Origin: Lysobacter arenosi
Lineage (GTDB): Bacteria > Pseudomonadota > Gammaproteobacteria > Xanthomonadales > Xanthomonadaceae
Assembly: GCF_016613475.2 (NCBI RefSeq)
Contig: NZ_CP071517.1
Coordinates: 2,976,001 to 3,040,000, forward strand
Direction: 5' to 3'
Length of the DNA stretch: 64,000 bases
This document shows positions 1 to 64,000 of this stretch, one piece after another (position 1 is the stretch's first letter; each line of letters begins with the position of its first letter). A program made the position numbers and the translations under genes. The notes below the pieces were generated by a model, which saw only the letters and a list, made by a program, of their open reading frames with translations, made no database searches and was not told the origin of the DNA.

Positions 1-1885
1 CGGCCGGTTGCAGCAAGGCCTCGAACAGCATGCGCAGCTCGGCCGCCTCATCGGTTGCGAACAGGCTCTGCATACCGGCTGCCACCGCCGGGATGCCGAC
101 GGCGGTCAACGCACGCTGGATGCGTGTCGCCTCGTGGTGGCGGCGCACCAGTACCGCGATGTCGCCAGGCTGCACCGGCTCGCCGTCGATCAGGGCCGTG
201 CCCTCGCGCGCGCGCGCGAGAACGTAGTGGATGGCACCGACGCAGGCGTCGGTGGCCAGTTCGCGCGATCGCTCGGCGTTGTGGGCCTCGCCGTTGCGGT
301 CCGGGCCAATCATGCGCACGACCAGCGCCGGGGCAGCGGCGCCATCGATCATGAAGTCCTCATCGCGGCGCAGGTCACCGGGATGGACCGGATGGAAATT
401 GATGCCCGGCACGACGAACGGCGCGTCGCCGGCGGCGACGGCGTTGTCGTACAGCGATTCGATCGCGCGAAGCACGCCCGGTCGCGAACGGAAATTGCGA
501 TCCAGTGGCGGTGCGCGCTCGGCGACCGCGGCAGCGGCCAGGTAGGTATGCACGTCGCCGCCACGGAAGCCGTAAATGGCCTGCTTCGGGTCGCCGATCA
601 GGAATAGTGCGCCCGTGTCGTCATCGGCGGTGCGGCCCTTGCCGAAGACGCGGTCGAAGATGCCCCACTGGCGCGCATCGGTATCCTGGAACTCGTCGAC
701 CAGCGCGAACGCGTACTGCTTGCGCAGCCGCTGCACCAGCTCCTCGCCGTGGTCGCTGTCGAGCGCGTTGGCGACATCGTCGATCAGGTCGTCGTAGGTC
801 TGCAGGCGCAGCGTCTGCTTGGTCTCGTGCAGGCGCCGGCTTGCGTCGTCGCGGACGCGGTGCAGCAGGTCGACGCGCTGGCGGTCGTGTTCGCGGCGAT
901 GGCGGGCGCGCGCGTCGAGGTAATCGGCGACGGCAACGAACAGGGGCGAATGCGGGCAGCGCGCGCGCAGGGCTGTCTTGGTCTTGTCGACCAGCGTGGC
1001 CTGGCGCAGGTTGGGCAGTTTCTCGTGGTAGTCGTCGAACGGGCCACCATGCTCCAGCTGCTGTTCCAGCGCGTTCCACAGCAGCGGGATGTGTTCGGGC
1101 TTGTAGCTGGACTTGTTCAGCAGCGCCTGTTCGATCGCGTCTTCAATCTTTCGCCGGGCCTCGTCGCCGTGCTCGGCGAAGACCTGCCGCAACGTGCTGA
1201 AAGCGCTGTCGACGTCATCGCGGGCGCCGTCCTGGCCTTCCGCTGGCACCGATTCGGGCAACAGCTGCACCGGCGACAGCAGGTTCGGCAGATCCTTGGC
1301 CAGCTCTTCCGGATTGCGCCACAGCGACGGCAGCAGCGCGGCATCGTCGCCGTGCGCGGCGATCGCCCGCCACAGGTCGCGAGCGAGCGCGTCGCGCAGG
1401 TCGGCATCGCTGGTCAGCAGTTGTGGCGGGTCGAACGGCTGGTCGCTTTCCAGCGCGTGCTCGCGCAGCACGCGCGCACAGAAACCGTGGATGGTGAAGA
1501 TGGCGGCCAGGTCGACTTCCAGCACCGCGCGCTTGAGGCGGAACTGCAGCTGTTCGCGCGTCTCGCCGCTGGCGACCAGATGGTCTTCGATGATGCGACG
1601 GGTGAGCGCGACATCGGCCGATTCGTCGTCGCAGGCTGGCGAACCGACCAGCGCGGCCGCGTGCTCCAGTCGCTCGCGGATGCGCTTGCGCAGTTCCTGC
1701 GTGGCGGCCTCGGTGAAGGTCACCACCAGGATCGTGCCGATACGCAGGTCGCGTTCGACTATCAGGCGCGTGACCAGCGTGGCCAGGGTGAAGGTCTTGC
1801 CGGTGCCGGCGCTGGCCTCGATCAGGCGCACGCCGTGCAGTGGCAGCGTGAGATAGGGGTCGGAGGCGTTGAGCGCGAGGTTCAT
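1..1885 (-). CDS. recB: Exodeoxyribonuclease V subunit beta RecB, 5' part, cut by window edge
   Basis: RecB is the 3'-5' helicase/nuclease subunit of RecBCD, which resects double-strand breaks and loads RecA. About 628 N-terminal residues are present, roughly half of a usual RecB of about 1200; the rest lies beyond position 1. The frame is open to the edge. Visible UvrD-type helicase motifs are Walker A ASAGTGKT (residues 24-31), VDEFQDTD near residue 395 and GDPKQAIYGFRG near 432. The C-terminal nuclease domain is outside the window. The start ATG (1883-1885) overlaps the recC stop in an ATGA arrangement, so the two are translated from one message; recD would be expected next. Confidence 0.95.
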   Translation of the reverse strand, partial: MNLALNASDPYLTLPLHGVRLIEASAGTGKTFTLATLVTRLIVERDLRIGTILVVTFTEAATQELRKRIRERLEHAAALVGSPACDDESADVALTRRIIEDHLVASGETREQLQFRLKRAVLEVDLAAIFTIHGFCARVLREHALESDQPFDPPQLLTSDADLRDALARDLWRAIAAHGDDAALLPSLWRNPEELAKDLPNLLSPVQLLPESVPAEGQDGARDDVDSAFSTLRQVFAEHGDEARRKIEDAIEQALLNKSSYKPEHIPLLWNALEQQLEHGGPFDDYHEKLPNLRQATLVDKTKTALRARCPHSPLFVAVADYLDARARHRREHDRQRVDLLHRVRDDASRRLHETKQTLRLQTYDDLIDDVANALDSDHGEELVQRLRKQYAFALVDEFQDTDARQWGIFDRVFGKGRTADDDTGALFLIGDPKQAIYGFRGGDVHTYLAAAAVAERAPPLDRNFRSRPGVLRAIESLYDNAVAAGDAPFVVPGINFHPVHPGDLRRDEDFMIDGAAAPALVVRMIGPDRNGEAHNAERSRELATDACVGAIHYVLARAREGTALIDGEPVQPGDIAVLVRRHHEATRIQRALTAVGIPAVAAGMQSLFATDEAAELRMLFEALLQPA

Positions 1886-4800
1886 GCGCCCGCCTCCGGC
1901 GCCGGCGCGCGCTCATATGCCGTGACCGCATCGAACACCCGCTCGGTGGTCGCTGCAAAGGCTTCGCGCAGCACATCCTCGGCCAGCAGGTCACGGCCGC
2001 GTAGTGTCAGCTTGATCGCATCGCCCGCGCCTTCGGCCCAGTTTCGTCCGCTGTCGCCGGTCCAGCGTTCGCGCATCTTCTGCCACGCCTTCTCGTCGCT
2101 CATGCCGTCGCGCAGCGCGCTGTATAGCGCCCAGCCGCTGTAGGGTGCGAACGCGAGTGCTTCGCGCATTCCCTGCTCGCGCAGCTGCAACAACTGGCGC
2201 AGCGCTTCGCGCGCCTGCTCGGCGTTCAGCGCCGGACGCTCAAACCGCTGCGCGCCATCGCCGTCGTCGTGAAACTGCACCAGTGGCCTGCCCTGCTCCG
2301 CCGCGCACAGCAGCAGCCAGTCCAGGCCGGCGCGGATCGTCGACAAGCCGTTGGGCTCACCGATTCGGACACGTGCGAGACCATGCTCGTAGACATTGTC
2401 GATGCGGCCGCGCAGGACTGTGCCGTCGATTTGTGTCTCCACCGTCATCGCCAGCGGTCGCCGGTTGCCGCGCCATTCCGAATACAGGCGTGCATACGGC
2501 CTCTCCTGCCCGACCAGTGCTTCGAACTCACGCCGGCCCAACGGACCCGACGGCAGCAGCGCACGCGCCAGCAGCCGTTCGTACAGGCCCTCGGTCTGCT
2601 GTTCAAGCAGCGCATCGAGCACCGCCCGCTGCAGCAGCGATCGCGACCAGCCACCGCCGGGCATCAGCAACGGCTCGGTGTCGTCGGCGGCCTCCACTTC
2701 AGCAGGAAGGCGCATGCCCATGCGCTCGCGCAGGAACTGCCCGGCCGGGTCGCACAGGAAACGCCGCAGGCTGTCGAGCATGGTGACCTGGGGACCACCG
2801 GCGCTCGCGGCCAGCGGGCCGGCGAGCCAGGGCATCAGCGCATGGCGCTCCCCGCCGCGCAGGTTGGCCGCCGGGTGCCATTCGTCGCGGTAGCTGAAAC
2901 GACGGGTTTCGCCGGCATCGCCGAACGCCGCCGGAGCGAATGGCTGCAATGGATGGCGCACGACCAGCGCCTGCTTCGCGTCGGCATCCGGCGAGTGGTA
3001 GTCGGCGATGACATTGAGCAGCTCCGACACCAGCACCGATGGCTCGCGTGGACTGCCGTCGCGCGGGTCGGCGCCCTGGTAACTCAGGTACAGCACGTCG
3101 CCGGCCGACGCCAGCAGTTGCAGGAACAGGAAGCGATCGTCCTCGCGCAGCGAGCGGTCGCCATGGCGGCGATGGGCGGTGCCGAGCTCGGCGCTCAGGC
3201 GGTTCAGGCCCGCCGCAGGATCGCGTCGCGGGTAGTCGCCATCGTTGAGGCCGAGCACGCAGATCGCGCGGAACGGCAGCAGCCGCATCGGCACCATGCG
3301 GCCAAAGCTCACACCGCCGGTGAGCAGCGGCGCGCGCGTATCGGCTTCGGACAGCCGCGCGGCGAAATGCGCGCGCACGACTTCGGCCGGCACCGGCGCA
3401 TCGAAGCCGGCGCGTTGCGCGGACTGGGCGAAGTCGCCGATCAGCAGGCGCAGCCGCTCCAATGCACGTTGGCCGGCGACGGCCGCGGGCGGCCGCAGGA
3501 ACAAGGCATCCAGCAGACCCAGCAGGCGTTCGCGCCATTGCGACGGCGGCATCGACTCGGCCAGCGTGCGCTGGTGTCGGGCCAGCACGCGCATCAGGCG
3601 CAGCAGCGTGTCGAGTGCATCGACCGCGCCACCTTCCAGTTCCGGCCACGGCGCGATGCCGGCAATGTCCTCGTCGCTGCCGCTGGCATAACCGAGCAGC
3701 AGGCGGTCGAGGGCGAAGGCCCAGGTGTAGGCATCATCGCGCGGTGCGTCGTGCAGCGCGCGGTGGCCCGCGTCCAGGCCCCAGCGCACGCCCGCTTCCT
3801 CCAGCCAGCCGTGCAGGCGCTCGAGCGCGGGCGCATCCAGGCCGGCGGCACTGGCCAACGGCGGACTGGCGAGCAGGTCGAGGATTTCGTTGAGGCCGAA
3901 ACGCGACACCGGCAAGGCCAGCAGGCGCAGGAACAGTTCGGCCAGCGGTTCGCCGGCGAGCGGGCTGGCATCGGCCAGCGCGAACGGGATGAAGTCCTCG
4001 CGCCCTGCCCGCCCACCGAAGACCGCGTCGATGCACGGAATGTACGGGTCGATATCGGGCGCGAGCACCGCGATGTCGCGCGGCTGCAAGGGCGGATCGA
4101 AGCGCGGGTCGTCGAGCAGGCCACGCAGCTGGTCGTGCAGCACCTGCACTTCGCGCAGGCGGGTGTGGCAGGCATGCAGCTGCACGCTCGGGTCGTTGCG
4201 ATCCACCTGCGCACGCCACGGTGCCGGCGCACGCCGGTGCAGCAGGTCGCGCTGGAGGTGGCCGAGCAGCGAGTCGTTCTCGGGCCGGTCGCCTTCGGCC
4301 GCTTCCGGATCGACGTAGTGGGCGTGCTCGTGGGAGGGATGCACCACCTCGTAGCTGCCCAGCACGGCGATGAAGTCGCGCCCGGCCGCGCCCCAGGCCT
4401 GCAACAACGGGTTCTCCTCCGCCGGCGTGCCGAACATGCTGTCCAAAGGCGCATCGTCGGCGCCGCCGCGCAACTGCTCGGCGAGCGTCTGCAGGTCGCC
4501 CCAGTAGCTGCGCGTCGGGCTGGGCATATAGAAATGCAGCGTGCCGACCCGGGCCTGCGTGGCGATCACGCGCAGCACGTCGGGTGACATGTTCAACGTG
4601 GCAAAGGCGAACAAACGCGATGGCAAACCCTGCGGCAACGGCCCCGACGGGTCGCCGAACCGCTGCAGGTACTCGCCTATCCGCTGCGCGCGATGGCCGC
4701 CGCCGGCCGCCACGCGACGCCAGAGTGCCGCCTGCGGGTCACCGGGTTCGTGCCCTGCCTCCCACGCCAGCAGCCAGTCGCGGCGCCAGGCCTGGTACTT

Positions 4801-5223
4801 CTCGAACACGCCCGCCAGTTCGCCCGCCAGCGACCACGGTTTCAGTGCATCGGCACCTTGCAGGTAGGCGCGCAGTGGACGCAGGGCCGGCGTGCGCAGC
4901 GTGGCCGGATCGGCCAACGCGGCATACAGGTGCCAGTGCAGTGTGTCGGCATCCAGGTCGTGGTCGCCACCGGGCACGTTGGCATCGAGGGCACGATGGA
5001 CGAACTCGCCCGGCGTCAGGAACTCCAGGTTGGCGGCGATGCCATAGGTCCTGGCCAGGGTCGCCTGCAGCCAGCGCCGCATCGCCACCTGCGGAATGAG
5101 GACGATGTCGGGCGCCAGCAGCGACTGCCCCGGCGCCGGGCTGCGCAGCTCCCGTGCGAGCAGCTGCGCCAGGATGTCCAGGGCATTGGAATGGTAGAGG
5201 CGGAAGTCGGGGTGGCCTGGCAT
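1882..5223 (-). CDS. recC: Exodeoxyribonuclease V subunit gamma RecC
   Basis: RecC is the Chi-recognition and scaffold subunit of RecBCD. The product is 1113 residues, close to the usual length. It opens MPGHPDFRLYHSN and contains RecC-type stretches such as LAPDIVLIPQVAMRRWL, RLFAFATLNMSP and GLNDGDYPRRD. The frame is open upstream as far as 5640 but would then run through the oppositely oriented mlaF, so the ATG at 5221-5223 (or one of two GTG codons just before it) is preferred. The stop overlaps recB by four bases. It is divergent from mlaF, with about 230 bp between them. Confidence 0.93.
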   Translation of the reverse strand: MPGHPDFRLYHSNALDILAQLLARELRSPAPGQSLLAPDIVLIPQVAMRRWLQATLARTYGIAANLEFLTPGEFVHRALDANVPGGDHDLDADTLHWHLYAALADPATLRTPALRPLRAYLQGADALKPWSLAGELAGVFEKYQAWRRDWLLAWEAGHEPGDPQAALWRRVAAGGGHRAQRIGEYLQRFGDPSGPLPQGLPSRLFAFATLNMSPDVLRVIATQARVGTLHFYMPSPTRSYWGDLQTLAEQLRGGADDAPLDSMFGTPAEENPLLQAWGAAGRDFIAVLGSYEVVHPSHEHAHYVDPEAAEGDRPENDSLLGHLQRDLLHRRAPAPWRAQVDRNDPSVQLHACHTRLREVQVLHDQLRGLLDDPRFDPPLQPRDIAVLAPDIDPYIPCIDAVFGGRAGREDFIPFALADASPLAGEPLAELFLRLLALPVSRFGLNEILDLLASPPLASAAGLDAPALERLHGWLEEAGVRWGLDAGHRALHDAPRDDAYTWAFALDRLLLGYASGSDEDIAGIAPWPELEGGAVDALDTLLRLMRVLARHQRTLAESMPPSQWRERLLGLLDALFLRPPAAVAGQRALERLRLLIGDFAQSAQRAGFDAPVPAEVVRAHFAARLSEADTRAPLLTGGVSFGRMVPMRLLPFRAICVLGLNDGDYPRRDPAAGLNRLSAELGTAHRRHGDRSLREDDRFLFLQLLASAGDVLYLSYQGADPRDGSPREPSVLVSELLNVIADYHSPDADAKQALVVRHPLQPFAPAAFGDAGETRRFSYRDEWHPAANLRGGERHALMPWLAGPLAASAGGPQVTMLDSLRRFLCDPAGQFLRERMGMRLPAEVEAADDTEPLLMPGGGWSRSLLQRAVLDALLEQQTEGLYERLLARALLPSGPLGRREFEALVGQERPYARLYSEWRGNRRPLAMTVETQIDGTVLRGRIDNVYEHGLARVRIGEPNGLSTIRAGLDWLLLCAAEQGRPLVQFHDDGDGAQRFERPALNAEQAREALRQLLQLREQGMREALAFAPYSGWALYSALRDGMSDEKAWQKMRERWTGDSGRNWAEGAGDAIKLTLRGRDLLAEDVLREAFAATTERVFDAVTAYERAPAPEAGA

Positions 5224-5452
5224 CACCACTATCTTGCCGGAGCAGCGACGCACGCGCTGAGACGGACCAGGGCGACATGTCGGTGGGCAACGTGCGGCGT
5301 GTCGGCGACTTTGCGTTTTTGCGACCCCCTGCCCCAGAGCCGGTCGAGCATCCCGGCCGAACCTGCCACAATGCCCGTCCCGCTTCCCGTTCAGCCATCT
5401 CCGGCGACACTGCCGATCCGCTGCACGGCAGTTCCGGAATGCACCCCCGCGC

Positions 5453-6241
5453 ATGAGCAACGAAGGCCCCATCGTCCGCCTCAACCAGCTCCGCCTCGAT
5501 CGCGGCGGACGCACGGTGCTGCACGACATCAACCTCGACGTTCCGCGCGGCAGCATCGTCGCAGTGCTCGGTCCGTCCGGCAGCGGCAAGTCGACGTTGC
5601 TGGCGGCACTGACCGGCGAGCTCGCGCCTGCCGCGGGCACGGTCGAAGTGTTCGGTCAGGCAGTTCCGCAAGGCCGGCGCGCACTGCTCGAGTTGCGCAA
5701 GGGCATCGGCGTGCTGCTGCAGGGCAATGGCCTGCTGACCGACCTCACCGCGGCCGAGAACGTCGCGCTGCCGATCCGCGCCCACACCAACCTGCCCGAG
5801 CCGGTGATCCGCCAGCTGGTGCTGATGAAGCTGCATGCGGTCGGCCTGCGCGCCGCAGCCGACGCTTACCCGCGCGAACTGTCCGGCGGCATGGCCCGTC
5901 GCGTCGCCCTGGCGCGCGCGCTGGCGCTGGACCCGCCGCTGATGATCTACGACGAGCCGCTGACCGGACTGGATCCGATCGCCAGCGGCGTGGTCATGGC
6001 GCTGGTGCGTCGTCTCAACGACACGCTCGGCCTGACCAGCATCGTGGTCACCCACCACGTCCACGAAACCCTGCCGGTGGCCGACCATGCCATCGTCATC
6101 GCCAATGGCGGCATCGTGTTCTCCGGTACCCCCGCCCAGCTGGAAGCGAGCGACGACCCGCTCGTCCGCCAGTTCCTCAAGGGCGAGCCGGATGGTCCGA
6201 TCGCGTTCGACGCCGCGCCGCGCGCGACGGAGGCGGCATGA
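5453..6241 (+). CDS. mlaF: Mla phospholipid transport ATPase MlaF
   Basis: Cytoplasmic ATPase of the MlaFEDB complex, which moves phospholipids between the inner membrane and the periplasmic carrier MlaC to keep the outer membrane asymmetric. The 262-residue protein has Walker A GPSGSGKST (40-48), the ABC signature LSGGMARR near 143, Walker B LMIYDEP near 165 with D-loop TGLDP, and the switch histidine in VVTHHVHE. It is the first gene of a six-gene operon (mlaFEDCBA). The pairing with an MlaE permease and an MCE protein distinguishes it from other ABC ATPases. Confidence 0.95.
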   Translation: MSNEGPIVRLNQLRLDRGGRTVLHDINLDVPRGSIVAVLGPSGSGKSTLLAALTGELAPAAGTVEVFGQAVPQGRRALLELRKGIGVLLQGNGLLTDLTAAENVALPIRAHTNLPEPVIRQLVLMKLHAVGLRAAADAYPRELSGGMARRVALARALALDPPLMIYDEPLTGLDPIASGVVMALVRRLNDTLGLTSIVVTHHVHETLPVADHAIVIANGGIVFSGTPAQLEASDDPLVRQFLKGEPDGPIAFDAAPRATEAA

Positions 6242-6269
6242 TGCGCCCGCAGTCGATGGAGATTTGCTG

Positions 6270-7061
6270 ATGCCTTTCGTAGCCGCGACCCGCTCGCTCG
6301 GCCGCGCCGGCCTGTTCTCGTTGTCGGTGTTCCGGGCGTCAAAGCCGACCCCCGACTTCTTCAGGGAGCTGGTCCGCGAGATTTACAAGATCGGCGCACG
6401 TTCGCTGCCGATCATCGCCGTTGGCGGTGCATTCGTCGGTCTTTCCGTGACATTGCTGGGCTACCGCGCGCTCGAGACCTACGGCGCGACCGCCCAGGTC
6501 AGCGCCCTGCTCGGCCTGGGCATGTACCGCGAGCTGGGCCCGGTACTGACCGCGCTGCTCTTCATCGGCCGCGCCGGCAGCTCCATTGCCGCCGAACTGG
6601 GCCTGATGCGCGCCACCGACCAGATCACCGCCCTAGGCCTGATGGCGATCGACCCGGTAGGCAAGGCCGTGGCGCCGCGCTTCTGGGCGGCGGTGCTGTG
6701 CGTGCCGCTGCTGACCGGCTTCTTCTGCAGCTTCGCGATCAGCGCCAGCTACTTCGAGTCGGTGCACGTGATCGGGCTCGATGCCGGCACGTTCTGGCAG
6801 GTTTTGAAGGATAGCGTCGATTTTGTCGACGACTTCCTGATGGCGCTGGTGAAGTCGGCCGTGTTCGGCGGCACCGCCGCGCTGGTTGCTTCCTATGTCG
6901 GCTTCCACGCCGAACCGACCATCGAAGGCACCTCGGTCGCCACCACCCGCGCGGTGGTGAATGCCTCCCTGCTGGTGCTGATGTTCAATTTCGTCATGCC
7001 TTCCTGTTTCGCTAAGCATGCCCCGTTGAGGCGACGCACTTTAATGAGTACCCATCGATGA
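6270..7061 (+). CDS. mlaE: Mla phospholipid transport permease MlaE, probable frameshift at 3' end
   Basis: Inner-membrane permease of the Mla system. The protein has the MlaE/YrbE core with several membrane segments and conserved stretches such as LTALLFIGRAGSSIAAELG and GLMAIDP. The frame as written ends at 7061 and overlaps mlaD by ATGA. However, codons after about 7000 (TTG, AGG, CGA, TTA, AGT) are unlike the GC3-rich codons before. Shifting frame at 6998-7001 gives the short ending FLFR with TAA at 7013-7015, which fits a hydrophobic MlaE C terminus better. I infer one lost base there. The body of the gene is certain; the last 15-20 residues are not. Confidence 0.85.
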   Translation: MPFVAATRSLGRAGLFSLSVFRASKPTPDFFRELVREIYKIGARSLPIIAVGGAFVGLSVTLLGYRALETYGATAQVSALLGLGMYRELGPVLTALLFIGRAGSSIAAELGLMRATDQITALGLMAIDPVGKAVAPRFWAAVLCVPLLTGFFCSFAISASYFESVHVIGLDAGTFWQVLKDSVDFVDDFLMALVKSAVFGGTAALVASYVGFHAEPTIEGTSVATTRAVVNASLLVLMFNFVMPSCFAKHAPLRRRTLMSTHR

Positions 7062-7622
7062 GCATCCGCGCCCCCCGTATCGAATTTGCCGTCGGCGCCT
7101 TCCTGTTGCTGGCCCTGGGCTCGCTGCTGGTTCTGGCCCTGGCCTCCACCAACGGCCGCTGGGGCCTTCGCAGCGATACCTACCCGTTGACCGCACGTTT
7201 CTCGACGATCGGCGCACTTCGGCCGAACGCCCCGATCAAGATCGGCGGCGTGGCAGTCGGACATGTCGACAAGATCGACGTGGATCCCGTCAAGTTCGAC
7301 ACCGTTGTGACCCTTGGCGGTGAACAAGCGCTACGACAAGCTGCCGGCCGATACCGCCGCCAGCATCCTCACCAGCGGCCTGCTGGGCGAGAGCTACATC
7401 AATCTCGCACCTGGCGGAGATCCTGACTCGCTCAAGCCCGGCGACGAGATCTACCTGACCCAGTCCGCGGTCGACCTGATCCAGCTGGTCGGCAAATACA
7501 TGTTCAGCGGCGGTGGCGCCAAGCCCGCCGACAATGCCGGCCAAGCCGCAGAACCCTCTGCTGACGTTCCCGACTACCTGAAGGGCGATGCCGCCCCCAC
7601 GGACGAGACCAAGACCAAATGA
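7058..7622 (+). pseudogene. mlaD: Mla phospholipid-binding MCE protein MlaD, frameshifted
   Basis: MlaD is the membrane-anchored MCE-domain hexamer that passes lipids between MlaE and MlaC. The first frame encodes an N-terminal membrane anchor (about residues 10-30) and the MCE domain start (GALRPNAPIKIGGVAVGHV), then loses homology after VVTL. The next frame resumes exactly there with AVNKRYDKLPADTA and SGLLGESYINLAPGG. Removing one T in CCTTGG (7312-7317) restores a 187-residue protein of usual length. Its end overlaps mlaC by ATGA. A consensus error or a recent single-base insertion are both possible; the rest of the gene shows no decay. Confidence 0.85.
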
Positions 7623-8296
7623 CCCAGTCCAACCGCATTCTCTCCCTCGTGATTGCCGGTGCCCTGGCCGTGGCAGCGCCCGCCGCGGTGCTGGCGCAGG
7701 CCGCGCCCGCCGCCGCGCCCGCCGCCGGCAGCACCGCTCCGGCCGGTTCGCCGAGCGCACTGGTGCTCAGCAACAGCACCCGCATCCTGGCCACGCTGGA
7801 AAGCCGCCGCGCTGAATTCAGCAAGGATCGCGGCGCGCTGCGCCAGTTCATCGCCAGCGAATTCGACAATATCTTCGACCGCGACTACTCCGCCCGCCTG
7901 GTGCTGGGCGTGCACGGCCGCGGCGCCTCCGACGCCGACGTGAAGGTGTTCGCCGATGCGCTCGCCGACAGCCTGATGCAGCGCTACGGCTCGTCCCTGC
8001 TCGACCTCAACACCAAACTCAAGGTGCGTGTGAAGTCGGAGACGCCGATCCGCGGCGGCGCCATCGTCAAGGTATCGAGCGAGTACCTGCGCCAGGGCAA
8101 CGAGGCCGTGCCGGTCGACTACCTGATGCGCAAGGTCGGCACGCAGTGGAAGGTGTTCGACGTGATGGTCGAGGGCGTCAGCTTCGTGCAGACGTTCCGC
8201 AACCAGTTCGATACCCCGCTCAAGCAGAAGTCGATCCCGCAGGTGGCCGCCGACATCAAGGCGGGCAGGCTGCAGGCGGCCGCCAGCAGCAACTGA
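7619..8296 (+). CDS. mlaC: Mla periplasmic phospholipid carrier MlaC
   Basis: MlaC shuttles a phospholipid across the periplasm between MlaA at the outer membrane and MlaFEDB. The 225-residue protein starts with a signal peptide (hydrophobic residues about 7-25, cleavage likely after VLAQA or nearby) and an Ala/Pro-rich spacer. The MlaC (Tol-Tol-Ttg2) domain follows, with LRQFIASEFDNIFDRDYSAR and WKVFDVMVEGVSFVQTFRNQF. The start ATG overlaps the mlaD stop. The C-terminal end carries the usual short Lys/Ala-rich helix. Confidence 0.95.
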   Translation: MTQSNRILSLVIAGALAVAAPAAVLAQAAPAAAPAAGSTAPAGSPSALVLSNSTRILATLESRRAEFSKDRGALRQFIASEFDNIFDRDYSARLVLGVHGRGASDADVKVFADALADSLMQRYGSSLLDLNTKLKVRVKSETPIRGGAIVKVSSEYLRQGNEAVPVDYLMRKVGTQWKVFDVMVEGVSFVQTFRNQFDTPLKQKSIPQVAADIKAGRLQAAASSN

Positions 8297-8298
8297 GC

Positions 8299-8580
8299 AT
8301 GACCACCGCGACGGTCCGCCAGGACGGTGACACCCTCGCCTTCAGCGGCGCGCTCGAGCGCGCCGCGGTTGCATCGCTGTGGGCACAGCTGCGCACGCTC
8401 GGACCGGGCCTTCGCCGGATCGATCTGAGCGCTGTCAGCCGGGTCGACAGCGCCGGACTGGCGCTGCTCTCGGAGCTGTGCGCCCGCAGTTCGATAGCCC
8501 AGGTCAATGGCGATCCGCCGGGACTGGCCGAACTGCGCGCCGCCTACCGCCTCGACGAAGCACTGGCCTTCGCCGGCTGA
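8299..8580 (+). CDS. mlaB: Mla STAS-domain protein MlaB
   Basis: MlaB is the small cytoplasmic STAS protein that binds MlaF and controls assembly and activity of the transporter. The 93-residue product has the STAS pattern with RRIDLSAVSRVDSAGLALL around the conserved serine. It begins two bases after the mlaC stop. The ATG at 8299 was chosen over an earlier in-frame ATG at 8146 that lies inside mlaC. Identification relies on position plus the STAS core, since STAS proteins are weakly conserved. Confidence 0.9.
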   Translation: MTTATVRQDGDTLAFSGALERAAVASLWAQLRTLGPGLRRIDLSAVSRVDSAGLALLSELCARSSIAQVNGDPPGLAELRAAYRLDEALAFAG

Positions 8581-8659
8581 GCCGTACGAACACTGCGTTC
8601 CGGCCACGGTCACGCCGGTGCCGGGCCGTGCCTCCCCCTGAGCCTCTACACTGCGACCC

Positions 8660-9808
8660 ATGCGCCCCCACGCACCCCTTATCGCTTTAGCGCTCGCCTG
8701 CGTGCCGTTGTTCGGCCACGCACAGATCCTCACGCGCCCGTTGTCGGGCCAGCAGCGCGAGGAGTTCGAGCGCTGCATGAAGGAAGCCGGTGACGATGCG
8801 GCCAAGGCGCGCGCGTGCGTGAAGGCGAGCATCGACGGGCAACCGGTGACGACGCCGGAGCAGCCCGCGACGCCGACGACTCCCGAGCCCACGACTCCCG
8901 AACCGGCAACGCCGGTGCCGAGTGAGCCGACGCCGACCACTCCGGTCGAGCAGCCCACGCCCGAACCACACCCGCAAACCGAGCCGACGCCGGTGCCGCC
9001 GAGTGACGAGCGCACCCAGGCCGAGCGCGACTACGACGCCCTGTACGGCACGCCGGACGAAGGCTATGCCGATCCGAACCTGCCCACGCCGGCGACGATG
9101 CCGACGGTCTATGACCCGTGGGAGAAGTACAACCGCAAGATGCACCGCTTCAACAACGCCGTCGACCGCGGCGTCGCGCGGCCACTGGCGCGCGGTTACG
9201 TCAAGGTGGTACCGCGTCCCTTTCGTCTGGGCATAAGCAACTTCTTCAACAACCTCGGCCAGCCGGTGTCCGCGGTCAATGCACTGCTGCAGGGCAAGCC
9301 CAAGCAGGCAGGGCAGTCGCTGGGACGCTTCGTCCTCAACACCACGCTGGGCATTGGCGGCATCTTCGACCCGGCCTCCGACGCCAAGCTGCCCAATCGC
9401 GGCGAGGACTTCGGCCAGACGCTCGGCGTGTGGGGCTGGAAGAGTTCGCGTTACTTCGAGCTGCCGCTGTTCGGACCGCGCACCGTGCGCGACACGCTGG
9501 GTCTTTTCGGCGATGCGCCGCTGAGCCCGCTACGCCAGGTCGAGGCCGACAACATCCGCATTCCGCTGCAGGGCCTGCAGCTGGTCGACGTGCGCTCGCA
9601 GCTGCTGGCCACCGACAGTTTCCGCGAAGGTGCCGAGGACGATTACACGCTGGTGCGTGATGCGTGGATGCAGCGCCGCGACTACCAGATCCAGGGCGAC
9701 CGATTGAACGGCGACGAGACCGACACGCTGCCGGACTACCTGCAGGACGACAGCAATCCGCAGGTGCCGGTGGATGCATTGCCGGTCATGCCAGCGGATG
9801 GTGGCTGA
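8660..9808 (+). CDS. mlaA: MlaA/VacJ outer-membrane phospholipid-removal protein with long Pro/Thr linker
   Basis: MlaA removes phospholipids from the outer leaflet of the outer membrane and hands them to MlaC. The MlaA domain covers about residues 150-335 (YDPWEKYNRKMHRFNNAVDR, TTLGIGGIFDPA, GEDFGQTLGVWG). The protein is 382 residues, well above the roughly 250 usual. A charged segment with two cysteines (about 30-60) and a Pro/Thr/Glu-rich linker (about 68-117, repeats such as TTPEP) precede the domain. The signal peptide has LALAC, a poor lipobox, and a possible signal peptidase I site after FGHA, so lipidation is uncertain. Last gene of the mla operon; a 79-bp gap may hold its own promoter. 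Confidence 0.93.
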   Translation: MRPHAPLIALALACVPLFGHAQILTRPLSGQQREEFERCMKEAGDDAAKARACVKASIDGQPVTTPEQPATPTTPEPTTPEPATPVPSEPTPTTPVEQPTPEPHPQTEPTPVPPSDERTQAERDYDALYGTPDEGYADPNLPTPATMPTVYDPWEKYNRKMHRFNNAVDRGVARPLARGYVKVVPRPFRLGISNFFNNLGQPVSAVNALLQGKPKQAGQSLGRFVLNTTLGIGGIFDPASDAKLPNRGEDFGQTLGVWGWKSSRYFELPLFGPRTVRDTLGLFGDAPLSPLRQVEADNIRIPLQGLQLVDVRSQLLATDSFREGAEDDYTLVRDAWMQRRDYQIQGDRLNGDETDTLPDYLQDDSNPQVPVDALPVMPADGG

Positions 9809-9887
9809 GCGGATGTGGCTGATCTGACGATCAGCCCGCTCGCAGAGCGAGCGATCCGCATTTCGCAGCGCCATACCCCAGCCGCGC

Positions 9888-10343
9888 TCACTTCGACATC
9901 CAGCGCCGGTAGATCGCCGCAGCGGCGGCGATCGACGCCCAAAGCAATGTTCCTGCCACGCCGACGATCACGGCGAGCGTCACCATCAACCATATGCCGC
10001 CGCGATCGCCCGCGAAGTTCAGGGCCAGGTTGCCGGCGAGGGCAATGGATATCGGCAGCCACGCCGCTGCTGCAATCAGCACGGCCAGCGATGCGCGCCT
10101 GAGCGCGGTGCCCGGCACGCTCATCGCAACCGGCACGGCGGCCAGCGCGCACAGGCTCAGTGCGGCCAGTGCATTACCCGCGGGCAATCCGCCAGGGAGT
10201 TCCGATTCGATCCATGCGGCGCCTGTCAGCAGTGGCCACACTGACAAGGCGGTGATCATCAGGAGCGCTGCGACCGTCGGCGCTGTCAGCCTGGGTCCCG
10301 GCGTTTGCCGGGAGGACGGTGGGGTAGGGCGCACGCGGCTCAA
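9888..10343 (-). CDS. Hypothetical membrane protein, four predicted helices
   Basis: I do not recognise this 151-residue protein. After a Pro/Arg-rich N terminus there are about four hydrophobic segments (roughly 22-42, 58-75, 85-105 and 115-142), with short loops, ending YRRWMSK. It is translationally coupled to rmuC: its ATG (10341-10343) overlaps the rmuC stop by ATGA, so it should be made with RmuC. No catalytic motif is visible. It could be a membrane partner of RmuC or a passenger; nothing in the sequence decides between them. Confidence 0.7.
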   Translation of the reverse strand: MSRVRPTPPSSRQTPGPRLTAPTVAALLMITALSVWPLLTGAAWIESELPGGLPAGNALAALSLCALAAVPVAMSVPGTALRRASLAVLIAAAAWLPISIALAGNLALNFAGDRGGIWLMVTLAVIVGVAGTLLWASIAAAAAIYRRWMSK

Positions 10344-11698
10344 TCGTCGGTCTGGTCTTCGATGTCCGGACCGATCAGGCGCAGGCTTTCCTCGGCCGGC
10401 AGGGCTTCGACGTCGCGCAGCTTGCGGGTCAGCACGCGCGTGCGGCGGCCGGTTTCCTCGATCTTGTTGCTGGCTTCGTCGAGCTTCTTCTTGACGCCGT
10501 CGAGGACGGTGCCGAACTTCGCGAACTCGGTCTTGACCGCGCCCAGGGTCTGCCAGACCTCGCTCGAGCGCTTCTCGATCGCCAGCGTGCGAAAGCCCAT
10601 CTGGAAGCTGGTCATCAGCGCCAGCAACGTGGTCGGGCCGGCGACGGCGATGCGGACGTCGCGCTGCAAGGCATCGACCAGGCCCGGGCGGCGCAGCACT
10701 TCGGCGTACAGGCCTTCGGTCGGCAGGAACAGGATTCCGAACTCGGTGGTGTGCGGTACCGCGATGTACTTCTCGCGGATGCGCGCGGCTTCATGGCGGA
10801 CGCGTCGTTCCAGTGCATCGCCGGCAGCGCGCGCCAGTTCCGGCTCGCCGCGCTCCTGCGCGTCGAGCAGGCGCTCGTAGTCTTCGCGCGGGAACTTGGC
10901 GTCGATCGGCAACCACACCGGCGCGTCGCCGGACGAGCCGGGAAAACGCACGGCGAATTCGACGCGTTCGCTGCTGTCGGGGATGGTGGCGACGTTGGAG
11001 GCGTACTGGTCGGGTGCGAATACCTGCTCGAGCAGGCCGGCCAGCTGCACTTCACCGAACACGCCGCGCGACTTCACGTTGGTCAGCACGCGCTGCAGGC
11101 CGCCCACGTCGGCGGCGAGCTTGTTCATGTCGCCCAGGCCCTGGTGCACCTGCGCCAGCATCTGGGTGACGTGGCCGAAGCTTTCGCTGAGGCGGGTTTC
11201 CAGCGTCGCGTGCAGCTTCTCGTCGACGGTGGCGCGCATCTGTTCGAGCTTGGCGGAGTTGTCTGCCTGCAGTTCCCGCAGCCGGGCTTCCAGCGTGGTG
11301 CGCATCTCGCCCATGCGCGCTTCGTTGTTGCGGGTCAGTTCGCCGACCCGGGTGTCGAGGGCGGTGGCGAAATCCTTCAGCGCGAGCGCCGTCTCGCTGC
11401 GAGCCTTGCGCGCGTCTTCGGTCAGCGCTTCGCGCAGGTCTTCCAGGCGCTGGTCGGTGCGCGCCGCGGCATCGTTCAGTCGCGTGGCGAAGCCTTCGAT
11501 GCGCTGTTCCTGCTGCATCGACAGGCTGTCGAGCTGCTGGCGCAGTTCGCCGCGGCCGTCGCGCTGTTCCTCGCGCAGGGCATGCTCGAGGCGGTCGAAC
11601 TGGCCTTCGGGCTTGCGCAGCAACAGGATGACGAGGAGGACGATCGCGGTGATCACCGCGACGAGCAGGACGAGCAGCAGCAGGGACGGATCGGGCAT
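10340..11698 (-). CDS. rmuC: DNA recombination protein RmuC
   Basis: RmuC is a membrane-tethered protein with a nuclease-like fold that limits inversion-type recombination between short inverted repeats. The 452-residue protein has an N-terminal helix rich in Leu/Val/Ile (about 5-27), a long Glu/Arg/Gln-rich coiled coil (about 30-190), and the conserved RmuC core (VQLAGLLEQVF, LPIDAKFPREDYERL, FLPTEGLYAEVLRR). The length matches the family. The downstream small membrane protein is coupled to it. Confidence 0.93.
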   Translation of the reverse strand: MPDPSLLLLVLLVAVITAIVLLVILLLRKPEGQFDRLEHALREEQRDGRGELRQQLDSLSMQQEQRIEGFATRLNDAAARTDQRLEDLREALTEDARKARSETALALKDFATALDTRVGELTRNNEARMGEMRTTLEARLRELQADNSAKLEQMRATVDEKLHATLETRLSESFGHVTQMLAQVHQGLGDMNKLAADVGGLQRVLTNVKSRGVFGEVQLAGLLEQVFAPDQYASNVATIPDSSERVEFAVRFPGSSGDAPVWLPIDAKFPREDYERLLDAQERGEPELARAAGDALERRVRHEAARIREKYIAVPHTTEFGILFLPTEGLYAEVLRRPGLVDALQRDVRIAVAGPTTLLALMTSFQMGFRTLAIEKRSSEVWQTLGAVKTEFAKFGTVLDGVKKKLDEASNKIEETGRRTRVLTRKLRDVEALPAEESLRLIGPDIEDQTDD

Positions 11699-11778
11699 GG
11701 CGTCAGTCTAGCCGGTCCGGTCTCATTGCCTGAGAACCCTGGCCGTCGCCGACAGGCGACGGAGAGTGCCTCCATGGA

Positions 11779-11802
11779 TGATCCCCGCCTTCGCGGGGAT
11801 CA
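11779..11802. repeat. REP-like palindrome, copy 1
   Basis: A perfect 10-bp inverted repeat, TGATCCCCGC / GCGGGGATCA, around a CTTC loop. It lies 3' of rlmI and before rmuC. Related hairpins with GCGAAGGC-type centres lie at 28007, 57569 and 58899, so this is one member of a dispersed intergenic family. It may also end the rlmI transcript, although no T run follows. Confidence 0.75.
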
Positions 11803-11811
11803 CGGGGCAGG

Positions 11812-12981
11812 TCAGTCGACCACGCGGCAGAACACGGCCTTGAGGTAACGCGACTCCTGCACCTGCGCCAGCCACGGATGGTCGGCGCCGGCGCCGGCCA
11901 CCTTCAGCACCTGCACGGTGCGGCCGGCGTAGTACGCGGCACGGCGCAGCATGTCGAGGAACTGCTCCTCGCTGACCAGGCCGGTGCACGAGAACGTCGC
12001 GAACAAGCCGCCCGGCTTGACCACGCCCATGGCGAGCTTGTTCATGTCCAGGTACTTCTTCAGCGCCGGGATCACCTGCTCGCGGTCGCGGGTCATCTTG
12101 GCAGGGTCGAGGATGACCACGTCGTACTTGTCGCCGCGGATGCCGGCATCGCGCAGCCACGGGAAGATGTCGGCCTGGATGAAGCGCGGGCGGACGTTGT
12201 TGAGCTTGCCGTTGGCTTTGGCGATCTCGATCACGTCGGCGTCGATGTCCACGCCGATGACCTCATTGGCGCCACGCGCCGCGGCGTATACGGCGAAGCC
12301 GCCGGTGTTGCAGCACAGGTCGAGGACGCTCTTGCCTTCGACCTGCTGCGACAGCCACTCGCGGTTCTCGCGCTGGTCGGCGAAGAAGCCGGTCTTGTGG
12401 GCGCCGGCCGGGTCGGCGCGGAACTTGATGCCGTATTCGGTGATCACTTCCGGCTGCACCGGCTCGCTGCCGCGGAAGTCGAAGCTTTCCTGCTTCTGCA
12501 CGTGCTCGTCGGCGAAGCTGTAGAAGCGGCAGCCCGGGAACTGCGCCTTGAGCGCGTCGTAGATCCATTCGCGGTGGCGGAACATGCCGGCGCTGAAGAA
12601 CTCCACCACCAGCAGGTCGCCGTAGCGGTCCACGACCAGGCCCGACAGGCCGTCGCCTTCGCTGTGGCACACGCGCCAGGCGTCGCTGACCGCGTCGAGC
12701 TTGAGCACGTCGCGACGCAGCGAGACGGCCTCGGCGATCTTGCGCGCGAACCAGCCGGCGTCGACCTCGACGTCGGGGTTGGTTTCCAGGATGCGCACGG
12801 CGATGCGCGAGTGGCCGTTGTAGAAGCCGCGGCCGATCCAGTCGCCCTCGACCCCGTAGACATCGACGATCGTGCCGGGCTTGGGTTTCTGCGCGGGCTT
12901 TTCGACCAGGCGCTGGAAGATCCAGGGGTGGGTGGATTTCCAGGCGTTCTTGAGGCGTACAGCGGGGTAGGGGGCGTTCAT
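11812..12981 (-). CDS. rlmI: 23S rRNA (cytosine-5)-methyltransferase RlmI-like
   Basis: Class I SAM-dependent methyltransferase of the RlmI/YccW group, which in E. coli makes m5C1962 in 23S rRNA. The 389-residue protein has an N-terminal PUA-type segment (about 1-75), a linker domain, and the Rossmann methyltransferase with SAM loop VLDLCCNTGGFAVYAA near 215-230, DPAKMTRDRE, and the catalytic-type cysteine in ATFSCTG. Length and motif order agree with RlmI. The target base in this organism is inferred from family membership. Confidence 0.9.
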   Translation of the reverse strand: MNAPYPAVRLKNAWKSTHPWIFQRLVEKPAQKPKPGTIVDVYGVEGDWIGRGFYNGHSRIAVRILETNPDVEVDAGWFARKIAEAVSLRRDVLKLDAVSDAWRVCHSEGDGLSGLVVDRYGDLLVVEFFSAGMFRHREWIYDALKAQFPGCRFYSFADEHVQKQESFDFRGSEPVQPEVITEYGIKFRADPAGAHKTGFFADQRENREWLSQQVEGKSVLDLCCNTGGFAVYAAARGANEVIGVDIDADVIEIAKANGKLNNVRPRFIQADIFPWLRDAGIRGDKYDVVILDPAKMTRDREQVIPALKKYLDMNKLAMGVVKPGGLFATFSCTGLVSEEQFLDMLRRAAYYAGRTVQVLKVAGAGADHPWLAQVQESRYLKAVFCRVVD

Positions 12982-13105
12982 CGGGGCATTTTACGGGGTG
13001 GGGGTGTCCACTGCTTGGCAAATGAGGCCCCGTGCGGAGGATCGGGACATTGAAGCCCGTGGCGACCGGCTTGTTTTCGCCGCCAGCCGGATCAATCTGC
13101 TCAAC

Positions 13106-13885
13106 ATGCACCTGCCCACGCCCGAAGCCGTCCCCGACACCCCGGCCCAACGCAAGGCCGACAAGCGCCGCTGGCTGCGCGCCTTCAACCTCAGCCTGGC
13201 CTTCGTGCTGGTGCTGGCGGCGGTGTTCAGCGCCCAGGGCCATTTCGACGTGGCGGCCTGGACCGTGCAGCCCTGGTCGATCCAGGGACTGCTCGGTGTA
13301 CTGGCCGCGCCGCTGTTGCACGGCTCGTTCGAGCACCTGGCGGCGAACTCGATCGCACTGCTGATGCTCGGCACGCTTGCCGGCGGCCTGTACCCGCGCG
13401 CCACGCTGCGGGCGCTGCCTCTGATCTGGGTGGGTTCCGGCCTCGGTGCGTGGCTGCTCGGCGATCCCGGCTCGCATCATCTCGGCGCCAGCGGCCTCAG
13501 CCATGGCCTGATGTTCCTGGTGTTCGTGCTCGGCCTGCTGCGCCGCGACCGCGCCAGCATTGCCGCGGCGATGCTCGCCTTCATGTTCTACGGCGGCATG
13601 CTGTTGACGATCCTGCCGCGCGAGCCGGGCGTGTCCTGGCAGGCCCACCTGGGCGGCGCCGCGGCCGGCGTGCTGGCGGCGTGGCTGCTGCGACGGGCTG
13701 ATCCGTTGCCGCCGCGCAAGCGCTACAGCTGGGAAGACGAGGAAGACTCGATGGTGCCGGCCGTCGACCAACTCGCGAACGCCGATCTGGAGCCGCCCAG
13801 CCCGCGTGAAGTGCCGGTGCTGTGGAATCGCCCGGACCAGCAGCACGGCACGGTGCTGCGCTTTCCTCCGCGCCAGGAGCCGTAA
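13106..13885 (+). CDS. Rhomboid family intramembrane serine protease
   Basis: A 259-residue polytopic protein with the rhomboid arrangement: conserved HGSFEHLAANS early in the core, catalytic serine in GASGLSHG, and a late histidine in WQAHLGGAAAG that completes the Ser-His dyad. About six membrane helices lie between residues 20 and 205. The hydrophilic C-terminal tail (about 210-259) is Pro/Glu-rich and probably cytoplasmic. The ATG at 13106 was preferred over the earlier in-frame one at 12998 because the upstream codons look non-coding and the family begins near here. Substrates cannot be read from the sequence. Confidence 0.88.
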   Translation: MHLPTPEAVPDTPAQRKADKRRWLRAFNLSLAFVLVLAAVFSAQGHFDVAAWTVQPWSIQGLLGVLAAPLLHGSFEHLAANSIALLMLGTLAGGLYPRATLRALPLIWVGSGLGAWLLGDPGSHHLGASGLSHGLMFLVFVLGLLRRDRASIAAAMLAFMFYGGMLLTILPREPGVSWQAHLGGAAAGVLAAWLLRRADPLPPRKRYSWEDEEDSMVPAVDQLANADLEPPSPREVPVLWNRPDQQHGTVLRFPPRQEP

Positions 13886-13902
13886 CTGTCAAGGAGCGGG
13901 GG

Positions 13903-14550
13903 TCAGCGCCCGAGCTGGCGGTCGTGCAGCCGCGACCACAACAGCAGCGACGCGATCGCCCCGCACAGGCACAGGAACATGTCCCACTGCGTGTCCCAGA
14001 CATCGCCCTGGGTGGCAAGGAACGCATCGGCGTCGGCACCGAACAGCAGCGCAGCCCACCATTCGATCAGTTCAAACAACGCGCTGAAGCTCAGCGCCGC
14101 CGCCAGCACCAGGTAGACCAGCCAACCGCCACGACGCAGCGGCGTGCAGCGCAGCAGCAGCTCGCGGGCGAGGATCACCGGGACGAAGCCCTGCATCAGA
14201 TGGCCAACCCGGTCCCAGGGATTGCGCGAGAAACCGAACAGGTCGCGCAACCAGAATCCCAGCGGTGTTTCGGCGTAGGTGTAGGCGCCGCCGTAGATCA
14301 GCACCAGCGCGTGCGCGGCGAGCAGCCAGCACAGCAGTCGTGTCAGGGGAAGGCGTCCCCAGGCCAGCATCACCACCGGCAGGCCGACGATCACCCACAC
14401 CACTTCCATGAACCAGGTCAGCCGGTCCTTGGGCGCGATGGCCGACCAGAGCAGGACGCCGACGACCAGACCGATCAGTCCCCAGGCCTCGCCGCGCGCG
14501 GGTGGCTGCGCGATGTCGTGGGCGGGCAGGGAAGCTGCAACTGACGTCAT
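13903..14550 (-). CDS. YjdF-like (DUF2238) inner-membrane protein
   Basis: A 215-residue membrane protein of the DUF2238/YjdF type, with about six helices and the conserved signatures TYAETPLG, NPWDRVGHLMQG and the acidic FELIEWWAALLFG, followed by QGDVWDTQWDM. Function is not established for the family. The start ATG (14548-14550) is preceded by GGAGG at suitable spacing, which argues against the longer frame opening at 14658. It converges with the rhomboid gene, 17 bp apart. Confidence 0.85.
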   Translation of the reverse strand: MTSVAASLPAHDIAQPPARGEAWGLIGLVVGVLLWSAIAPKDRLTWFMEVVWVIVGLPVVMLAWGRLPLTRLLCWLLAAHALVLIYGGAYTYAETPLGFWLRDLFGFSRNPWDRVGHLMQGFVPVILARELLLRCTPLRRGGWLVYLVLAAALSFSALFELIEWWAALLFGADADAFLATQGDVWDTQWDMFLCLCGAIASLLLWSRLHDRQLGR

Positions 14551-14650
14551 GGCGGTCCTCCGGTGCGGCCGAGCATAGCCCGGTCGGCATTTGGCCCGAC
14601 AGGCCCGCGGTGCTAGCTTCGCGCCCTGACCTCGGGAACCGGAACCGGAC

Positions 14651-16333
14651 ATGCGCACTGCCGCGTTGCTCAGCCTCGCCCTGTTGCTTGTTGCCTGCCA
14701 GCGTGAAACAACCGCGCCTGTCGCCCAGAAGAAGCAAGCCAGGGAAACCTATGACGCCTCGGCCGGCGCCGACGCGCGCCGCATCGAGGCCGACGTGCGC
14801 TTCCTCGCCGACGACCTGCTCGAAGGCCGCGAGGCCGGTACGCGCGGCTACGACCTGGCCTCGCTGTATGTCGCCCAGCGCATGCGCGCAACGGGACTGG
14901 CACCGGCCGGCGACGAAGGCAGCTATTTCCAGCGCGTGCCGATGCTGCGTGGCGTGATCCAGGCCGAAGGCAACGAGCTGGTGATCAACCGCGACGGCCG
15001 CAGCCGCGCGCTGGTGTTCCGCGAGCAGTTCCTGCCGAACGTCAACTACAACCAGGCCGATGCGCACGTGGAGGCGCAGGCGGTGTTCGTGGGGCAGGGC
15101 GTGCATGCACCGGAGCTTGACCAGGACGATTTCGCCGGGGTCGACGTCAAGGGCAAGGTTGCGGTGCTGTTCAACGGTGCGCCGGCGCGCTTCGACAATG
15201 ATCGCCGCGCCTTCTATTCCTCCAGCCGCACCAAGGCCGAGGAACTGGTCCGCCGCGGCGCCGTCGGCGTGATCGTGGTGCAGAGCGACGAGGACGAGAA
15301 GAAGCGGCCGTGGGCGCGCGCGGCCAGCAACTGGAACCGCCCGGGCATGCGCCTGCGCGGCAGCGACGGCATGGGCATCGACACCTGGCCGCAGCTGAAG
15401 GTGGCCGCCAGCGTGAGTGCCGCCAGCGCCGATGCCCTGTTGTCGGCCAATGGCCGCACGGCCAAGGGCCTGTTCCAGGAACTGCGTGATGGCAAGCTGC
15501 GCGCGTTCGACCTGCCGGGCAAGGTCAAGCTGGCCGCGCGTACGCAGATCACCCCGGTGGACTCGCGCAATGTCGTCGCCCGCATCGACGGCACGGACGC
15601 GGCGAAGAAGTCCGAGTACGTGGTGTTCAGTGCCCACCTCGACCACGTCGGCATCGGCGCGCCGGTCAACGGCGACGCGATCTACAACGGCGCGCTCGAC
15701 AACGCGCTCGGCATCGCGGTGATGCTGGAGGCCGCCAACCGCCTCGTGCATTCGCCGGAACCGACGCAGCGTTCGCTGCTGTTCGTCGCCGTGACCGCCG
15801 AGGAGAAGGGCCTGCTTGGCGCGGAGTGGTTCGCGCGCAATCCGACCGTGCCGCGCGAGTCGCTGGTGGCCAACGTCAACATGGACATGCCGATGCTGCT
15901 GGCGCCGACCGCCGACGTGGTGCCGATCGGCATCGAACACTCCAGCCTGCAGGCATTGGTGCAGCAGGCGGCCAAGGAAGTCGGCGTCGACCTGTCGCCG
16001 GATCCGTCGCCGGAAGAGGTGGTGTTCGTGCGCAGCGACCAGTACGCCTTCATCCGCGCCGGCGTGCCGGCGGTGTACCTGGATGGTGGCTACAAAGGCG
16101 AGGGCGCGCAGAAGATCCAGGAGGAATTCCTGCGCCAGCGTTACCACCAGCCCGGCGACGACATCAATCAGCCGATCCAGTACGGCGACGCGGCGCGACT
16201 GGCCCGGCTCAATGCCCGCATCGGCAGCCTGATCGCCGACGCGCCGCAGCGTCCGGCCTGGAACAGCGGCGACTTCTTCGGCGAGCGCTTCGGCCGCCAG
16301 GCCGCCGCCAAGCCGGAGGCGCACGCGAAATGA
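14651..16333 (+). CDS. M28-family zinc metallopeptidase, lipoprotein
   Basis: A 560-residue exported aminopeptidase-like protein. A lipobox LLVAC puts the lipidated cysteine at residue 16. A PA (protease-associated) insert covers about 150-290, and the M28 catalytic core about 300-530. Likely zinc ligands and general base are in FSAHLDHVG, NGALDNALG, TAEEKGLLG and NVNMDMP. The product probably trims amino acids from peptides in the periplasm or at the cell surface. Its stop overlaps the next gene by ATGA, linking it to the racemase and probably to the ABC transporter behind. Confidence 0.9.
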   Translation: MRTAALLSLALLLVACQRETTAPVAQKKQARETYDASAGADARRIEADVRFLADDLLEGREAGTRGYDLASLYVAQRMRATGLAPAGDEGSYFQRVPMLRGVIQAEGNELVINRDGRSRALVFREQFLPNVNYNQADAHVEAQAVFVGQGVHAPELDQDDFAGVDVKGKVAVLFNGAPARFDNDRRAFYSSSRTKAEELVRRGAVGVIVVQSDEDEKKRPWARAASNWNRPGMRLRGSDGMGIDTWPQLKVAASVSAASADALLSANGRTAKGLFQELRDGKLRAFDLPGKVKLAARTQITPVDSRNVVARIDGTDAAKKSEYVVFSAHLDHVGIGAPVNGDAIYNGALDNALGIAVMLEAANRLVHSPEPTQRSLLFVAVTAEEKGLLGAEWFARNPTVPRESLVANVNMDMPMLLAPTADVVPIGIEHSSLQALVQQAAKEVGVDLSPDPSPEEVVFVRSDQYAFIRAGVPAVYLDGGYKGEGAQKIQEEFLRQRYHQPGDDINQPIQYGDAARLARLNARIGSLIADAPQRPAWNSGDFFGERFGRQAAAKPEAHAK

Positions 16334-17025
16334 AAACGCTGGGCCTGATCGGCGGCATGAGCTGGGAATCGACCGTGCCGTACTACCGGTTGATCAACCA
16401 GACCGTGAAGCAGGAATTGGGCGGCCTGCATTCGGCGCGGCTGATCCTGTACAGCGTCGACTTCGCCGAGATCGAACGCCTGCAGATGAGCGGCGACTGG
16501 GACACGGCCGGCCAGGTGCTGGCCGACGCCGCCCGCGCGCTGCGTGCCGGCGGCGCCGACCTGCTGGTGATCTGCACCAACACCATGCACAAGGTCGCCG
16601 ACGCCGTGGAAGCCGCCAGCGGCCTGCCGTTGCTGCACATCGCCGACGCCACCGCCGGCGAGATCCGCGCCCGGGGGCTGCAGCGCGTCGGCCTGCTCGG
16701 CACCCGCTTCACGATGGAACAGGACTTCTACCGCCAGCGCCTGGTCGGCCACGGCCTGGAGGTACTGGTGCCGGACGCCGACGACCGCGGCATCGTCCAC
16801 CGCGTGATCTATGACGAACTGTGCCTGGGCCAGGTCCGCGATGAGTCACGCCAGCAGTACCGCCGGATCATCGCCGACCTGGTCGCGCGCGGCGCGCAGG
16901 GTGTGATCCTGGGCTGCACCGAGATCGGACTGCTGGTCGGCGATGACGATGCCAGCGTGCCGCTGTTCGATACGGCGGCACTGCACGCACGGCATGCGGC
17001 GTTGGCAGCGCTGGCGGACGGCTGA
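16330..17025 (+). CDS. Aspartate/glutamate racemase family protein
   Basis: PLP-independent amino-acid racemase of the Asp/Glu/hydantoin family, interconverting L- and D-forms with a two-cysteine mechanism. The 231-residue protein begins KTLGLIGGMSWEST and carries both catalytic cysteines, Cys82 in VICTNTMHK and Cys196 in LGCTEIGLL. Translation is coupled to the M28 peptidase by an ATGA overlap. The pairing suggests use of amino acids released from peptides, but the true substrate (Asp, Glu or another) cannot be read from sequence. Confidence 0.9.
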   Translation: MKTLGLIGGMSWESTVPYYRLINQTVKQELGGLHSARLILYSVDFAEIERLQMSGDWDTAGQVLADAARALRAGGADLLVICTNTMHKVADAVEAASGLPLLHIADATAGEIRARGLQRVGLLGTRFTMEQDFYRQRLVGHGLEVLVPDADDRGIVHRVIYDELCLGQVRDESRQQYRRIIADLVARGAQGVILGCTEIGLLVGDDDASVPLFDTAALHARHAALAALADG

Positions 17026-17042
17026 GTCTCGGCCATGGTTCC

Positions 17043-18047
17043 GTGAGCTGGCATCCCTGGTTCGCCGAACAACGCCTGTCCTGGTCGCGGCAGCCGGTCG
17101 TGCGGTGGCTGCGTGTTCCGGCGCTGGTGTTGCTGGGTCTGTTGGTCCTCTTGCCGATCGTCGCCAGCGCCGCCAGCTTCGGTCCCATACCCGTGGCCGC
17201 CGCCGAGGCGAGCCTGAGCACGGTCGCGCGCTGGCCGGTGACGATCGCGCTGCTGCTGGCGATGCTGGTCGGCATGGGCTTGCGACGCCGGGTGCTGGTA
17301 CTCGCGCATGAATTGCACACCGGCTGGTGGGCCGCAGCGCCCGTGCCGCCGCACCAGTCGCGCCAGGCGTTACTCGTGTTCGGCATCGGTCTGGCGCTGA
17401 TGGTGCTGTTCGCATGCACGGCTGCATTGACCCTCGTCGCAACCGTTGCACAGCGCTTTGATCTGATCGGCGCAGCACTGATCGTGGTTTCTGCCGGCGT
17501 CGGCATGGGCACCGCACTGGGACTGATCGGCTTGCCCGCGCGAACGCGTGCATCGGGTTCACGATTGGCGAGCGGGCGCCGCCAGGCGGTTCTGACGCTC
17601 ACCGGACTCGGTGACCCGCGCCTGCCCTGGCTGTTCGACTGGCAACGGCGCACCGCGCTGTCGCGCTGGCGGCAAGGCGGAAATGCCTGGCTCGCTGGCG
17701 TGCTGCTGCTGGCGATGCCGGCCGGCGTCGCGCCTTCGACGGTCCTCGGGCTGTTGCTGATGGTGCTGTCAGCGGCATGGATGGCTGTCGTGCTGCGCGC
17801 CGCTGTGGGAGTCACGGGGGAGTCGATCCGACTGTTGCAGGCTGCTCCGGCGCCACGTCGGCGGCTTCTAGGTGCGGCTTTGCGTTATCCCGCTTTCGCC
17901 CTGGCCTGCGCGCTGTCGTGGGCATTGGCCGGAGCCTGCCTGTGCGGCGCGGTGACTGGACTGATGACGGCTTGGTGTGTCGCCCTGACCGTGCTGTCGC
18001 TTCCCGCGCTGCGTTTTCTCCTTCTACTTCACCGGCGCTCGCCATGA
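17043..18047 (+). CDS. Putative ABC transporter membrane subunit
   Basis: A 334-residue membrane protein with about seven to eight hydrophobic helices and Arg-rich loops. It matches no family I can name. The GTG at 17043, 17 bp after the racemase stop, is the only good start. Its stop overlaps the ATG of an ABC ATPase (ATGA at 18044-18047), which makes it the likely permease of that transporter. Of the helices, the pair near residues 20-42 and 60-80 and the last four are clearest. Whether the system imports, exports or regulates is unknown. Confidence 0.75.
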   Translation: MSWHPWFAEQRLSWSRQPVVRWLRVPALVLLGLLVLLPIVASAASFGPIPVAAAEASLSTVARWPVTIALLLAMLVGMGLRRRVLVLAHELHTGWWAAAPVPPHQSRQALLVFGIGLALMVLFACTAALTLVATVAQRFDLIGAALIVVSAGVGMGTALGLIGLPARTRASGSRLASGRRQAVLTLTGLGDPRLPWLFDWQRRTALSRWRQGGNAWLAGVLLLAMPAGVAPSTVLGLLLMVLSAAWMAVVLRAAVGVTGESIRLLQAAPAPRRRLLGAALRYPAFALACALSWALAGACLCGAVTGLMTAWCVALTVLSLPALRFLLLLHRRSP

Positions 18048-18769
18048 CCCCCATCCTGCATCTGGATCAGGTTTGCTTCGGCTACGTGCGGCGTCCGGTG
18101 CTGGACGGCGTCGAGATGCAGTTGCTCCGCGGCGAGTTCGTTGCGCTGATCGGCCCCAATGGCGCCGGCAAGACCACACTGTTGCAGTGCCTGTCGGGCG
18201 TGCTGGCGCCGCGCAGCGGGCAGATCCGGATCAATGGAATCGACCTGGCGGCGGATCCGCTGATGGCGAAGCGGCAACTGGGCATGACCGTCGACCCGGT
18301 CCGCCTGCCGGAATTGCTGACCGGCCGCGAATGCCTGCAGCTGTTCGCCGGCGCGCGTGGCTTGCACGGCGTTCCCGACAGCACGCAGGTGCTCTGCGAC
18401 GCGCTTTCGCTGACATCGATGCTCGATCACCCGGTGGCCGAGTACTCGCTGGGCATGCGACAGAAGCTCGGCGTTGCCCTTGGCCTGTTGGGCGAGCCGG
18501 CGCTGCTGGTGCTCGACGAGCCCCTCAACGGCCTGGACCCGGCCAGCGCCTACGTCCTCAAGCACCATCTGCAGGCGCTGTGTCGCGAGCGCGGCACGAC
18601 CGTGCTGCTGGCCACGCATTCGCTCGACGTCGCCGAGCGGTTCATCGACCGCGCGCTGCTGCTGGTCGAGGGAAGGCTGCGCCGAAGCTGGGACAGGAGC
18701 GAACTGGACGAGATCCGTCGCGATCCGGAGCGCTCGCTGGAACAGGCCATGGTCCAGGCGCTGGCCTGA
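18044..18769 (+). CDS. ABC transporter ATP-binding protein
   Basis: A 241-residue ABC ATPase with Walker A GPNGAGKTT (37-45), the signature YSLGMRQKLG (a variant of LSGGQ, typical of ABC-2-type exporters), Walker B LLVLDEP with LNGLDP, and the switch histidine in ATHSLD. It is coupled to the preceding membrane protein. The string M28 peptidase, racemase, permease, ATPase runs with overlaps or short gaps and probably forms one operon. Confidence 0.88.
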   Translation: MTPILHLDQVCFGYVRRPVLDGVEMQLLRGEFVALIGPNGAGKTTLLQCLSGVLAPRSGQIRINGIDLAADPLMAKRQLGMTVDPVRLPELLTGRECLQLFAGARGLHGVPDSTQVLCDALSLTSMLDHPVAEYSLGMRQKLGVALGLLGEPALLVLDEPLNGLDPASAYVLKHHLQALCRERGTTVLLATHSLDVAERFIDRALLLVEGRLRRSWDRSELDEIRRDPERSLEQAMVQALA

Positions 18770-18870
18770 ACACTCGACCCGAGCACCCGGCTCGCGGATG
18801 ACTTCCGGCCGATTCGGCCGCGGCGCGCACGGCTAAACTCGCCGCTTCCAAACCCCCGCAGGATGCCGTC

Positions 18871-19890
18871 ATGTCGCAGTGGTACTTCGTCCCCGCCGGT
18901 AGCACGCAGCGCATCGGCCCGCTCGATCTGGTCGCCGCGCAGGCGCACGCACGCCGCAATCCCAACGACCTGTGCTGGCGCGAGGGCATGGCCGGCTGGC
19001 AGGCGGTGAAGTCGGTGCCGGAGTTCGCCGAGGCGGTCGACACCATGCCCGCGCACCTGCCGCCATCGCCGCCGCCGTCGCGCGGGCGCAGCGACGACAT
19101 CGATTACCGCATCGTCGGCAACGACATGCAGTTCGTCGAGGTCGAGCTGGACCCGGGCGAAAGCGCGATCGCCGAAGCCGGCGCGCTGATGTACAAGGAC
19201 GCCGCGGTGCAGATGGACACGGTGTTCGGCGACGGTCGCCACAGCGGCCAGGGCGGCGGCTTCATGGACAAGCTGATGTCCGCCGGCAAGCGCGTGCTGA
19301 CCGGCGAGAGCCTGTTCACCACGGTGTTCACCCACGCCGGTAGCGGCAAGGCGCGCGTCGCGTTCGCCGCGCCGTATCCGGGCACGGTGCTGGCAATGAA
19401 GCTCGACGAGCACGGCGGCCGCCTGATCTGCCAGAAGGACAGCTTCCTGGCCGGCGCGCGCGGCGTCAGCGTCGGCATCCACTTCCAGCGCAAGATCCTC
19501 ACCGGCCTGTTCGGCGGCGAGGGTTTCATCATGCAGAAGCTCGAAGGCGACGGCTGGGTGTTTGTCCATGCCGGCGGCACGGTGGTCGAGCGCGAGCTGC
19601 GCGCCGGCGAACGCCTGGACGTCGACACCGGCTGCGTGATGGCCTTCCACGACAGCGTGCAGATGGACGTGCGCGCGGTCGGCGGCATCAAGAGCATGCT
19701 GTTCGGCGGCGAAGGCGTGTTCCTGGCGACGCTGACCGGCCCGGGCAAGGTCTGGCTGCAGTCGCTGCCGTTCTCGCGCATGGCCGGCCGGATGCTGGCG
19801 GCGGCGCCGCAGGGCGGCGGGCAGAACCGTGGCGAGGGCTCGGTGCTGGGTGGCCTCGGTCGCATCCTGGATGGCGACAACGGGTTTTGA
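18871..19890 (+). CDS. GYF_2-AIM24 (TIGR00266) family protein
   Basis: A 339-residue two-domain protein. Residues 1-58 form a GYF_2-like domain (SQWYFVPAGSTQRIGPLDL, CWREGMAGWQAV), followed by a Pro/Ser linker. The AIM24/TIGR00266 beta-barrel domain fills about 75-320 (DMQFVEVELDPGESAIAEAG, GSLLF-like ESLFTTVFTH, GTVVERELRAGE). Family function is unknown; mitochondrial AIM24 shares the fold. GYF_2 domains usually bind Pro-rich peptides. It stands alone, with about 100 bp on each side. Confidence 0.85.
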   Translation: MSQWYFVPAGSTQRIGPLDLVAAQAHARRNPNDLCWREGMAGWQAVKSVPEFAEAVDTMPAHLPPSPPPSRGRSDDIDYRIVGNDMQFVEVELDPGESAIAEAGALMYKDAAVQMDTVFGDGRHSGQGGGFMDKLMSAGKRVLTGESLFTTVFTHAGSGKARVAFAAPYPGTVLAMKLDEHGGRLICQKDSFLAGARGVSVGIHFQRKILTGLFGGEGFIMQKLEGDGWVFVHAGGTVVERELRAGERLDVDTGCVMAFHDSVQMDVRAVGGIKSMLFGGEGVFLATLTGPGKVWLQSLPFSRMAGRMLAAAPQGGGQNRGEGSVLGGLGRILDGDNGF

Positions 19891-19993
19891 AGACCGCCGC
19901 GCGATGGCGGGTGAACGGTTGCTACCGCAGTCCGATTTCCCCCGCCGCCCCGCGTGTATGCTGCGCCGCTGATCGCCTGAGCCACCTGTACCC

Positions 19994-21049
19994 ATGAAGC
20001 CGTCCACCGCCCTGCGCCCGCTGCTGCTGGCCTCCATCGCCGCCCTGCTCGCTGCCTGCGGGGGTGGTGAGGCGGTCAAGCCGACGCCGCCGCCGGTGGT
20101 GGTAGCGCCGCCAGTGGTGGCGCCGCCGGCGAAGATCCGGATCGGTGTCGCCCTCGGCGGCGGTGCGGCCAAGGGCTTCGCCCATATCGGCGTGATCAAG
20201 ATGCTCGAAGCCAACGGCTTCCAGCCCGAGGTCGTGTCCGGCACCAGCGCCGGCAGCGTGGTCGGTGCGATGTACGCCAGCGGCATGGATGCGTTCGCCA
20301 TGCAGAAGCAGGCCTTCGCCCTCGACGAGACCCAGATCCGCGACTACAGCCTGTTCTCCGGCGGCGTGGTGAAGGGCCAGAAGCTGCAGGACTACGTCAA
20401 CCAGCAGGTCGGGCAGAAGACCATCCAGCAGATGCGCAAGCCGTTCGCGGCGGTCGCCACGCAGCTGGAGACCGGCGATCGCACGGTGTTCGTGCGCGGC
20501 AACACCGGTCAGGCGGTGCGCGCATCGAGCAGCATTCCCGGCGTGTTCGAGCCGGTGGTGATCGGCAAGTACCACTACGTCGACGGCGGCGTGGTCAGCC
20601 CGGTGCCGGTGGATGCGGCGCGCATGCTCGGCGCCGACTTCGTCATCGCCGTCGACATCTCCAGCAAGGCCAGCGGCAAGAACCCGGGCAGCGTGCTGGG
20701 CAACATCAACCAGTCGATCACGATCATGGGCCAGCGCCTGGGCCAGCAGGAGCTGGCGCGCGCCGACGTCGTCATCCGTCCGAGCGTGAACGAGATCGGC
20801 CCGGCCGATTTCGAGCAGCGCAACAACGCGATCATGGAAGGCGAGCGTGCGACGCTGGCGATGATCCCGCAGATCCGCCAGAAGCTTGCGCAGATGCAGC
20901 GCGCGCGCGTTGCCGCGCAGGCGGCGAAGGTGCCGGTTGCACCGACACCCGTGAAGGTCGATCCGGAATGCGAGAAGCAGGGCTTCCGCATTGGCAGTCT
21001 GTTCGGCCGCGACGACAAGTGCGAGGCGGCGCAGGCCTCAGCGCCCTGA
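19994..21049 (+). CDS. Patatin-like phospholipase, lipoprotein
   Basis: A 351-residue RssA/NTE-type patatin with a lipobox LLAAC (Cys22) and a Pro/Val-rich spacer (30-46). It has the glycine-rich oxyanion loop GGGAAKG (55-61), nucleophile Ser85 in GTSAG (83-87) and catalytic Asp197 in DGG. The full Ser-Asp dyad predicts an active lipid acyl hydrolase, and the lipobox places it on the periplasmic side of a membrane. Most RssA homologues are soluble, so the lipoprotein form is less common. The tail (about 300-351) has two cysteines and may be disulfide-linked. It converges with the desaturase gene at a distance of two bases. Confidence 0.88.
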   Translation: MKPSTALRPLLLASIAALLAACGGGEAVKPTPPPVVVAPPVVAPPAKIRIGVALGGGAAKGFAHIGVIKMLEANGFQPEVVSGTSAGSVVGAMYASGMDAFAMQKQAFALDETQIRDYSLFSGGVVKGQKLQDYVNQQVGQKTIQQMRKPFAAVATQLETGDRTVFVRGNTGQAVRASSSIPGVFEPVVIGKYHYVDGGVVSPVPVDAARMLGADFVIAVDISSKASGKNPGSVLGNINQSITIMGQRLGQQELARADVVIRPSVNEIGPADFEQRNNAIMEGERATLAMIPQIRQKLAQMQRARVAAQAAKVPVAPTPVKVDPECEKQGFRIGSLFGRDDKCEAAQASAP

Positions 21050-21051
21050 CG

Positions 21052-22230
21052 TCAGACGGCGGCCTCCTGGGCCGCCTCTTGCCGCACCAGCGGCGCCAGC
21101 TTGCGCGGCCGGCTCGGCCAGGCGTGACGCAGGATCCGCCAGATCACCTCGCCAAACTGCTTGGGCAGCGAGCCGGTGTTGTAGTGCTGGCCGTAGCGCG
21201 CGCAGATCTCGCGCACTTCGATCGCCATCTGCGAGTAGCGGTTGGCCGGCACGTCCGGATAGAAGTGGTGCTCGATCTGGTGGCTGAGGTTGCCCGACAT
21301 CACGTTGAGCAGGCGGCCGCCGGCGATGTTCGACGAGCCGCGCAGCTGGCGCAGGTACCAGTGGCCACGCGATTCGTTGCGCACGGATTCCTTCGGGAAG
21401 GTCTCGACGTCCGCGGTGAAGTGGCCGCAGAAGATGATCATGTAGGTCCACAGGTTGCGCAGGACGTTGGCGACCACGTTGCCCAGCAGCACCGGCAGGA
21501 AGAACGGACCGGCCAGCAGCGGGAACACGAGGTAGTCCTTCAGCACCTGGCGGCCCATCTTGCGCGCGACCGGGCGCAGCGCCTTGCGCATCTGCGCGTG
21601 GGTGGTCTTGCCGGCGAGCCAGCGGCCGACCTTCAGGTCCTGTATCGCCACGCCCCACTCGAACAGCAGGGCGAACACCACCGCCACGATCGGCTGCACC
21701 AGGTAGAACGGGCGCCAGCGCTGCTCGGGGAAGATCCGCAGCAGGCCATAGCCGATGTCGTCGTCCATGCCGCGCACGTTGGTGTACGTGTGGTGCTTGT
21801 AGTTGTGCGTCTTGCGCCAGTTGTCGCTGGTGCCGGCGATGTCCCACTCGTAGGTCTTGCCATCAAGATGGGGGTCGCGCATCCAGTCGTACTGGCCGTG
21901 CATGACGTTGTGGCCCAGCTCCATGTTTTCCAGGATCTTGGCCAGCGCAAGCAGCAGCGTGCCGGCGATGCAGCCCGGCCAGAACAGCGCCGGCAGCAGC
22001 GTGCTGCCGAGGATCGCGCCGGCGAACAACACGATGCGACCGGCGACGCCGATATAGCGCACGGCCTTGACGATCTTGCGGATGTAGTCGGCATCGGCCT
22101 GGCCGAGCGTGGCGACGGTGCGCGCGCGCAGGGCGTCGAGCTCATCGCCGAAACGGTCGAGTTCGGCCGGTGTCAGTGGGCGGTTGCGATGCTTTACAGC
22201 GGCATGCTTGCTTGCGGCGGGGGCGGTCAT
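21052..22230 (-). CDS. Membrane fatty acid desaturase
   Basis: A 392-residue di-iron acyl desaturase with three histidine clusters: HNVMH near 105-109, HNYKHH near 140-145 and HQIEHH near 318-323. The QIEHH box recalls front-end or linoleoyl-CoA desaturase-like enzymes rather than DesA-type delta-9 enzymes, although the position of the double bond cannot be read. Four or more membrane helices lie around the boxes. The start at 22230 lies eight bases after the ferredoxin-reductase stop; an earlier in-frame ATG lies inside that gene. Electrons presumably come from the co-transcribed reductase. Confidence 0.9.
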   Translation of the reverse strand: MTAPAASKHAAVKHRNRPLTPAELDRFGDELDALRARTVATLGQADADYIRKIVKAVRYIGVAGRIVLFAGAILGSTLLPALFWPGCIAGTLLLALAKILENMELGHNVMHGQYDWMRDPHLDGKTYEWDIAGTSDNWRKTHNYKHHTYTNVRGMDDDIGYGLLRIFPEQRWRPFYLVQPIVAVVFALLFEWGVAIQDLKVGRWLAGKTTHAQMRKALRPVARKMGRQVLKDYLVFPLLAGPFFLPVLLGNVVANVLRNLWTYMIIFCGHFTADVETFPKESVRNESRGHWYLRQLRGSSNIAGGRLLNVMSGNLSHQIEHHFYPDVPANRYSQMAIEVREICARYGQHYNTGSLPKQFGEVIWRILRHAWPSRPRKLAPLVRQEAAQEAAV

Positions 22231-22238
22231 TCGATCGC

Positions 22239-23357
22239 TCACAGGTCGAGTACGAGATCGCTGGTGGCTGCGTTGACGCACAGCCTCAGCGCGGACACCG
22301 GTTCGCCGATGGCGTCGCCGGTATGCAGATGTCGGGTGGTGCCGGAAACCTTGCCGCAGGCGCAGGTGTTGCAGATGCCCATGCGGCAGCCGCTGGCGAG
22401 CTTGAGCCCCTGGCCTTCCAGCGCGGTCAGCAGCGACTGTCCGCGCGGCACGCTCAGGGTGCGGCCGCTGGCGGCAAGGGTGACTTCAACATTGCCACCT
22501 GCCTCGACTTCCACATCGCGCGGCGGCGGCGTGAATGCCTCGGCGGTGAAGCTGCGTGCGTTCGGCGCGACCAGTGCGCGAGCGCTGTCGACGAAGCCGC
22601 CCGGGCCGCAGGCATACACGCCGCGCTGGGCAAGGTCGGCCACGAGCTCCGACAGCAGGGCGCTGCCGATGCGCCCGCTGTGCTCACCGTCGACCAGTTC
22701 GCTCTCGCGGGTCAGGACGAAGTGCACGTTGAACTGCGGGTAGCGCTGCGACAGCGCGCGCAACTCGTCGACAAAGCACAGCTCGTCGCGATTTCGTGCC
22801 CAGTACAGCAGCGTCAGCGCGGTCGGCATGTCCTTTGCCGCATGAGCGCGAACCAGGGCCATCAACGGCGTGATGCCGCTGCCGGCGGCAAGGAACAGCC
22901 AGGCCCCCTCTGCGCCGTTCGCCCACGTCATCTCGCCGAAGGCCTGGCCGAGATCGACCACGTCGCCGATGCGCGCGTCCTGGCACAGGTGGCGGCTCAG
23001 GCGGCCGCCTTCGATGTGCTTGACCGTCACCGCGATGCGACCGTCGGCGCGCGGGGCGTCACTGAGGCTGTAGCTGCGGGTCATCCGCACGCCGTCAATT
23101 TCCACGCCCAGGTTGACGTGCTGGCCGGGCAGGAAGCCGCGCCAGTGGCGATTGGGTTGCAGCAGCAGGGTGACGGCGTCACGCGACTGCGCCTGCCGGT
23201 CGACGATTCGCGCCAGCGGGCGGTTCCAGGACCAGGTCGGGTGCAGGTGCGACGCCCAGAAATCGAAGACATCCGGGGCGACCCAGCTGCGCAGCAGCGA
23301 CAGCGGACCTCTCGCGCGGGCGGCTCGGGGGGGCCGGGGGCGGGTAACAGCGTTCAT
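22239..23357 (-). CDS. Ferredoxin reductase with C-terminal 2Fe-2S domain (desaturase electron donor)
   Basis: A 372-residue flavoprotein fused to a plant-type ferredoxin. The FAD-binding region has RSYSLSDAP, the NAD(P) domain has LAAGSGITPLMAL, and the C-terminal cluster has CRMGICNTCAC near 323-333 plus a distal cysteine in ALRLCVN. It should pass electrons from NAD(P)H to the desaturase encoded eight bases downstream. It is transcribed divergently from the TetR regulator. A TATAGT six bases before the ATG would give a leaderless message; a TATACA further up is the alternative -10. Confidence 0.9.
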   Translation of the reverse strand: MNAVTRPRPPRAARARGPLSLLRSWVAPDVFDFWASHLHPTWSWNRPLARIVDRQAQSRDAVTLLLQPNRHWRGFLPGQHVNLGVEIDGVRMTRSYSLSDAPRADGRIAVTVKHIEGGRLSRHLCQDARIGDVVDLGQAFGEMTWANGAEGAWLFLAAGSGITPLMALVRAHAAKDMPTALTLLYWARNRDELCFVDELRALSQRYPQFNVHFVLTRESELVDGEHSGRIGSALLSELVADLAQRGVYACGPGGFVDSARALVAPNARSFTAEAFTPPPRDVEVEAGGNVEVTLAASGRTLSVPRGQSLLTALEGQGLKLASGCRMGICNTCACGKVSGTTRHLHTGDAIGEPVSALRLCVNAATSDLVLDL

Positions 23358-23363
23358 GGGGCC

Positions 23364-23402
23364 ACTATACAGTCACACATACAAGTGTGTATACATGTGT
23401 GC
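23364..23402. promoter_or_regulatory. Candidate TetR operator and overlapping divergent promoters
   Basis: The 62-bp gap between the reductase and the TetR gene is AT-rich and full of repeats. Two adjacent 12-bp direct repeats, ATACAAGTGTGT (23379-23390) and ATACATGTGTGC (23391-23402), lie inside an inverted CACACAT/ATGTGTG (23374-23380 and 23395-23401). The palindrome TGTATACA at the repeat junction can serve as a -10 (TATACA) in both directions. I infer that the TetR protein binds here and controls both transcripts. Confidence 0.65.
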
Positions 23403-23419
23403 ATTAATAGGTCACGCGT

Positions 23420-24127
23420 ATGATGCCAGCTTCGATCAGCCCAGCCGACTTCGTGACCCAACGCCCTGAACTGCCTGGCCACGTCACGCCTCCCGACAGC
23501 GCGCCTGCCGAAGGCGAACACGCGGCTGGTCGCAAGGCCTCGATTTCGCGCGAGGACATCCTCGCCGCGGCACTGAAGCTGATCGGCCCGCACCGCAGCG
23601 TCTCGACCCTGAGCCTGCGCGAGATCGCCCGCGAGGCCGGAATCGCGCCGAACAGCTTCTACCGCCAGTTCCGCGACACCGACGAGCTGGCCGTGGCCCT
23701 GATCGACCTGGCCGGCCGCTCCCTGCGCAAGATCGTGGGCGAAGCGCGTTACCGGGCGAAGACCGATCGCAGCATCGTTCGCAGTTCGGTCGAGGCGTTC
23801 ATGGAACAGGTCCGCGCCGACGACAAGCTGCTGCACGTGCTGCTGCGCGAAGGCACGGTCGGCTCGGACGCCTTCAAGCACGCAGTCGACCGCGAGCTGA
23901 ACTTCTTCGAGGAAGAACTGCGGGTCGACCTGATCCGCCTGACCCGCGCCCAGGGCATCACCCTGCGCGAGCCGGCGCTGGTGGCCAAGGCCATTACCCG
24001 CCTGGTGTTCGCGATGGGCGCGGCGGCGATGGACTCGCCACCGGAGAAGGACCCGGAGCTGATCCGTCAGCTGACGATGATGGTTCGGATGATCATTGCC
24101 GGATCGCGGACGTTGGCCGCAAGTTAG
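23420..24127 (+). CDS. TetR-family regulator, FabR-like, of the desaturase genes
   Basis: A 235-residue TetR regulator with its helix-turn-helix at about residues 45-92 (SREDILAAALKLIG, LREIAREAGIAPNSFYRQF) after a Pro-rich N-terminal arm, and a ligand domain with VGEARYRAKTDRSIVR. This resembles FabR/DesT regulators that sense acyl-CoA or acyl-ACP saturation. Its position opposite a desaturase-reductase pair supports that role. Tandem ATGs at 23420 and 23423 leave the exact start open. Its stop overlaps the stop of the opposing PLP enzyme by four bases. Confidence 0.87.
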   Translation: MMPASISPADFVTQRPELPGHVTPPDSAPAEGEHAAGRKASISREDILAAALKLIGPHRSVSTLSLREIAREAGIAPNSFYRQFRDTDELAVALIDLAGRSLRKIVGEARYRAKTDRSIVRSSVEAFMEQVRADDKLLHVLLREGTVGSDAFKHAVDRELNFFEEELRVDLIRLTRAQGITLREPALVAKAITRLVFAMGAAAMDSPPEKDPELIRQLTMMVRMIIAGSRTLAAS

Positions 24128-25188
24128 GCGGAATTGACGTCGCGCTGGGGCGCCGCCTCGGTCACCAGGACCAGCACCTCGCTGTCGCCGCCCAGGCCGT
24201 GAGCCTGCGCCAGCGACGGATCGCCGGCCACGCGCAGCAGCCCGGCCAGGCCCGCGGCGCCCGACGGCGTCGATTCTGGACCACCCGCCTCCCGCAACAG
24301 GTACACCGCCTCGGCCAGCCCGGACTCGTCGACCGCGACGGCCGATGCGCCCGCCCCGCGCAGCGCGGGCAGGGCAGCCGCGGACGCCAGGCCGCAGGCG
24401 AGCATTTCGGCGACCGAATGCAGGTCGCCCTCCAGCAGGGTCGGCTCACCCGATTCCAGAGCGCGGCCGACGCACGCGGCGCTTTCCGGCTCGACCACGA
24501 CCAGCCGCGCGCCATCGCGCAGATGCCCGCGCAGGCCGTCGGCCATGGCCGCGGCCAGCCCGCCGACGCCGGCCTGGATGAAGGCATGACCGGGGTGCAC
24601 GCCCAGCGCGCGCAACTGCGCACCCGCCTCGTCGGCGATCAGCCGGTAACCGGCCATCACGTCGGCGACCACGAGGTTCGCGGGATCGGGGTCGGTATCG
24701 GCGATCAACAGGCCGTCGCCGGAAGCGGCCGCCGCGGCCGCAACATCGACGGCGTCGTCGTAGGTTCCCTCGACGATGACGACGCGCGCGCCGCGATCGG
24801 CAATGCGCTGCACACGCAGCGGACCCACCGACGACGGCAGGTAGATGCATGCCTCCGAGCCAGCGCGCTGCGCGGCCAGCGCCACCGACAGGCCATGGTT
24901 GCCGTCGCTGGCGCAGAGCAGTCGCGGCAGCGGCGTGGCGCGCGTTCCACCGTCGAGCAGGTCCTGCAGTGATGCCGCACCGCTGGCGCGCATCAGCGCG
25001 CGCAGTCCGGCGATCATCCCGCCCAGCACCTTGAAGTTGCCGAAGGGTCGCTGGCTTTCGAGCTTGGCGAAAACCCGGCCCACGCGCGCGGTCCTGGCCA
25101 GCTGCGGCAGCTCGATCAGCGCCGTCGGCCGGTAATCCGGGAACAGCAAGGCGAAGTCGGCTGCGATGTCGTGTGTCGTGCGTTCCAT
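24124..25188 (-). CDS. PLP-dependent ammonia-lyase (diaminopropionate/threonine dehydratase-like)
   Basis: A 354-residue fold-type II PLP enzyme. The Schiff-base lysine is likely Lys53 in GNFKVLGG, the substrate loop is ASDGNHG near 95, and a glycine-rich phosphate loop occurs as QAGVGGLAAAM. The overall pattern is closest to diaminopropionate ammonia-lyase and related dehydratases; the substrate is not certain. The ATG at 25188 fits the family start better than an upstream in-frame one at 25281. The Lrp-type regulator just upstream on the same strand probably controls it. Confidence 0.82.
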   Translation of the reverse strand: MERTTHDIAADFALLFPDYRPTALIELPQLARTARVGRVFAKLESQRPFGNFKVLGGMIAGLRALMRASGAASLQDLLDGGTRATPLPRLLCASDGNHGLSVALAAQRAGSEACIYLPSSVGPLRVQRIADRGARVVIVEGTYDDAVDVAAAAAASGDGLLIADTDPDPANLVVADVMAGYRLIADEAGAQLRALGVHPGHAFIQAGVGGLAAAMADGLRGHLRDGARLVVVEPESAACVGRALESGEPTLLEGDLHSVAEMLACGLASAAALPALRGAGASAVAVDESGLAEAVYLLREAGGPESTPSGAAGLAGLLRVAGDPSLAQAHGLGGDSEVLVLVTEAAPQRDVNSA

Positions 25189-25281
25189 GTCGTCACTCTG
25201 CCAGTGTCCATTTGCCGAGTTGCGGCGATAACCGCGGGCTGTCGCGGCGAACCGGTGCGAGCGCCCGACGCCGTGCCGCAA

Positions 25282-25752
25282 TCATTCTTCCAGCGGCACC
25301 GGGATCGTCAATCCGCGTTTGACCACGCTCATCGCCACGTTGGTGGTGAAGCGCGCGACGTTCGGGTTCTCGCTGACCAGCCGGCCCATCAGTGCATCGT
25401 AGGTCTCCGCATCGGGCGCGGTGACGACGAGGACGAAGTCGGCCTCGCCGGTCACGTAGAACGCCTGTTGCACGTGCTCCTGCGCGGCCAGCCATTTGCG
25501 CAGCTGCGCCATCAGGTCGGGGCGCTCGCGCTCGACCTGCAGCGAGACGATGAAAAGCGTCGGCCGGCCCACCGCGCGCGGATCGACGATCGCCGACTCG
25601 CGCTCGATCACGCCGCTCTCGCGCAGCCGCCGCAGCCGGCGCTGTATCGCCGAGGGCGACAGCGCGACGTGCTCGGCCAGCCGGTCGGCGGTCTGGCCGC
25701 AATCCTGCTGGACCAGGTTCAGCAGCTGGCGATCGAAGCGGTCGAGGTCCAT
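25282..25752 (-). CDS. Lrp/AsnC-family transcriptional regulator
   Basis: A 156-residue Lrp/AsnC protein with an N-terminal winged helix-turn-helix (LDRFDRQLLNLVQQD, LSPSAIQRRLRRLRESGVI) and a RAM ligand-binding domain (about 65-150, FYVTGEADFVLVVTAPD). It is encoded 93 bp upstream of the PLP ammonia-lyase in the same direction. The pairing suggests local control by an amino acid. The ATG at 25752 gives the standard length; an in-frame opening at 26034 would add an unlikely leader. Confidence 0.9.
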   Translation of the reverse strand: MDLDRFDRQLLNLVQQDCGQTADRLAEHVALSPSAIQRRLRRLRESGVIERESAIVDPRAVGRPTLFIVSLQVERERPDLMAQLRKWLAAQEHVQQAFYVTGEADFVLVVTAPDAETYDALMGRLVSENPNVARFTTNVAMSVVKRGLTIPVPLEE

Positions 25753-25871
25753 GGCGCGCAGCTTAGCCGAGCGCCCGTGCAGGAAATGCGCGCGCAGACC
25801 GGGTACAACGCCGTGAACCTGCACGGCGGCGACGCCAGTATTCAAGGCCTGATCACCCGACATTAGCCGCC

Positions 25872-26501
25872 ATGCCACTTCCCACGATGCAGCTCCTGTA
25901 CCAGACCCACTCGCCGTACGCGCGCAAGGCACTCGTGTTCGCCCACGAGGCTGGCCTTGCCGGATCGATCGAAGTGATCCACCACGAGACCAGCCCGACG
26001 CGCCGCAACGAGGACGTGTTCGCGCGAAATCCACTGGGCAAGGTGCCGGTGCTTCTGCGCCCGGGCCTGCCTGCCCTGTTCGATTCCGACGTGATCTGCG
26101 CCTTCCTGGACACGCTGCACGACGGCCCGCGCCTCATTCCCGCCAACGGAGAACATCGCTGGCAGGCCCTGCGCGTGCAGGCCATCGCCCAGGGCCTGGC
26201 CGACGCCGGCATCGCGGTGCGCTGGGAAACCGTGCGGCGTCCGGAGCACCTGCGCTATCCGCCATTGCGCGATGGCCATATCGAGAAGCTGCTCAGCAGC
26301 TACGACTGGCTCGAGCGCGAGCTCGACACCGACACGCTGCACGTGGGGCATGTCGCGCTCGCCACCGCGCTGGACTGGCTGGAATTCCGCGACCTGCCCG
26401 GCTTTCGCGATGGGCGGCCGCGCCTGACGGCATGGTTCGACGCGTTCGCAATGCGGCCGTCGATGCAGGCGACGCCACTGTCGGGCGACACCCATGACTA
26501 G
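25872..26501 (+). CDS. Glutathione S-transferase family protein
   Basis: A 209-residue GST with an N-terminal thioredoxin-like domain (MQLLYQTHSPYARKA, NPLGKVPVL with the conserved cis-proline, DSDVICAFLD) and an all-helical C-terminal domain (WLERELDTD, HVALATALDWLEFR). The motifs resemble YibF-type bacterial GSTs more than maleylacetoacetate isomerase. The first ATG or the internal ATG at residue 6 could be the start. The substrate is unknown. Confidence 0.88.
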   Translation: MPLPTMQLLYQTHSPYARKALVFAHEAGLAGSIEVIHHETSPTRRNEDVFARNPLGKVPVLLRPGLPALFDSDVICAFLDTLHDGPRLIPANGEHRWQALRVQAIAQGLADAGIAVRWETVRRPEHLRYPPLRDGHIEKLLSSYDWLERELDTDTLHVGHVALATALDWLEFRDLPGFRDGRPRLTAWFDAFAMRPSMQATPLSGDTHD

Positions 26502-26512
26502 CCCGCTCTGGT

Positions 26513-26989
26513 TCAGCGCACCGGCAATGGCATGCCGCGGAAGGCCTTCACCGTGCGCAGCACGAAGCTCGAATTGACGTCGGCGACGCCGGCCTAGTTA
26601 AGCAGGCGGTCGAGCAGGAAGCGCGAGAAGTGCTCCAGGTCCTGCACGACGATTTGCAACAGGTAGTCCATGTCGCCGGTCAGTGCATGGCAGGCGACCA
26701 CTTCGTCCCAGTTCTTGACGAAATCGACGAAGGCGGCGATCGCCTCGCTGTCGTGTCGCACCAGCTGCACGCGCACGAACGCCTGCAAGCCCAGGCCGAG
26801 CCGGTCGGGATCGACCTCGGCGCGGTAGCCGGCAATCACGCCCTCGCGCTCCAGCCGCTGCACACGGCGCAGGCAGGCCGATGCCGACAGGTGGACGCGC
26901 TCGGCCAGCTCGGCATTGGTCAGGCGGCCGCTGCGCTGCAGTTCGGCGAGCACCAGCAGGTCGGTGCGATCGAGTTCGACGGAGGCCAT
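26513..26989 (-). pseudogene. Lrp/AsnC-family regulator of phhA, premature stop near the C terminus
   Basis: An AsnC-family protein with a winged helix-turn-helix (LDRTDLLVLAELQRSGRL, LSASACLRRVQRLEREGVI) and RAM domain (CHALTGDMDYLLQIVV). A TAG at 26594-26596 stops it after 131 residues. The same frame continues with AGVADVNSSFVLRTVKAFR, a textbook AsnC C terminus, and ends at 26513 for about 158 residues. CAG to TAG is the simplest lesion; on the plus strand this turns CCTGG into CCTAG. It faces phhA over two palindromes that I infer are its operators. It is either a consensus error or a mild truncation. Confidence 0.85.
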
Positions 26990-27013
26990 TTCGTGCGTCT
27001 TATTGGCTATGTA

Positions 27014-27068
27014 CGCAAGAATATTGCGCCGTAACCGGCTACACGCGCAACTACGCAAACTTATTGCG
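27014..27068. promoter_or_regulatory. Paired palindromic operator sites between the asnC-type gene and phhA
   Basis: Two copies of CGCAA-N5-TTGCG lie at 27014-27028 and 27054-27068, with centres 40 bp apart (close to four helical turns). Each sits in a near-identical context, TACGCAA...TTATTGCG or TACGCAA...ATATTGCG. AsnC/Lrp proteins bind such phased dyads, so these are probably sites for the adjacent regulator acting on phhA and on itself. A half-site CGCGCAA lies between them. Confidence 0.75.
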
Positions 27069-27110
27069 CGCCGCGGCCGCTAAAGTCGATGTTCAAGGAC
27101 AGGAGCCCCC

Positions 27111-28004
27111 ATGAACGCCACGACCCCCACTCGCGTCGAACACCAGCTCACCGACAAGGGCTACGTGCCGGTGTACACGACGTCCGTGGTCGAGCAGCCG
27201 TGGTCGAGCTACAGCGGCACCGACCACGATGTCTGGAGGACGCTGTTCAAGCGCCAGCGCGAGGTCCTGGTCGGCCGCGCCAGCGACGAATTCCTGCGCA
27301 CGCAGGAAGTGATGGGGATGACGCCCGACCGCATCCCCAAGTACGACGACCTCAACCGCATGCTGCGCAAGGCCACCGGCTGGGAGCTGGTCGGCGTGGA
27401 AGGGTTGCTACCGGAGCTGACGTTCTTCGACCACCTCGCCAATCGTCGCTTCCCGGTGACCTGGTGGATCCGCAAGCCCGAGCAGCTCGACTACCTGGCC
27501 GAACCTGACCTGTTCCACGACCTGTTCGGCCACGTGCCGCTGCTGATGAACCCGGTCTTCGCCGACTACATGCAGGCCTACGGCCGCGGCGGCGTGAAGG
27601 CGCACGGGATCGGCCCGGACGCGCTGGTCAACCTGACCCGCCTGTACTGGTACACGGTCGAGTTCGGCCTGATCCGCCAGCCCGACGGCCTGCGCATCTA
27701 CGGCAGCGGCATCGTCTCGTCCAAGGGCGAGTCGATCCATTGACTGGAGAGCGCGTCGCCGAACCGCATCGGCTTCGACCTCGAGCGGATCATGCGCACG
27801 CGCTACCGCATCGACACCTTCCAGAAGACCTACTTCGTCATCGACAGCTACGAGCAGTTGATGGAAGCGACCACGCCGGACTTCACCCCGATCTACGCGA
27901 GCCTGGCGCAGCAGGAGTCGATCCCGGCGGGCAGCGTGCTGGCCACTGACACGGTCTTCAACCGCGGCACCGGCGAGGGCTGGGCGACCGACGGCGACGT
28001 CTGA
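27111..28004 (+). pseudogene. phhA: Phenylalanine-4-hydroxylase, interrupted by an in-frame TGA
   Basis: Non-haem iron, tetrahydropterin-dependent enzyme converting phenylalanine to tyrosine. The iron ligands are visible: His136 and His141 in HDLFGH, and Glu184 in VEFGL. TGA at 27741-27743 (codon 211, after SSKGESIH) stops it, yet the frame continues with LESASPNRIGFDLERIMRTR and on to a normal end at 28004, about 297 residues in all. The catalytic core is before the stop, but the C-terminal helix region would be lost. A good AGGAG site precedes the ATG. The single stop in otherwise intact sequence suggests a very recent mutation or a sequencing error. Confidence 0.87.
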
Positions 28005-28006
28005 CC

Positions 28007-28031
28007 GTCATCCCGGCGAAAGCCGGGAACC
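28007..28031. repeat. REP-like palindrome, copy 2
   Basis: GTCA followed by TCCCGGC-GAAA-GCCGGGA, a 7-bp perfect stem with a GAAA loop. It lies between the convergent phhA and FAD-protein genes and probably helps end transcription. It belongs to the same family as the hairpins at 11779, 57569 and 58899. Confidence 0.7.
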
Positions 28032-28056
28032 ATCTGCCTTTGCTCGCGGTAGCCAT

Positions 28057-29478
28057 CTAGGCCTGGTGCTGCACCACCTCCCATGCCGTAGTGCGTCGCT
28101 CGCCAGACTGGCGAGCCGACGCCGACGCCAGCAACTGCTTCGCCAGCGCACGCGCCGCAACCCGCAACTCCGGCACCGCGGTGATCTCCCACAGCTGCGC
28201 GCGCAGTAGCGGCCCCAGCGCATAAAGCCCGCGCACGGGAGCGCCGTTGCCATCGAGCGCCTCGAACCGTGGCGAGGCATTGATCCCCAGTCCGAGCGGA
28301 TCGGCACTGAGCATGCCCGCATCGCGTAGCTGCGCAACCAGCGGGTGACTGGTCCGCTCCAGGTCCGTATCGAACCCGGTCGCACGGATCAGCACGTCGA
28401 ACTGTTCGCTGCTGGCGTGGGAGAAGCCACGTTCGCGGATCAGCACTTCGATCGCATCACCGCCACGCCGCGCCCGCAGCATGCGTCCGGCACGCACGCG
28501 CAGCTTGCCGCGTACGCGCAGTTCGTCGATCTCGCCCGCCAGCGCCGGCGCCAGGCGATGGCGCATCACTTCCCAGTAGGCGCGCAGGTGACGCAGGAAC
28601 TGGCTGCGCCTGGGCTGCGGCAAGCCGTGCCAGAAGCCCTGGATGTACGGCCGCAGCGCATCGATCAGGGCGCGCCAGTCCGGGACGATCGGCGAGAGCG
28701 TGCGCAGGGCGCGGACCAGTTGTGGCAGATCATGGCTGCTGATCGCCTGCAGCACGGTCGGTGGCAATGCGATCGCGGCGATCGGGTCTTCGCTGTGCGA
28801 GTGCGGCAACAGTCCGTGTCGCGACAGTGCGGTGATCGGCCCGCGATGACCGCGCCGGTGCAGCGTCGTTACCACGTCGGCCATGGTCAGGCCGGTGCCG
28901 ATGATCAGCACGCGCGCGCCGGGTGGCACGTGGTCGATCGCGCCCGTGCCGTCCAGGCCGTTCTGCCAGGGCCAGGCCAGGTAGCTGGGATGCACGGCAA
29001 GGCGCGGGCCGACGCCCGCCAGCGGCTGGGGTGGCAGCGCACCCACGGTCAGCACGACCGCGTCGCTGAGGAAGTCGGCGCCGTCGGCGAGATGGATGCG
29101 GAAGGCACCGGCATCGCGCTGGATCGCGATCGCTTCCTGCTCGACCCGCGCGAGCGCCGCCAGCGATACCTGCGCGGCGCTGTGCAGCCGTGAATGCAGG
29201 TACTCGCCATAGACCAGCCGCGGCAGGAAGCTGTGGCGTGCGCGCTCGGTCAGGCTCAGCCAGTCGGCGAACTCGCCGGGATGATCGGCGGTCGCGCCCA
29301 GGTCACGCGCGCGGACATTGAGCAGGTGCTCCGGCCGCGCCTCGCCATAGGCCACGCCGCGGCCGTAGCTGTCGGGCGTGCCGACCAGCTGGATGTCCAC
29401 GCCGGCCGGCGCGGCACGCGCCAGTTCGGTGGCCAGAACGCAGCCGCTGAAGCCGGCGCCGATGATGCTGATCCGCAT
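28057..29478 (-). CDS. FAD/NAD(P)-binding protein of unknown specificity
   Basis: A 473-residue flavoprotein of the FAD-NAD(P)-binding family (PF13454-like). The dinucleotide motif is IIGAGFSGC (5-13), a second nucleotide fold begins VLIIGTGLTMADV near 190, and the family signature HLLNVRARDLG and ATGFDTDLE are present. Such proteins are distant relatives of N-hydroxylating and Baeyer-Villiger monooxygenases, but the reaction is unknown. It stands 131 bp away from the membrane-protein gene read in the same direction, and converges with phhA. Confidence 0.83.
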   Translation of the reverse strand: MRISIIGAGFSGCVLATELARAAPAGVDIQLVGTPDSYGRGVAYGEARPEHLLNVRARDLGATADHPGEFADWLSLTERARHSFLPRLVYGEYLHSRLHSAAQVSLAALARVEQEAIAIQRDAGAFRIHLADGADFLSDAVVLTVGALPPQPLAGVGPRLAVHPSYLAWPWQNGLDGTGAIDHVPPGARVLIIGTGLTMADVVTTLHRRGHRGPITALSRHGLLPHSHSEDPIAAIALPPTVLQAISSHDLPQLVRALRTLSPIVPDWRALIDALRPYIQGFWHGLPQPRRSQFLRHLRAYWEVMRHRLAPALAGEIDELRVRGKLRVRAGRMLRARRGGDAIEVLIRERGFSHASSEQFDVLIRATGFDTDLERTSHPLVAQLRDAGMLSADPLGLGINASPRFEALDGNGAPVRGLYALGPLLRAQLWEITAVPELRVAARALAKQLLASASARQSGERRTTAWEVVQHQA

Positions 29479-29608
29479 GACCGTTGTCTCCGTCGCTGTC
29501 GGGCGTCCATTGGTAACCGGATGCGCCGCGGCGGAGGTAAATCTGCGGTTATCTGCTCGGAACGGTTTTTCAGCGCGCCATAACCGATCGCCATATCCGC
29601 GGCGGAGT

Positions 29609-30298
29609 TCAGGAAGCTTGCACGAGCGTCCGCGGCTTCCAGCGCCGGTCGATCAGCACCTTCGCGATCACCGCCACCAGCAACGGGCCGAACCACGCCA
29701 GCGTCGTCAGCACGCCGCCACCGGCCGACGGCAACAGGCGCGGCAACCCGATCGAGAGGAAGGCGATGTGGGTGGCGATGCCATTGCCGAGCACGGCGTT
29801 GTAGTGCTCGACCAGCCACCAGTCCCGGCGCGCACCCAGTTGCGCACGGTGCCGCCGCTTGTAGATATGTTCCGCGCCACTGGCCAGCCCGACGACCGAG
29901 AAACCCATCAGCAATGGCGCGCCGACGCGGATGCCCAGCACCAGCACCGCAAGTCCCGACAGCAGCGACAACACGCCCGGTCCGACATAGACCGGGCCGG
30001 TGTAGCGCACGACATCGTCCTGGTCACGGATCGCACGCCATTGGCACCACACCGCGACGGCGGTGATCACCACCAGGTAGGCGAGGAATGCGGCGGTGAC
30101 CGGGCGCCCGCTGCGGAAGGCGAACCACGCCATCGGCGTTGCGGTGGCGAGGATGCCTGTCATCGCCAGCAGGAATACGCGACCGACACGCCGGTGCAGC
30201 GTGGTGCCCTTGCGCAGGACGGCGTTGCTCCAGAACGTGACCAGTGCGATCACGCCGATCGCGCCGTGAACGGAAACGAGGACTTGATAGGTAGTCAT
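29609..30298 (-). CDS. Hypothetical seven-helix membrane protein (DUF2306-like)
   Basis: A 229-residue protein with about seven hydrophobic helices and a histidine-containing pattern (SVHGAIGVIALVTFW, LHRRVGRVFLLAM, VEHYNAVLGNGIATH) that resembles DUF2306-type membrane proteins with conserved His residues. The function is unknown. The ATG at 30298 was preferred over one three codons upstream. It is divergent from a histidine-kinase gene across 145 bp, which may be a shared control region. Confidence 0.7.
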   Translation of the reverse strand: MTTYQVLVSVHGAIGVIALVTFWSNAVLRKGTTLHRRVGRVFLLAMTGILATATPMAWFAFRSGRPVTAAFLAYLVVITAVAVWCQWRAIRDQDDVVRYTGPVYVGPGVLSLLSGLAVLVLGIRVGAPLLMGFSVVGLASGAEHIYKRRHRAQLGARRDWWLVEHYNAVLGNGIATHIAFLSIGLPRLLPSAGGGVLTTLAWFGPLLVAVIAKVLIDRRWKPRTLVQAS

Positions 30299-30443
30299 GG
30301 CTGCCAATCCCGGTTTTCATTGCAATTGCGGCCACGCTGCGCCGTCGCCGTCGCCCGGTGCAGTGCCCGCGGTCATCGCCACGACCTGCCGGAAGTCACT
30401 TTCTGCACCTTCGGCATTGCACAGGCGTCGCTGCGGTCGCAGC

Positions 30444-31556
30444 ATGGCCGCCATGAAGGAACGCCTGCGCACATTGCTGCAACCGCTCAACCTGGCCGGG
30501 CTGTTCACACTGGTGGCCGTGGGCATGGCGTTGCGCTGGATGCCGCCGGAGCGCCTGCCTTACGGTCTGGCCCTGGTCGTCGCGTTCGGCGCGCTGCTGC
30601 TGGTCACCGACATGTGGCCGCGCGTGACCTGGCTGCGGCCGGTCTCCATCGTGCTGATGCCGCTGATCGCGTTGACGCTGATCTGGCTCGACCCGCGACC
30701 GTCGGTCGCGCCGGTGCTGCTGGTGGTGTGGACCGCGGTGATGGCGCTGACCATTTCGCTGCGTACCACCATGATCGCCGTGGTCGTAGTCGACATCGCC
30801 TACTACTTCCTGCTGCGGTCCGATGACCACAGCGCGCCGCTGACGGTTGTTTTCATCCACGGCGGCTTCCAGGCCTTCGCCGCGCTTTGCGCGTGGTATG
30901 CCGCCAGCGCCGAGCGCGCCCGCGATGCGCTCGCCCGCGTCAACGCCGATCTGCTCGCCACGCGCGCACTGCTGGCCGACTCCACGCGCGACAACGAACG
31001 CCTGCGCGTCGCCCGCGAGCTGCACGACGTGGCCGGCCACAAGCTCACCGCGATGACGCTCAACCTGCGCGCCCTGGCTGCCGACCCGGCCTTCGCCGGC
31101 CGGCAGGAGATAGTCGTTGCCCAGCAGTTGTCGAGCGAGCTGCTGGCCGACATCCGCGGCATTGTCCAGGCGATACGCCACGACCGCGGCCTCGACCTGG
31201 GCACGGCCCTGCGTGCTCTGGCGGCACCGCTGCCACGGCCGTCGCTGCGCCTGAGCATCGACGACAGCGTGCACGTCACCGACCCGGCCGTTGCCGAGGC
31301 GATCCTGCGGCTGGTGCAGGAAGCGCTGACCAACAGCATCCGCCATGCCGACGCCGACGTCGTCCAGGTAAGGCTGAGCTGCGATGCCGGCCGGCTGCAC
31401 ATCCGCGTCGAGGACGATGGCTGTGTGCGCGGCGTACTGCGCGAAGGCAACGGCCTGGCCGGCATGCGCGAACGCATCGTCGCCGCTGGCGGCAGCCTCG
31501 ACCTGTCCCGGTCCGCACGAGGGGCGCTGCGCATCGAGGCGAGTCTGCCGGCATGA
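30444..31556 (+). CDS. NarL-type sensor histidine kinase (HisKA_3)
   Basis: A membrane sensor kinase of about 370 residues. Five or six N-terminal helices occupy about 1-140, a short coiled coil follows, and the dimerisation motif ARELHDVAGHKLTAM has the phosphorylated His194. The ATPase part has LVQEALTNSIRHADA (N box) and EDDGCV with GNGLAGMRERI (G boxes). There is no extracytoplasmic domain, so it probably senses the membrane itself, like DesK- or LiaS-type kinases. Its stop overlaps its response regulator by ATGA. The start may be 30444 or 30453. Confidence 0.9.
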   Translation: MAAMKERLRTLLQPLNLAGLFTLVAVGMALRWMPPERLPYGLALVVAFGALLLVTDMWPRVTWLRPVSIVLMPLIALTLIWLDPRPSVAPVLLVVWTAVMALTISLRTTMIAVVVVDIAYYFLLRSDDHSAPLTVVFIHGGFQAFAALCAWYAASAERARDALARVNADLLATRALLADSTRDNERLRVARELHDVAGHKLTAMTLNLRALAADPAFAGRQEIVVAQQLSSELLADIRGIVQAIRHDRGLDLGTALRALAAPLPRPSLRLSIDDSVHVTDPAVAEAILRLVQEALTNSIRHADADVVQVRLSCDAGRLHIRVEDDGCVRGVLREGNGLAGMRERIVAAGGSLDLSRSARGALRIEASLPA

Positions 31557-32221
31557 CCGATGCACGCATCACGGCGCCAGGCATGACGACAGCGCCGGTC
31601 CGCATCGCCCTCGCCGACGACCAGGGCATCGTCCGCGCCGGTCTGCGCGCCTTGCTCGAGCGCCACGGCATCGAGGTCGTGTTCGAGGCCGAGGATGGCG
31701 CGCAGTTGCTGGATCGGCTGGCGGCCACGCCGGTCGATGTGGTGCTGAGCGACATCCGCATGGCCGGCGTCGACGGCATCGAGGCCCTGCGCCGCATGCG
31801 CGAGCGTGGCGACACCACGCCGGTGCTGCTGCTGACCACATTCGATGAGAGCGAGCTGCTGCTGCGCGCCACCGCTGCCGGGGCACAGGGCTTCATGCTC
31901 AAGGATGCCGCGCCCGAAGACCTGCGCGATGCGATTGCGCGCGTCGCCGCGGGCGAGACGCTGCTGCAACCGGTCAGCACCGACCCGGTGCGTGCCAGGT
32001 ACCAGTACCACGCCAGCGAAGCGCCGCGCGAGAACTTCACCGATCGCGAGGTCGCGATCCTGCGCCTGCTGGCCGGCGGCTATTCCAACAAGGAGATCGC
32101 GCGGGCGATGTTCCTCGCCGAAGGCACGGTCAAGAACTACGTGTCGGTGATCCTCGACAAGCTCGATACCCGCGACCGCACCCGCGCGGTGCTCAAGGCG
32201 ATCACGCTGCGGGTGATCTGA
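31553..32221 (+). CDS. NarL/LuxR-type response regulator
   Basis: A 222-residue regulator with a receiver domain (acidic pair ADD at 21-23, phosphorylated Asp67 in LSDIRMAG, Lys in LKDAAPE) and a C-terminal LuxR helix-turn-helix (FTDREVAILRLLAGG, YSNKEIARAMFLAEGTVKNYV). It is translationally coupled to the upstream kinase, so the two form a cognate pair. Targets are unknown. Confidence 0.92.
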   Translation: MTDARITAPGMTTAPVRIALADDQGIVRAGLRALLERHGIEVVFEAEDGAQLLDRLAATPVDVVLSDIRMAGVDGIEALRRMRERGDTTPVLLLTTFDESELLLRATAAGAQGFMLKDAAPEDLRDAIARVAAGETLLQPVSTDPVRARYQYHASEAPRENFTDREVAILRLLAGGYSNKEIARAMFLAEGTVKNYVSVILDKLDTRDRTRAVLKAITLRVI

Positions 32222-32248
32222 TCACGCTGCTCTGATCGGGTGCCCTGA

Positions 32249-32611
32249 TCATTGTGATCTGGGCACCGCTTCGGCGGCCGGCTTGCAGTCGGGACCGACT
32301 CTGGCGTCGAGGTGGCTCACGCACAGGCTGAAATCGGCGGGCAGGTCGCTGCGCTCGCGCACCTGGCCGACTGCGACATCGAAGGTGGCAGCGGCGCGCC
32401 GGTCGGCGAACAACACATAGTGACAATGGCCGCTGGCACTGCGCAGGCACTGGAAGCGAACCCGGCCGGCGGCCACGTGGGTTGCGCTGAGCAGTGTCTC
32501 GACGCCGTTCTCGGCACTGCGCGCCACCAGCGTGGTGCCACCGCCGTCGGCGCCGCCCGCGACGCCGACCAGACTGAGGAGGAAGTAGACGAAAGCCATA
32601 ACGCTGCGCAT
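32249..32611 (-). CDS. Hypothetical small exported protein
   Basis: A 120-residue protein not recognised. It has a hydrophobic N terminus (about 4-20, FVYFLLSLVGVAGG) that may be a signal peptide or anchor, then a soluble region with four cysteines (two in FQCLRSASGHCHYVLF, one in FSLCVSHL, one in GPDCKP) that could form two disulfides in the periplasm. It lies between two two-component systems, about 80 bp from the LytTR regulator. Codon use is native. Confidence 0.65.
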   Translation of the reverse strand: MRSVMAFVYFLLSLVGVAGGADGGGTTLVARSAENGVETLLSATHVAAGRVRFQCLRSASGHCHYVLFADRRAAATFDVAVGQVRERSDLPADFSLCVSHLDARVGPDCKPAAEAVPRSQ

Positions 32612-32692
32612 GGGGCATCCTTCGCGGCAACGGGGCCGCGTCGTGGGTACTGCATGACGAAGGGTCGGACGGTCGCGCCGGTGGGCGTGCCG

Positions 32693-33454
32693 CTACATCT
32701 GCTTGAACAGCGCCATGAAAGGCTGGCTGACGGTGAGGGTTTCCGGACGCTGGCGCAGGCGCACCAGGCCCTTGCCGCTGTCGTCGCGCACGATCGAGGC
32801 GATCGCCTTGAGGTTGACGATGGTGGAGCGGTGGATCTGGCGGAACACGCTCGGGTCGAGCGCGATCAGCAGTTCACGGATCGGCTTGCGGATCAGTGCT
32901 TCACCGTCGGCCGTCATCACCACCGTGTACTTGTGTTCGGCGCGGAAGTAGGCGACGTCGTCGACCAGGATCAGGCGCGTTTCGCGACCGGCGCTGGCGG
33001 TGATCCAGGTCAGCGGCGGCTCGCTGTTGCGCGGCGCCAGGTCGAGCGTGGCCACCAGTTGCGCCAGCGCCACCGCATCGACACTGCCGGCCGCGGCGCG
33101 TGCCTGGATCCGCTGCGCGGTCGCCGCCAGGCGCTCGCGGCTGACCGGCTTGAGCAGGTAATCGATCGCGCCATGCTCGAAGGCATCGACGGCGTACTGG
33201 TCGTAGGCGGTGACGAACACCGCCTGCGTTACCGGGCTGGCCTGGGCCGCGGCCGCGGCGACGTCCAGGCCGGTCAGGCCCGGCATGCGGATATCGAGGA
33301 AGGCGACATCAGGCCGGTGTTCGGCGATGGCTTCCAGCGCACTGGCGCCGTCCTCGCACTGCGCGACGATCTGCAGTTCCGGCCAGACCTCGCCCAGCAG
33401 TTCCACCAGCGCGGTGCGCAGCAGCTCTTCGTCTTCGGCGACGACGGCTTTCAT
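32693..33454 (-). CDS. LytTR-type response regulator (AlgR/LytR family)
   Basis: A 253-residue regulator with a receiver domain (AEDEE at 6-10, phosphorylated Asp54 in AFLDIRMPG, Lys in YLLKPVSRE) and a C-terminal LytTR DNA-binding domain (VAYFRAEHKYTVVMT, FRQIHRSTIVNLKAI). It follows the LytS-type kinase by ten bases if started at 33454; an ATG at 33472 would instead overlap the kinase end. Related regulators control exopolysaccharide, pili or virulence genes, but the targets here are unknown. Confidence 0.92.
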   Translation of the reverse strand: MKAVVAEDEELLRTALVELLGEVWPELQIVAQCEDGASALEAIAEHRPDVAFLDIRMPGLTGLDVAAAAAQASPVTQAVFVTAYDQYAVDAFEHGAIDYLLKPVSRERLAATAQRIQARAAAGSVDAVALAQLVATLDLAPRNSEPPLTWITASAGRETRLILVDDVAYFRAEHKYTVVMTADGEALIRKPIRELLIALDPSVFRQIHRSTIVNLKAIASIVRDDSGKGLVRLRQRPETLTVSQPFMALFKQM

Positions 33455-33464
33455 TGCTCTCGCC

Positions 33465-34736
33465 TCAGCCATGACCGGGCTCCTGCGCGTCCGCACCGGT
33501 GCCGGGAGCGACAACGGGAACGGTGATCGTGGCTGCCACGCCGTTGGGGAAGTTGGCGACGATCGCCAAGGTTGCGGCGTTGCCGTAGACCAGGCGCAGA
33601 CGCTCGCGCACGTTCTTAAGGCCAATGCCGGTGCCGGTACTTTCGGCGTTGAAGCCATCGCCGTCGTCGGCCACGGTCACCGAGACGATGCGGTCGTTGC
33701 TGCGCGCCAGGATCCACACGGTGCCGCCGCCGGGCTTGGGCTCCAGGCCGTGCTTGATCGCGTTCTCCACCAGCGTCTGCAGCATCATCGGCGGCAGCGG
33801 CGTGGTGCGCAGGTCCTCGGGCACGTCGATCTGCAGCGCCAGGCGCGGGCCCATGCGCAGTTTCAGGATCTCGAGGTAGGCGCGCGAACGCTCCAGCTCC
33901 ACGCCCAGCGTCGACAGCGCGTCATCGGTGCGCGGCAGCGAATGGCGCAGGTACTGGATCAGGTGTCCGAGCATCTCGTCGGCGCGGGCAGGATCGGTGC
34001 GGGTGAGGTATTGCGCGCTTGCCAGCGTGTTGTAGAGGAAGTGCGGCTCGACCTGCGCGTGCAGCAGGCTTAGCTTGGCCACGGTCAGCTCCTTCTCGGT
34101 CACCGTCTGGGCGGCGGCGGCTTTTTCACCGCGACGACGCTCGGCAATCCGGCGCGCCACGGCGCGGGTGATCGCTTCGGCATTCTCGAGGTTGGTGCCG
34201 TCGTCGACGCGGAACCAGTCGCTCCAGGCGCCGCTCTCGGGTTCGCAGATCAGCGTCACGCTGCCGGTGCCGTCGGCCGGCGTCACGGTCGCCTGGATCT
34301 GGTTGCGCGGAATGCCGAACAGCGCCAGTGGATTGACGTAGCGCGAGGGCGAGTGGCCATAGGGTTCCAGGCGCTTGACCTTGGCCCGGATCTGCAGGCT
34401 GTCGCGGGCGCTTTCGATTTCTTCCGTGCGCGGCAGTTCGCGGATGGCCGCATCGAGCAGGTCGAAGGCTTCACCGGCCTCGAACGGGATCTCGATCTGC
34501 CGGCGCTGGCGGTTGCCGAGCGTACCCGCGTCGACCTGGCCGGCGATCAGGCGAACCCGCCGCAGGTGCGAGACCGCGCCGATGACGACAAAGCCAATCG
34601 TGACAAAGAACAGGAACGTCAGCGGCCAGCCATCGAAATACCCCAGCGGCGTGGCGTCGATCAGGATCGCCAGCACCAGGAATGCCACGAACCAGGCGGC
34701 GATCAGTCGAACGATGAAGTAGAGGCTGGTGGTCAT
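33465..34736 (-). CDS. LytS/AlgZ-type histidine kinase with an unusual linker domain
   Basis: A 423-residue kinase. Two N-terminal membrane helices (about 8-27 and 36-56) are followed by about 140 residues of soluble sequence rich in beta-strand patterns (SLQIRAKVKRLEPYGHSPS, NQIQATVTPADGTGSVTLIC), then the His_kinase domain (EPHFLYNTLASAQYL with His near 232) and HATPase (LVENAIKHGLEPKPGGG). The region between the helices and the kinase core is not a domain I can name, and it lacks the multi-helix sensor of classical LytS. It is paired with the LytTR regulator downstream. Confidence 0.88.
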   Translation of the reverse strand: MTTSLYFIVRLIAAWFVAFLVLAILIDATPLGYFDGWPLTFLFFVTIGFVVIGAVSHLRRVRLIAGQVDAGTLGNRQRRQIEIPFEAGEAFDLLDAAIRELPRTEEIESARDSLQIRAKVKRLEPYGHSPSRYVNPLALFGIPRNQIQATVTPADGTGSVTLICEPESGAWSDWFRVDDGTNLENAEAITRAVARRIAERRRGEKAAAAQTVTEKELTVAKLSLLHAQVEPHFLYNTLASAQYLTRTDPARADEMLGHLIQYLRHSLPRTDDALSTLGVELERSRAYLEILKLRMGPRLALQIDVPEDLRTTPLPPMMLQTLVENAIKHGLEPKPGGGTVWILARSNDRIVSVTVADDGDGFNAESTGTGIGLKNVRERLRLVYGNAATLAIVANFPNGVAATITVPVVAPGTGADAQEPGHG

Positions 34737-34885
34737 GCGGCGTCGGCAAGGTCGCGTCGGGATTCTGTGCGGCCGAGCATAGCCGCGGCACGCGGCGACC
34801 GGGGCGCGGTTGCGACGGAAGCGGCGTGGCGGCGACGAAATCGCCTTTCCGCCTCCCGAATCCGGACGGCCGCAGGGGCGGGCGC

Positions 34886-35266
34886 CTACATGCGCAGCCA
34901 GCGCATCGTCACGATCCCCAGCACCGTCATCGCCAGCGACCCCAGCAGGTGCAGCGCGATGGTCACCAGCGCCCAGCCATAGGATTCGCGCTGCAGCAGT
35001 TGCACGGTTTCGGCAGAAAACGTCGAGAAGGTGGTCAGCCCGCCGAGCAGCCCGGTGATCACGAACAGCCGCCATTCCGGCGCCACGCCCTGGCTGGCGC
35101 CGAACCACGCCACTGCCAGGCCAATCAGGTAACCGCCGCCGAGGTTGGCCGCGAGCGTGCCCATCGGAACACTGGCGTGCAACGAGTTGAGCCAGACCGA
35201 CAGCCCCCAGCGCGCCCATGAACCGAGCGTTGCGCCTACCGCGATGGCCAGCAATGAGTTGAGCAT
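34886..35266 (-). CDS. crcB: Fluoride channel CrcB/Fluc
   Basis: A 126-residue four-helix membrane protein of the Fluc/CrcB family, which exports fluoride as a dual-topology dimer. Signatures are GATLGSWARWGLS, PMGTLAANLGGGYLIG, GLLGGLTTFSTFS with the Phe box, and a final helix. The length is standard. It is divergent from the CoA-transferase gene. I saw no fluoride riboswitch consensus in the 153 bp upstream. Confidence 0.93.
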   Translation of the reverse strand: MLNSLLAIAVGATLGSWARWGLSVWLNSLHASVPMGTLAANLGGGYLIGLAVAWFGASQGVAPEWRLFVITGLLGGLTTFSTFSAETVQLLQRESYGWALVTIALHLLGSLAMTVLGIVTMRWLRM

Positions 35267-35419
35267 CGGGACAATCCGCCGTGTCTGTGCGGCAAGGCTA
35301 ACCCAGCCTGGAGCCTCGGGACGAGCGGTCAACGGCGGAATGGCTGGTCTGATCGGCGTCAATACGGCACTCGCGAGGCGAGGACTAAACTCGGCTTTCC
35401 CCCACTGTGCACCTTCACC

Positions 35420-36934
35420 ATGAGCGATCGCATCCGCCACCCCGGCCTGCGTGACCGGCGCATGTCCGCCGCGCAGGCCGCCGCCCTGATCCGGCCCGGC
35501 ATGACCGTGGCGATGAGCGGCTTCACCGGCGCCGGCTATCCCAAGGCCGTGCCGCAGGCACTGGCCGCGCAGATCGAACAGGCACACGACGCCGGCGAAG
35601 CGTTCCGCATCAAGGTGCTGACCGGTGCGTCGACGGCGCCCGAACTCGACGGCGTGCTCGCACGCGCGCAGGGCATCGAACTGCGCCTGCCCTACCAGTC
35701 CGATCCGGCGCTGCGCGATCGCATCAATGCCGGCGAGCTGGACTACATCGACCTGCACCTCAGTCATGTCGCGCAGTACACCTGGTTCGGCTTCTACGGT
35801 GCGGTCGATGTCGCCGTGATCGAGGTCACCGCCATCACCGAAGACGGCCGGCTGGTGCCGTCGTCGTCGGTCGGCAACAACAAGACCTGGCTGGACCAGG
35901 CCGACAAGGTGATCCTCGAGGTCAACCGCTGGCAGCCGGAAGCGCTGGAGGGAATGCACGACGTCTACTACGGCACCGCACTGCCGCCCAACCGCAAGCC
36001 GATTCCGTTGCTGCATCCCGACGACCGCATCGGTGAGGCCTACCTTCGCTGCGATCCGGACAAGATCATCGCGATCGTCGATACCGACGCGCCCGACCGC
36101 AATTCGCCGTTCACTCCGCCCGACGCCGATTCGAAGCAGATCGCCGCGCACCTGCTGGACTTCTATGCCCACGAGGTCCGCCGCGGTCGGCTGACGCCGC
36201 AGCTTCTGCCGCTGCAGTCCGGCGTCGGCAACATCGCCAACGCGGTGCTGACGGGCCTGGCCCAGGCCGGTTACCGCGACCTCACCGCGTTCACCGAAGT
36301 GATCCAGGACGGCATGCTGGAGCTGCTCAAGAGCGGCGTGGTGCGCATGGCGTCGGCGACGTCGTTCTCGCTGAGCCCGGCCGGCATCGACGAGTTCCTC
36401 GCCCATCTCGACCACTACCGACAGCGCATCGTGCTGCGCACGCAGGAGATCTCCAATCATCCCGAGCTGGTGCGGCGCCTTGGCTGCATCGCCATGAACG
36501 GCATGATCGAGGCCGACCTCTACGGCAACATCAACTCCACCCACGTCGCCGGCACGCGGATCATGAACGGCATCGGCGGCAGCGGCGACTTCGCCCGCAA
36601 CGCCTACCTGTCGGTGTTCATGTCACCGAGCACGGCCAAGGGCGGACGCATTTCGTCGATCGTGCCGATGGCGAGCCACGTCGACCACACCGAGCACGAC
36701 GTGATGGTGGTGGTCACCGAACAGGGCCTGGCGGACCTGCGCGGTCTGGCGCCAAAGCAGCGGGCGCAGCGTGTGATCGATGCCTGCGCGCATCCGCAGT
36801 ACCGGCCGATGCTGCAGGACTACTTCGACCGCGCCAGCCGCGAAAGCTACGGCAAGCACACGCCGCATCTGCTGACCGAGGCGCTGTCGTGGCATCAGCG
36901 CTTCATCGAGACCGGTGACATGCGACTTTCATAG
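35420..36934 (+). CDS. Acetyl-CoA hydrolase/transferase family, succinyl-CoA:acetate CoA-transferase-like
   Basis: A 504-residue family I CoA-transferase, probably moving CoA between succinyl-CoA and acetate. The catalytic glutamate is likely Glu293 in FTEVIQDGM, and the CoA-binding loop GIGGSGDFARNAYLS lies near 383-397. The length matches Cat1/AarC-type enzymes. Such enzymes scavenge acetate or bypass succinyl-CoA synthetase in the citric acid cycle. No partner subunit is encoded nearby, which fits the single-chain type. The assignment as transferase rather than hydrolase is inference from length and motif. Confidence 0.88.
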   Translation: MSDRIRHPGLRDRRMSAAQAAALIRPGMTVAMSGFTGAGYPKAVPQALAAQIEQAHDAGEAFRIKVLTGASTAPELDGVLARAQGIELRLPYQSDPALRDRINAGELDYIDLHLSHVAQYTWFGFYGAVDVAVIEVTAITEDGRLVPSSSVGNNKTWLDQADKVILEVNRWQPEALEGMHDVYYGTALPPNRKPIPLLHPDDRIGEAYLRCDPDKIIAIVDTDAPDRNSPFTPPDADSKQIAAHLLDFYAHEVRRGRLTPQLLPLQSGVGNIANAVLTGLAQAGYRDLTAFTEVIQDGMLELLKSGVVRMASATSFSLSPAGIDEFLAHLDHYRQRIVLRTQEISNHPELVRRLGCIAMNGMIEADLYGNINSTHVAGTRIMNGIGGSGDFARNAYLSVFMSPSTAKGGRISSIVPMASHVDHTEHDVMVVVTEQGLADLRGLAPKQRAQRVIDACAHPQYRPMLQDYFDRASRESYGKHTPHLLTEALSWHQRFIETGDMRLS

Positions 36935-36942
36935 CCGCACCG

Positions 36943-37626
36943 TCACTTCAGCGGATTCGCCGCCCGCAGGTAAGCCGCCAATCCACGCTCCTTGCTCTCC
37001 ACGAACGTCTCGCCCGTAGGCGAATAGTCGACGATCCGGTCCGGCCGGAAGTTGCGGAAGTCCTCGCGTAGCCGGCACCACGCGCCCAGCGTCCAGCTGC
37101 CTCCCCAGAACGCCAGGCACAACGGTTCGATCTCGCGCTCGCTGGCACGGGCATCGTTGTCGCGATAGCGCATGCGCAGCACCTGCGCGCTGGTGACGGC
37201 CGCATGCAGGTCGTCGATCAGCCCGCTGTTCTCCAGTCGATCGACTTCCGGCGCGAAGATGCGCGTGCGTTCACTGCGCTCGCGCAACTCCGGCGGCAGT
37301 ACCGCCTCGATCTTCAGCAACGCCGCAGCGGCTTCGCGGCCCAGACGCACACCGCCGAAGGCACGGACGAATCGCGTGCCGACCACCAGCGCTTCGAGCT
37401 CGTCGGCGGTGAACATCAGCGGCGGGATGTCGGAGCCCTTGCGCAGCATGTAACCGACGCCGGCTTCGCCTTCGATCGGCACACCGGATCGCTGCAGGTC
37501 GGCAACGTCGCGGTAGACCGTGCGCAGCGACACGGCCAGGGTCTCGGCCAGTCGTTGTGCGGTGAGGGCAGAGCGGCGTCCACGCAGGGCATGGATCAGC
37601 AGGAAGAGACGGTCGGCGCGGCGCAT
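36943..37626 (-). CDS. YafY-type HTH regulator with WYL domain
   Basis: A 227-residue protein with an N-terminal DeoR-like HTH ([37 protein letters not shown]) and a WYL domain (about 135-220, [38 protein letters not shown]). WYL regulators often sense nucleotides or small ligands. It lies 8 bp from the convergent CoA-transferase end and has no obvious partner. Confidence 0.9.
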
Positions 37627-37714
37627 GCGGCATGATCGCCTGCCGCCGCGTCCGGCTCAATGTGCCGCTCGGTGCGAGTTAGCGATATCACCGGCGGATT
37701 TGCTACAGCATGTC

Positions 37715-39151
37715 TCATATGCGCAACTCCGACCGCGGCGTCGGCGCCAGCCGCAGTCGTTGCGGCGGTTGCCTGAGTCCATCGAGCAACGCCTGCGCCA
37801 CCGCGGTGTTCCACAAACCATCGGCCAGCAATGCCGACTCGTAGCGGTGATGGGCATCGACATCGGCGAAGCGCGCGAACCAGACCAGCACCGGTTCGCC
37901 TTCGCGCACCGGCAGGCGCGGGAATGTGTTCGGCGCCGCTTCGGTGATGTAGATACCGATGATCTCCGCCCCCGCGGCGCGAAGACGCGGCGCCATGTTC
38001 TGTTCGAACCTCGCGAGGAAGCCGGCGTCGGCCGCCGCATCGAGATGGCAGATGCCCGCTTCGACCAGGCCCTTCGACGTGGCCGCCTTTGCATCGGCGG
38101 AGCGCTCTGCACTATGCGGCAGCGCCGAGTCCGGCCGTGCCGGTCGCAACAGCAGCACGTCGTCGCTGTCGATCATGGTTGCGTTGGCCGCCTCGCGATG
38201 GCGCCCCCACGTCGGCCCGGAATAGAAGCCGTTCAGTGCCTCGGCGCGCACCTGCATGTCGGCGAATCCACGCATCCAGACAAATCGGTCGTCCTGGTCG
38301 AGGTCGCGGAACTGCCCGATCACATGCATGCCAACCGCCTCCTGCGGCTCGATGAATTCGCGTTCGAACAGCTCGACCAGTTCATCGCGTCGACCCGGTC
38401 GCAGCGTGTACTGGCGCAGTTCGATCACGCCGTCGTCGTGCAACAGATGCCCTTGCTCGTCGGTACGGCGGAACCACATGTGCCAGTTGGTTTCCCAGCT
38501 TTCGCCCTGGTCCGGCGAGAACGCCTGCTGCCAGTGCGCGGTGTTGGCGCTGACCTGGTTCCAGATGAAACGCACCTGCACCGGCCTGCCCGCGTGCTCG
38601 GCCAGGCCGAGGAAGGTGCCGGTGCCATGGTCGAAGTGACCGACCATCGGCGGCTCGAGACGGCCATCGTGATTGCCGGCCCAGTAGATGCTCCACTGCC
38701 GCGATTCGGGGCTGAACAGGCGCAGGGTCATGCCGATGAAGCGCTCCGCGGAACCGGGACGCTGCCAGTCACTGACGAAGTCGTCGACATTGCCGATCCC
38801 GCCGAGCATCGGCTGGCACCACTGGCTGGCGCCGAAGATCTCCCAGTCACCGGGTCCGGGATTGCCCGAGCTCTCCAGTCGGCGCTTCAGGCGCTCGTTG
38901 CGGATCTGCCACTGGCCGTGGAGGAAATCGAAGTCGTGGCGGCCGTCGCCGGCGGCGCCCGCGGTCGCAGCGGGTGTCGCGGTCCGGGACGGACGGGCCA
39001 CCGCGCGCAGCGGCAGCAGCACCATCGCTTGGGCGCTGGCGGCCAGCTGCAGCAGCAGGCGACGGTAGCGGTCGACCGCCCTGGCGCCGGGAGCGCCGTG
39101 ACGGTTGGCGGTACTGGGGGCCGTCCTGCTGGCCATTTCGTTGTTTCTCAT
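37715..39151 (-). CDS. NIPSNAP-domain protein with N-terminal DUF1579-like domain
   Basis: A protein of about 478 residues. An N-terminal segment with arginines and a hydrophobic stretch ([17 protein letters not shown]) may be a signal or anchor. A first domain starts [16 protein letters not shown] and resembles lipocalin-like DUF1579 proteins. A NIPSNAP domain follows ([38 protein letters not shown]), and the last 120 residues look like a second ferredoxin-like barrel. The function is unknown. The ATG at 39151 has GGAG eight bases upstream; 39136 and 39178 are alternatives. Confidence 0.75.
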
Positions 39152-39316
39152 TGCGGCGCTCCAGCCGTGGGTGCCCATCGCACCAGTGCAGCTTGCGACC
39201 GGGCTGCTGCCAGCCTCCTGTCAGCAGGCGCGAAGGCGAAACAGGCTCGCCGACATGCCACCGCGACTGCCGCATCGGCGACAATGGCGCCCCCGTTGCC
39301 GCTGCCCGCCGTGCCC

Positions 39317-40375
39317 ATGTCGAACTCAATGCCGCAATCCATCTCCCTGACCCGCTACCTGATCGAGGAGCAGCGCGCCGGCCGCATCAATGCCGATGCC
39401 CGCCTGCTGATCGAAGTGGTCGCCCGTGCCTGCAAGACCATTTCCATCGCGGTCGGCAAGGGCGCGCTCGGCGGTGTCCTTGGCGATGCCGGCACCGCTG
39501 GCGAGGCCAGCATGAATATTCAGGGCGAGGCGCAGAAGAAGCTCGACGTGCTGTCGAACGAGATCCTGCTGGAAGCCAACGCCTGGGGCGGCCACCTCGC
39601 CGGCCTGGCGTCGGAAGAGATGGACACCTCGCAGCCTATTCCCGACGTCTACCCGCGCGGCAACTACCTGCTGCTGTTCGATCCCCTCGATGGCAGTTCC
39701 AACATCGACGTGAACATCTCCGTCGGCACGATCTTCTCGGTGCTGCGCTGCCCCGAGGGCGTCACCCAGGCGCAGGACGAGCATTTCCTGCAGCCGGGCA
39801 CCGCCCAGGTTGCGGCCGGTTACTGCACCTACGGCCCGAGCACCATGCTGGTGCTGACGATCGGCAACGGCACGCATGCCTTCACACTCGACCGCGAGGT
39901 TGGCAGCTTCGTGCTGACCACGCGCGGCATGCGCATCCCGGACGAGACCAAGGAGTTCGCGGTCAACATGTCGAACCAGCGCTTCTGGGAAGCGCCGATG
40001 CAGCACTACGTCGGCGACCTGCTCAGCGGCAAGGAAGGCCCGCGCGGCAAGGACTTCAACATGCGCTGGGTCGCCTCCATGGTCGCCGACGTGCACCGCA
40101 TCCTTACCCGTGGCGGCATCTTCAGCTATCCGCTCGACAGCAAGTGCGCGGCCAAGGGCGGCAAGCTGCGCCTGATGTACGAAGCCAATCCGATGAGCCT
40201 GCTGGTCGAGCAGGCCGGTGGCGCCGCCAGCACCGGTCGCCAGCGCATGCTCGAAGTGCAGCCGACCGGTTTGCACCAGCGCGTTCCGGTGTTCCTCGGC
40301 TCGAAGAGCGAAGTCGAGGCGGCGGTGCGTTACCACCGCGAGCACGACGAGACGAGCGACACGAAATCGGCATGA
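39317..40375 (+). CDS. fbp: Fructose-1,6-bisphosphatase class I
   Basis: Gluconeogenic enzyme hydrolysing fructose-1,6-bisphosphate. The 352-residue protein has the metal-binding signature [16 protein letters not shown] near 113-128, [15 protein letters not shown], and the substrate loop [11 protein letters not shown] with [20 protein letters not shown]. The length is standard. Two nearby ATGs, 39317 and 39329, are both possible starts. The gene runs divergently from the NIPSNAP gene. Confidence 0.95.
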
Positions 40376-40679
40376 AGTGCTGCGTGACGTGCTGAATGCG
40401 AGTGCGGCGCCCTTGCGCGTCGCACTCACGAAGTTGAATCACGTTGGCGCGATTCGTGCCGGGAAAATGCGTGGTTTTTCGTATTCTTTTTGACCGTTCA
40501 TCGTCATCCCTGCCGTAAATAACACTGCGTATCCATGCGTGATGGCAGCATTCTGCAGCCACGGCAGGGCCCGTTAATGCATTTCGGACCGGCCCTCCGG
40601 GTTGCCACTCACGCGGCCCGACCCGGATTGTTCGAAATGCGCCAGCAGGTCCTGTCCGGCGACGGAGACGGAGACGGAG
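40376..40679. other. Intergenic region between fbp and the sigma-54 activator gene
   Basis: 304 bp without a credible gene. An imperfect stem GAGTGCG/CGCACTC (40400-40406 and 40421-40427) follows fbp but lacks a T run. A T-rich stretch with TTGACC at 40490-40495 and TAAATA at 40516-40521 could be promoter elements, though the 20-base spacing is too long. The end holds the GACGGA repeats. Confidence 0.5.
40661..40678 (+). repeat. Three GACGGA hexamers over the ribosome-binding site
   Basis: Three exact head-to-tail GACGGA copies end one base before the ATG of the sigma-54 activator gene (GACGGA-GACGGA-GACGGA-G-ATG). The GGAG elements that act as Shine-Dalgarno sites are part of the repeat. 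Gain or loss of a hexamer would change the number of ribosome-binding sites without shifting a frame. Confidence 0.8.
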
Positions 40680-42095
<1,416 letters not shown>

Positions 42096-42192
42096 GCGCC
42101 ATTGCCTGGACGGCGTCGCCTGAGCCGGGCGTGGCCCGTCGGCCCGGTGGCGTGCGAGGATGGCCACTGCCGCCGGATCCCCTGCCTCCCGC

Positions 42193-42933
42193 ATGTCCAG
42201 CCAACCCGCAGTTCCCGTCGCCGGCGAACACGCCCGGGACAACGACTTCATCGAGGTTTACCCGGACGCCCTCACCCGCGAACAGTGCGCGCAGCTGGTG
42301 GCGCGCTTCAGCGACAGCGGCGACACCGTTCCCGGGCGCGTCGGTGGTGGCGTGATGCCCGACCTCAAGGACAGCCGCGACCTGACCATCAGCGGGCGCG
42401 ACGGCTGGCGCGATGCCGAAACGCTGCTGAACCTGGCGGTGTTCCGCGGAGTCATCGCCTACCTGCGCCGTTACCCGCACACGCTGATCGCGCCGCTGAT
42501 GCTGGAAACGCCGGGCGCCGACGGCAAGAGCCATCGCCTCACGCCCGAGCGGATGGCGGCGATGGATGACGAGGACCTGGCACCTGTGATCAAGACGGTG
42601 CTGCGGCCGGGATCGATCAACCTGCAGCGCTACAGCGCCAATCGCGGCGGATATCCCTATTGGCACTGCGAGCTGTATCCGCGCGACCCGCGCGCGGAAA
42701 CGCTGCACCGGCACCTGCTGTGGACGATCTACCTCAACGACGAATTCGAGGAAGGCGAGACCGAGTTCCTCTACCAGCAGCGCAAGATCGTGCCACGCAC
42801 TGGCAGCATGCTGATCGCACCGGCTGCGTTCACCCACACCCATCGCGGCAACCGGCCCAAGGGTGGCGACAAGTTCATTGCGACCAGCTGGGTGTTGTTC
42901 CAGCGTGCGGAGCAGTTGTTCGGCGCAGGCTAG
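42193..42933 (+). CDS. 2OG-Fe(II) oxygenase-like protein
   Basis: A 246-residue protein with the double-stranded beta-helix pattern of 2-oxoglutarate/Fe(II) oxygenases. Likely iron ligands are His and Glu in YWHCELYP and a distal His in THTHRGN, followed by a basic residue region (RPKGGDKFIATSW) that could bind 2-oxoglutarate. Family relatives include prolyl-hydroxylase-like proteins. The HxE in place of HxD is less usual but known. The substrate is unknown. The ATG at 42193 is preferred to an in-frame one at 42160. Confidence 0.78.
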   Translation: MSSQPAVPVAGEHARDNDFIEVYPDALTREQCAQLVARFSDSGDTVPGRVGGGVMPDLKDSRDLTISGRDGWRDAETLLNLAVFRGVIAYLRRYPHTLIAPLMLETPGADGKSHRLTPERMAAMDDEDLAPVIKTVLRPGSINLQRYSANRGGYPYWHCELYPRDPRAETLHRHLLWTIYLNDEFEEGETEFLYQQRKIVPRTGSMLIAPAAFTHTHRGNRPKGGDKFIATSWVLFQRAEQLFGAG

Positions 42934-42945
42934 GGCGTTGTCGCG

Positions 42946-43380
42946 CTACGCAGTACGCGGGTGGTTCAGCACCAGCCAGTACAGACCGACCTGCTTGACC
43001 GCCCAGACGAACTGCTCGAAGTCGACCGGCTTCTGGATGTAGCTGTTGACGCCCAGCGCGTAGCTGGCTTCGACGTCGAACGGTTCGGCACTGGTGGTCA
43101 GCACGACCACTGGCAGCGTCCGCGTGGCTTCGTTGGCGCGCACCGCCTGCAGCACTTCGCGACCGTCGACCTTGGGCAGGTTGAGGTCGAGCAACATGAT
43201 CGAGGGCAGGTCCTCGGGGTCGCGATCGCTGTATTTGCCACGGGCGAACAGATAGTCGAGGGCTTCTGCGCCATCGCCGACGACCATCAGTCGGTTGGCG
43301 ATCTTGGCCTCGTCGAAGGCCAGCCGGGTCAGCTCGACATCGTCGGGATTGTCCTCGACCAGCAGGATTTCCTTGTGCAT
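42946..43380 (-). CDS. Single-domain response regulator (Rcp/CheY-like)
   Basis: A 144-residue receiver with no output domain: acidic residues VEDN (8-11), phosphorylated Asp65 in MLLDLNLPKVDG, Thr in VVLTTSA, and Lys in YIQKPVDF. The insertion ARGKYSDRDPEDLPS is typical of Rcp-type receivers encoded beside phytochrome-like kinases. Its ATG overlaps the TGA of the upstream kinase by one base, so it is the cognate partner. The output is presumably a protein interaction or a phosphorelay. Confidence 0.92.
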   Translation of the reverse strand: MHKEILLVEDNPDDVELTRLAFDEAKIANRLMVVGDGAEALDYLFARGKYSDRDPEDLPSIMLLDLNLPKVDGREVLQAVRANEATRTLPVVVLTTSAEPFDVEASYALGVNSYIQKPVDFEQFVWAVKQVGLYWLVLNHPRTA

Positions 43381-44513
43381 CAAATACCATCCTCCGCCGC
43401 GGTAACCGGCAACTCGAGGGTGAAGATGGCACCGGCTTCGGGCTGGGACTCGGCCCGGACGCTACCGCGATGTCGCTCTGCGATGCGTCGGGCGATCGCC
43501 AGCCCCAGACCGTGACCACCCCCCTGATCCGGTCCGTGCAGCCGCTGGAAAGGCTCGAACAGCTTGTGAGCATAACGCATGTCAAATCCGATGCCCTGGT
43601 CACGGATCTGCACCTGCAGCGTGTCGCCTTCGCGACAACCGCTGACATCGATGCGGATCGGCTCGCGTTCGCGCGAGAACTTCCAGGCGTTGTCCATCAA
43701 CTGCACCAGCAGCAGCTTGAGCAGGCGCTCGTCGCCCTCGACCTGCAGATCCGGTTGCACGCGGATCTCCGCGCGCCGTTGCGGATCGGCGTCCTGCAAC
43801 TCGGCTCCTACCCAGTCGGCCAGCAGGCTCAGGTCGACCGTGGTCGACTTCAGGTCGGCGCGGGTGACGTAGGACAGGTCGTTGAGTGACGTGAGCAGGC
43901 CACTCATTCGCGCGGCGGCAGCGCGGATGCGCGCGAGGTAATCGCGATCGGTGTCGTCGAGCCGTTCATTGGCGCGGTCGGCCAGTAGTGCCGAGAAACT
44001 TTCGATCGAGCGCAACGGCGCGCGCAGGTCGTGCGCGACCGCATCGGCGAACAGTTGCAACTGGCGGTTGGAGATGTCGCGCGCGGCGTGCTCGGCCTCG
44101 GCGCGCGATTCCAGCGCCAGCTCGGCGGCACGCTGCGCGCTGATGTCGCGCAACTGCACCAGCAGGTACAGCGGAGCGCCGAAATCATCGCGCATGACGG
44201 CGATGTTGATGTGCGCCCAGATGGTCTGGCCGCTGCGGTGCAGGTAGCGCTTCTGCGCATCGAGCACGGGAATGCTGCCGTCGATCAGGCCGCGCAGGTA
44301 GGACTGCGTGAGCGAGATGTCGTCGGGATGGGTGAAGGCAACAGTGGGGCGACCAACGACCTCCTGGGCGCTGTAACCGAACATGCGCTCGAATGCCGGA
44401 TTGACCTCGACCCAGTGTCCGTTCAGATCGACGATCGCCATGCCGACACCGGAGGCGGCCATTGCCAGCCGGAAGCGGTCGACTCCGGTTTCTTGGCCGG
44501 TGGTGTTGCTCAT
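43380..44513 (-). CDS. PAS-domain sensor histidine kinase
   Basis: A 377-residue soluble kinase with one PAS domain (about 12-130, VDLNGHWVEVNPAFERMFGYSAQEV, IWAHINIAVMRDDFGAPLYLL), a HisKA domain (DAVAHDLRAPLRSIESF, His near 160) and HATPase_c (LMDNAWKFSRE, DQGIGFDMRYAHKLFEPF, GGGHGLGLAIARRI). No membrane segment is seen, so it should act in the cytoplasm. The ligand of its PAS domain cannot be read. It is coupled to the single-domain receiver. Confidence 0.9.
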   Translation of the reverse strand: MSNTTGQETGVDRFRLAMAASGVGMAIVDLNGHWVEVNPAFERMFGYSAQEVVGRPTVAFTHPDDISLTQSYLRGLIDGSIPVLDAQKRYLHRSGQTIWAHINIAVMRDDFGAPLYLLVQLRDISAQRAAELALESRAEAEHAARDISNRQLQLFADAVAHDLRAPLRSIESFSALLADRANERLDDTDRDYLARIRAAAARMSGLLTSLNDLSYVTRADLKSTTVDLSLLADWVGAELQDADPQRRAEIRVQPDLQVEGDERLLKLLLVQLMDNAWKFSREREPIRIDVSGCREGDTLQVQIRDQGIGFDMRYAHKLFEPFQRLHGPDQGGGHGLGLAIARRIAERHRGSVRAESQPEAGAIFTLELPVTAAEDGI

Positions 44514-44818
44514 CGGAGGGGTGACTCTTGAACCTGCCGCAATGGCGAAGTGTATCCAACCCGATTGTGACGGGGTGGTGGACGGCTTGGGAAGCCAGCC
44601 TGTGTCGGCCGATCAAGCAAAGTGAGTGCAAGGACTTGCGACAGCCCCCTTCCTGCTGACGCGGTCCAGGCCGACCGACTGGGCCGCGACGGGCTTCACG
44701 GAATGCGTCTGCCAAGGTATCGGATGCGCCCGACGACACAGCGGGACTGGCGCGATAGCCGTGGTGAATTAGGCGCTGGCGCCGCGGTCGTCATTCACCC
44801 GTCACGCTTTGTCGACGA
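44514..44818. other. Intergenic region upstream of the PAS kinase
   Basis: 305 bp between the radical SAM gene end and the kinase start, both on the minus strand. I see no credible gene, no strong hairpin with a T run and no repeat. A short plus-strand open frame from 44622 has no ribosome-binding site and atypical codons. The kinase promoter is presumably here. Confidence 0.5.
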
Positions 44819-45907
44819 TCAGAACAGTTCGCCCTGCGCTGATGGCTTGCGCGGCGGCACGAACAACGACGTGTCCAGCGGCGGCAGGCGACCAAATCCG
44901 AGGCGCTTGTGCGCCTTGCGAAAACGCTGCTCGATCAGTTGCGCGAACGGTCCCTGGCCGTGCATGCGGGTGCCGAAGGCACTGTCGTAATCCTTGCCGC
45001 CGCGCATCTGCTGGATGAGGCTCATCACGTGCGCTGCACGCTCCGGGTAATGCAGCTGCAGCCATTCACGCCAGACCTGCTTGAGTTCGTGCGGAAGTCG
45101 CAGCAACACATGCCCGGCCGAGCCGGCACCGTGTTCGCGTGCAGCCTCGAGGATGTGCTCGATCTCGCGATCGTTGATCATCGGAATGACCGGGGCGACC
45201 ATCACGCCGACCGGTACTCCGGCATCGGCCAGGGTGCGCATGGCCTTCAGGCGCGAATGCGGCGCCGATGCACGCGGTTCCATGCGCGCCGACAGCTGGT
45301 TGTCGAGCGTGGTGACCGAGAAGTACACCGTCGCCAGCCCGCGTCGCGCCATGGGGGCGATCAGATCCAGGTCGCGGGTGACGGCGGCGTTCTTGGTGAT
45401 CAGGCTGAACGGATGCGAACAGGCCGACAGCAGTTCGATCAGTTCCCGGGTAATGCCATAGCGACGCTCGATCGGCTGGTAGGAGTCGGTGTTGATGCCC
45501 AGCGCGATGGGTTCGCAGCGGTAGCCCGGGCGGGCGAGTTCGGCCTGCAGGCGCTCGGCGGCGTTGGTCTTGGCGAACAGGCGCGTTTCGAAATCCAGGC
45601 CCGGCGACAGGTCGAGATAGGCATGCGATGGGCGCGCGAAACAGTACACGCAGCCGTGCTCGCAGCCGCGATAGGGATTGACCGACTGGCCGAAGGCGAT
45701 GTCGGGCGAATCGTTGCGGCTGATGATGCTGCGCGCGCGCTCCAGCGTGACCTGCGTCTGCGGTCGCGACGGTTCGGCGAGGTCTTCGTAGACCGAACCC
45801 CAACCGTCGTCCTCGCCGCGTGCGACCGTCACCGCGTAGCGGCCGTCGACCTGCGAGGCCGCGCCGCGACCCTTGATCGGTTGCTGGGCTTTACGGGCGT
45901 CGTCCAT
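44819..45907 (-). CDS. PA0069-family radical SAM protein
   Basis: A 362-residue radical SAM protein with the cluster-binding CX3CX2C motif CEHGCVYC (Cys82, Cys86, Cys89), SPL-like features (NPYRGCEHGC, SHAYLDLSPGLDF, ALGINTDSYQPIE) and the SAM-binding stretch ATVYFSVTTLD. It belongs to the PA0069 group, which is related to spore photoproduct lyase but has no assigned reaction. The length is standard and the frame intact. Confidence 0.9.
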   Translation of the reverse strand: MDDARKAQQPIKGRGAASQVDGRYAVTVARGEDDGWGSVYEDLAEPSRPQTQVTLERARSIISRNDSPDIAFGQSVNPYRGCEHGCVYCFARPSHAYLDLSPGLDFETRLFAKTNAAERLQAELARPGYRCEPIALGINTDSYQPIERRYGITRELIELLSACSHPFSLITKNAAVTRDLDLIAPMARRGLATVYFSVTTLDNQLSARMEPRASAPHSRLKAMRTLADAGVPVGVMVAPVIPMINDREIEHILEAAREHGAGSAGHVLLRLPHELKQVWREWLQLHYPERAAHVMSLIQQMRGGKDYDSAFGTRMHGQGPFAQLIEQRFRKAHKRLGFGRLPPLDTSLFVPPRKPSAQGELF

Positions 45908-46047
45908 GCCGCCGAGGGTACTGCGCCCGCGTCGCAGTGGCTGAGACCGCTCAGCGCATCGCTGGCATGTGCAGTGCCCGCGGCTTAGCCTAGGGCCGGC
46001 CTGCCGTTGTCTGGACAGGTACCTGACCAGACGAAGGAGCGGTTCCG

Positions 46048-47486
46048 ATGCTAGAAGCCTTGCAGGCGGCCTGGTCCACGTTGCTGGATGTCGAGCACCT
46101 GCGGCTTTATCTGGTGCTGGGTTGGATCGGTTACCTGGTGTGGCTGGGCCTGTGGATCGTGCTGCAGAAGCGCGAGCCGGTGGCGACGCTGAGCTGGCTG
46201 ATCAGCCTGGCGGCCCTGCCTTATGTCGGCTTCCTGATCTATTACTTCTTCGGTCCGCAGCGCATCCATCGACAGCGCCTTCGCCGCGGCCGCACACGCG
46301 CCACGCTGCAACCGCTTCCGGAAGGCCTTCACCCATCGCCCGAAGCCATCGAACTGGCGCGGCTGGCCCAGGGCCACCACCGGACTTCCTCCGATCACTG
46401 CCACGCGCGCGGAGCTGCTGATCGATGGCGCCGCCAAGTACACGGCGCTGCTGGCCGCGATCGCCTCGGCGCGCGACCACATCCACCTCGAGTACTACAT
46501 CTTCCTGCCCGACCGCACCGGCACTGCACTGCGCGATGCACTGGTGGAGCGCGCGCGCGCAGGCGTGCAGGTGCGATTGCTGCTCGACGCCGTCGGATCG
46601 GGCAAGACCAGGCGCCGCTTCCTGCAGCCGCTGGTCGAGGCCGGTGCCGAGGTGGCCTGGTTCCATCCGATGAAGATGTACTGGTTCTGGAAGCGGCCGT
46701 GGCTGAACATGCGCACGCACCGCAAGATCGTCGTGATCGACGGCCGGATCGGGTTCACCGGCGGCATCAACATCACCGACGACGAAGACGAGCGGCTGCG
46801 CAAGGACGCCTACCGCGACCTGCACCTGCGCCTGGAAGGCGACGTCGTGCGCGAGCTGCAACTGGTGTTCGTCGAGGACTGGGCCTACGCCACCGGGCAG
46901 CCGCCGATGCGCCTGCACAATCCGCCGCCGAAACCGGGCCCCATTTCGACGCAGGTCCTTGGTGTCGGGTCCGGACTCGGACTGGGAAGCGATCCACCGG
47001 CTGCACGTGTCCGCGATCCACTCGGCGCAGCGACGCGTGTGGCTGGTCACCCCTTACTTCGTGCCTGGCGAGGCCGCGCGGATGGCCCTGACGTCGGCGG
47101 CGCTGGGTGGCCTGGACGTGCGCCTGCTGGTGCCGAAGGTGTGCGACAGCAAGCTGGTCACCCTGGCGGCGCGGTCCTATTTCGACGAGCTGCTAGTCGC
47201 CGGCGTGAAGATCCACGAATACGGCCCGCGCATGCTGCACAGCAAGGCGCTGCTGTGCGATGACGACCTGGCGATCATCGGCAGCGCCAACTTCGACCAT
47301 CGCAGCTTCCGCCTGAACTTCGAGGTGTCGGTGATGTTCCGCGATGCCGGCGTGGGCGCGGAGCTGGCGCGGTTGATCCAGGGCGAGTGCAACCTGGCGC
47401 CGCGCGTACGCGACGATCGCGCCCGGCCGCTATGGGGCACGCGGGTGCCCGAAGCCCTCGCCCGGCTGGTTTCTCCGGTGCTGTGA
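46048..47486 (+). pseudogene. cls: Cardiolipin synthase, two frameshifts
   Basis: Phospholipase D-superfamily enzyme joining phosphatidylglycerols into cardiolipin. Three consecutive frames together give one full protein of about 480 residues. The first has two membrane helices (LYLVLGWIGYLVWLGLWIVL, LSWLISLAALPYVGF). The second has the first HKD motif HRKIVVIDGRIGFTGG. The third has the second, HSKALLCDDDLAIIGSAN. The joins need removal of one base near 46384 (GGACTTCC) and one T in CCTTGG at 46957-46962. Both catalytic motifs and all flanking sequence are preserved, so two independent recent indels or two consensus errors explain it. Confidence 0.87.
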
Positions 47487-47604
47487 ACAACGGCGCGCAG
47501 CCGCTGACCGGCGGTCGCCGCGGGCCGGCAATCGGACGATGCCGCCGCGGCGGTGCAGGCTAAACTGCCGTCGCCGTCGAAATCCCATACGGAGCATCGC
47601 CCCA

Positions 47605-47871
47605 ATGCACTGGCTTCTACTTCTGCTGGCCCTGGTTGCCCTCGCGGTCGCGTTCAAGACCTCGTCGGTGGCCGTGCTGATCATCTGCCTGCTGGCAGCA
47701 CTGGGGCTGTCGCTGGCCTGGGTGATGAAGCTGCTGGCGCAGCGCGTCGACAGCCAGAGCCGTGACACCTCGATGATGCTCGACCCGATGGAGCTGCGTC
47801 GCCTGCGTGAGCAGGCCGAGGCTCGCCGCGCCGCCACCGGCAACCCGCCGGGCGCGCCGCCGGCCGCTTGA
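47605..47871 (+). CDS. Hypothetical small membrane protein
   Basis: An 88-residue protein not recognised. Two hydrophobic helices (about 2-19 and 23-43) are joined by a very short loop (KTSS), forming a hairpin. The tail is Arg/Glu-rich and Ala/Pro-rich and probably cytoplasmic. GGAG precedes the ATG by about ten bases. It lies 118 bp after cls and 134 bp before an exported protein, so it may share the cls transcript. Confidence 0.65.
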   Translation: MHWLLLLLALVALAVAFKTSSVAVLIICLLAALGLSLAWVMKLLAQRVDSQSRDTSMMLDPMELRRLREQAEARRAATGNPPGAPPAA

Positions 47872-48005
47872 GCCGAGTCACACCCGGGTCACTGCGCAGG
47901 CACTGAGCCGTTTCACGCGGCGCGCTGGCGGGCGCCTGCTAGCATGGCCGCGCCCCAGGCACGGCGCACGTCCCAGAGCGAGCGCCGAATTCAGAGGAGC
48001 CCGCC

Positions 48006-48491
48006 ATGAACCTGTCCGCCTTGTGCTGTCTGCCGCTGCTCGCCGTGGCGTTCGCCGCGAGCGCTCAGCCGCTGTCCCAGGTCGATCCGGCCAGTGCACC
48101 GGCGTCCACCGCCGCCACCCCGGCCGTCGCCGGATGTGGGCGCATCAGCGTCTTCGACGTCGCGCCGCGCAGCAAGGACCTCTACCGCGCGCGGCTGATC
48201 AATGTCGACGGCCAGCTACCCGGTCCGACATCCGCGCGCAGCTACCGCGTCAGCCCCGGCAAACACTCGCTGGAAGTGGCCGAACTGATCGACGAGAAGC
48301 AGTTCAACGATCTGCAGATGCGCCAGCGCACGCAACGCTCCGACCGCTACAAGACGATCGAGCTGGACGTGCAGCCCAACACCACCTACCTTCTCGCCGC
48401 GCACCTGATCGAGGCGAACCGCAACGACATCATCGGCCAGACCTACTGGGAACCGGTGATCTACAGCCAGAGCAGCGAAGCGTGCAATTGA
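48006..48491 (+). CDS. Hypothetical exported protein
   Basis: A 161-residue protein with a clear signal peptide (residues 1-20, cleavage after ASA) and a small beta-rich domain ([36 protein letters not shown]). It ends with a cysteine near the C terminus (EACN) that could pair with the one in AGCGRI. The domain recalls small periplasmic PEGA- or DUF-like modules, but I cannot name it. GGAG lies eight bases before the ATG. Confidence 0.7.
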
Positions 48492-48531
48492 GCCGACTTT
48501 TGTTCCCGTCGCGACGCCGGGTCACGGCGTC

Positions 48532-49293
48532 GTGACCGTCCTCAGCGTCAACGTCAACAAGATTGCCGTGCTGCGCAATTCGCGCGGCGGTGACGAGCCC
48601 AATGTGGTGGCCGCGGCGAAGGCATGCCTGGACGCCGGCGCGCATGGCATCACCGTCCATCCGCGGCCCGACGCCCGGCATATCCGCTCCGACGACGTGT
48701 ATGCGCTGTCGGAGCTGACGCGCGAGCGCGGCGTCGAGTTCAACCTCGAGGGCAACCCGTTCGCGCCGGCGCGTGCCGGTTATCCGGGTTTCCTGACCTT
48801 GTGCCAACAGGTGCGTCCTGCGCAGGCAACGCTGGTGCCCGACAGCGATGCGCAACTTACCTCCGACCATGGTTTCGATTTCGTCCGCGATGCCAATGCA
48901 CTGCGGCCGCTGGTTGATGCGCTCAAGTCCATCGGCTGCCGCGTGAGTCTGTTCGCCGACGCCCACACCGAAGCAGGGCGCCTGGGCATCAACCACGCCG
49001 CGGCGGTGGGTGCGGACCGGGTCGAGTTGTACACCGGCCCGTATGCGGAAGCGTTCGCCGCCGGCAGTGGTCGCGCCATGGCCGCGCAGTTCGCCGAAGC
49101 CGCGCGACGTGCCGGCGACGCTGGCCTTGGCATCAATGCCGGGCACGACCTCAGCCAGGCCAACCTGGGATTCTTCCTGCAGCAGGTACCCGGTGTGCTC
49201 GAGGTATCGATCGGTCACGCACTGATAGGCGAGGCGATCTACCAGGGCATCGATGCGACGATCGATTCGTACCTTCGGATCCTTTCGCGCTGA
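48532..49293 (+). CDS. pdxJ: Pyridoxine 5'-phosphate synthase PdxJ
   Basis: PdxJ condenses 3-amino-2-oxopropyl phosphate with deoxyxylulose 5-phosphate to pyridoxine 5'-phosphate, the last ring-forming step of DXP-dependent vitamin B6 synthesis. The 253-residue TIM barrel has [36 protein letters not shown] and the phosphate site [10 protein letters not shown]. Initiation is at a GTG. Its location beside exbD-tonB matches the Xanthomonas arrangement. Confidence 0.95.
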
Positions 49294-49302
49294 TGCATTG
49301 TC

Positions 49303-49330
49303 GGCAGGAGCCAGCGAGCTGGCTCCTGCC
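49303..49330. terminator. Perfect 12-bp hairpin between convergent pdxJ and exbD-like gene
   Basis: GGCAGGAGCCAG and CTGGCTCCTGCC form a perfect 12-bp stem around CGAG. It lies ten bases after the pdxJ stop and 28 bases from the opposing stop. There is no T run, so it would end transcription only with help, or protect 3' ends from exonucleases. The sequence type differs from the REP family in this window. Confidence 0.65.
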
Positions 49331-49357
49331 CATGCGCATGTGTTGCTGCGCTGACCG

Positions 49358-49783
49358 TTACTGCCAGGCGATGTCGTGCAGGCCGCTGCGCTCAGCCTCG
49401 GCCAGTGCCCAGGCGAATTCCTGGTAGTCGGCATCGGCGTCGGCTGCGACCTGCAACACGGCACGCGGACTGCGTCGCGCCATCTCTTCCAGTGCCGGCG
49501 TCAGTTCGGCGCGCGCCAGCACGACGCCATCGAGCCGGTACGCACCATCGCTGCCGACACGCAGTTGCACCCGCGGTGGCGGTGCGCTGTCTTCGGGCGT
49601 CGGGGTGGGTTGGGGGATGCGCAGGTCCATGCGTCCGGTCAGTGCCGGGGTCGCCACCATGAAGATCACCAGCAGCACGAGCAGGACATCGACCAGCGGG
49701 GTGATGTTGATCTGGGCGACGGCGCGATGTTCGCCGTGCGCACCGTGGCGGGAGTCGGAGAGATAGAACGCGGAGACGGCCAT
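49358..49783 (-). CDS. Third ExbD/TolR-family biopolymer transport protein
   Basis: A 141-residue ExbD-like protein: a short cytoplasmic N terminus, one membrane helix with the ion-pathway aspartate (INITPLVDVLLVLLVIFMV, about 27-50) and a periplasmic domain (LRVGSDGAYRLDGVVL). It is more divergent than the two ExbD proteins upstream and is separated from them by a strong terminator and about 200 bp, so it is probably made from its own promoter. The ATG at 49783 is preferred; TTG at 49789 is possible. Confidence 0.85.
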   Translation of the reverse strand: MAVSAFYLSDSRHGAHGEHRAVAQINITPLVDVLLVLLVIFMVATPALTGRMDLRIPQPTPTPEDSAPPPRVQLRVGSDGAYRLDGVVLARAELTPALEEMARRSPRAVLQVAADADADYQEFAWALAEAERSGLHDIAWQ

Positions 49784-49931
49784 ACGCAACCTCCATGGGG
49801 CCCCATGCCCGGTTCCACGCTACGCCTGGCCGATGGCAGCAGGCAAGCGTTCCGGTTCCCCGCGTCGCCCGATGTGCACCGCTTGTCTGGGCGTCGTCCC
49901 GCACCGTTCAAGCGAAGCGAAGGCTGACAGC

Positions 49932-49961
49932 AAAAAAAACGCCGCCCGAGGGCGGCGTTTT
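49932..49961 (-). terminator. Rho-independent terminator of the tonB-exbBD operon
   Basis: A CGCCGCC/GGCGGCG stem with CGAG loop (49940-49957) has an A8 run on its left and T4 on its right. Read on the minus strand it is a GC-rich hairpin followed by a T run, 26 bases past the end of exbD2. It can also work weakly in the other direction. Confidence 0.88.
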
Positions 49962-49986
49962 CACGACGGTAAGCGACACCGATCGG

Positions 49987-50403
49987 TCAATCGTTCTGGA
50001 CGAAGCCGATCTTATCCATATCAGCATTCTTCGCGTGAGCAAGCACCTTGGCCAGGATGCCGTAATCGGCGTCCGGGCTGGTATCGATCTCGAGCATGGG
50101 CTGGTTGGTCGGGTCGCGCTGGACTTCGACTTCCATCATGTTCTGGATCGCGGTGATCGGCTGCGGCGCGTCATTCCAATACACCTGGCCCGAGGCGTCG
50201 ATCCGCAGCCTGATCGGCGGCGGCGGCTCTCGCGTCTGCGGCGGTGGGTTCAGCGACTTCTGCGGAAGGTTAACGTCGATCGGGTACGTCAGAGGAGGCG
50301 CCGTGACCATGAAGATGATCAGCAACACCAGCATCACGTCCACGAGGGGCGTGACGTTCATGTCCGCCATCGGACCGCCACCGGATTTCGATGCAAATGC
50401 CAT
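49987..50403 (-). CDS. exbD2: Biopolymer transport protein ExbD2
   Basis: A 138-residue ExbD subunit with one membrane helix bearing the proton-pathway aspartate ([19 protein letters not shown], about 14-32) and a periplasmic domain with a Pro-rich start ([13 protein letters not shown]). With ExbB it uses the proton gradient to energise TonB. In Xanthomonas campestris a second exbD follows exbD1 in the same order and is known to be needed for some plant responses but not for iron uptake; whether this copy is equally specialised is unknown. It starts 15 bp after exbD1. Confidence 0.92.
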
Positions 50404-50418
50404 ATCTGGATCTCCGGA

Positions 50419-50841
50419 TTAGCGAGGTTCTTTAAGCGCCATGAAACCGACCTTGCGCATGCCTTGGGCCTGCGCCGTCTGTACCACCTCGGACACGATG
50501 CGGTACTTGGTCGTCTTGTCGCCGCGGACGTTGATCTGCGGCTGCGGGGTCTTCTGCGCTTCGATCGACAGACGGCTCTCGAGCAGATCCTTGGTGATCG
50601 GCTCGTCGTTCCAATAAAGGTTCCCGTTGTCTTCCACCGTGATGTTGATCGGCGTGACCGGCGGGGCCTTATCGGGACGCTGGTCCAGATTGGCTTGCGG
50701 AAGATCGACTTGGACCTTATGCGACATCAGCGGTGCGGTGATCATGAAAATGATCAGTAGCACCAGCATCACGTCGACTAGCGGCGTGACATTGATCTCG
50801 GCCATCGGGCCGCCGCTATCGTTGCCTGTACTGAAGGCCAT
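50419..50841 (-). CDS. exbD1: Biopolymer transport protein ExbD1
   Basis: A 140-residue ExbD subunit, paralogous to its neighbour: helix [21 protein letters not shown] (the part around the conserved Asp is shared) and a periplasmic domain (PINITVEDNGNLYWNDEPITK, 140 residues in total). It forms the proton channel core with ExbB. It follows exbB by 42 bp in the tonB-exbB-exbD1-exbD2 operon. Confidence 0.93.
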   Translation of the reverse strand: MAFSTGNDSGGPMAEINVTPLVDVMLVLLIIFMITAPLMSHKVQVDLPQANLDQRPDKAPPVTPINITVEDNGNLYWNDEPITKDLLESRLSIEAQKTPQPQINVRGDKTTKYRIVSEVVQTAQAQGMRKVGFMALKEPR

Positions 50842-50883
50842 GTACGAACTCCAAACCTACTGCGAGAGGGCGTCGGTTATTGC

Positions 50884-51636
50884 TTAGCGCTTGCTGACAA
50901 CTTCGCCGACGCGCGAGCCGGTAGCGAAGAAGTCATGCAGGTCGTGAGCGAACGTATCGAACTTGTTGTTCGTAACGCGGTTCAGACGGGTGAAGAAGTT
51001 GTATGCCAGCACCGCCGGGATTGCGACGAACAGGCCGATGGCGGTCATGATCAGTGCTTCACCGACCGGGCCGGCAACGGCGTCGATCGAAGCCTGGCCG
51101 GTGGCGCTGATGCGGATCAGGGCGTGGTAGATGCCCCAAACGGTACCGAGCAGACCGACGAACGGAGCGGTCGAACCGACGGTGGCGAGCACGGTCAGGC
51201 CGGCTTCCAGCTTCGAGGACTCGCGGGTCACACCCTGACGCAGGGCGCGGTCAACGAACTCGGAGCGGTTGAGCGACTCGACCAGGCGCGAACCTTCGTG
51301 GCGCTGGTGGTGGGCTGCTGCCTGGGCAGCATCGAGAGCGATCTTCGAAAACGGCTCGAAGCGACCCTGCTCTTCCATGAAGCGGATGGCGTCCTGTGCG
51401 TTCGGGGTCTCCCAGAACGTGCTGACCACGCGATCAGAACTGGCGCGCAGGCGCAGGTTCTTCACGAAGTTCACCACGATCCAGTAGATCGAGAGGATCG
51501 ACATGATGGCGAGGGTGAGGAATACGACCCAGCCGACCAGGTCGAAGTTCTGCAACAGATGCGCGAAGCTCATCTGCTGGAGTGCCTCGGCGTTGGAGCC
51601 TCCGGCGGTCGCAGCGGTGGTGGTTTCCTGCAGCAT
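50884..51636 (-). CDS. exbB: TonB-system proton channel subunit ExbB
   Basis: A 250-residue MotA/TolQ/ExbB-family protein with three membrane helices (about 30-55, 150-175 and 190-215) and the conserved cytoplasmic loop. Typical stretches are LATVGSTAPFVGLLGTVWGI and EALIMTAIGLFVAIPAVLAYN. The N-terminal region is Ala/Thr/Gly-rich and short. ExbB pentamers surround an ExbD dimer. It lies 73 bp after tonB. Confidence 0.94.
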   Translation of the reverse strand: MLQETTTAATAGGSNAEALQQMSFAHLLQNFDLVGWVVFLTLAIMSILSIYWIVVNFVKNLRLRASSDRVVSTFWETPNAQDAIRFMEEQGRFEPFSKIALDAAQAAAHHQRHEGSRLVESLNRSEFVDRALRQGVTRESSKLEAGLTVLATVGSTAPFVGLLGTVWGIYHALIRISATGQASIDAVAGPVGEALIMTAIGLFVAIPAVLAYNFFTRLNRVTNNKFDTFAHDLHDFFATGSRVGEVVSKR

Positions 51637-51709
51637 GACGCTTACCTTTGAATGTCGTGGAAAGGAAAGAGGTATTACGGATTGCCTACAACGTGTCCCG
51701 TGACCCCGA

Positions 51710-52384
51710 TCAGGTCGGCGGGACGAAATCTACCGGGACGCGGACGCGGCTGGTGACGCCAACGCCGTTCTGCATCTCGGGGTTGAACTTCCACTTCCGG
51801 GCGGCGTCCATTGCAGCGCGGTCGAGGTTTCGGTTACGGCTCGACTTCTCGACCGCGACGTCCAGGACATTGCCCTGGCCGTCAATGGTGATGATCAACG
51901 TTACCGTGCCACCAACGCCCTGGCGGGCTTCGGTCGGCGGGTACTTGGGCGGGTTGAGCCGCTTCGAGGACGGGTCGACGCTGGAGCCAATCGTCGTTGC
52001 CGGTGCGGGCGGCGACGGGGGGCTCGGCGGCGGCGCGGCCACGTCAACCGGGCTCGGATCGTCGACCAGCACCGGCGGTTCATCCGGCGGAGGCGGCAAC
52101 GGAGTCGGCTGCGGCGGCGTCAGCTTCGGCGGCGGCTTGAGCTCCTTCGGGGGCTCAGGCGGCGGCGGCGGCGGCGGCGGGGGCGGCGGCGGCGGCTTGA
52201 TCAGGTTGACGAACGTGACGTCTTCCTCTTGCTGCTGCTGGGCCGGAGGGGCCATAGGAGCGAGCAAAAGCAGCAGGGCCGCGACATGGAATGCGATCGC
52301 AATGGTTACACCGGCGATACGCGCCCAGTTCAAACCTTCACGGTCGTCATCTTTTCTTGCGTGGATTTCGAGGTCTTGCGTCAT
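51710..52384 (-). CDS. tonB: Energy transducer TonB
   Basis: A 224-residue TonB: a cytoplasmic start, one membrane helix (about 23-43, VTIAIAFHVAALLLLL), a periplasmic Pro-rich spacer (about 60-135) and the C-terminal domain that touches TonB boxes of outer-membrane receptors (GGTVTLIITIDGQGNVLDV, RKWKFNPEMQNG). The spacer holds an uninterrupted run of 13 prolines. First gene of the operon. No clear Shine-Dalgarno site is seen before the ATG, and an 11-bp hairpin lies in the leader. Confidence 0.93.
   Translation of the reverse strand: MTQDLEIHARKDDDREGLNWARIAGVTIAIAFHVAALLLLLAPMAPPAQQQQEEDVTFVNLIKPPPPPPPPPPPPPEPPKELKPPPKLTPPQPTPLPPPPDEPPVLVDDPSPVDVAAPPPSPPSPPAPATTIGSSVDPSSKRLNPPKYPPTEARQGVGGTVTLIITIDGQGNVLDVAVEKSSRNRNLDRAAMDAARKWKFNPEMQNGVGVTSRVRVPVDFVPPT
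52158..52196 (-). repeat. GGC trinucleotide tract encoding 13 prolines in TonB
   Basis: Thirteen consecutive triplets on the plus strand are GGC except one GGG, all proline codons on the coding strand. The tract falls in the periplasmic spacer, where length change would be tolerated, so replication slippage could vary the reach of TonB without breaking the frame. Confidence 0.85.
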
Positions 52385-52442
52385 GCGCCGTAGCTCGGGA
52401 GGTATTTCCGGACGCCAGGGCGCCTCGGGCCGTCAGTTACGA

Positions 52443-52470
52443 TTCCCGCGACTACTTCGAGTCGCGGGAA
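52443..52470 (-). promoter_or_regulatory. Perfect hairpin at the predicted 5' end of the tonB message
   Basis: TTCCCGCGACT and AGTCGCGGGAA pair perfectly over 11 bp around a six-base loop. It is 59 bases before the tonB ATG and starts within a few bases of the transcription start predicted from the -10 at 52479-52484. A hairpin at the very 5' end commonly stabilises a message; it may also be regulatory. No T run follows. Confidence 0.6.
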
Positions 52471-52478
52471 CCTCCTAG

Positions 52479-52517
52479 CATATACCAAATTGCGCTCTTT
52501 GGACCAAGTGCAATTGG
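52479..52517 (-). promoter_or_regulatory. Candidate tonB promoter with an inverted-repeat operator
   Basis: Read on the minus strand, TTGGTC and TATATG are 17 bases apart, upstream of tonB. CCAAATTGC (52485-52493) and GCAATTGG (52510-52517) form a nearly perfect inverted repeat covering this promoter, missing one base. It is not a recognisable Fur box (no GATAATGATAAT-like core), so another regulator may act here. Confidence 0.5.
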
Positions 52518-52556
52518 ATGATTTCGCGTTGCCGAATCTAGTCGGCCCTCAACTCG

Positions 52557-53774
52557 TTACTTGCCAGGCAACGCGATGATCTTCTTGGCGTCCTCGGGCT
52601 TCTTCACGCCCTTTGCGACAGCCTGCTTGGCGGCTTCCTTTGCCTCGGGGACACGATCTTCCTGCCAGAGCACGCGGGCGAGGTTCAGGTACGCCTCGCC
52701 GTCTGGCGCCAGGGGAGCGGCCTTCTTGTAGGCGTCGATCGCCGGGCCGGCCTGATCAGAGAAATAATACGCCTGTGCGAGGGCCAGGTACGTCTGGTAG
52801 TCGGGCTTGATCACACCCTTCTGCAGGCCGTCGTTGATGACCCCGATTGCCTCCTTCTCCTTGCCATCCATGTTCAGGTAGGTGGCGTAGAGCTGGCGGT
52901 ATTCCTTGTCCTCGGTGAGCTGGCCGCTGGCGCGGAGCTTCTCGAGGACCACGGCGGCCTTGTCCAGCATGTCGTTCTGCTGGTAGACGGCCGCCAGGTT
53001 CAGCTGGGCGCGCTTGTCGCCCGGGTTCTTGGCGGCCAGTCCCTCGGCGATCTTGGCCGCTTCACCGGCCTGGCCGGACTCGGCGTAGGTCGCCATCAGC
53101 AGCTGCTGCCACTCGGGCTTGGGCGTGGGGCTCAGGTCGATGGCCTGCTTGATGACCGGAGCGGCCTCGGCGAAGCGGTCGAGGCGATACAGGGCGTTGC
53201 CCTTGATGATCAGGTGCTCGGGCTTCTGGCTCTTGGTCTCGGCCAGGAACTGGTCGATGGTCTTGAGCGATTCGGCGTACTGGTCTTCCTGCAGCTGCAG
53301 CTGCGCGAGCATCAGCATCGCGCCGAAGTGGCCGTTGTTGTCCAGGCCGTTGGATGCGATCGCCTGCTTGAGGTAGTTCATCGCGCCCGGGGTGTCGTCG
53401 CCGTCATAGGCGGCCTGGGCGGCGATCTGCGAGGCGAACGCCTTGTCGTAGGCGTTGGCTTCCGGCAGCGCGATGATCTGGTCGGCGATGGCGCGGGCCT
53501 CCGGGCCCTTGTCGTCGTCGTAGGCCTTCATCATCTTCTGCAGCTGCGGCGTGGCCTTCTTCGAAGCCTTGGTATCGCCGGCCACACGGGTGGCCTGCGG
53601 GTATTCGTTGGTGACCTTGGCCGTGCCCTGCTTGCCTTCTTCCTTCTTGGCGCGGCGCTCGGCCGCACGCTCGTTCGCGGTCTGCGCGTTGACCTGGCTG
53701 ACCGCACCAAACATCAGGACGGCGCTGACAGCGGCGGCCAGGACGCGTTGGTTACGGCGGGAGACATTGTTCAT
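52557..53774 (-). CDS. Periplasmic tetratricopeptide-repeat protein
   Basis: A 405-residue exported protein with a signal peptide (about 1-30, VLAAAVSAVLMFGAVSQVNAQ), a charged Lys/Arg/Glu segment (33-50) and about six to eight TPR-like helical pairs (for example HLIIKGNALYRLDRFAEAAP, QAYYFSDQAGPAIDAYKKA, YLNLARVLWQEDRVPEAKE). It lies directly upstream of tonB on the same strand, as in related Xanthomonadaceae, but with a 172-bp gap. The function is unknown; a role with TonB-dependent transport is inferred only from position. Confidence 0.85.
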   Translation of the reverse strand: MNNVSRRNQRVLAAAVSAVLMFGAVSQVNAQTANERAAERRAKKEEGKQGTAKVTNEYPQATRVAGDTKASKKATPQLQKMMKAYDDDKGPEARAIADQIIALPEANAYDKAFASQIAAQAAYDGDDTPGAMNYLKQAIASNGLDNNGHFGAMLMLAQLQLQEDQYAESLKTIDQFLAETKSQKPEHLIIKGNALYRLDRFAEAAPVIKQAIDLSPTPKPEWQQLLMATYAESGQAGEAAKIAEGLAAKNPGDKRAQLNLAAVYQQNDMLDKAAVVLEKLRASGQLTEDKEYRQLYATYLNMDGKEKEAIGVINDGLQKGVIKPDYQTYLALAQAYYFSDQAGPAIDAYKKAAPLAPDGEAYLNLARVLWQEDRVPEAKEAAKQAVAKGVKKPEDAKKIIALPGK

Positions 53775-53906
53775 CGATCACCTCAAATCTGCGGCCGCAC
53801 GTAATCGGGCGGGACGGTGGCAAGGCCAAGGGGGTGTGAAGCTATCAGAAACGTGACAGCCAGCGATACGGGGTTTTCTGTCCTAATTCACGTTCCCTGC
53901 ACATCG

Positions 53907-54710
53907 TCATCCGCACTTGGGCGTATGGCCGGAGGCTCGGGCCTGCTCGTAGACGGGCATCAGGGTGCCTGCGCGGGCGCCCAGTTCGCCGATGCGAGAG
54001 GATGGATCCGGGTGCGTCGACAGCCACGTCGGTGCACGTTCGCCGCCTGCGGCGGCCATGTTCTGCCACAGATTCACCGCCTGGCGCGGGTCGAAACCGG
54101 CCTTGGCGGCGAGTTCCTGGCCGACCACGTCGGCTTCAGTTTCCTGGGTGCGCGAGTTCGGCAGCAGGTAGAACGTCTGCGCCGCGGCCCCGCCAAGCTG
54201 GCCGGCGGCATTCGCCGCGCCTGAGCCGTAGGCCGAGCCGACGATCGCGCTGCCGATGCCCAGCAGCGTCGAGGTGCCCTGTTGCTTGGTGATGCGCTCG
54301 TCGTGGTGGCGCGAGACGACATGGCCGATCTCGTGGCCGATCACCGCGGCGAGCTGATCCTGGTTCTTGGCGACGGTGAAGATGCCGGTATTCACGCCGA
54401 CCTTGCCACCGGGCAAGGCAAAGGCGTTGGCCGAGCTGTCCTCGAACACCGCCACTTCCCAGTTGGTCTGCCAGCCCTGCGGCAGCTCGCGGGTGATGTC
54501 GTTGACCACGCAGCGCACGTAGGCGTTCATCTTTGCGTCGTTGCTGACCTTCTGCTTGGACTTGGCCTCGGCGAAGGCCTGCGCGCCCATCTGGTCGAGC
54601 TGTTGCTGCGAGACCGCGCCGACGTACTGCTTGCGCCCGGTGGGCGAAGTGGAGGTGGCGCAGGCAGTGACAACGGTGGCAATGGCCACGGCGAGCAGAA
54701 GGTGCTTCAT
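53907..54710 (-). CDS. M48-family metalloprotease, lipoprotein (LoiP/YggG-like)
   Basis: A 267-residue zinc protease with lipobox VTAC (cysteine at residue 17), the zinc motif HEIGH near 126 with a third ligand in ETEAD near 190, and the HPDPSSRI end signature. A Gly/Ala-rich hydrophobic segment (LLGIGSAIVGSAYGSGAAN) lies between the two ligand motifs. The group includes LoiP and BepA-type envelope quality-control proteases, shorter and without TPRs here. It precedes the TPR gene by about 130 bp. Confidence 0.9.
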   Translation of the reverse strand: MKHLLLAVAIATVVTACATSTSPTGRKQYVGAVSQQQLDQMGAQAFAEAKSKQKVSNDAKMNAYVRCVVNDITRELPQGWQTNWEVAVFEDSSANAFALPGGKVGVNTGIFTVAKNQDQLAAVIGHEIGHVVSRHHDERITKQQGTSTLLGIGSAIVGSAYGSGAANAAGQLGGAAAQTFYLLPNSRTQETEADVVGQELAAKAGFDPRQAVNLWQNMAAAGGERAPTWLSTHPDPSSRIGELGARAGTLMPVYEQARASGHTPKCG

Positions 54711-54865
54711 CGTCGGGAATCCCGCTTCAGGTTGATGACGCGTTGTAACGTCCGCCGGATTAACACTTCGTCAATACGGCGGGCGGAGGGCTGAGTCCTG
54801 TGGAAGGGGTTCAGCCCGAACGGCGGAGGTCGCGAAATCGGGGCTTAAGCCCCCTCACGCCCCGG

Positions 54866-57632
<2,767 letters not shown>

Positions 57633-58748
57633 TCAACCGCTGATCACCCCATGTTCCACGTGGAACCGTCGAAGCTGGGTGGTGGGGTCCAACCCATTGG
57701 GCGCTTCGGTCCCCGTAATGAAAACCTGCGCTCCGCTGGACTGAAGCCGCGCCAGCACCCGCCCCTGATGCTGCCGGTCCAGCTCGGAGGCGAGATCATC
57801 CAGCGCCACCACGGGCCAATCCCCGCGCGCCGCGGCGTGGTGCTCCGCCTGCGCCAGCAGGGTCGACAGCGCGGTCAGCTTGGCTTGGCCACGCGAGAGC
57901 GCTTCGCGGCCGGGAATCGCGCCGAAGACGATCCGCCAGTCAGCCCGATGGGGTCCGACAGAGCTGTATCCGGCAACAAGATCGCGCTCCCGGGCCAGAA
58001 GCAGGGCGTCCGCCAGCGGCAGTTCGTCCCGACGCCACCCTGGGACATAGTCCAGGCGGCTGGGGCCGAGGGCAGGGGCCAGTTCTGACAGCAGGGCGGC
58101 AAATCTGGGCTGGAGTTGCTCGAGATACTGCTCCCGGCGTCGGCTGAGCGGTTCTCCGGCCTCGGCGAGCTCGTGATCCCAGGCGTCCAGCTGGCCATCG
58201 CGTGCGCGGGCCTTGAGCAGGGCGTTTCTTTGCTTCAGCGCCCGCGCGTAGCGGCGCCAGAGCGGAAGGAAATCTTGTTCCACGTGGAACAAGCCCCAAT
58301 CGAGGTAGCGTCGACGGGATTCGCCGCCGCCGGTGATCAGGGCATGGCTGCCGGGTTCGAAACTGACGACAGCCAGAGCGGCACACAGGTCACCCAGCTG
58401 GGCGACGTTGCTGCCGTCCAGGCGCCCGGTCCAGTCCTCGCCGCTGTGCCTCATGCCGGCCTTACGCGTGCGCTCCGGGGCTGTGGCGGCCGTCTGGGCG
58501 TCAGCACCGGCTGCCAGGCGCTCCTGCCACTCGACGAAGACCTCCAGGGCTTGGTCTCCGTCCCGGATAAGCCCGTCGCGCACCCGCCCGCGGAAGCTGC
58601 GGCCGTAGGCCATCAGGTGCAGGGCTTCGAGCACGCTGGTCTTGCCCGCGCCGTTGTCGCCGGTGATCAGGTTGAGGCCTGGGGATGGATCGAGGCGGAG
58701 CTCGACGAACCGGCGCAGGTTGCGCAGTTCAAGGCGGGTGACGTGCAT
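57633..58748 (-). CDS. recF: DNA replication and repair protein RecF
   Basis: RecF loads RecA at single-strand gaps with RecO and RecR. The 371-residue SMC-like ATPase has Walker A GDNGAGKTS (30-38), a signature region with LSRGQAKLTALSTLLAQ, and Walker B VVALDDLASELD. Two parS-type palindromes lie inside its coding sequence, each read as Phe-His-Val-Glu: one in LFHVEQD, one at the C terminus in RFHVEHG. It has its own space behind the dnaN terminator rather than overlapping dnaN. Confidence 0.95.
   Translation of the reverse strand: MHVTRLELRNLRRFVELRLDPSPGLNLITGDNGAGKTSVLEALHLMAYGRSFRGRVRDGLIRDGDQALEVFVEWQERLAAGADAQTAATAPERTRKAGMRHSGEDWTGRLDGSNVAQLGDLCAALAVVSFEPGSHALITGGGESRRRYLDWGLFHVEQDFLPLWRRYARALKQRNALLKARARDGQLDAWDHELAEAGEPLSRRREQYLEQLQPRFAALLSELAPALGPSRLDYVPGWRRDELPLADALLLARERDLVAGYSSVGPHRADWRIVFGAIPGREALSRGQAKLTALSTLLAQAEHHAAARGDWPVVALDDLASELDRQHQGRVLARLQSSGAQVFITGTEAPNGLDPTTQLRRFHVEHGVISG
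57652..57667. promoter_or_regulatory. parS-type ParB binding site 1 (15 of 16 match)
   Basis: TGTTCCACGTGGAACC matches the palindromic ParB site TGTTCCACGTGGAACA at 15 of 16 bases. It is inside the last codons of recF. ParB-parS complexes condense and segregate the origin region; parA and parB themselves are not in this window but usually lie close to the origin. Confidence 0.75.
58276..58291. promoter_or_regulatory. parS-type ParB binding site 2 (perfect)
   Basis: TGTTCCACGTGGAACA is a perfect 16-bp parS, extended to a 20-bp palindrome CTTGTTCCACGTGGAACAAG (58274-58293). It lies in the middle of recF, so the DNA palindrome and the encoded Leu-Phe-His-Val-Glu-Gln are both constrained. Confidence 0.88.
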
Positions 58749-58823
58749 TGGGGTCAGTTTACCGGTCCGCCTTGGCTGGGGGTAAGGACGGCGGCGTCAG
58801 AGCCTGAGAACGGTCGATGGACG

Positions 58824-58839
58824 TGTTCCACGTGGAACA
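58824..58839. promoter_or_regulatory. parS-type ParB binding site 3 (perfect)
   Basis: TGTTCCACGTGGAACA, extended to an 18-bp palindrome (58823-58840), lies in the gap between recF and dnaN. With the two sites in recF it makes three parS copies in 1.2 kb, about 1.4-2.6 kb from the putative origin. Confidence 0.9.
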
Positions 58840-58898
58840 CGGCTATTCAGGGCGTTGCGAGCCGCTCTTTGGCAGATCCAACTGACCAACCGGGCAGC

Positions 58899-58929
58899 AT
58901 TCCTGGGTTCCAGCCTTCGCGGGAATGAC
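58899..58929. repeat. REP-like palindrome, copy 4
   Basis: On the complementary strand it reads GTCATTCCCGCGAAGGCTGG, the same core as the other REP-like copies, with an imperfect right arm. It lies between the dnaN terminator and recF. Confidence 0.6.
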
Positions 58930-58948
58930 GGGCCAAACAACCGGCAAC

Positions 58949-58975
58949 AAAAAAGCCCGGCACTTGGCCGGGCTT
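58949..58975 (-). terminator. Rho-independent terminator of dnaN
   Basis: Read on the minus strand, GCCCGGC-CAAGT-GCCGGGC is followed by six Ts. It is 25 bases past the dnaN stop and separates dnaN from recF transcriptionally. Confidence 0.9.
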
Positions 58976-58998
58976 CCTGGTGTTGCGGGCTGGGCCAA

Positions 58999-60099
58999 TC
59001 AGAGGCGCAGCGGCATCACGACGTGGCGGCAGCGATCGTTTGCGGCTTCGCGGACCAGTGCGGACGAGTTGGCGTCGCGCAGCGCGATGACCACATGCTC
59101 GTCCTTCAGCGCGGTCAGTGCGTCGAGCAGGTAGTTGACGTTGAAGCCCACGGCCAGGTCGTCGACCTTGGTGTCGGCTTCGACTTCTTCCTGTGCTTCT
59201 TCCTGCTCCGGGTTGTGCGCGCTGATCTTCAGCTGGCCCGGGGAAACTTCCAGGCGCACGCCGCGGTACTTCTCGTTCGACAGGATTGCCGCACGCTGCA
59301 GCGAAGCCCGCAGCACTTCACGGTCGATGCGGACTTCGCGGTCGGCGCCGATCGGAATCACTGCCTCGTAATCCGGGAAGCGGCCGTCGATCAGCTTGCT
59401 GGTAAAGGTCACGTCGTCGCGCTTCACGCGCAGGTGGCCGCGACCCATCTCCAGTTCGAGTTCGCGATCGCCGCCTTCAAGCAGGCGCTGCAGTTCCTGC
59501 ACGCCCTTGCGCGGCACGATGATCTGGCGCTTGGTCTGGGCTCCGTTCTCGAGCGGCGATTCGCATAGTGCCAGGCGGTGACCGTCGGTGGCCACGCAAC
59601 GCAGGCTGGATTCGCGCAGGTCGAACAACAGGCCGTTGAGGTAGTAGCGAACGTCCTGCTGCGCCATCGCGAACGCCGTGCGTTCGATCAGTTCCTTCAG
59701 CGCTGCTTCCGGCACGCGTACGCGCTCGGTGGCTTCGACTTCGTCGATCGACGGGAAGTCGTTCGCCGGCAGGCTCGCCAGGGTGAAGCGGGAACGGCCG
59801 GCTTGCACCGTGATCTTTTCCGCCGACTGCGAAATGGTGACCTTGCTGCCGTCGGGCAGGGCGCGAACGATCTCGAACAGCTTTCGCGCCGGGATCGTGG
59901 TTTCACCGTCCTGGGCGTCATCGACCAGGACACGCGACACCATCTCCACTTCCAGGTCGGTACCGGTCAGCGACAGCTGTCCGTCCTTGACCTGGACCAG
60001 GAGGTTGGCCAGAACCGGAAGGGTCTGGCGGCGCTCGACAACGTTGACGACCTGAGCGAGCGGCTTGAGAAAGACTTCGCGTTGAAGGCTGAAACGCAT
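58999..60099 (-). CDS. dnaN: DNA polymerase III beta sliding clamp
   Basis: DnaN is the ring-shaped processivity clamp. The 366-residue protein has three repeated clamp domains (1-120, 125-245, 250-366) and opens MRFSLQREVFLKPLAQVVN. The C terminus ends VVMPLRL, the usual clamp ending. It lies downstream of dnaA with the putative origin in the 301-bp gap. It is followed by a strong terminator. Confidence 0.97.
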   Translation of the reverse strand: MRFSLQREVFLKPLAQVVNVVERRQTLPVLANLLVQVKDGQLSLTGTDLEVEMVSRVLVDDAQDGETTIPARKLFEIVRALPDGSKVTISQSAEKITVQAGRSRFTLASLPANDFPSIDEVEATERVRVPEAALKELIERTAFAMAQQDVRYYLNGLLFDLRESSLRCVATDGHRLALCESPLENGAQTKRQIIVPRKGVQELQRLLEGGDRELELEMGRGHLRVKRDDVTFTSKLIDGRFPDYEAVIPIGADREVRIDREVLRASLQRAAILSNEKYRGVRLEVSPGQLKISAHNPEQEEAQEEVEADTKVDDLAVGFNVNYLLDALTALKDEHVVIALRDANSSALVREAANDRCRHVVMPLRL

Positions 60100-60400
60100 G
60101 CGGACCCCGTCCCCGTGCCATTACTAAAGATGTGGAATAAATCAAAAGCATGGTGGTGGTGGAGTCGCCGAAAATCCGGTAAAACTGCACCAAGCATTTG
60201 ATTTACAAGGAATTTATTGCCTTCGAAACTTCGGTAGAACCAACCCTGTAAGTCCCGGACAAACTGTGGACAACTCTAACGCACCGGTGATGGGTGTGAA
60301 TTGTCCACAACTTGTGCCCGCAACATACACGGCTTACCCGCAGGCATTGAGGATAAGTATGTCTCGCCCGGCGCAGCTTTGCGCTGTCGCCCTGGCCGAC
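60100..60400. other. oriC: Putative replication origin (oriC) between dnaA and dnaN
   Basis: 301 bp without a gene, noticeably AT-rich for this genome at 60117-60240. DnaA-box-type nonamers are at 60265-60273 (TTGTCCACA on the minus strand) and 60301-60309 (TTGTCCACA on the plus strand), in opposite orientation. TTATCCTCA on the minus strand at 60348-60356 matches the box at 8 of 9 positions. In relatives the origin maps to the dnaA-dnaN region, so this is the best candidate. Confidence 0.7.
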
Positions 60401-61726
60401 TCACTCACTGAGCTTGCGGATCAGCTTGTCCCAGTCTTCCTGCAGCTTGCCGTCGGTTTCCTTCAGCGTGCGGATCTGCCGGCAGGCATGCAGCACGGTG
60501 GTGTGGTCGCGACCGGCAAAGGCATCGCCGATCTCCGGCAGGCTGTGCTCGGTCAGTTCCTTGGCCAGGGCCATCGCCATCTGCCGCGGACGCGCCAGCG
60601 AGCGCGTACGGCGCTTGGACAGCAGGTCCTTCATCTGCAGGCCGTAGTAATCGGCAACGGTCTTCTGGATGTTGGGAATGCCGATCGCCTGCTGCTGCGC
60701 GCGCAGCAGGTCGCGCAGGGTTTCCTGGGCGAACTCGACGGTGATCGCGCGGCCGGTGAAGTTGGCGCGTGCGGTCAGGGTGTTGAGGGCGCCCTCGAGG
60801 TCGCGCACGTTGCTGCGCATCTTCTTGGCGAGCAGGAAGGCGACTTCCTCGGGAATGTTGGCGCCGCGCTCGCGCGCCTTCGACAGCACGATCTGCGCGC
60901 GCGTCTCGAAGTCCGGCGGCTCGATCGCCACGCTCAGGCCCCAGGCCAGGCGCGACTTCAGGCGCGGCTCCAGGCCTTCGACTTCGCGCGGGTAGCGGTC
61001 GCAGGTCAGGATGATCTGCTGCTTGCCGTCGAAGAGCTGGTTGAAGGTGTGGAAGAACTCTTCCTGGGTGCGGTCCTTGCCGGCGAAGAACTGGATGTCA
61101 TCGATCAGCAGCGCGTCGACCTGCTGGAACTGGCGCTTGAACGCATCCATGGTCTTGTCCTGCAGCGACTTCATCATCGCGCTGAAGAACTGTTCGCTGC
61201 GCAGGTACAGCACGCGCATGTTCGGGTTGGCGCTGCGCATGGCGTTGCCGGCGGCGAACATCAGGTGGGTCTTGCCCAGGCCGGTGCCGCCGTACAGCAG
61301 CAGCGGGTTGTGGGCACGGTCGCCGGGCTTGAGCGACGCCTGCCAGGCGGCAGCGCGACCAAGCTGGTTGCTGCGGCCTTCGACGAAATTATCGAAGGTG
61401 TAGTGATTGTCGAGGTGGCCGTTGAACGGTTCCGACGGCACGGCGCGCGCCACCGGCACTGGTTCGTTCTGGGGCACGTACGGTGCCGCGCGCGGCAACG
61501 AGCCGATTTCCAGGCTCACCTCGCCACTGCCGACGAAGTAGGTCAACAGCTCGCGAATGCGGGACAGGTAGCGCTCGCGGACGTGTTCGACCACGAACGC
61601 ATTGGGCGCGTACAGCACGGTGACATCGTCGCGCTGGGCAGCCTGCAACGGCTTGAGCCAGGTGTGGACATCTTCGGCCGGCAGTTCGGCTTCAAGGCGT
61701 TCGAGGCAGCGGGGCCAGGCTTCCAT
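60401..61726 (-). CDS. dnaA: Chromosomal replication initiator protein DnaA
   Basis: DnaA binds DnaA boxes and opens the origin. The 441-residue protein has domain I ([19 protein letters not shown], opening), a short linker (95-120), an AAA+ domain with Walker [10 protein letters not shown] near 146-154 and Walker [10 protein letters not shown], and the domain IV DNA-binding signature [14 protein letters not shown] near 400. The ATG at 61726 matches the family start; the frame is open further up, past DnaA boxes, which cannot be coding. Confidence 0.96.
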
Positions 61727-61868
61727 CAGGTCGGGCGTCTTCTTCTGTTGCGGTCTGCGGGCCTGTGGCCACGGACGAAAAGCGGCCCGCCGCGCGATGA
61801 GCGCATCGCGGCGAACGGGGCGGGGGGTGGAGTCCAGCCTATCACCGGGAATGGGCGCGGAACAGGAC

Positions 61869-61900
61869 TTGTCCACAGGCAAATTAACAGGTAGTCCACA
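61869..61900. promoter_or_regulatory. DnaA boxes upstream of dnaA
   Basis: TTGTCCACA (61869-61877) and TAGTCCACA (61892-61900) lie in the same orientation, starting 23 bp apart, about 145-175 bp before the dnaA ATG. They could autoregulate dnaA or form part of a second origin element. Confidence 0.65.
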
Positions 61901-62018
61901 GGGCATGGTCGGCTCCGCCGGCCATGCCCCCAAAGTTTGCAGGGCAAACTTTGGGTCCCGCTGCATGTCTCCACACCCCATTCGCGCTGCGCGCGAATCG
62001 CCCCCTGACTCAGGGGGC
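61901..62018. repeat. Array of four tandem perfect or near-perfect hairpins with three-base loops
   Basis: (1) GGGCATGGTCGGC-TCC-GCCGGCCATGCCC region at 61901-61929: a 13-bp stem with one G:T pair. (2) 61929-61955: a 12-bp perfect stem beginning CCCAAAGTTTGC with AGG loop. (3) 61980-61998: ATTCGCGC-TGC-GCGCGAAT. (4) 62000-62018: GCCCCCTG-ACT-CAGGGGGC. The arms of different hairpins are unrelated in sequence; only the architecture repeats. Confidence 0.8.
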
Positions 62019-62090
62019 TGGTACCGTGCTCCGGGGCCTCGTTGCCGCTGTCGAAGGCGAGCTCGTGCCAACAGGCGGTGGTTTGGCGGG

Positions 62091-62120
62091 TTGACCTGCG
62101 GTTCTTCGACCCGCTAGAAT
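62091..62120 (+). promoter_or_regulatory. Sigma-70 promoter of rpmH
   Basis: TTGACC (62091-62096) and TAGAAT (62115-62120) are 18 bp apart and close to the consensus. The expected start is near 62127, giving a leader of about 30 bases before rpmH. Confidence 0.8.
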
Positions 62121-62156
62121 CGCCGGTCCTATTTGACGTTTTCGCAGAGCCGGATC

Positions 62157-62297
62157 ATGGCCACCAAGCGCACCTATCAGCCCAGCAACCTCAAGCGCAA
62201 GCGCGACCACGGCTTCCGTGCCCGCATGGCGACTGCCGACGGCCGCAAGATTCTTGCCCGTCGTCGCGCCAAGGGCCGCAAGCGTCTCTGCGCCTAA
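62157..62297 (+). CDS. rpmH: 50S ribosomal protein bL34
   Basis: A 46-residue protein [19 protein letters not shown] followed by [21 protein letters not shown] and a basic tail, the standard bL34 sequence and length. It is the first gene of the rpmH-rnpA-yidC cluster and is transcribed divergently from dnaA. Confidence 0.98.
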
Positions 62298-62305
62298 GCG
62301 TCGCT

Positions 62306-62344
62306 GCCGCCGCACCTCGCGGCGGCCGACCGGCACTCGCCGGT
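62306..62344 (+). other. Two hairpins between rpmH and rnpA
   Basis: GCCGCCGC-ACCTC-GCGGCGGC (62306-62326) and ACCGGC-ACTC-GCCGGT (62329-62344) follow one another between rpmH and rnpA. No T run follows, so they probably act as a processing site or partial attenuator that lowers rnpA relative to rpmH, as is common at this junction. Confidence 0.6.
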
Positions 62345-62353
62345 AGTCCCTAG

Positions 62354-62812
62354 ATGATATCGGCCCGCTTCCCGCGCACGGCGCGGGTACGCGCGCGTTC
62401 CGACTTCGATCGCATCTTCCAGCATGGCCGGCGCGTAGCGCTGCCCGTGCTGGCTTTGCATTGGCAGGCCAGCCAGACACCTGCGCGCCTGGGCCTTGCC
62501 GTCTCGCGCAAGGTCGATCCCAACGCGGTCGGCCGCAATCGCATCAAGCGCGTCCTGCGCGATACCTTCCGCAAGATCCGCGGCGAACTGGCCGCGGGCG
62601 ACTACGTCGTGGTCGCCCGTCCCGCCGCCGCACGCAGCACCGGCCCGGAACTCGCCGCGGCCCTGCGTGGTCTGTTGCAGCGCTGCGGCGCCTTGCCCGC
62701 CGCGTCGACCTCCACTGCGTTGCCCGCGACTTCATTGCCCCCAACATCCGTGGACGGCACAATGCCGGCCGCTTCCCCTTCCGCCCCAATGCCTGACTCC
62801 GGTCAAGGCTGA
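62354..62812 (+). CDS. rnpA: Ribonuclease P protein component
   Basis: The protein cofactor of RNase P, which trims 5' leaders from tRNA precursors. The 152-residue protein has the RNR motif region GLAVSRKVDPNAVGRNRIKR, typical of RnpA. A low-complexity Pro/Ala/Ser/Thr tail of about 40 residues extends past the usual end. It is 15 bp before yidC, leaving no room for yidD, which often lies between these genes. Confidence 0.93.
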   Translation: MISARFPRTARVRARSDFDRIFQHGRRVALPVLALHWQASQTPARLGLAVSRKVDPNAVGRNRIKRVLRDTFRKIRGELAAGDYVVVARPAAARSTGPELAAALRGLLQRCGALPAASTSTALPATSLPPTSVDGTMPAASPSAPMPDSGQG

Positions 62813-62827
62813 GCCCGCCTGTCGCCC

Positions 62828-64000
62828 ATGAACCAGACCCGTGTTTTTCTGATCTTCGCCTGGCTAATGGTGGCGACCCTGCTGTGGATGGAGTGGGGCA
62901 AGGAAAAGGCCTTGCCGGCCGAAGCCGCGCAGACCTCGACTGCGACCGCGACCAGCGCCGCTGCCAACGGCTCCGTGCCGGGCGCACCGTCGGCTCCGGC
63001 CGCTCCGGGCGCCGTGCCCAGCGCACCGAGCATGGCCGCCGCCGCATCGCCGGCCACGGCGGGCGCAGCCTCGTCGCCGACCGCGACCGTCACCACCGAC
63101 GTGCTCAATGTCGTCCTCGATGGCGGCGAACTGCGCCAGGCTGACCTGCTGAAGTATCCGAGCACGGCCGACCGCGACAGCGCGCCTGTGCGCGTGTTCG
63201 CGCAGGACCCGGCGAACTACTTCGTCGCGCAGAGCGGCTGGGTCCAGAGCGGTTCGGCCAATGGCCAGAATGCGCCGACGCATCAGGCCGGCTTCGTGCC
63301 CGAAGGCGGCAAGACCGACTACACCCTGGCCGACGGCGCTTCCAGCGTCGACGTGCCCTTCGTCTGGACCGGCGCCAACGGCGTGACCATCCGTCGCACC
63401 TATACCTTCAGCCGCGGCGACTACGTGGTGAAGGTGCGCGACGAAGTGATCAACGCCGGCAGCGCGCCGTGGCAGGGCTTCGTCTATCGCCAGCTCAGCC
63501 GCGTTCCGCGCGCACTGGTGAAGAAGGGCCCGATGAGCGCCGAGCAGTACAGCTTCCAGGGCGCGGCGTGGTACTCGAGTACCGACAAGTACGAGAAGCG
63601 CAAGTACGAAGACTTCGTCGACGACGGCCCGATGCAGAAGGAAGTCACCGGCGGCTGGATCGGCATGCTGCAGCACCACTTCTTCTCGGCCTGGATCCCG
63701 GGCGCCAACGACAAGAGCACCTTCTCGCTGGCGACCACGCAGGGCACCGGTGGCACCCAGTACGTGGTGCGCGAGGTCGGTCCGGGCGTGAACGTCGCCC
63801 CGGGCGCCACCGCCAGCACCGAGGCGCGCCTGTGGGTCGGCCCGAAGCTGGTCAAGGCGATCGAAGCACAGAACGTCCCCAACCTCGATCGCGCGGTCGA
63901 CTTCAGCAGCTTCAGCATCATGGCGACGATCGCCGGCTGGCTGTTCTGGGTGCTCGAGAAGATCTACGGCCTGGTCGGCAACTGGGGCTGGGCGATTGTC
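62828..64000 (+). CDS. yidC: Membrane protein insertase YidC, 5' part, cut by window edge
   Basis: YidC inserts and folds inner-membrane proteins, alone or with SecYEG. About 391 residues are present: N-terminal helix (about 5-21, VFLIFAWLMVATLLW), an Ala/Pro/Ser-rich spacer (30-75), the large periplasmic beta domain (about 90-350, WTGANGVTIRRTYTFSRGDY) and the start of the conserved membrane core (TIAGWLFWVLEKIYGLVGNWG). The remaining helices lie beyond position 64000. The frame is open to the edge. Confidence 0.95.
   Translation, partial: MNQTRVFLIFAWLMVATLLWMEWGKEKALPAEAAQTSTATATSAAANGSVPGAPSAPAAPGAVPSAPSMAAAASPATAGAASSPTATVTTDVLNVVLDGGELRQADLLKYPSTADRDSAPVRVFAQDPANYFVAQSGWVQSGSANGQNAPTHQAGFVPEGGKTDYTLADGASSVDVPFVWTGANGVTIRRTYTFSRGDYVVKVRDEVINAGSAPWQGFVYRQLSRVPRALVKKGPMSAEQYSFQGAAWYSSTDKYEKRKYEDFVDDGPMQKEVTGGWIGMLQHHFFSAWIPGANDKSTFSLATTQGTGGTQYVVREVGPGVNVAPGATASTEARLWVGPKLVKAIEAQNVPNLDRAVDFSSFSIMATIAGWLFWVLEKIYGLVGNWGWAIV

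Follow-up and report, generated by a model that had tools for sequence, protein, structure and literature searches.

Can the reading frame of a conserved repair gene double as the centromere of a bacterial chromosome, and does such a use fix what the gene encodes? This question is raised by three 16-mers resembling parS, the binding site of ParB, that are located in and beside recF in a stretch of 64,000 nucleotides of the Lysobacter arenosi chromosome (referred to below as the window). The presence of parS within recF is already known from Pseudomonas aeruginosa, in which parS1 and parS2 lie inside that gene (PMC5521831, PMC3909081). According to the available parts of these reports, any one of the oriC-proximal sites parS1-4 suffices for segregation in P. 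aeruginosa, the sites bind ParB in vitro, and the core CACGTG matters for binding (PMC4368675). The L. arenosi cluster therefore adds to a known phenomenon. In the accessible parts of the open literature, the survey by Livny et al. (2007) excepted, there is no statement that the recF sites are class-wide, that recF holds all sites in some families or that the sites dictate residues of RecF.

A preliminary description of this DNA had named three parS-type sites in or beside recF, two of them read in the gene as Phe-His-Val-Glu (FHVE), and a 20-bp palindrome at 58276. All three 16-mers are present as described, and the two coding sites correspond to RecF residues 154-157 and 362-365 (Table 1). 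Site A is a perfect palindrome over 20 bp (58274-58293); the same holds for site C (58822-58841), which had escaped the preliminary description, and site B has one mismatched pair in 16 bp. Site C lies 75 bp before the recF start. All three sites fit TGTTYCACGTGRAACA, the degenerate 16-bp palindrome used as the parS motif for comparative counts. A fourth match to TGTTCCACGTGGAACA in the window, at 4590-4605, has 3 mismatches. None of 100 shuffled windows contained 4 matches at up to 3 mismatches (mean 0.12). When the codons of the window's recF alone were shuffled synonymously, 38% of 20,000 draws still contained one or more sites with no more than 1 mismatch, so that the single gene by itself proves little; the case for parS in recF is carried by the comparative tests and not by the shuffling of one gene.

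Table 1. Features of the recF region in the window
Feature	Position	Strand	Description
gyrB, downstream neighbour	54866..57331	-	ORF; name presumed from gene order
recF, host of sites A and B	57633..58748	-	ORF; NCBIfam TIGR00611 recf, 315.9 bits (cut-off 172)
parS site B	57652..57667	+	TGTTCCACGTGGAACC on the + strand, 1 mismatch; recF codons 362-365 (FHVE)
parS site A	58276..58291	+	Exact match to TGTTCCACGTGGAACA; within recF codons 154-157 (FHVE)
parS site C	58824..58839	+	Exact match; dnaN-recF gap
dnaN, upstream neighbour	58999..60099	-	ORF; NCBIfam TIGR00663
dnaA, marks the origin region	60401..61726	-	NCBIfam TIGR00362 on 60404-61726; longer ORF 60401-62071

The remaining genome (one contig of 3,947,892 bases in total) was searched for additional copies, as had been proposed in the preliminary description. 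Apart from sites A, B and C, no match with 2 mismatches or fewer was found, and the reversed control pattern occurs once at this limit. Raising the limit to 3 mismatches adds 12 matches scattered over the genome, compared with 19 at up to 3 mismatches for the reversed control, and hence no match outside the cluster exceeds noise. Equal density of the motif across the chromosome had been put forward as an argument against a centromere; instead, the motif is confined to a cluster that adjoins the origin region, within about 2.5 kb of the dnaA-dnaN gap. The distances to this gap (60100-60400), approximately 1.3-2.4 kb, are close to the 1.4-2.6 kb estimated earlier. GC skew gave no sharp position for oriC, and a DnaA-box search for oriC yielded 5 near-matches against 2.7 expected, a number that 12 of 100 shuffles reached as well.

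Shortly after dnaN, a strong hairpin followed by a T run is present on the minus strand at 58938-58985 (-23.5 kcal/mol, z -3.2), which was missed by the pattern scan for terminators. This element suggests that recF may be transcribed apart from dnaN. Site C falls between this element and the start of recF, a placement from which ParB could influence expression of the gene. On the minus strand, in the recF message, the 20-bp palindrome of site A is likewise scored as a terminator-like hairpin. An alternative is that the palindromes are kept for another role in DNA or RNA, as the site of a regulator or as an mRNA hairpin acting on recF-gyrB expression. The hairpin at site A is compatible with it, although terminator-like matches in the region show no excess (4 versus 4.4 in shuffles), and in the available text on P. 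aeruginosa an excess of ParB is described to lower the expression of genes around its sites. Nevertheless, the P. aeruginosa sites serve segregation in addition to binding ParB (PMC4368675, available parts), the sites in the dnaN-recF gap share the sequence of the coding ones yet drift in place, and the conservation of site B follows ParB, as detailed below. We consider this alternative very improbable.

A single ParB_N protein was found genome-wide, at G000:C1:2825159-2826061 (L097:9160-10062). It matches the ParB domain TIGR00180 with 204.7 bits (cut-off 58.45) and is encoded in a parA-parB operon about 208 kb from the sites and dnaA. Directly before parB lies an ORF for a ParA-type ATPase with the Walker-type motif KGGVGKT, whose matches to the NCBIfam ParA superfamily models are below their cut-offs. 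A presumably rsmG-like frame and the ATPase precede parB. Residues R163, N168, G191 and R194 of the L. arenosi ParB align with R173, N178, G201 and R204 of Caulobacter ParB. R173 and G201 are absolutely conserved in ParB orthologues and changed in Noc, as stated in the accessible part of PMC7383237. Because R163 and G191 match these two residues, a ParB able to read the motif is present. The preliminary description had counted the absence of a matching ParB among the possible objections; the protein found here has the arginine and the glycine that are invariant in parS-binding ParBs. Identity as Noc, acting in nucleoid occlusion through NBS sites, was considered and rejected: Q173, K179, K184 and R201 of Noc are R, M, E and G in this protein (PMC7383237, available part), and its score with TIGR04285 nucleoid_noc is 226.7 at a cut-off of 315.

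The codons at the sites were analysed in 80 loci named as Xanthomonadaceae or Lysobacteraceae (a few titled otherwise), chosen as best matches to the L. arenosi RecF. Part of them were found by means of the peptide DWGLFHVE, a choice that biases the set towards the residues FHVE without biasing it towards particular codons for them. In all 80 loci, recF holds exactly two parS-like 16-mers at the same places (up to 2 mismatches to TGTTYCACGTGRAACA), and in 79 of them at least one site was found within 1.5 kb upstream of recF, at -61 to -1159. Hence, the coding sites are fixed and the upstream site drifts. In the 81 recF rows obtained by adding the gene of the window, the codons CAC for His, GTG for Val and GAA for Glu show no variation at either site, and Phe is TTC in 79 and 77 rows, respectively. 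Invariant codons thus make up 6 of the 8 FHVE columns versus none of 159 other conserved degenerate columns, with a mean entropy of 0.056 bits versus 1.276. The two FHVE stretches are the least variable windows of four codons in the family's recF. None of 100,000 random draws of eight columns was as low in entropy, a comparison that is descriptive and not a probability, as the family rows are related. The alignment of recF across the family, proposed in the preliminary description, hence presents FHVE codons that stay unchanged while other conserved codons vary; synonymous variation in the palindromes, there regarded as speaking against the sites, is absent from the six His, Val and Glu columns in 81 of 81 genes.

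These data bear on the possibility that FHVE is kept for the function of RecF itself, be it for the fold or for contact with a partner, and that the likeness to parS comes from codon bias. The result that 38% of the single-gene shuffles leave a site agrees with that. However, it is the codons, not just the residues, that are invariant in the family, while other conserved His, Val and Glu columns of the same gene do vary.

All 16 Xanthomonas-named loci (L041, L051, L062, L065, L066, L067, L074, L075, L077, L080, L081, L087, L091-L094) possess three sites with no more than 1 mismatch each, and recF contains two of the three. In Xanthomonas citri, a member of the same family, at least one parS was reported at the 3′ end of dnaN (PMC3937727, available part); like site C, it is the counterpart of the sites found upstream of recF. 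For X. campestris, a review lists only one parS site (PMC7333895, as far as available). Judged from the sequences of the 16 other Xanthomonas-named loci, this looks like an undercount, suggesting that parS counts in Xanthomonas are too low. A further record, L035, on a contig titled Bacillus subtilis SK7B5, has a recF region 68% identical in protein to that of the window and appears among Lysobacter-like matches; it is probably contaminated or mislabelled.

At the level of the order, TGTTYCACGTGRAACA was counted at up to 1 mismatch in 20 genomes, consisting of the L. arenosi genome, 11 congeners and 8 genomes of other families. The reversed control was absent from 19 of these and occurred once in the remaining one. 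All 12 members of the genus contain exactly three sites in one cluster. The eight other families have one to three sites, with pairs spaced by 606-627 bp and always by a multiple of three. In seven of the eight, every site counted at this threshold lies within recF; in the eighth (G619) the third site begins just after the recF match.

For the class, an even draw provided 167 genomes with a recF match, of which 145 recF loci were compared, weak or unlisted matches being left out. Site A is kept in 126 and site B in 119 of the 145 (up to 2 mismatches to TGTTYCACGTGRAACA); the same codons carry both sites in 109 loci and at least one in 136, and where both are kept they are separated by 200-223 codons (median 207). 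Among the 239 FHVE or FHVK sites, 234 use CAC for His, 235 use GTG for Val and all use GAA or AAA for residue 4, whereas the other codons of the same genes would predict 99, 82.5 and 130. Loci that have lost a site show diverse residues in its place (FYQF, FHAE, FYRE, WKIE and others). Besides the short length of the motif, nothing speaks for chance palindromes near the origin; given the 0 of 100 shuffles, the lack of any other site in the genome and the homologous codons in 136 of 145 loci, this idea is already refuted and its probability is negligible.

Neither site was detected by alignment in nine of the 145 loci. Eight of these nine come from genomes with a ParB match, two of them weak (~1e-26), which is a point against ParB as the cause of the conservation; the ninth, L239, does contain a parS-like 16-mer within the recF ORF, but read in a different frame. 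Eight genomes of the class draw have no ParB match, and only three of those have a recF match (L220, L119 and L239). In the ParB-less G155 (L220), sites A and B deviate by 3 and 2 mismatches, respectively, compared with 1 and 0 in G025 (L140) of the same genus. In G114 (L119) site B is kept though no ParB was found in this 95% complete genome, which likewise counts against a dependence on ParB; a gap in the assembly could account for the lack of ParB in G114 and in G113 (L239, 90% complete). A compensation between Glu or Lys at residue 4 and TTC or TTT for Phe, by which the palindrome would be preserved, was also considered. The association is strong across genomes (Fisher 1.4e-8) but finds no support within genomes whose two sites differ (6 versus 2, p 0.29); compensation is not claimed, because base composition can explain it.

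Outside the class, 20 loci were hand-picked from other classes of the phylum, one per family, and the recF stretch retrieved for each of them contains no site, even with 2 mismatches allowed. Twelve of the 20 read F-x-V where site B would be, twice as FHV, without forming parS. This points to Phe and Val there being partly a RecF trait on which parS could settle, and favours a function of FHVE in RecF itself.

The E. coli order allowed the comparison of recF with and without ParB. Of 90 genomes, 86 yielded recF and 73 a ParB relative. The comparison used 71 recF loci, 70 of the 86 plus that of MG1655, which belongs to a family described as having no par genes (PMC3909081, PMC4368675, available parts). 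ParB-bearing genomes contributed 53 rows. The other 18 comprise 13 without a match, 4 with a weak match only (E 1.1e-6 to 8.7e-20) and MG1655. Site B is kept in 51 of the 53 rows with ParB versus 2 of the 18 without, both of which read FRVE through CAC -> CGC and differ from an intact site by a single base. At site B, the core CACGTG is found in 42 of 53 versus 0 of 18 rows, and the residues FHVE or FHVK in 52 of 53 versus 1 of 18. Site A is kept in 21 of the 53 versus 0 of the 18; the low number among ParB-bearing loci is another observation that fits ParB binding less well. The ParB-less rows form one clade (support 99/99), in which RecF stays full length and site B reads FTVE, FRVE, FSVD, FNIK, FQMH and others, with FHVK once; the RecF of MG1655 has FHNE and FTVE at the two places. 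In the ParB-bearing family beside this clade all 5 rows keep site B, with the core CATGTG.

Changes were counted by parsimony on a tree of the E. coli order, in the building of which the site columns were included. Where ParB is present (tree length 26.9), the His of site B changed once; where ParB is absent (tree length 6.9), it changed no fewer than 10 times. None of 47 comparison columns with at most 1 change in the presence of ParB reaches 10 changes in its absence (40 have none, the highest value is 6). The Val of site B has 0 changes with ParB and 4 without, a behaviour seen in 0 of 33 comparable columns. Since the loss of ParB in this set is one event, these repeated changes all follow one loss. 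The Phe of site B (1 change with ParB, 0 without) and residue 4 (5 changes on either side) do not relax without ParB, which weighs against the dependence on ParB. At site A, Val is missing from all 18 ParB-less rows but remains in only 24 of the 53 with ParB, and His is retained throughout the 18 ParB-less rows and shows 4 changes with ParB. The latter residue looks like a RecF trait, because it is unrelaxed without ParB yet changes in its presence, and thus accords with conservation for RecF function. Weighing against such conservation, the site B residues diverge in the ParB-less clade though RecF remains full length, and its His and Val change far more without ParB than equally conserved columns do. 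We regard RecF function, with codon bias as the source of the parS likeness, as improbable.

The uniqueness of the sites in the genome, together with a parA-parB operon encoding the parS-specifying ParB residues, makes it very likely that the cluster is a chromosomal ParABS centromere. Both coding sites sit at codons that carry parS in most of the Gammaproteobacteria sampled, which argues that selection for ParB binding fixes the codons of recF and, at site B, also the His and Val of RecF. To this explanation as a whole we assign a probability of approximately 0.92. The earlier proposal that recF is under a double constraint, as protein and as centromere, is supported by the invariant codons and the decay of site B in the ParB-less clade. 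By analogy with established work, chiefly in P. aeruginosa, ParB made from the gene 208 kb away would load on the three parS sites beside the origin and spread over the dnaN-recF-gyrB region, and ParA would move the ParB-bound region, with SMC loading and origin segregation as the expected outcome. Lying in frame within a conserved gene next to dnaA, the sites are probably protected in number and place.

In comparison with P. aeruginosa, both species have two oriC-proximal parS in recF (PMC4368675, PMC5521831, PMC3909081), and the reported sequences TGTTCCACGTGGAACC and TGTTCCACGTGGAACA are the forms found here at sites A and B. By our own reading of the table in PMC4368675, the mutant parS1, described as leaving the protein unchanged, is synonymous only in the F-H-V-E frame. 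P. aeruginosa differs in that ten sites are listed, of which the four near oriC matter, whereas L. arenosi has a total of three, with site C in the dnaN-recF gap; moreover, parAB is about 7 kb from oriC in P. aeruginosa but about 208 kb from the sites in L. arenosi. All these statements on P. aeruginosa refer to the available portions of the sources. In L. arenosi the sites stay with recF and not with the parAB operon. The 16-bp palindrome and the ParB recognition residues equivalent to R173 and G201 are shared with the ParB-parS system of Caulobacter (PMC7383237, available part); the absence of a recF site from the 20 loci sampled in other classes of the phylum may set the two systems apart.

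It thus appears that, throughout a class, a DNA function at the level of the chromosome determines codons, and certain amino acids as well, in a repair protein that is conserved and unrelated to it, and the loss of ParB constitutes a natural experiment on that constraint. In this class, the conserved RecF residues near 362-365 and the codon use at 154-157 would not reflect RecF function alone. We consider it likely that recF is the ancestral centromere-bearing gene of the Gammaproteobacteria, that its two sites, with their spacing of about 207 codons, became established in the reading frame close to the root of the class and have dictated codons and some residues since, and that they constitute the entire centromere of some lineages at least. 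In the same scenario, FHNE and FTVE of the E. coli RecF would be the decaying relic of a centromere given up with ParB, and the centromere role may partly explain why recF stays beside dnaA-dnaN, a possible reason for the stable dnaA-dnaN-recF gene order.

Additional parS-like sequences were observed in some recF genes of the class. In nine loci (L105, L119, L141, L152, L184, L193, L202, L219 and L225) an extra 16-mer is situated 31-60 bp past site B, close to where the recF ORF terminates. Two of the nine, L202 and L225, have lost site B, which looks like a replacement nearby. Two loci have parS in frame within the recF ORF but off the two aligned places, as EYVFHVEHF in L324 and AEVFHVKHG in L242, the latter of which could also be a misaligned site B. 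Such instances suggest that new in-gene sites may arise.
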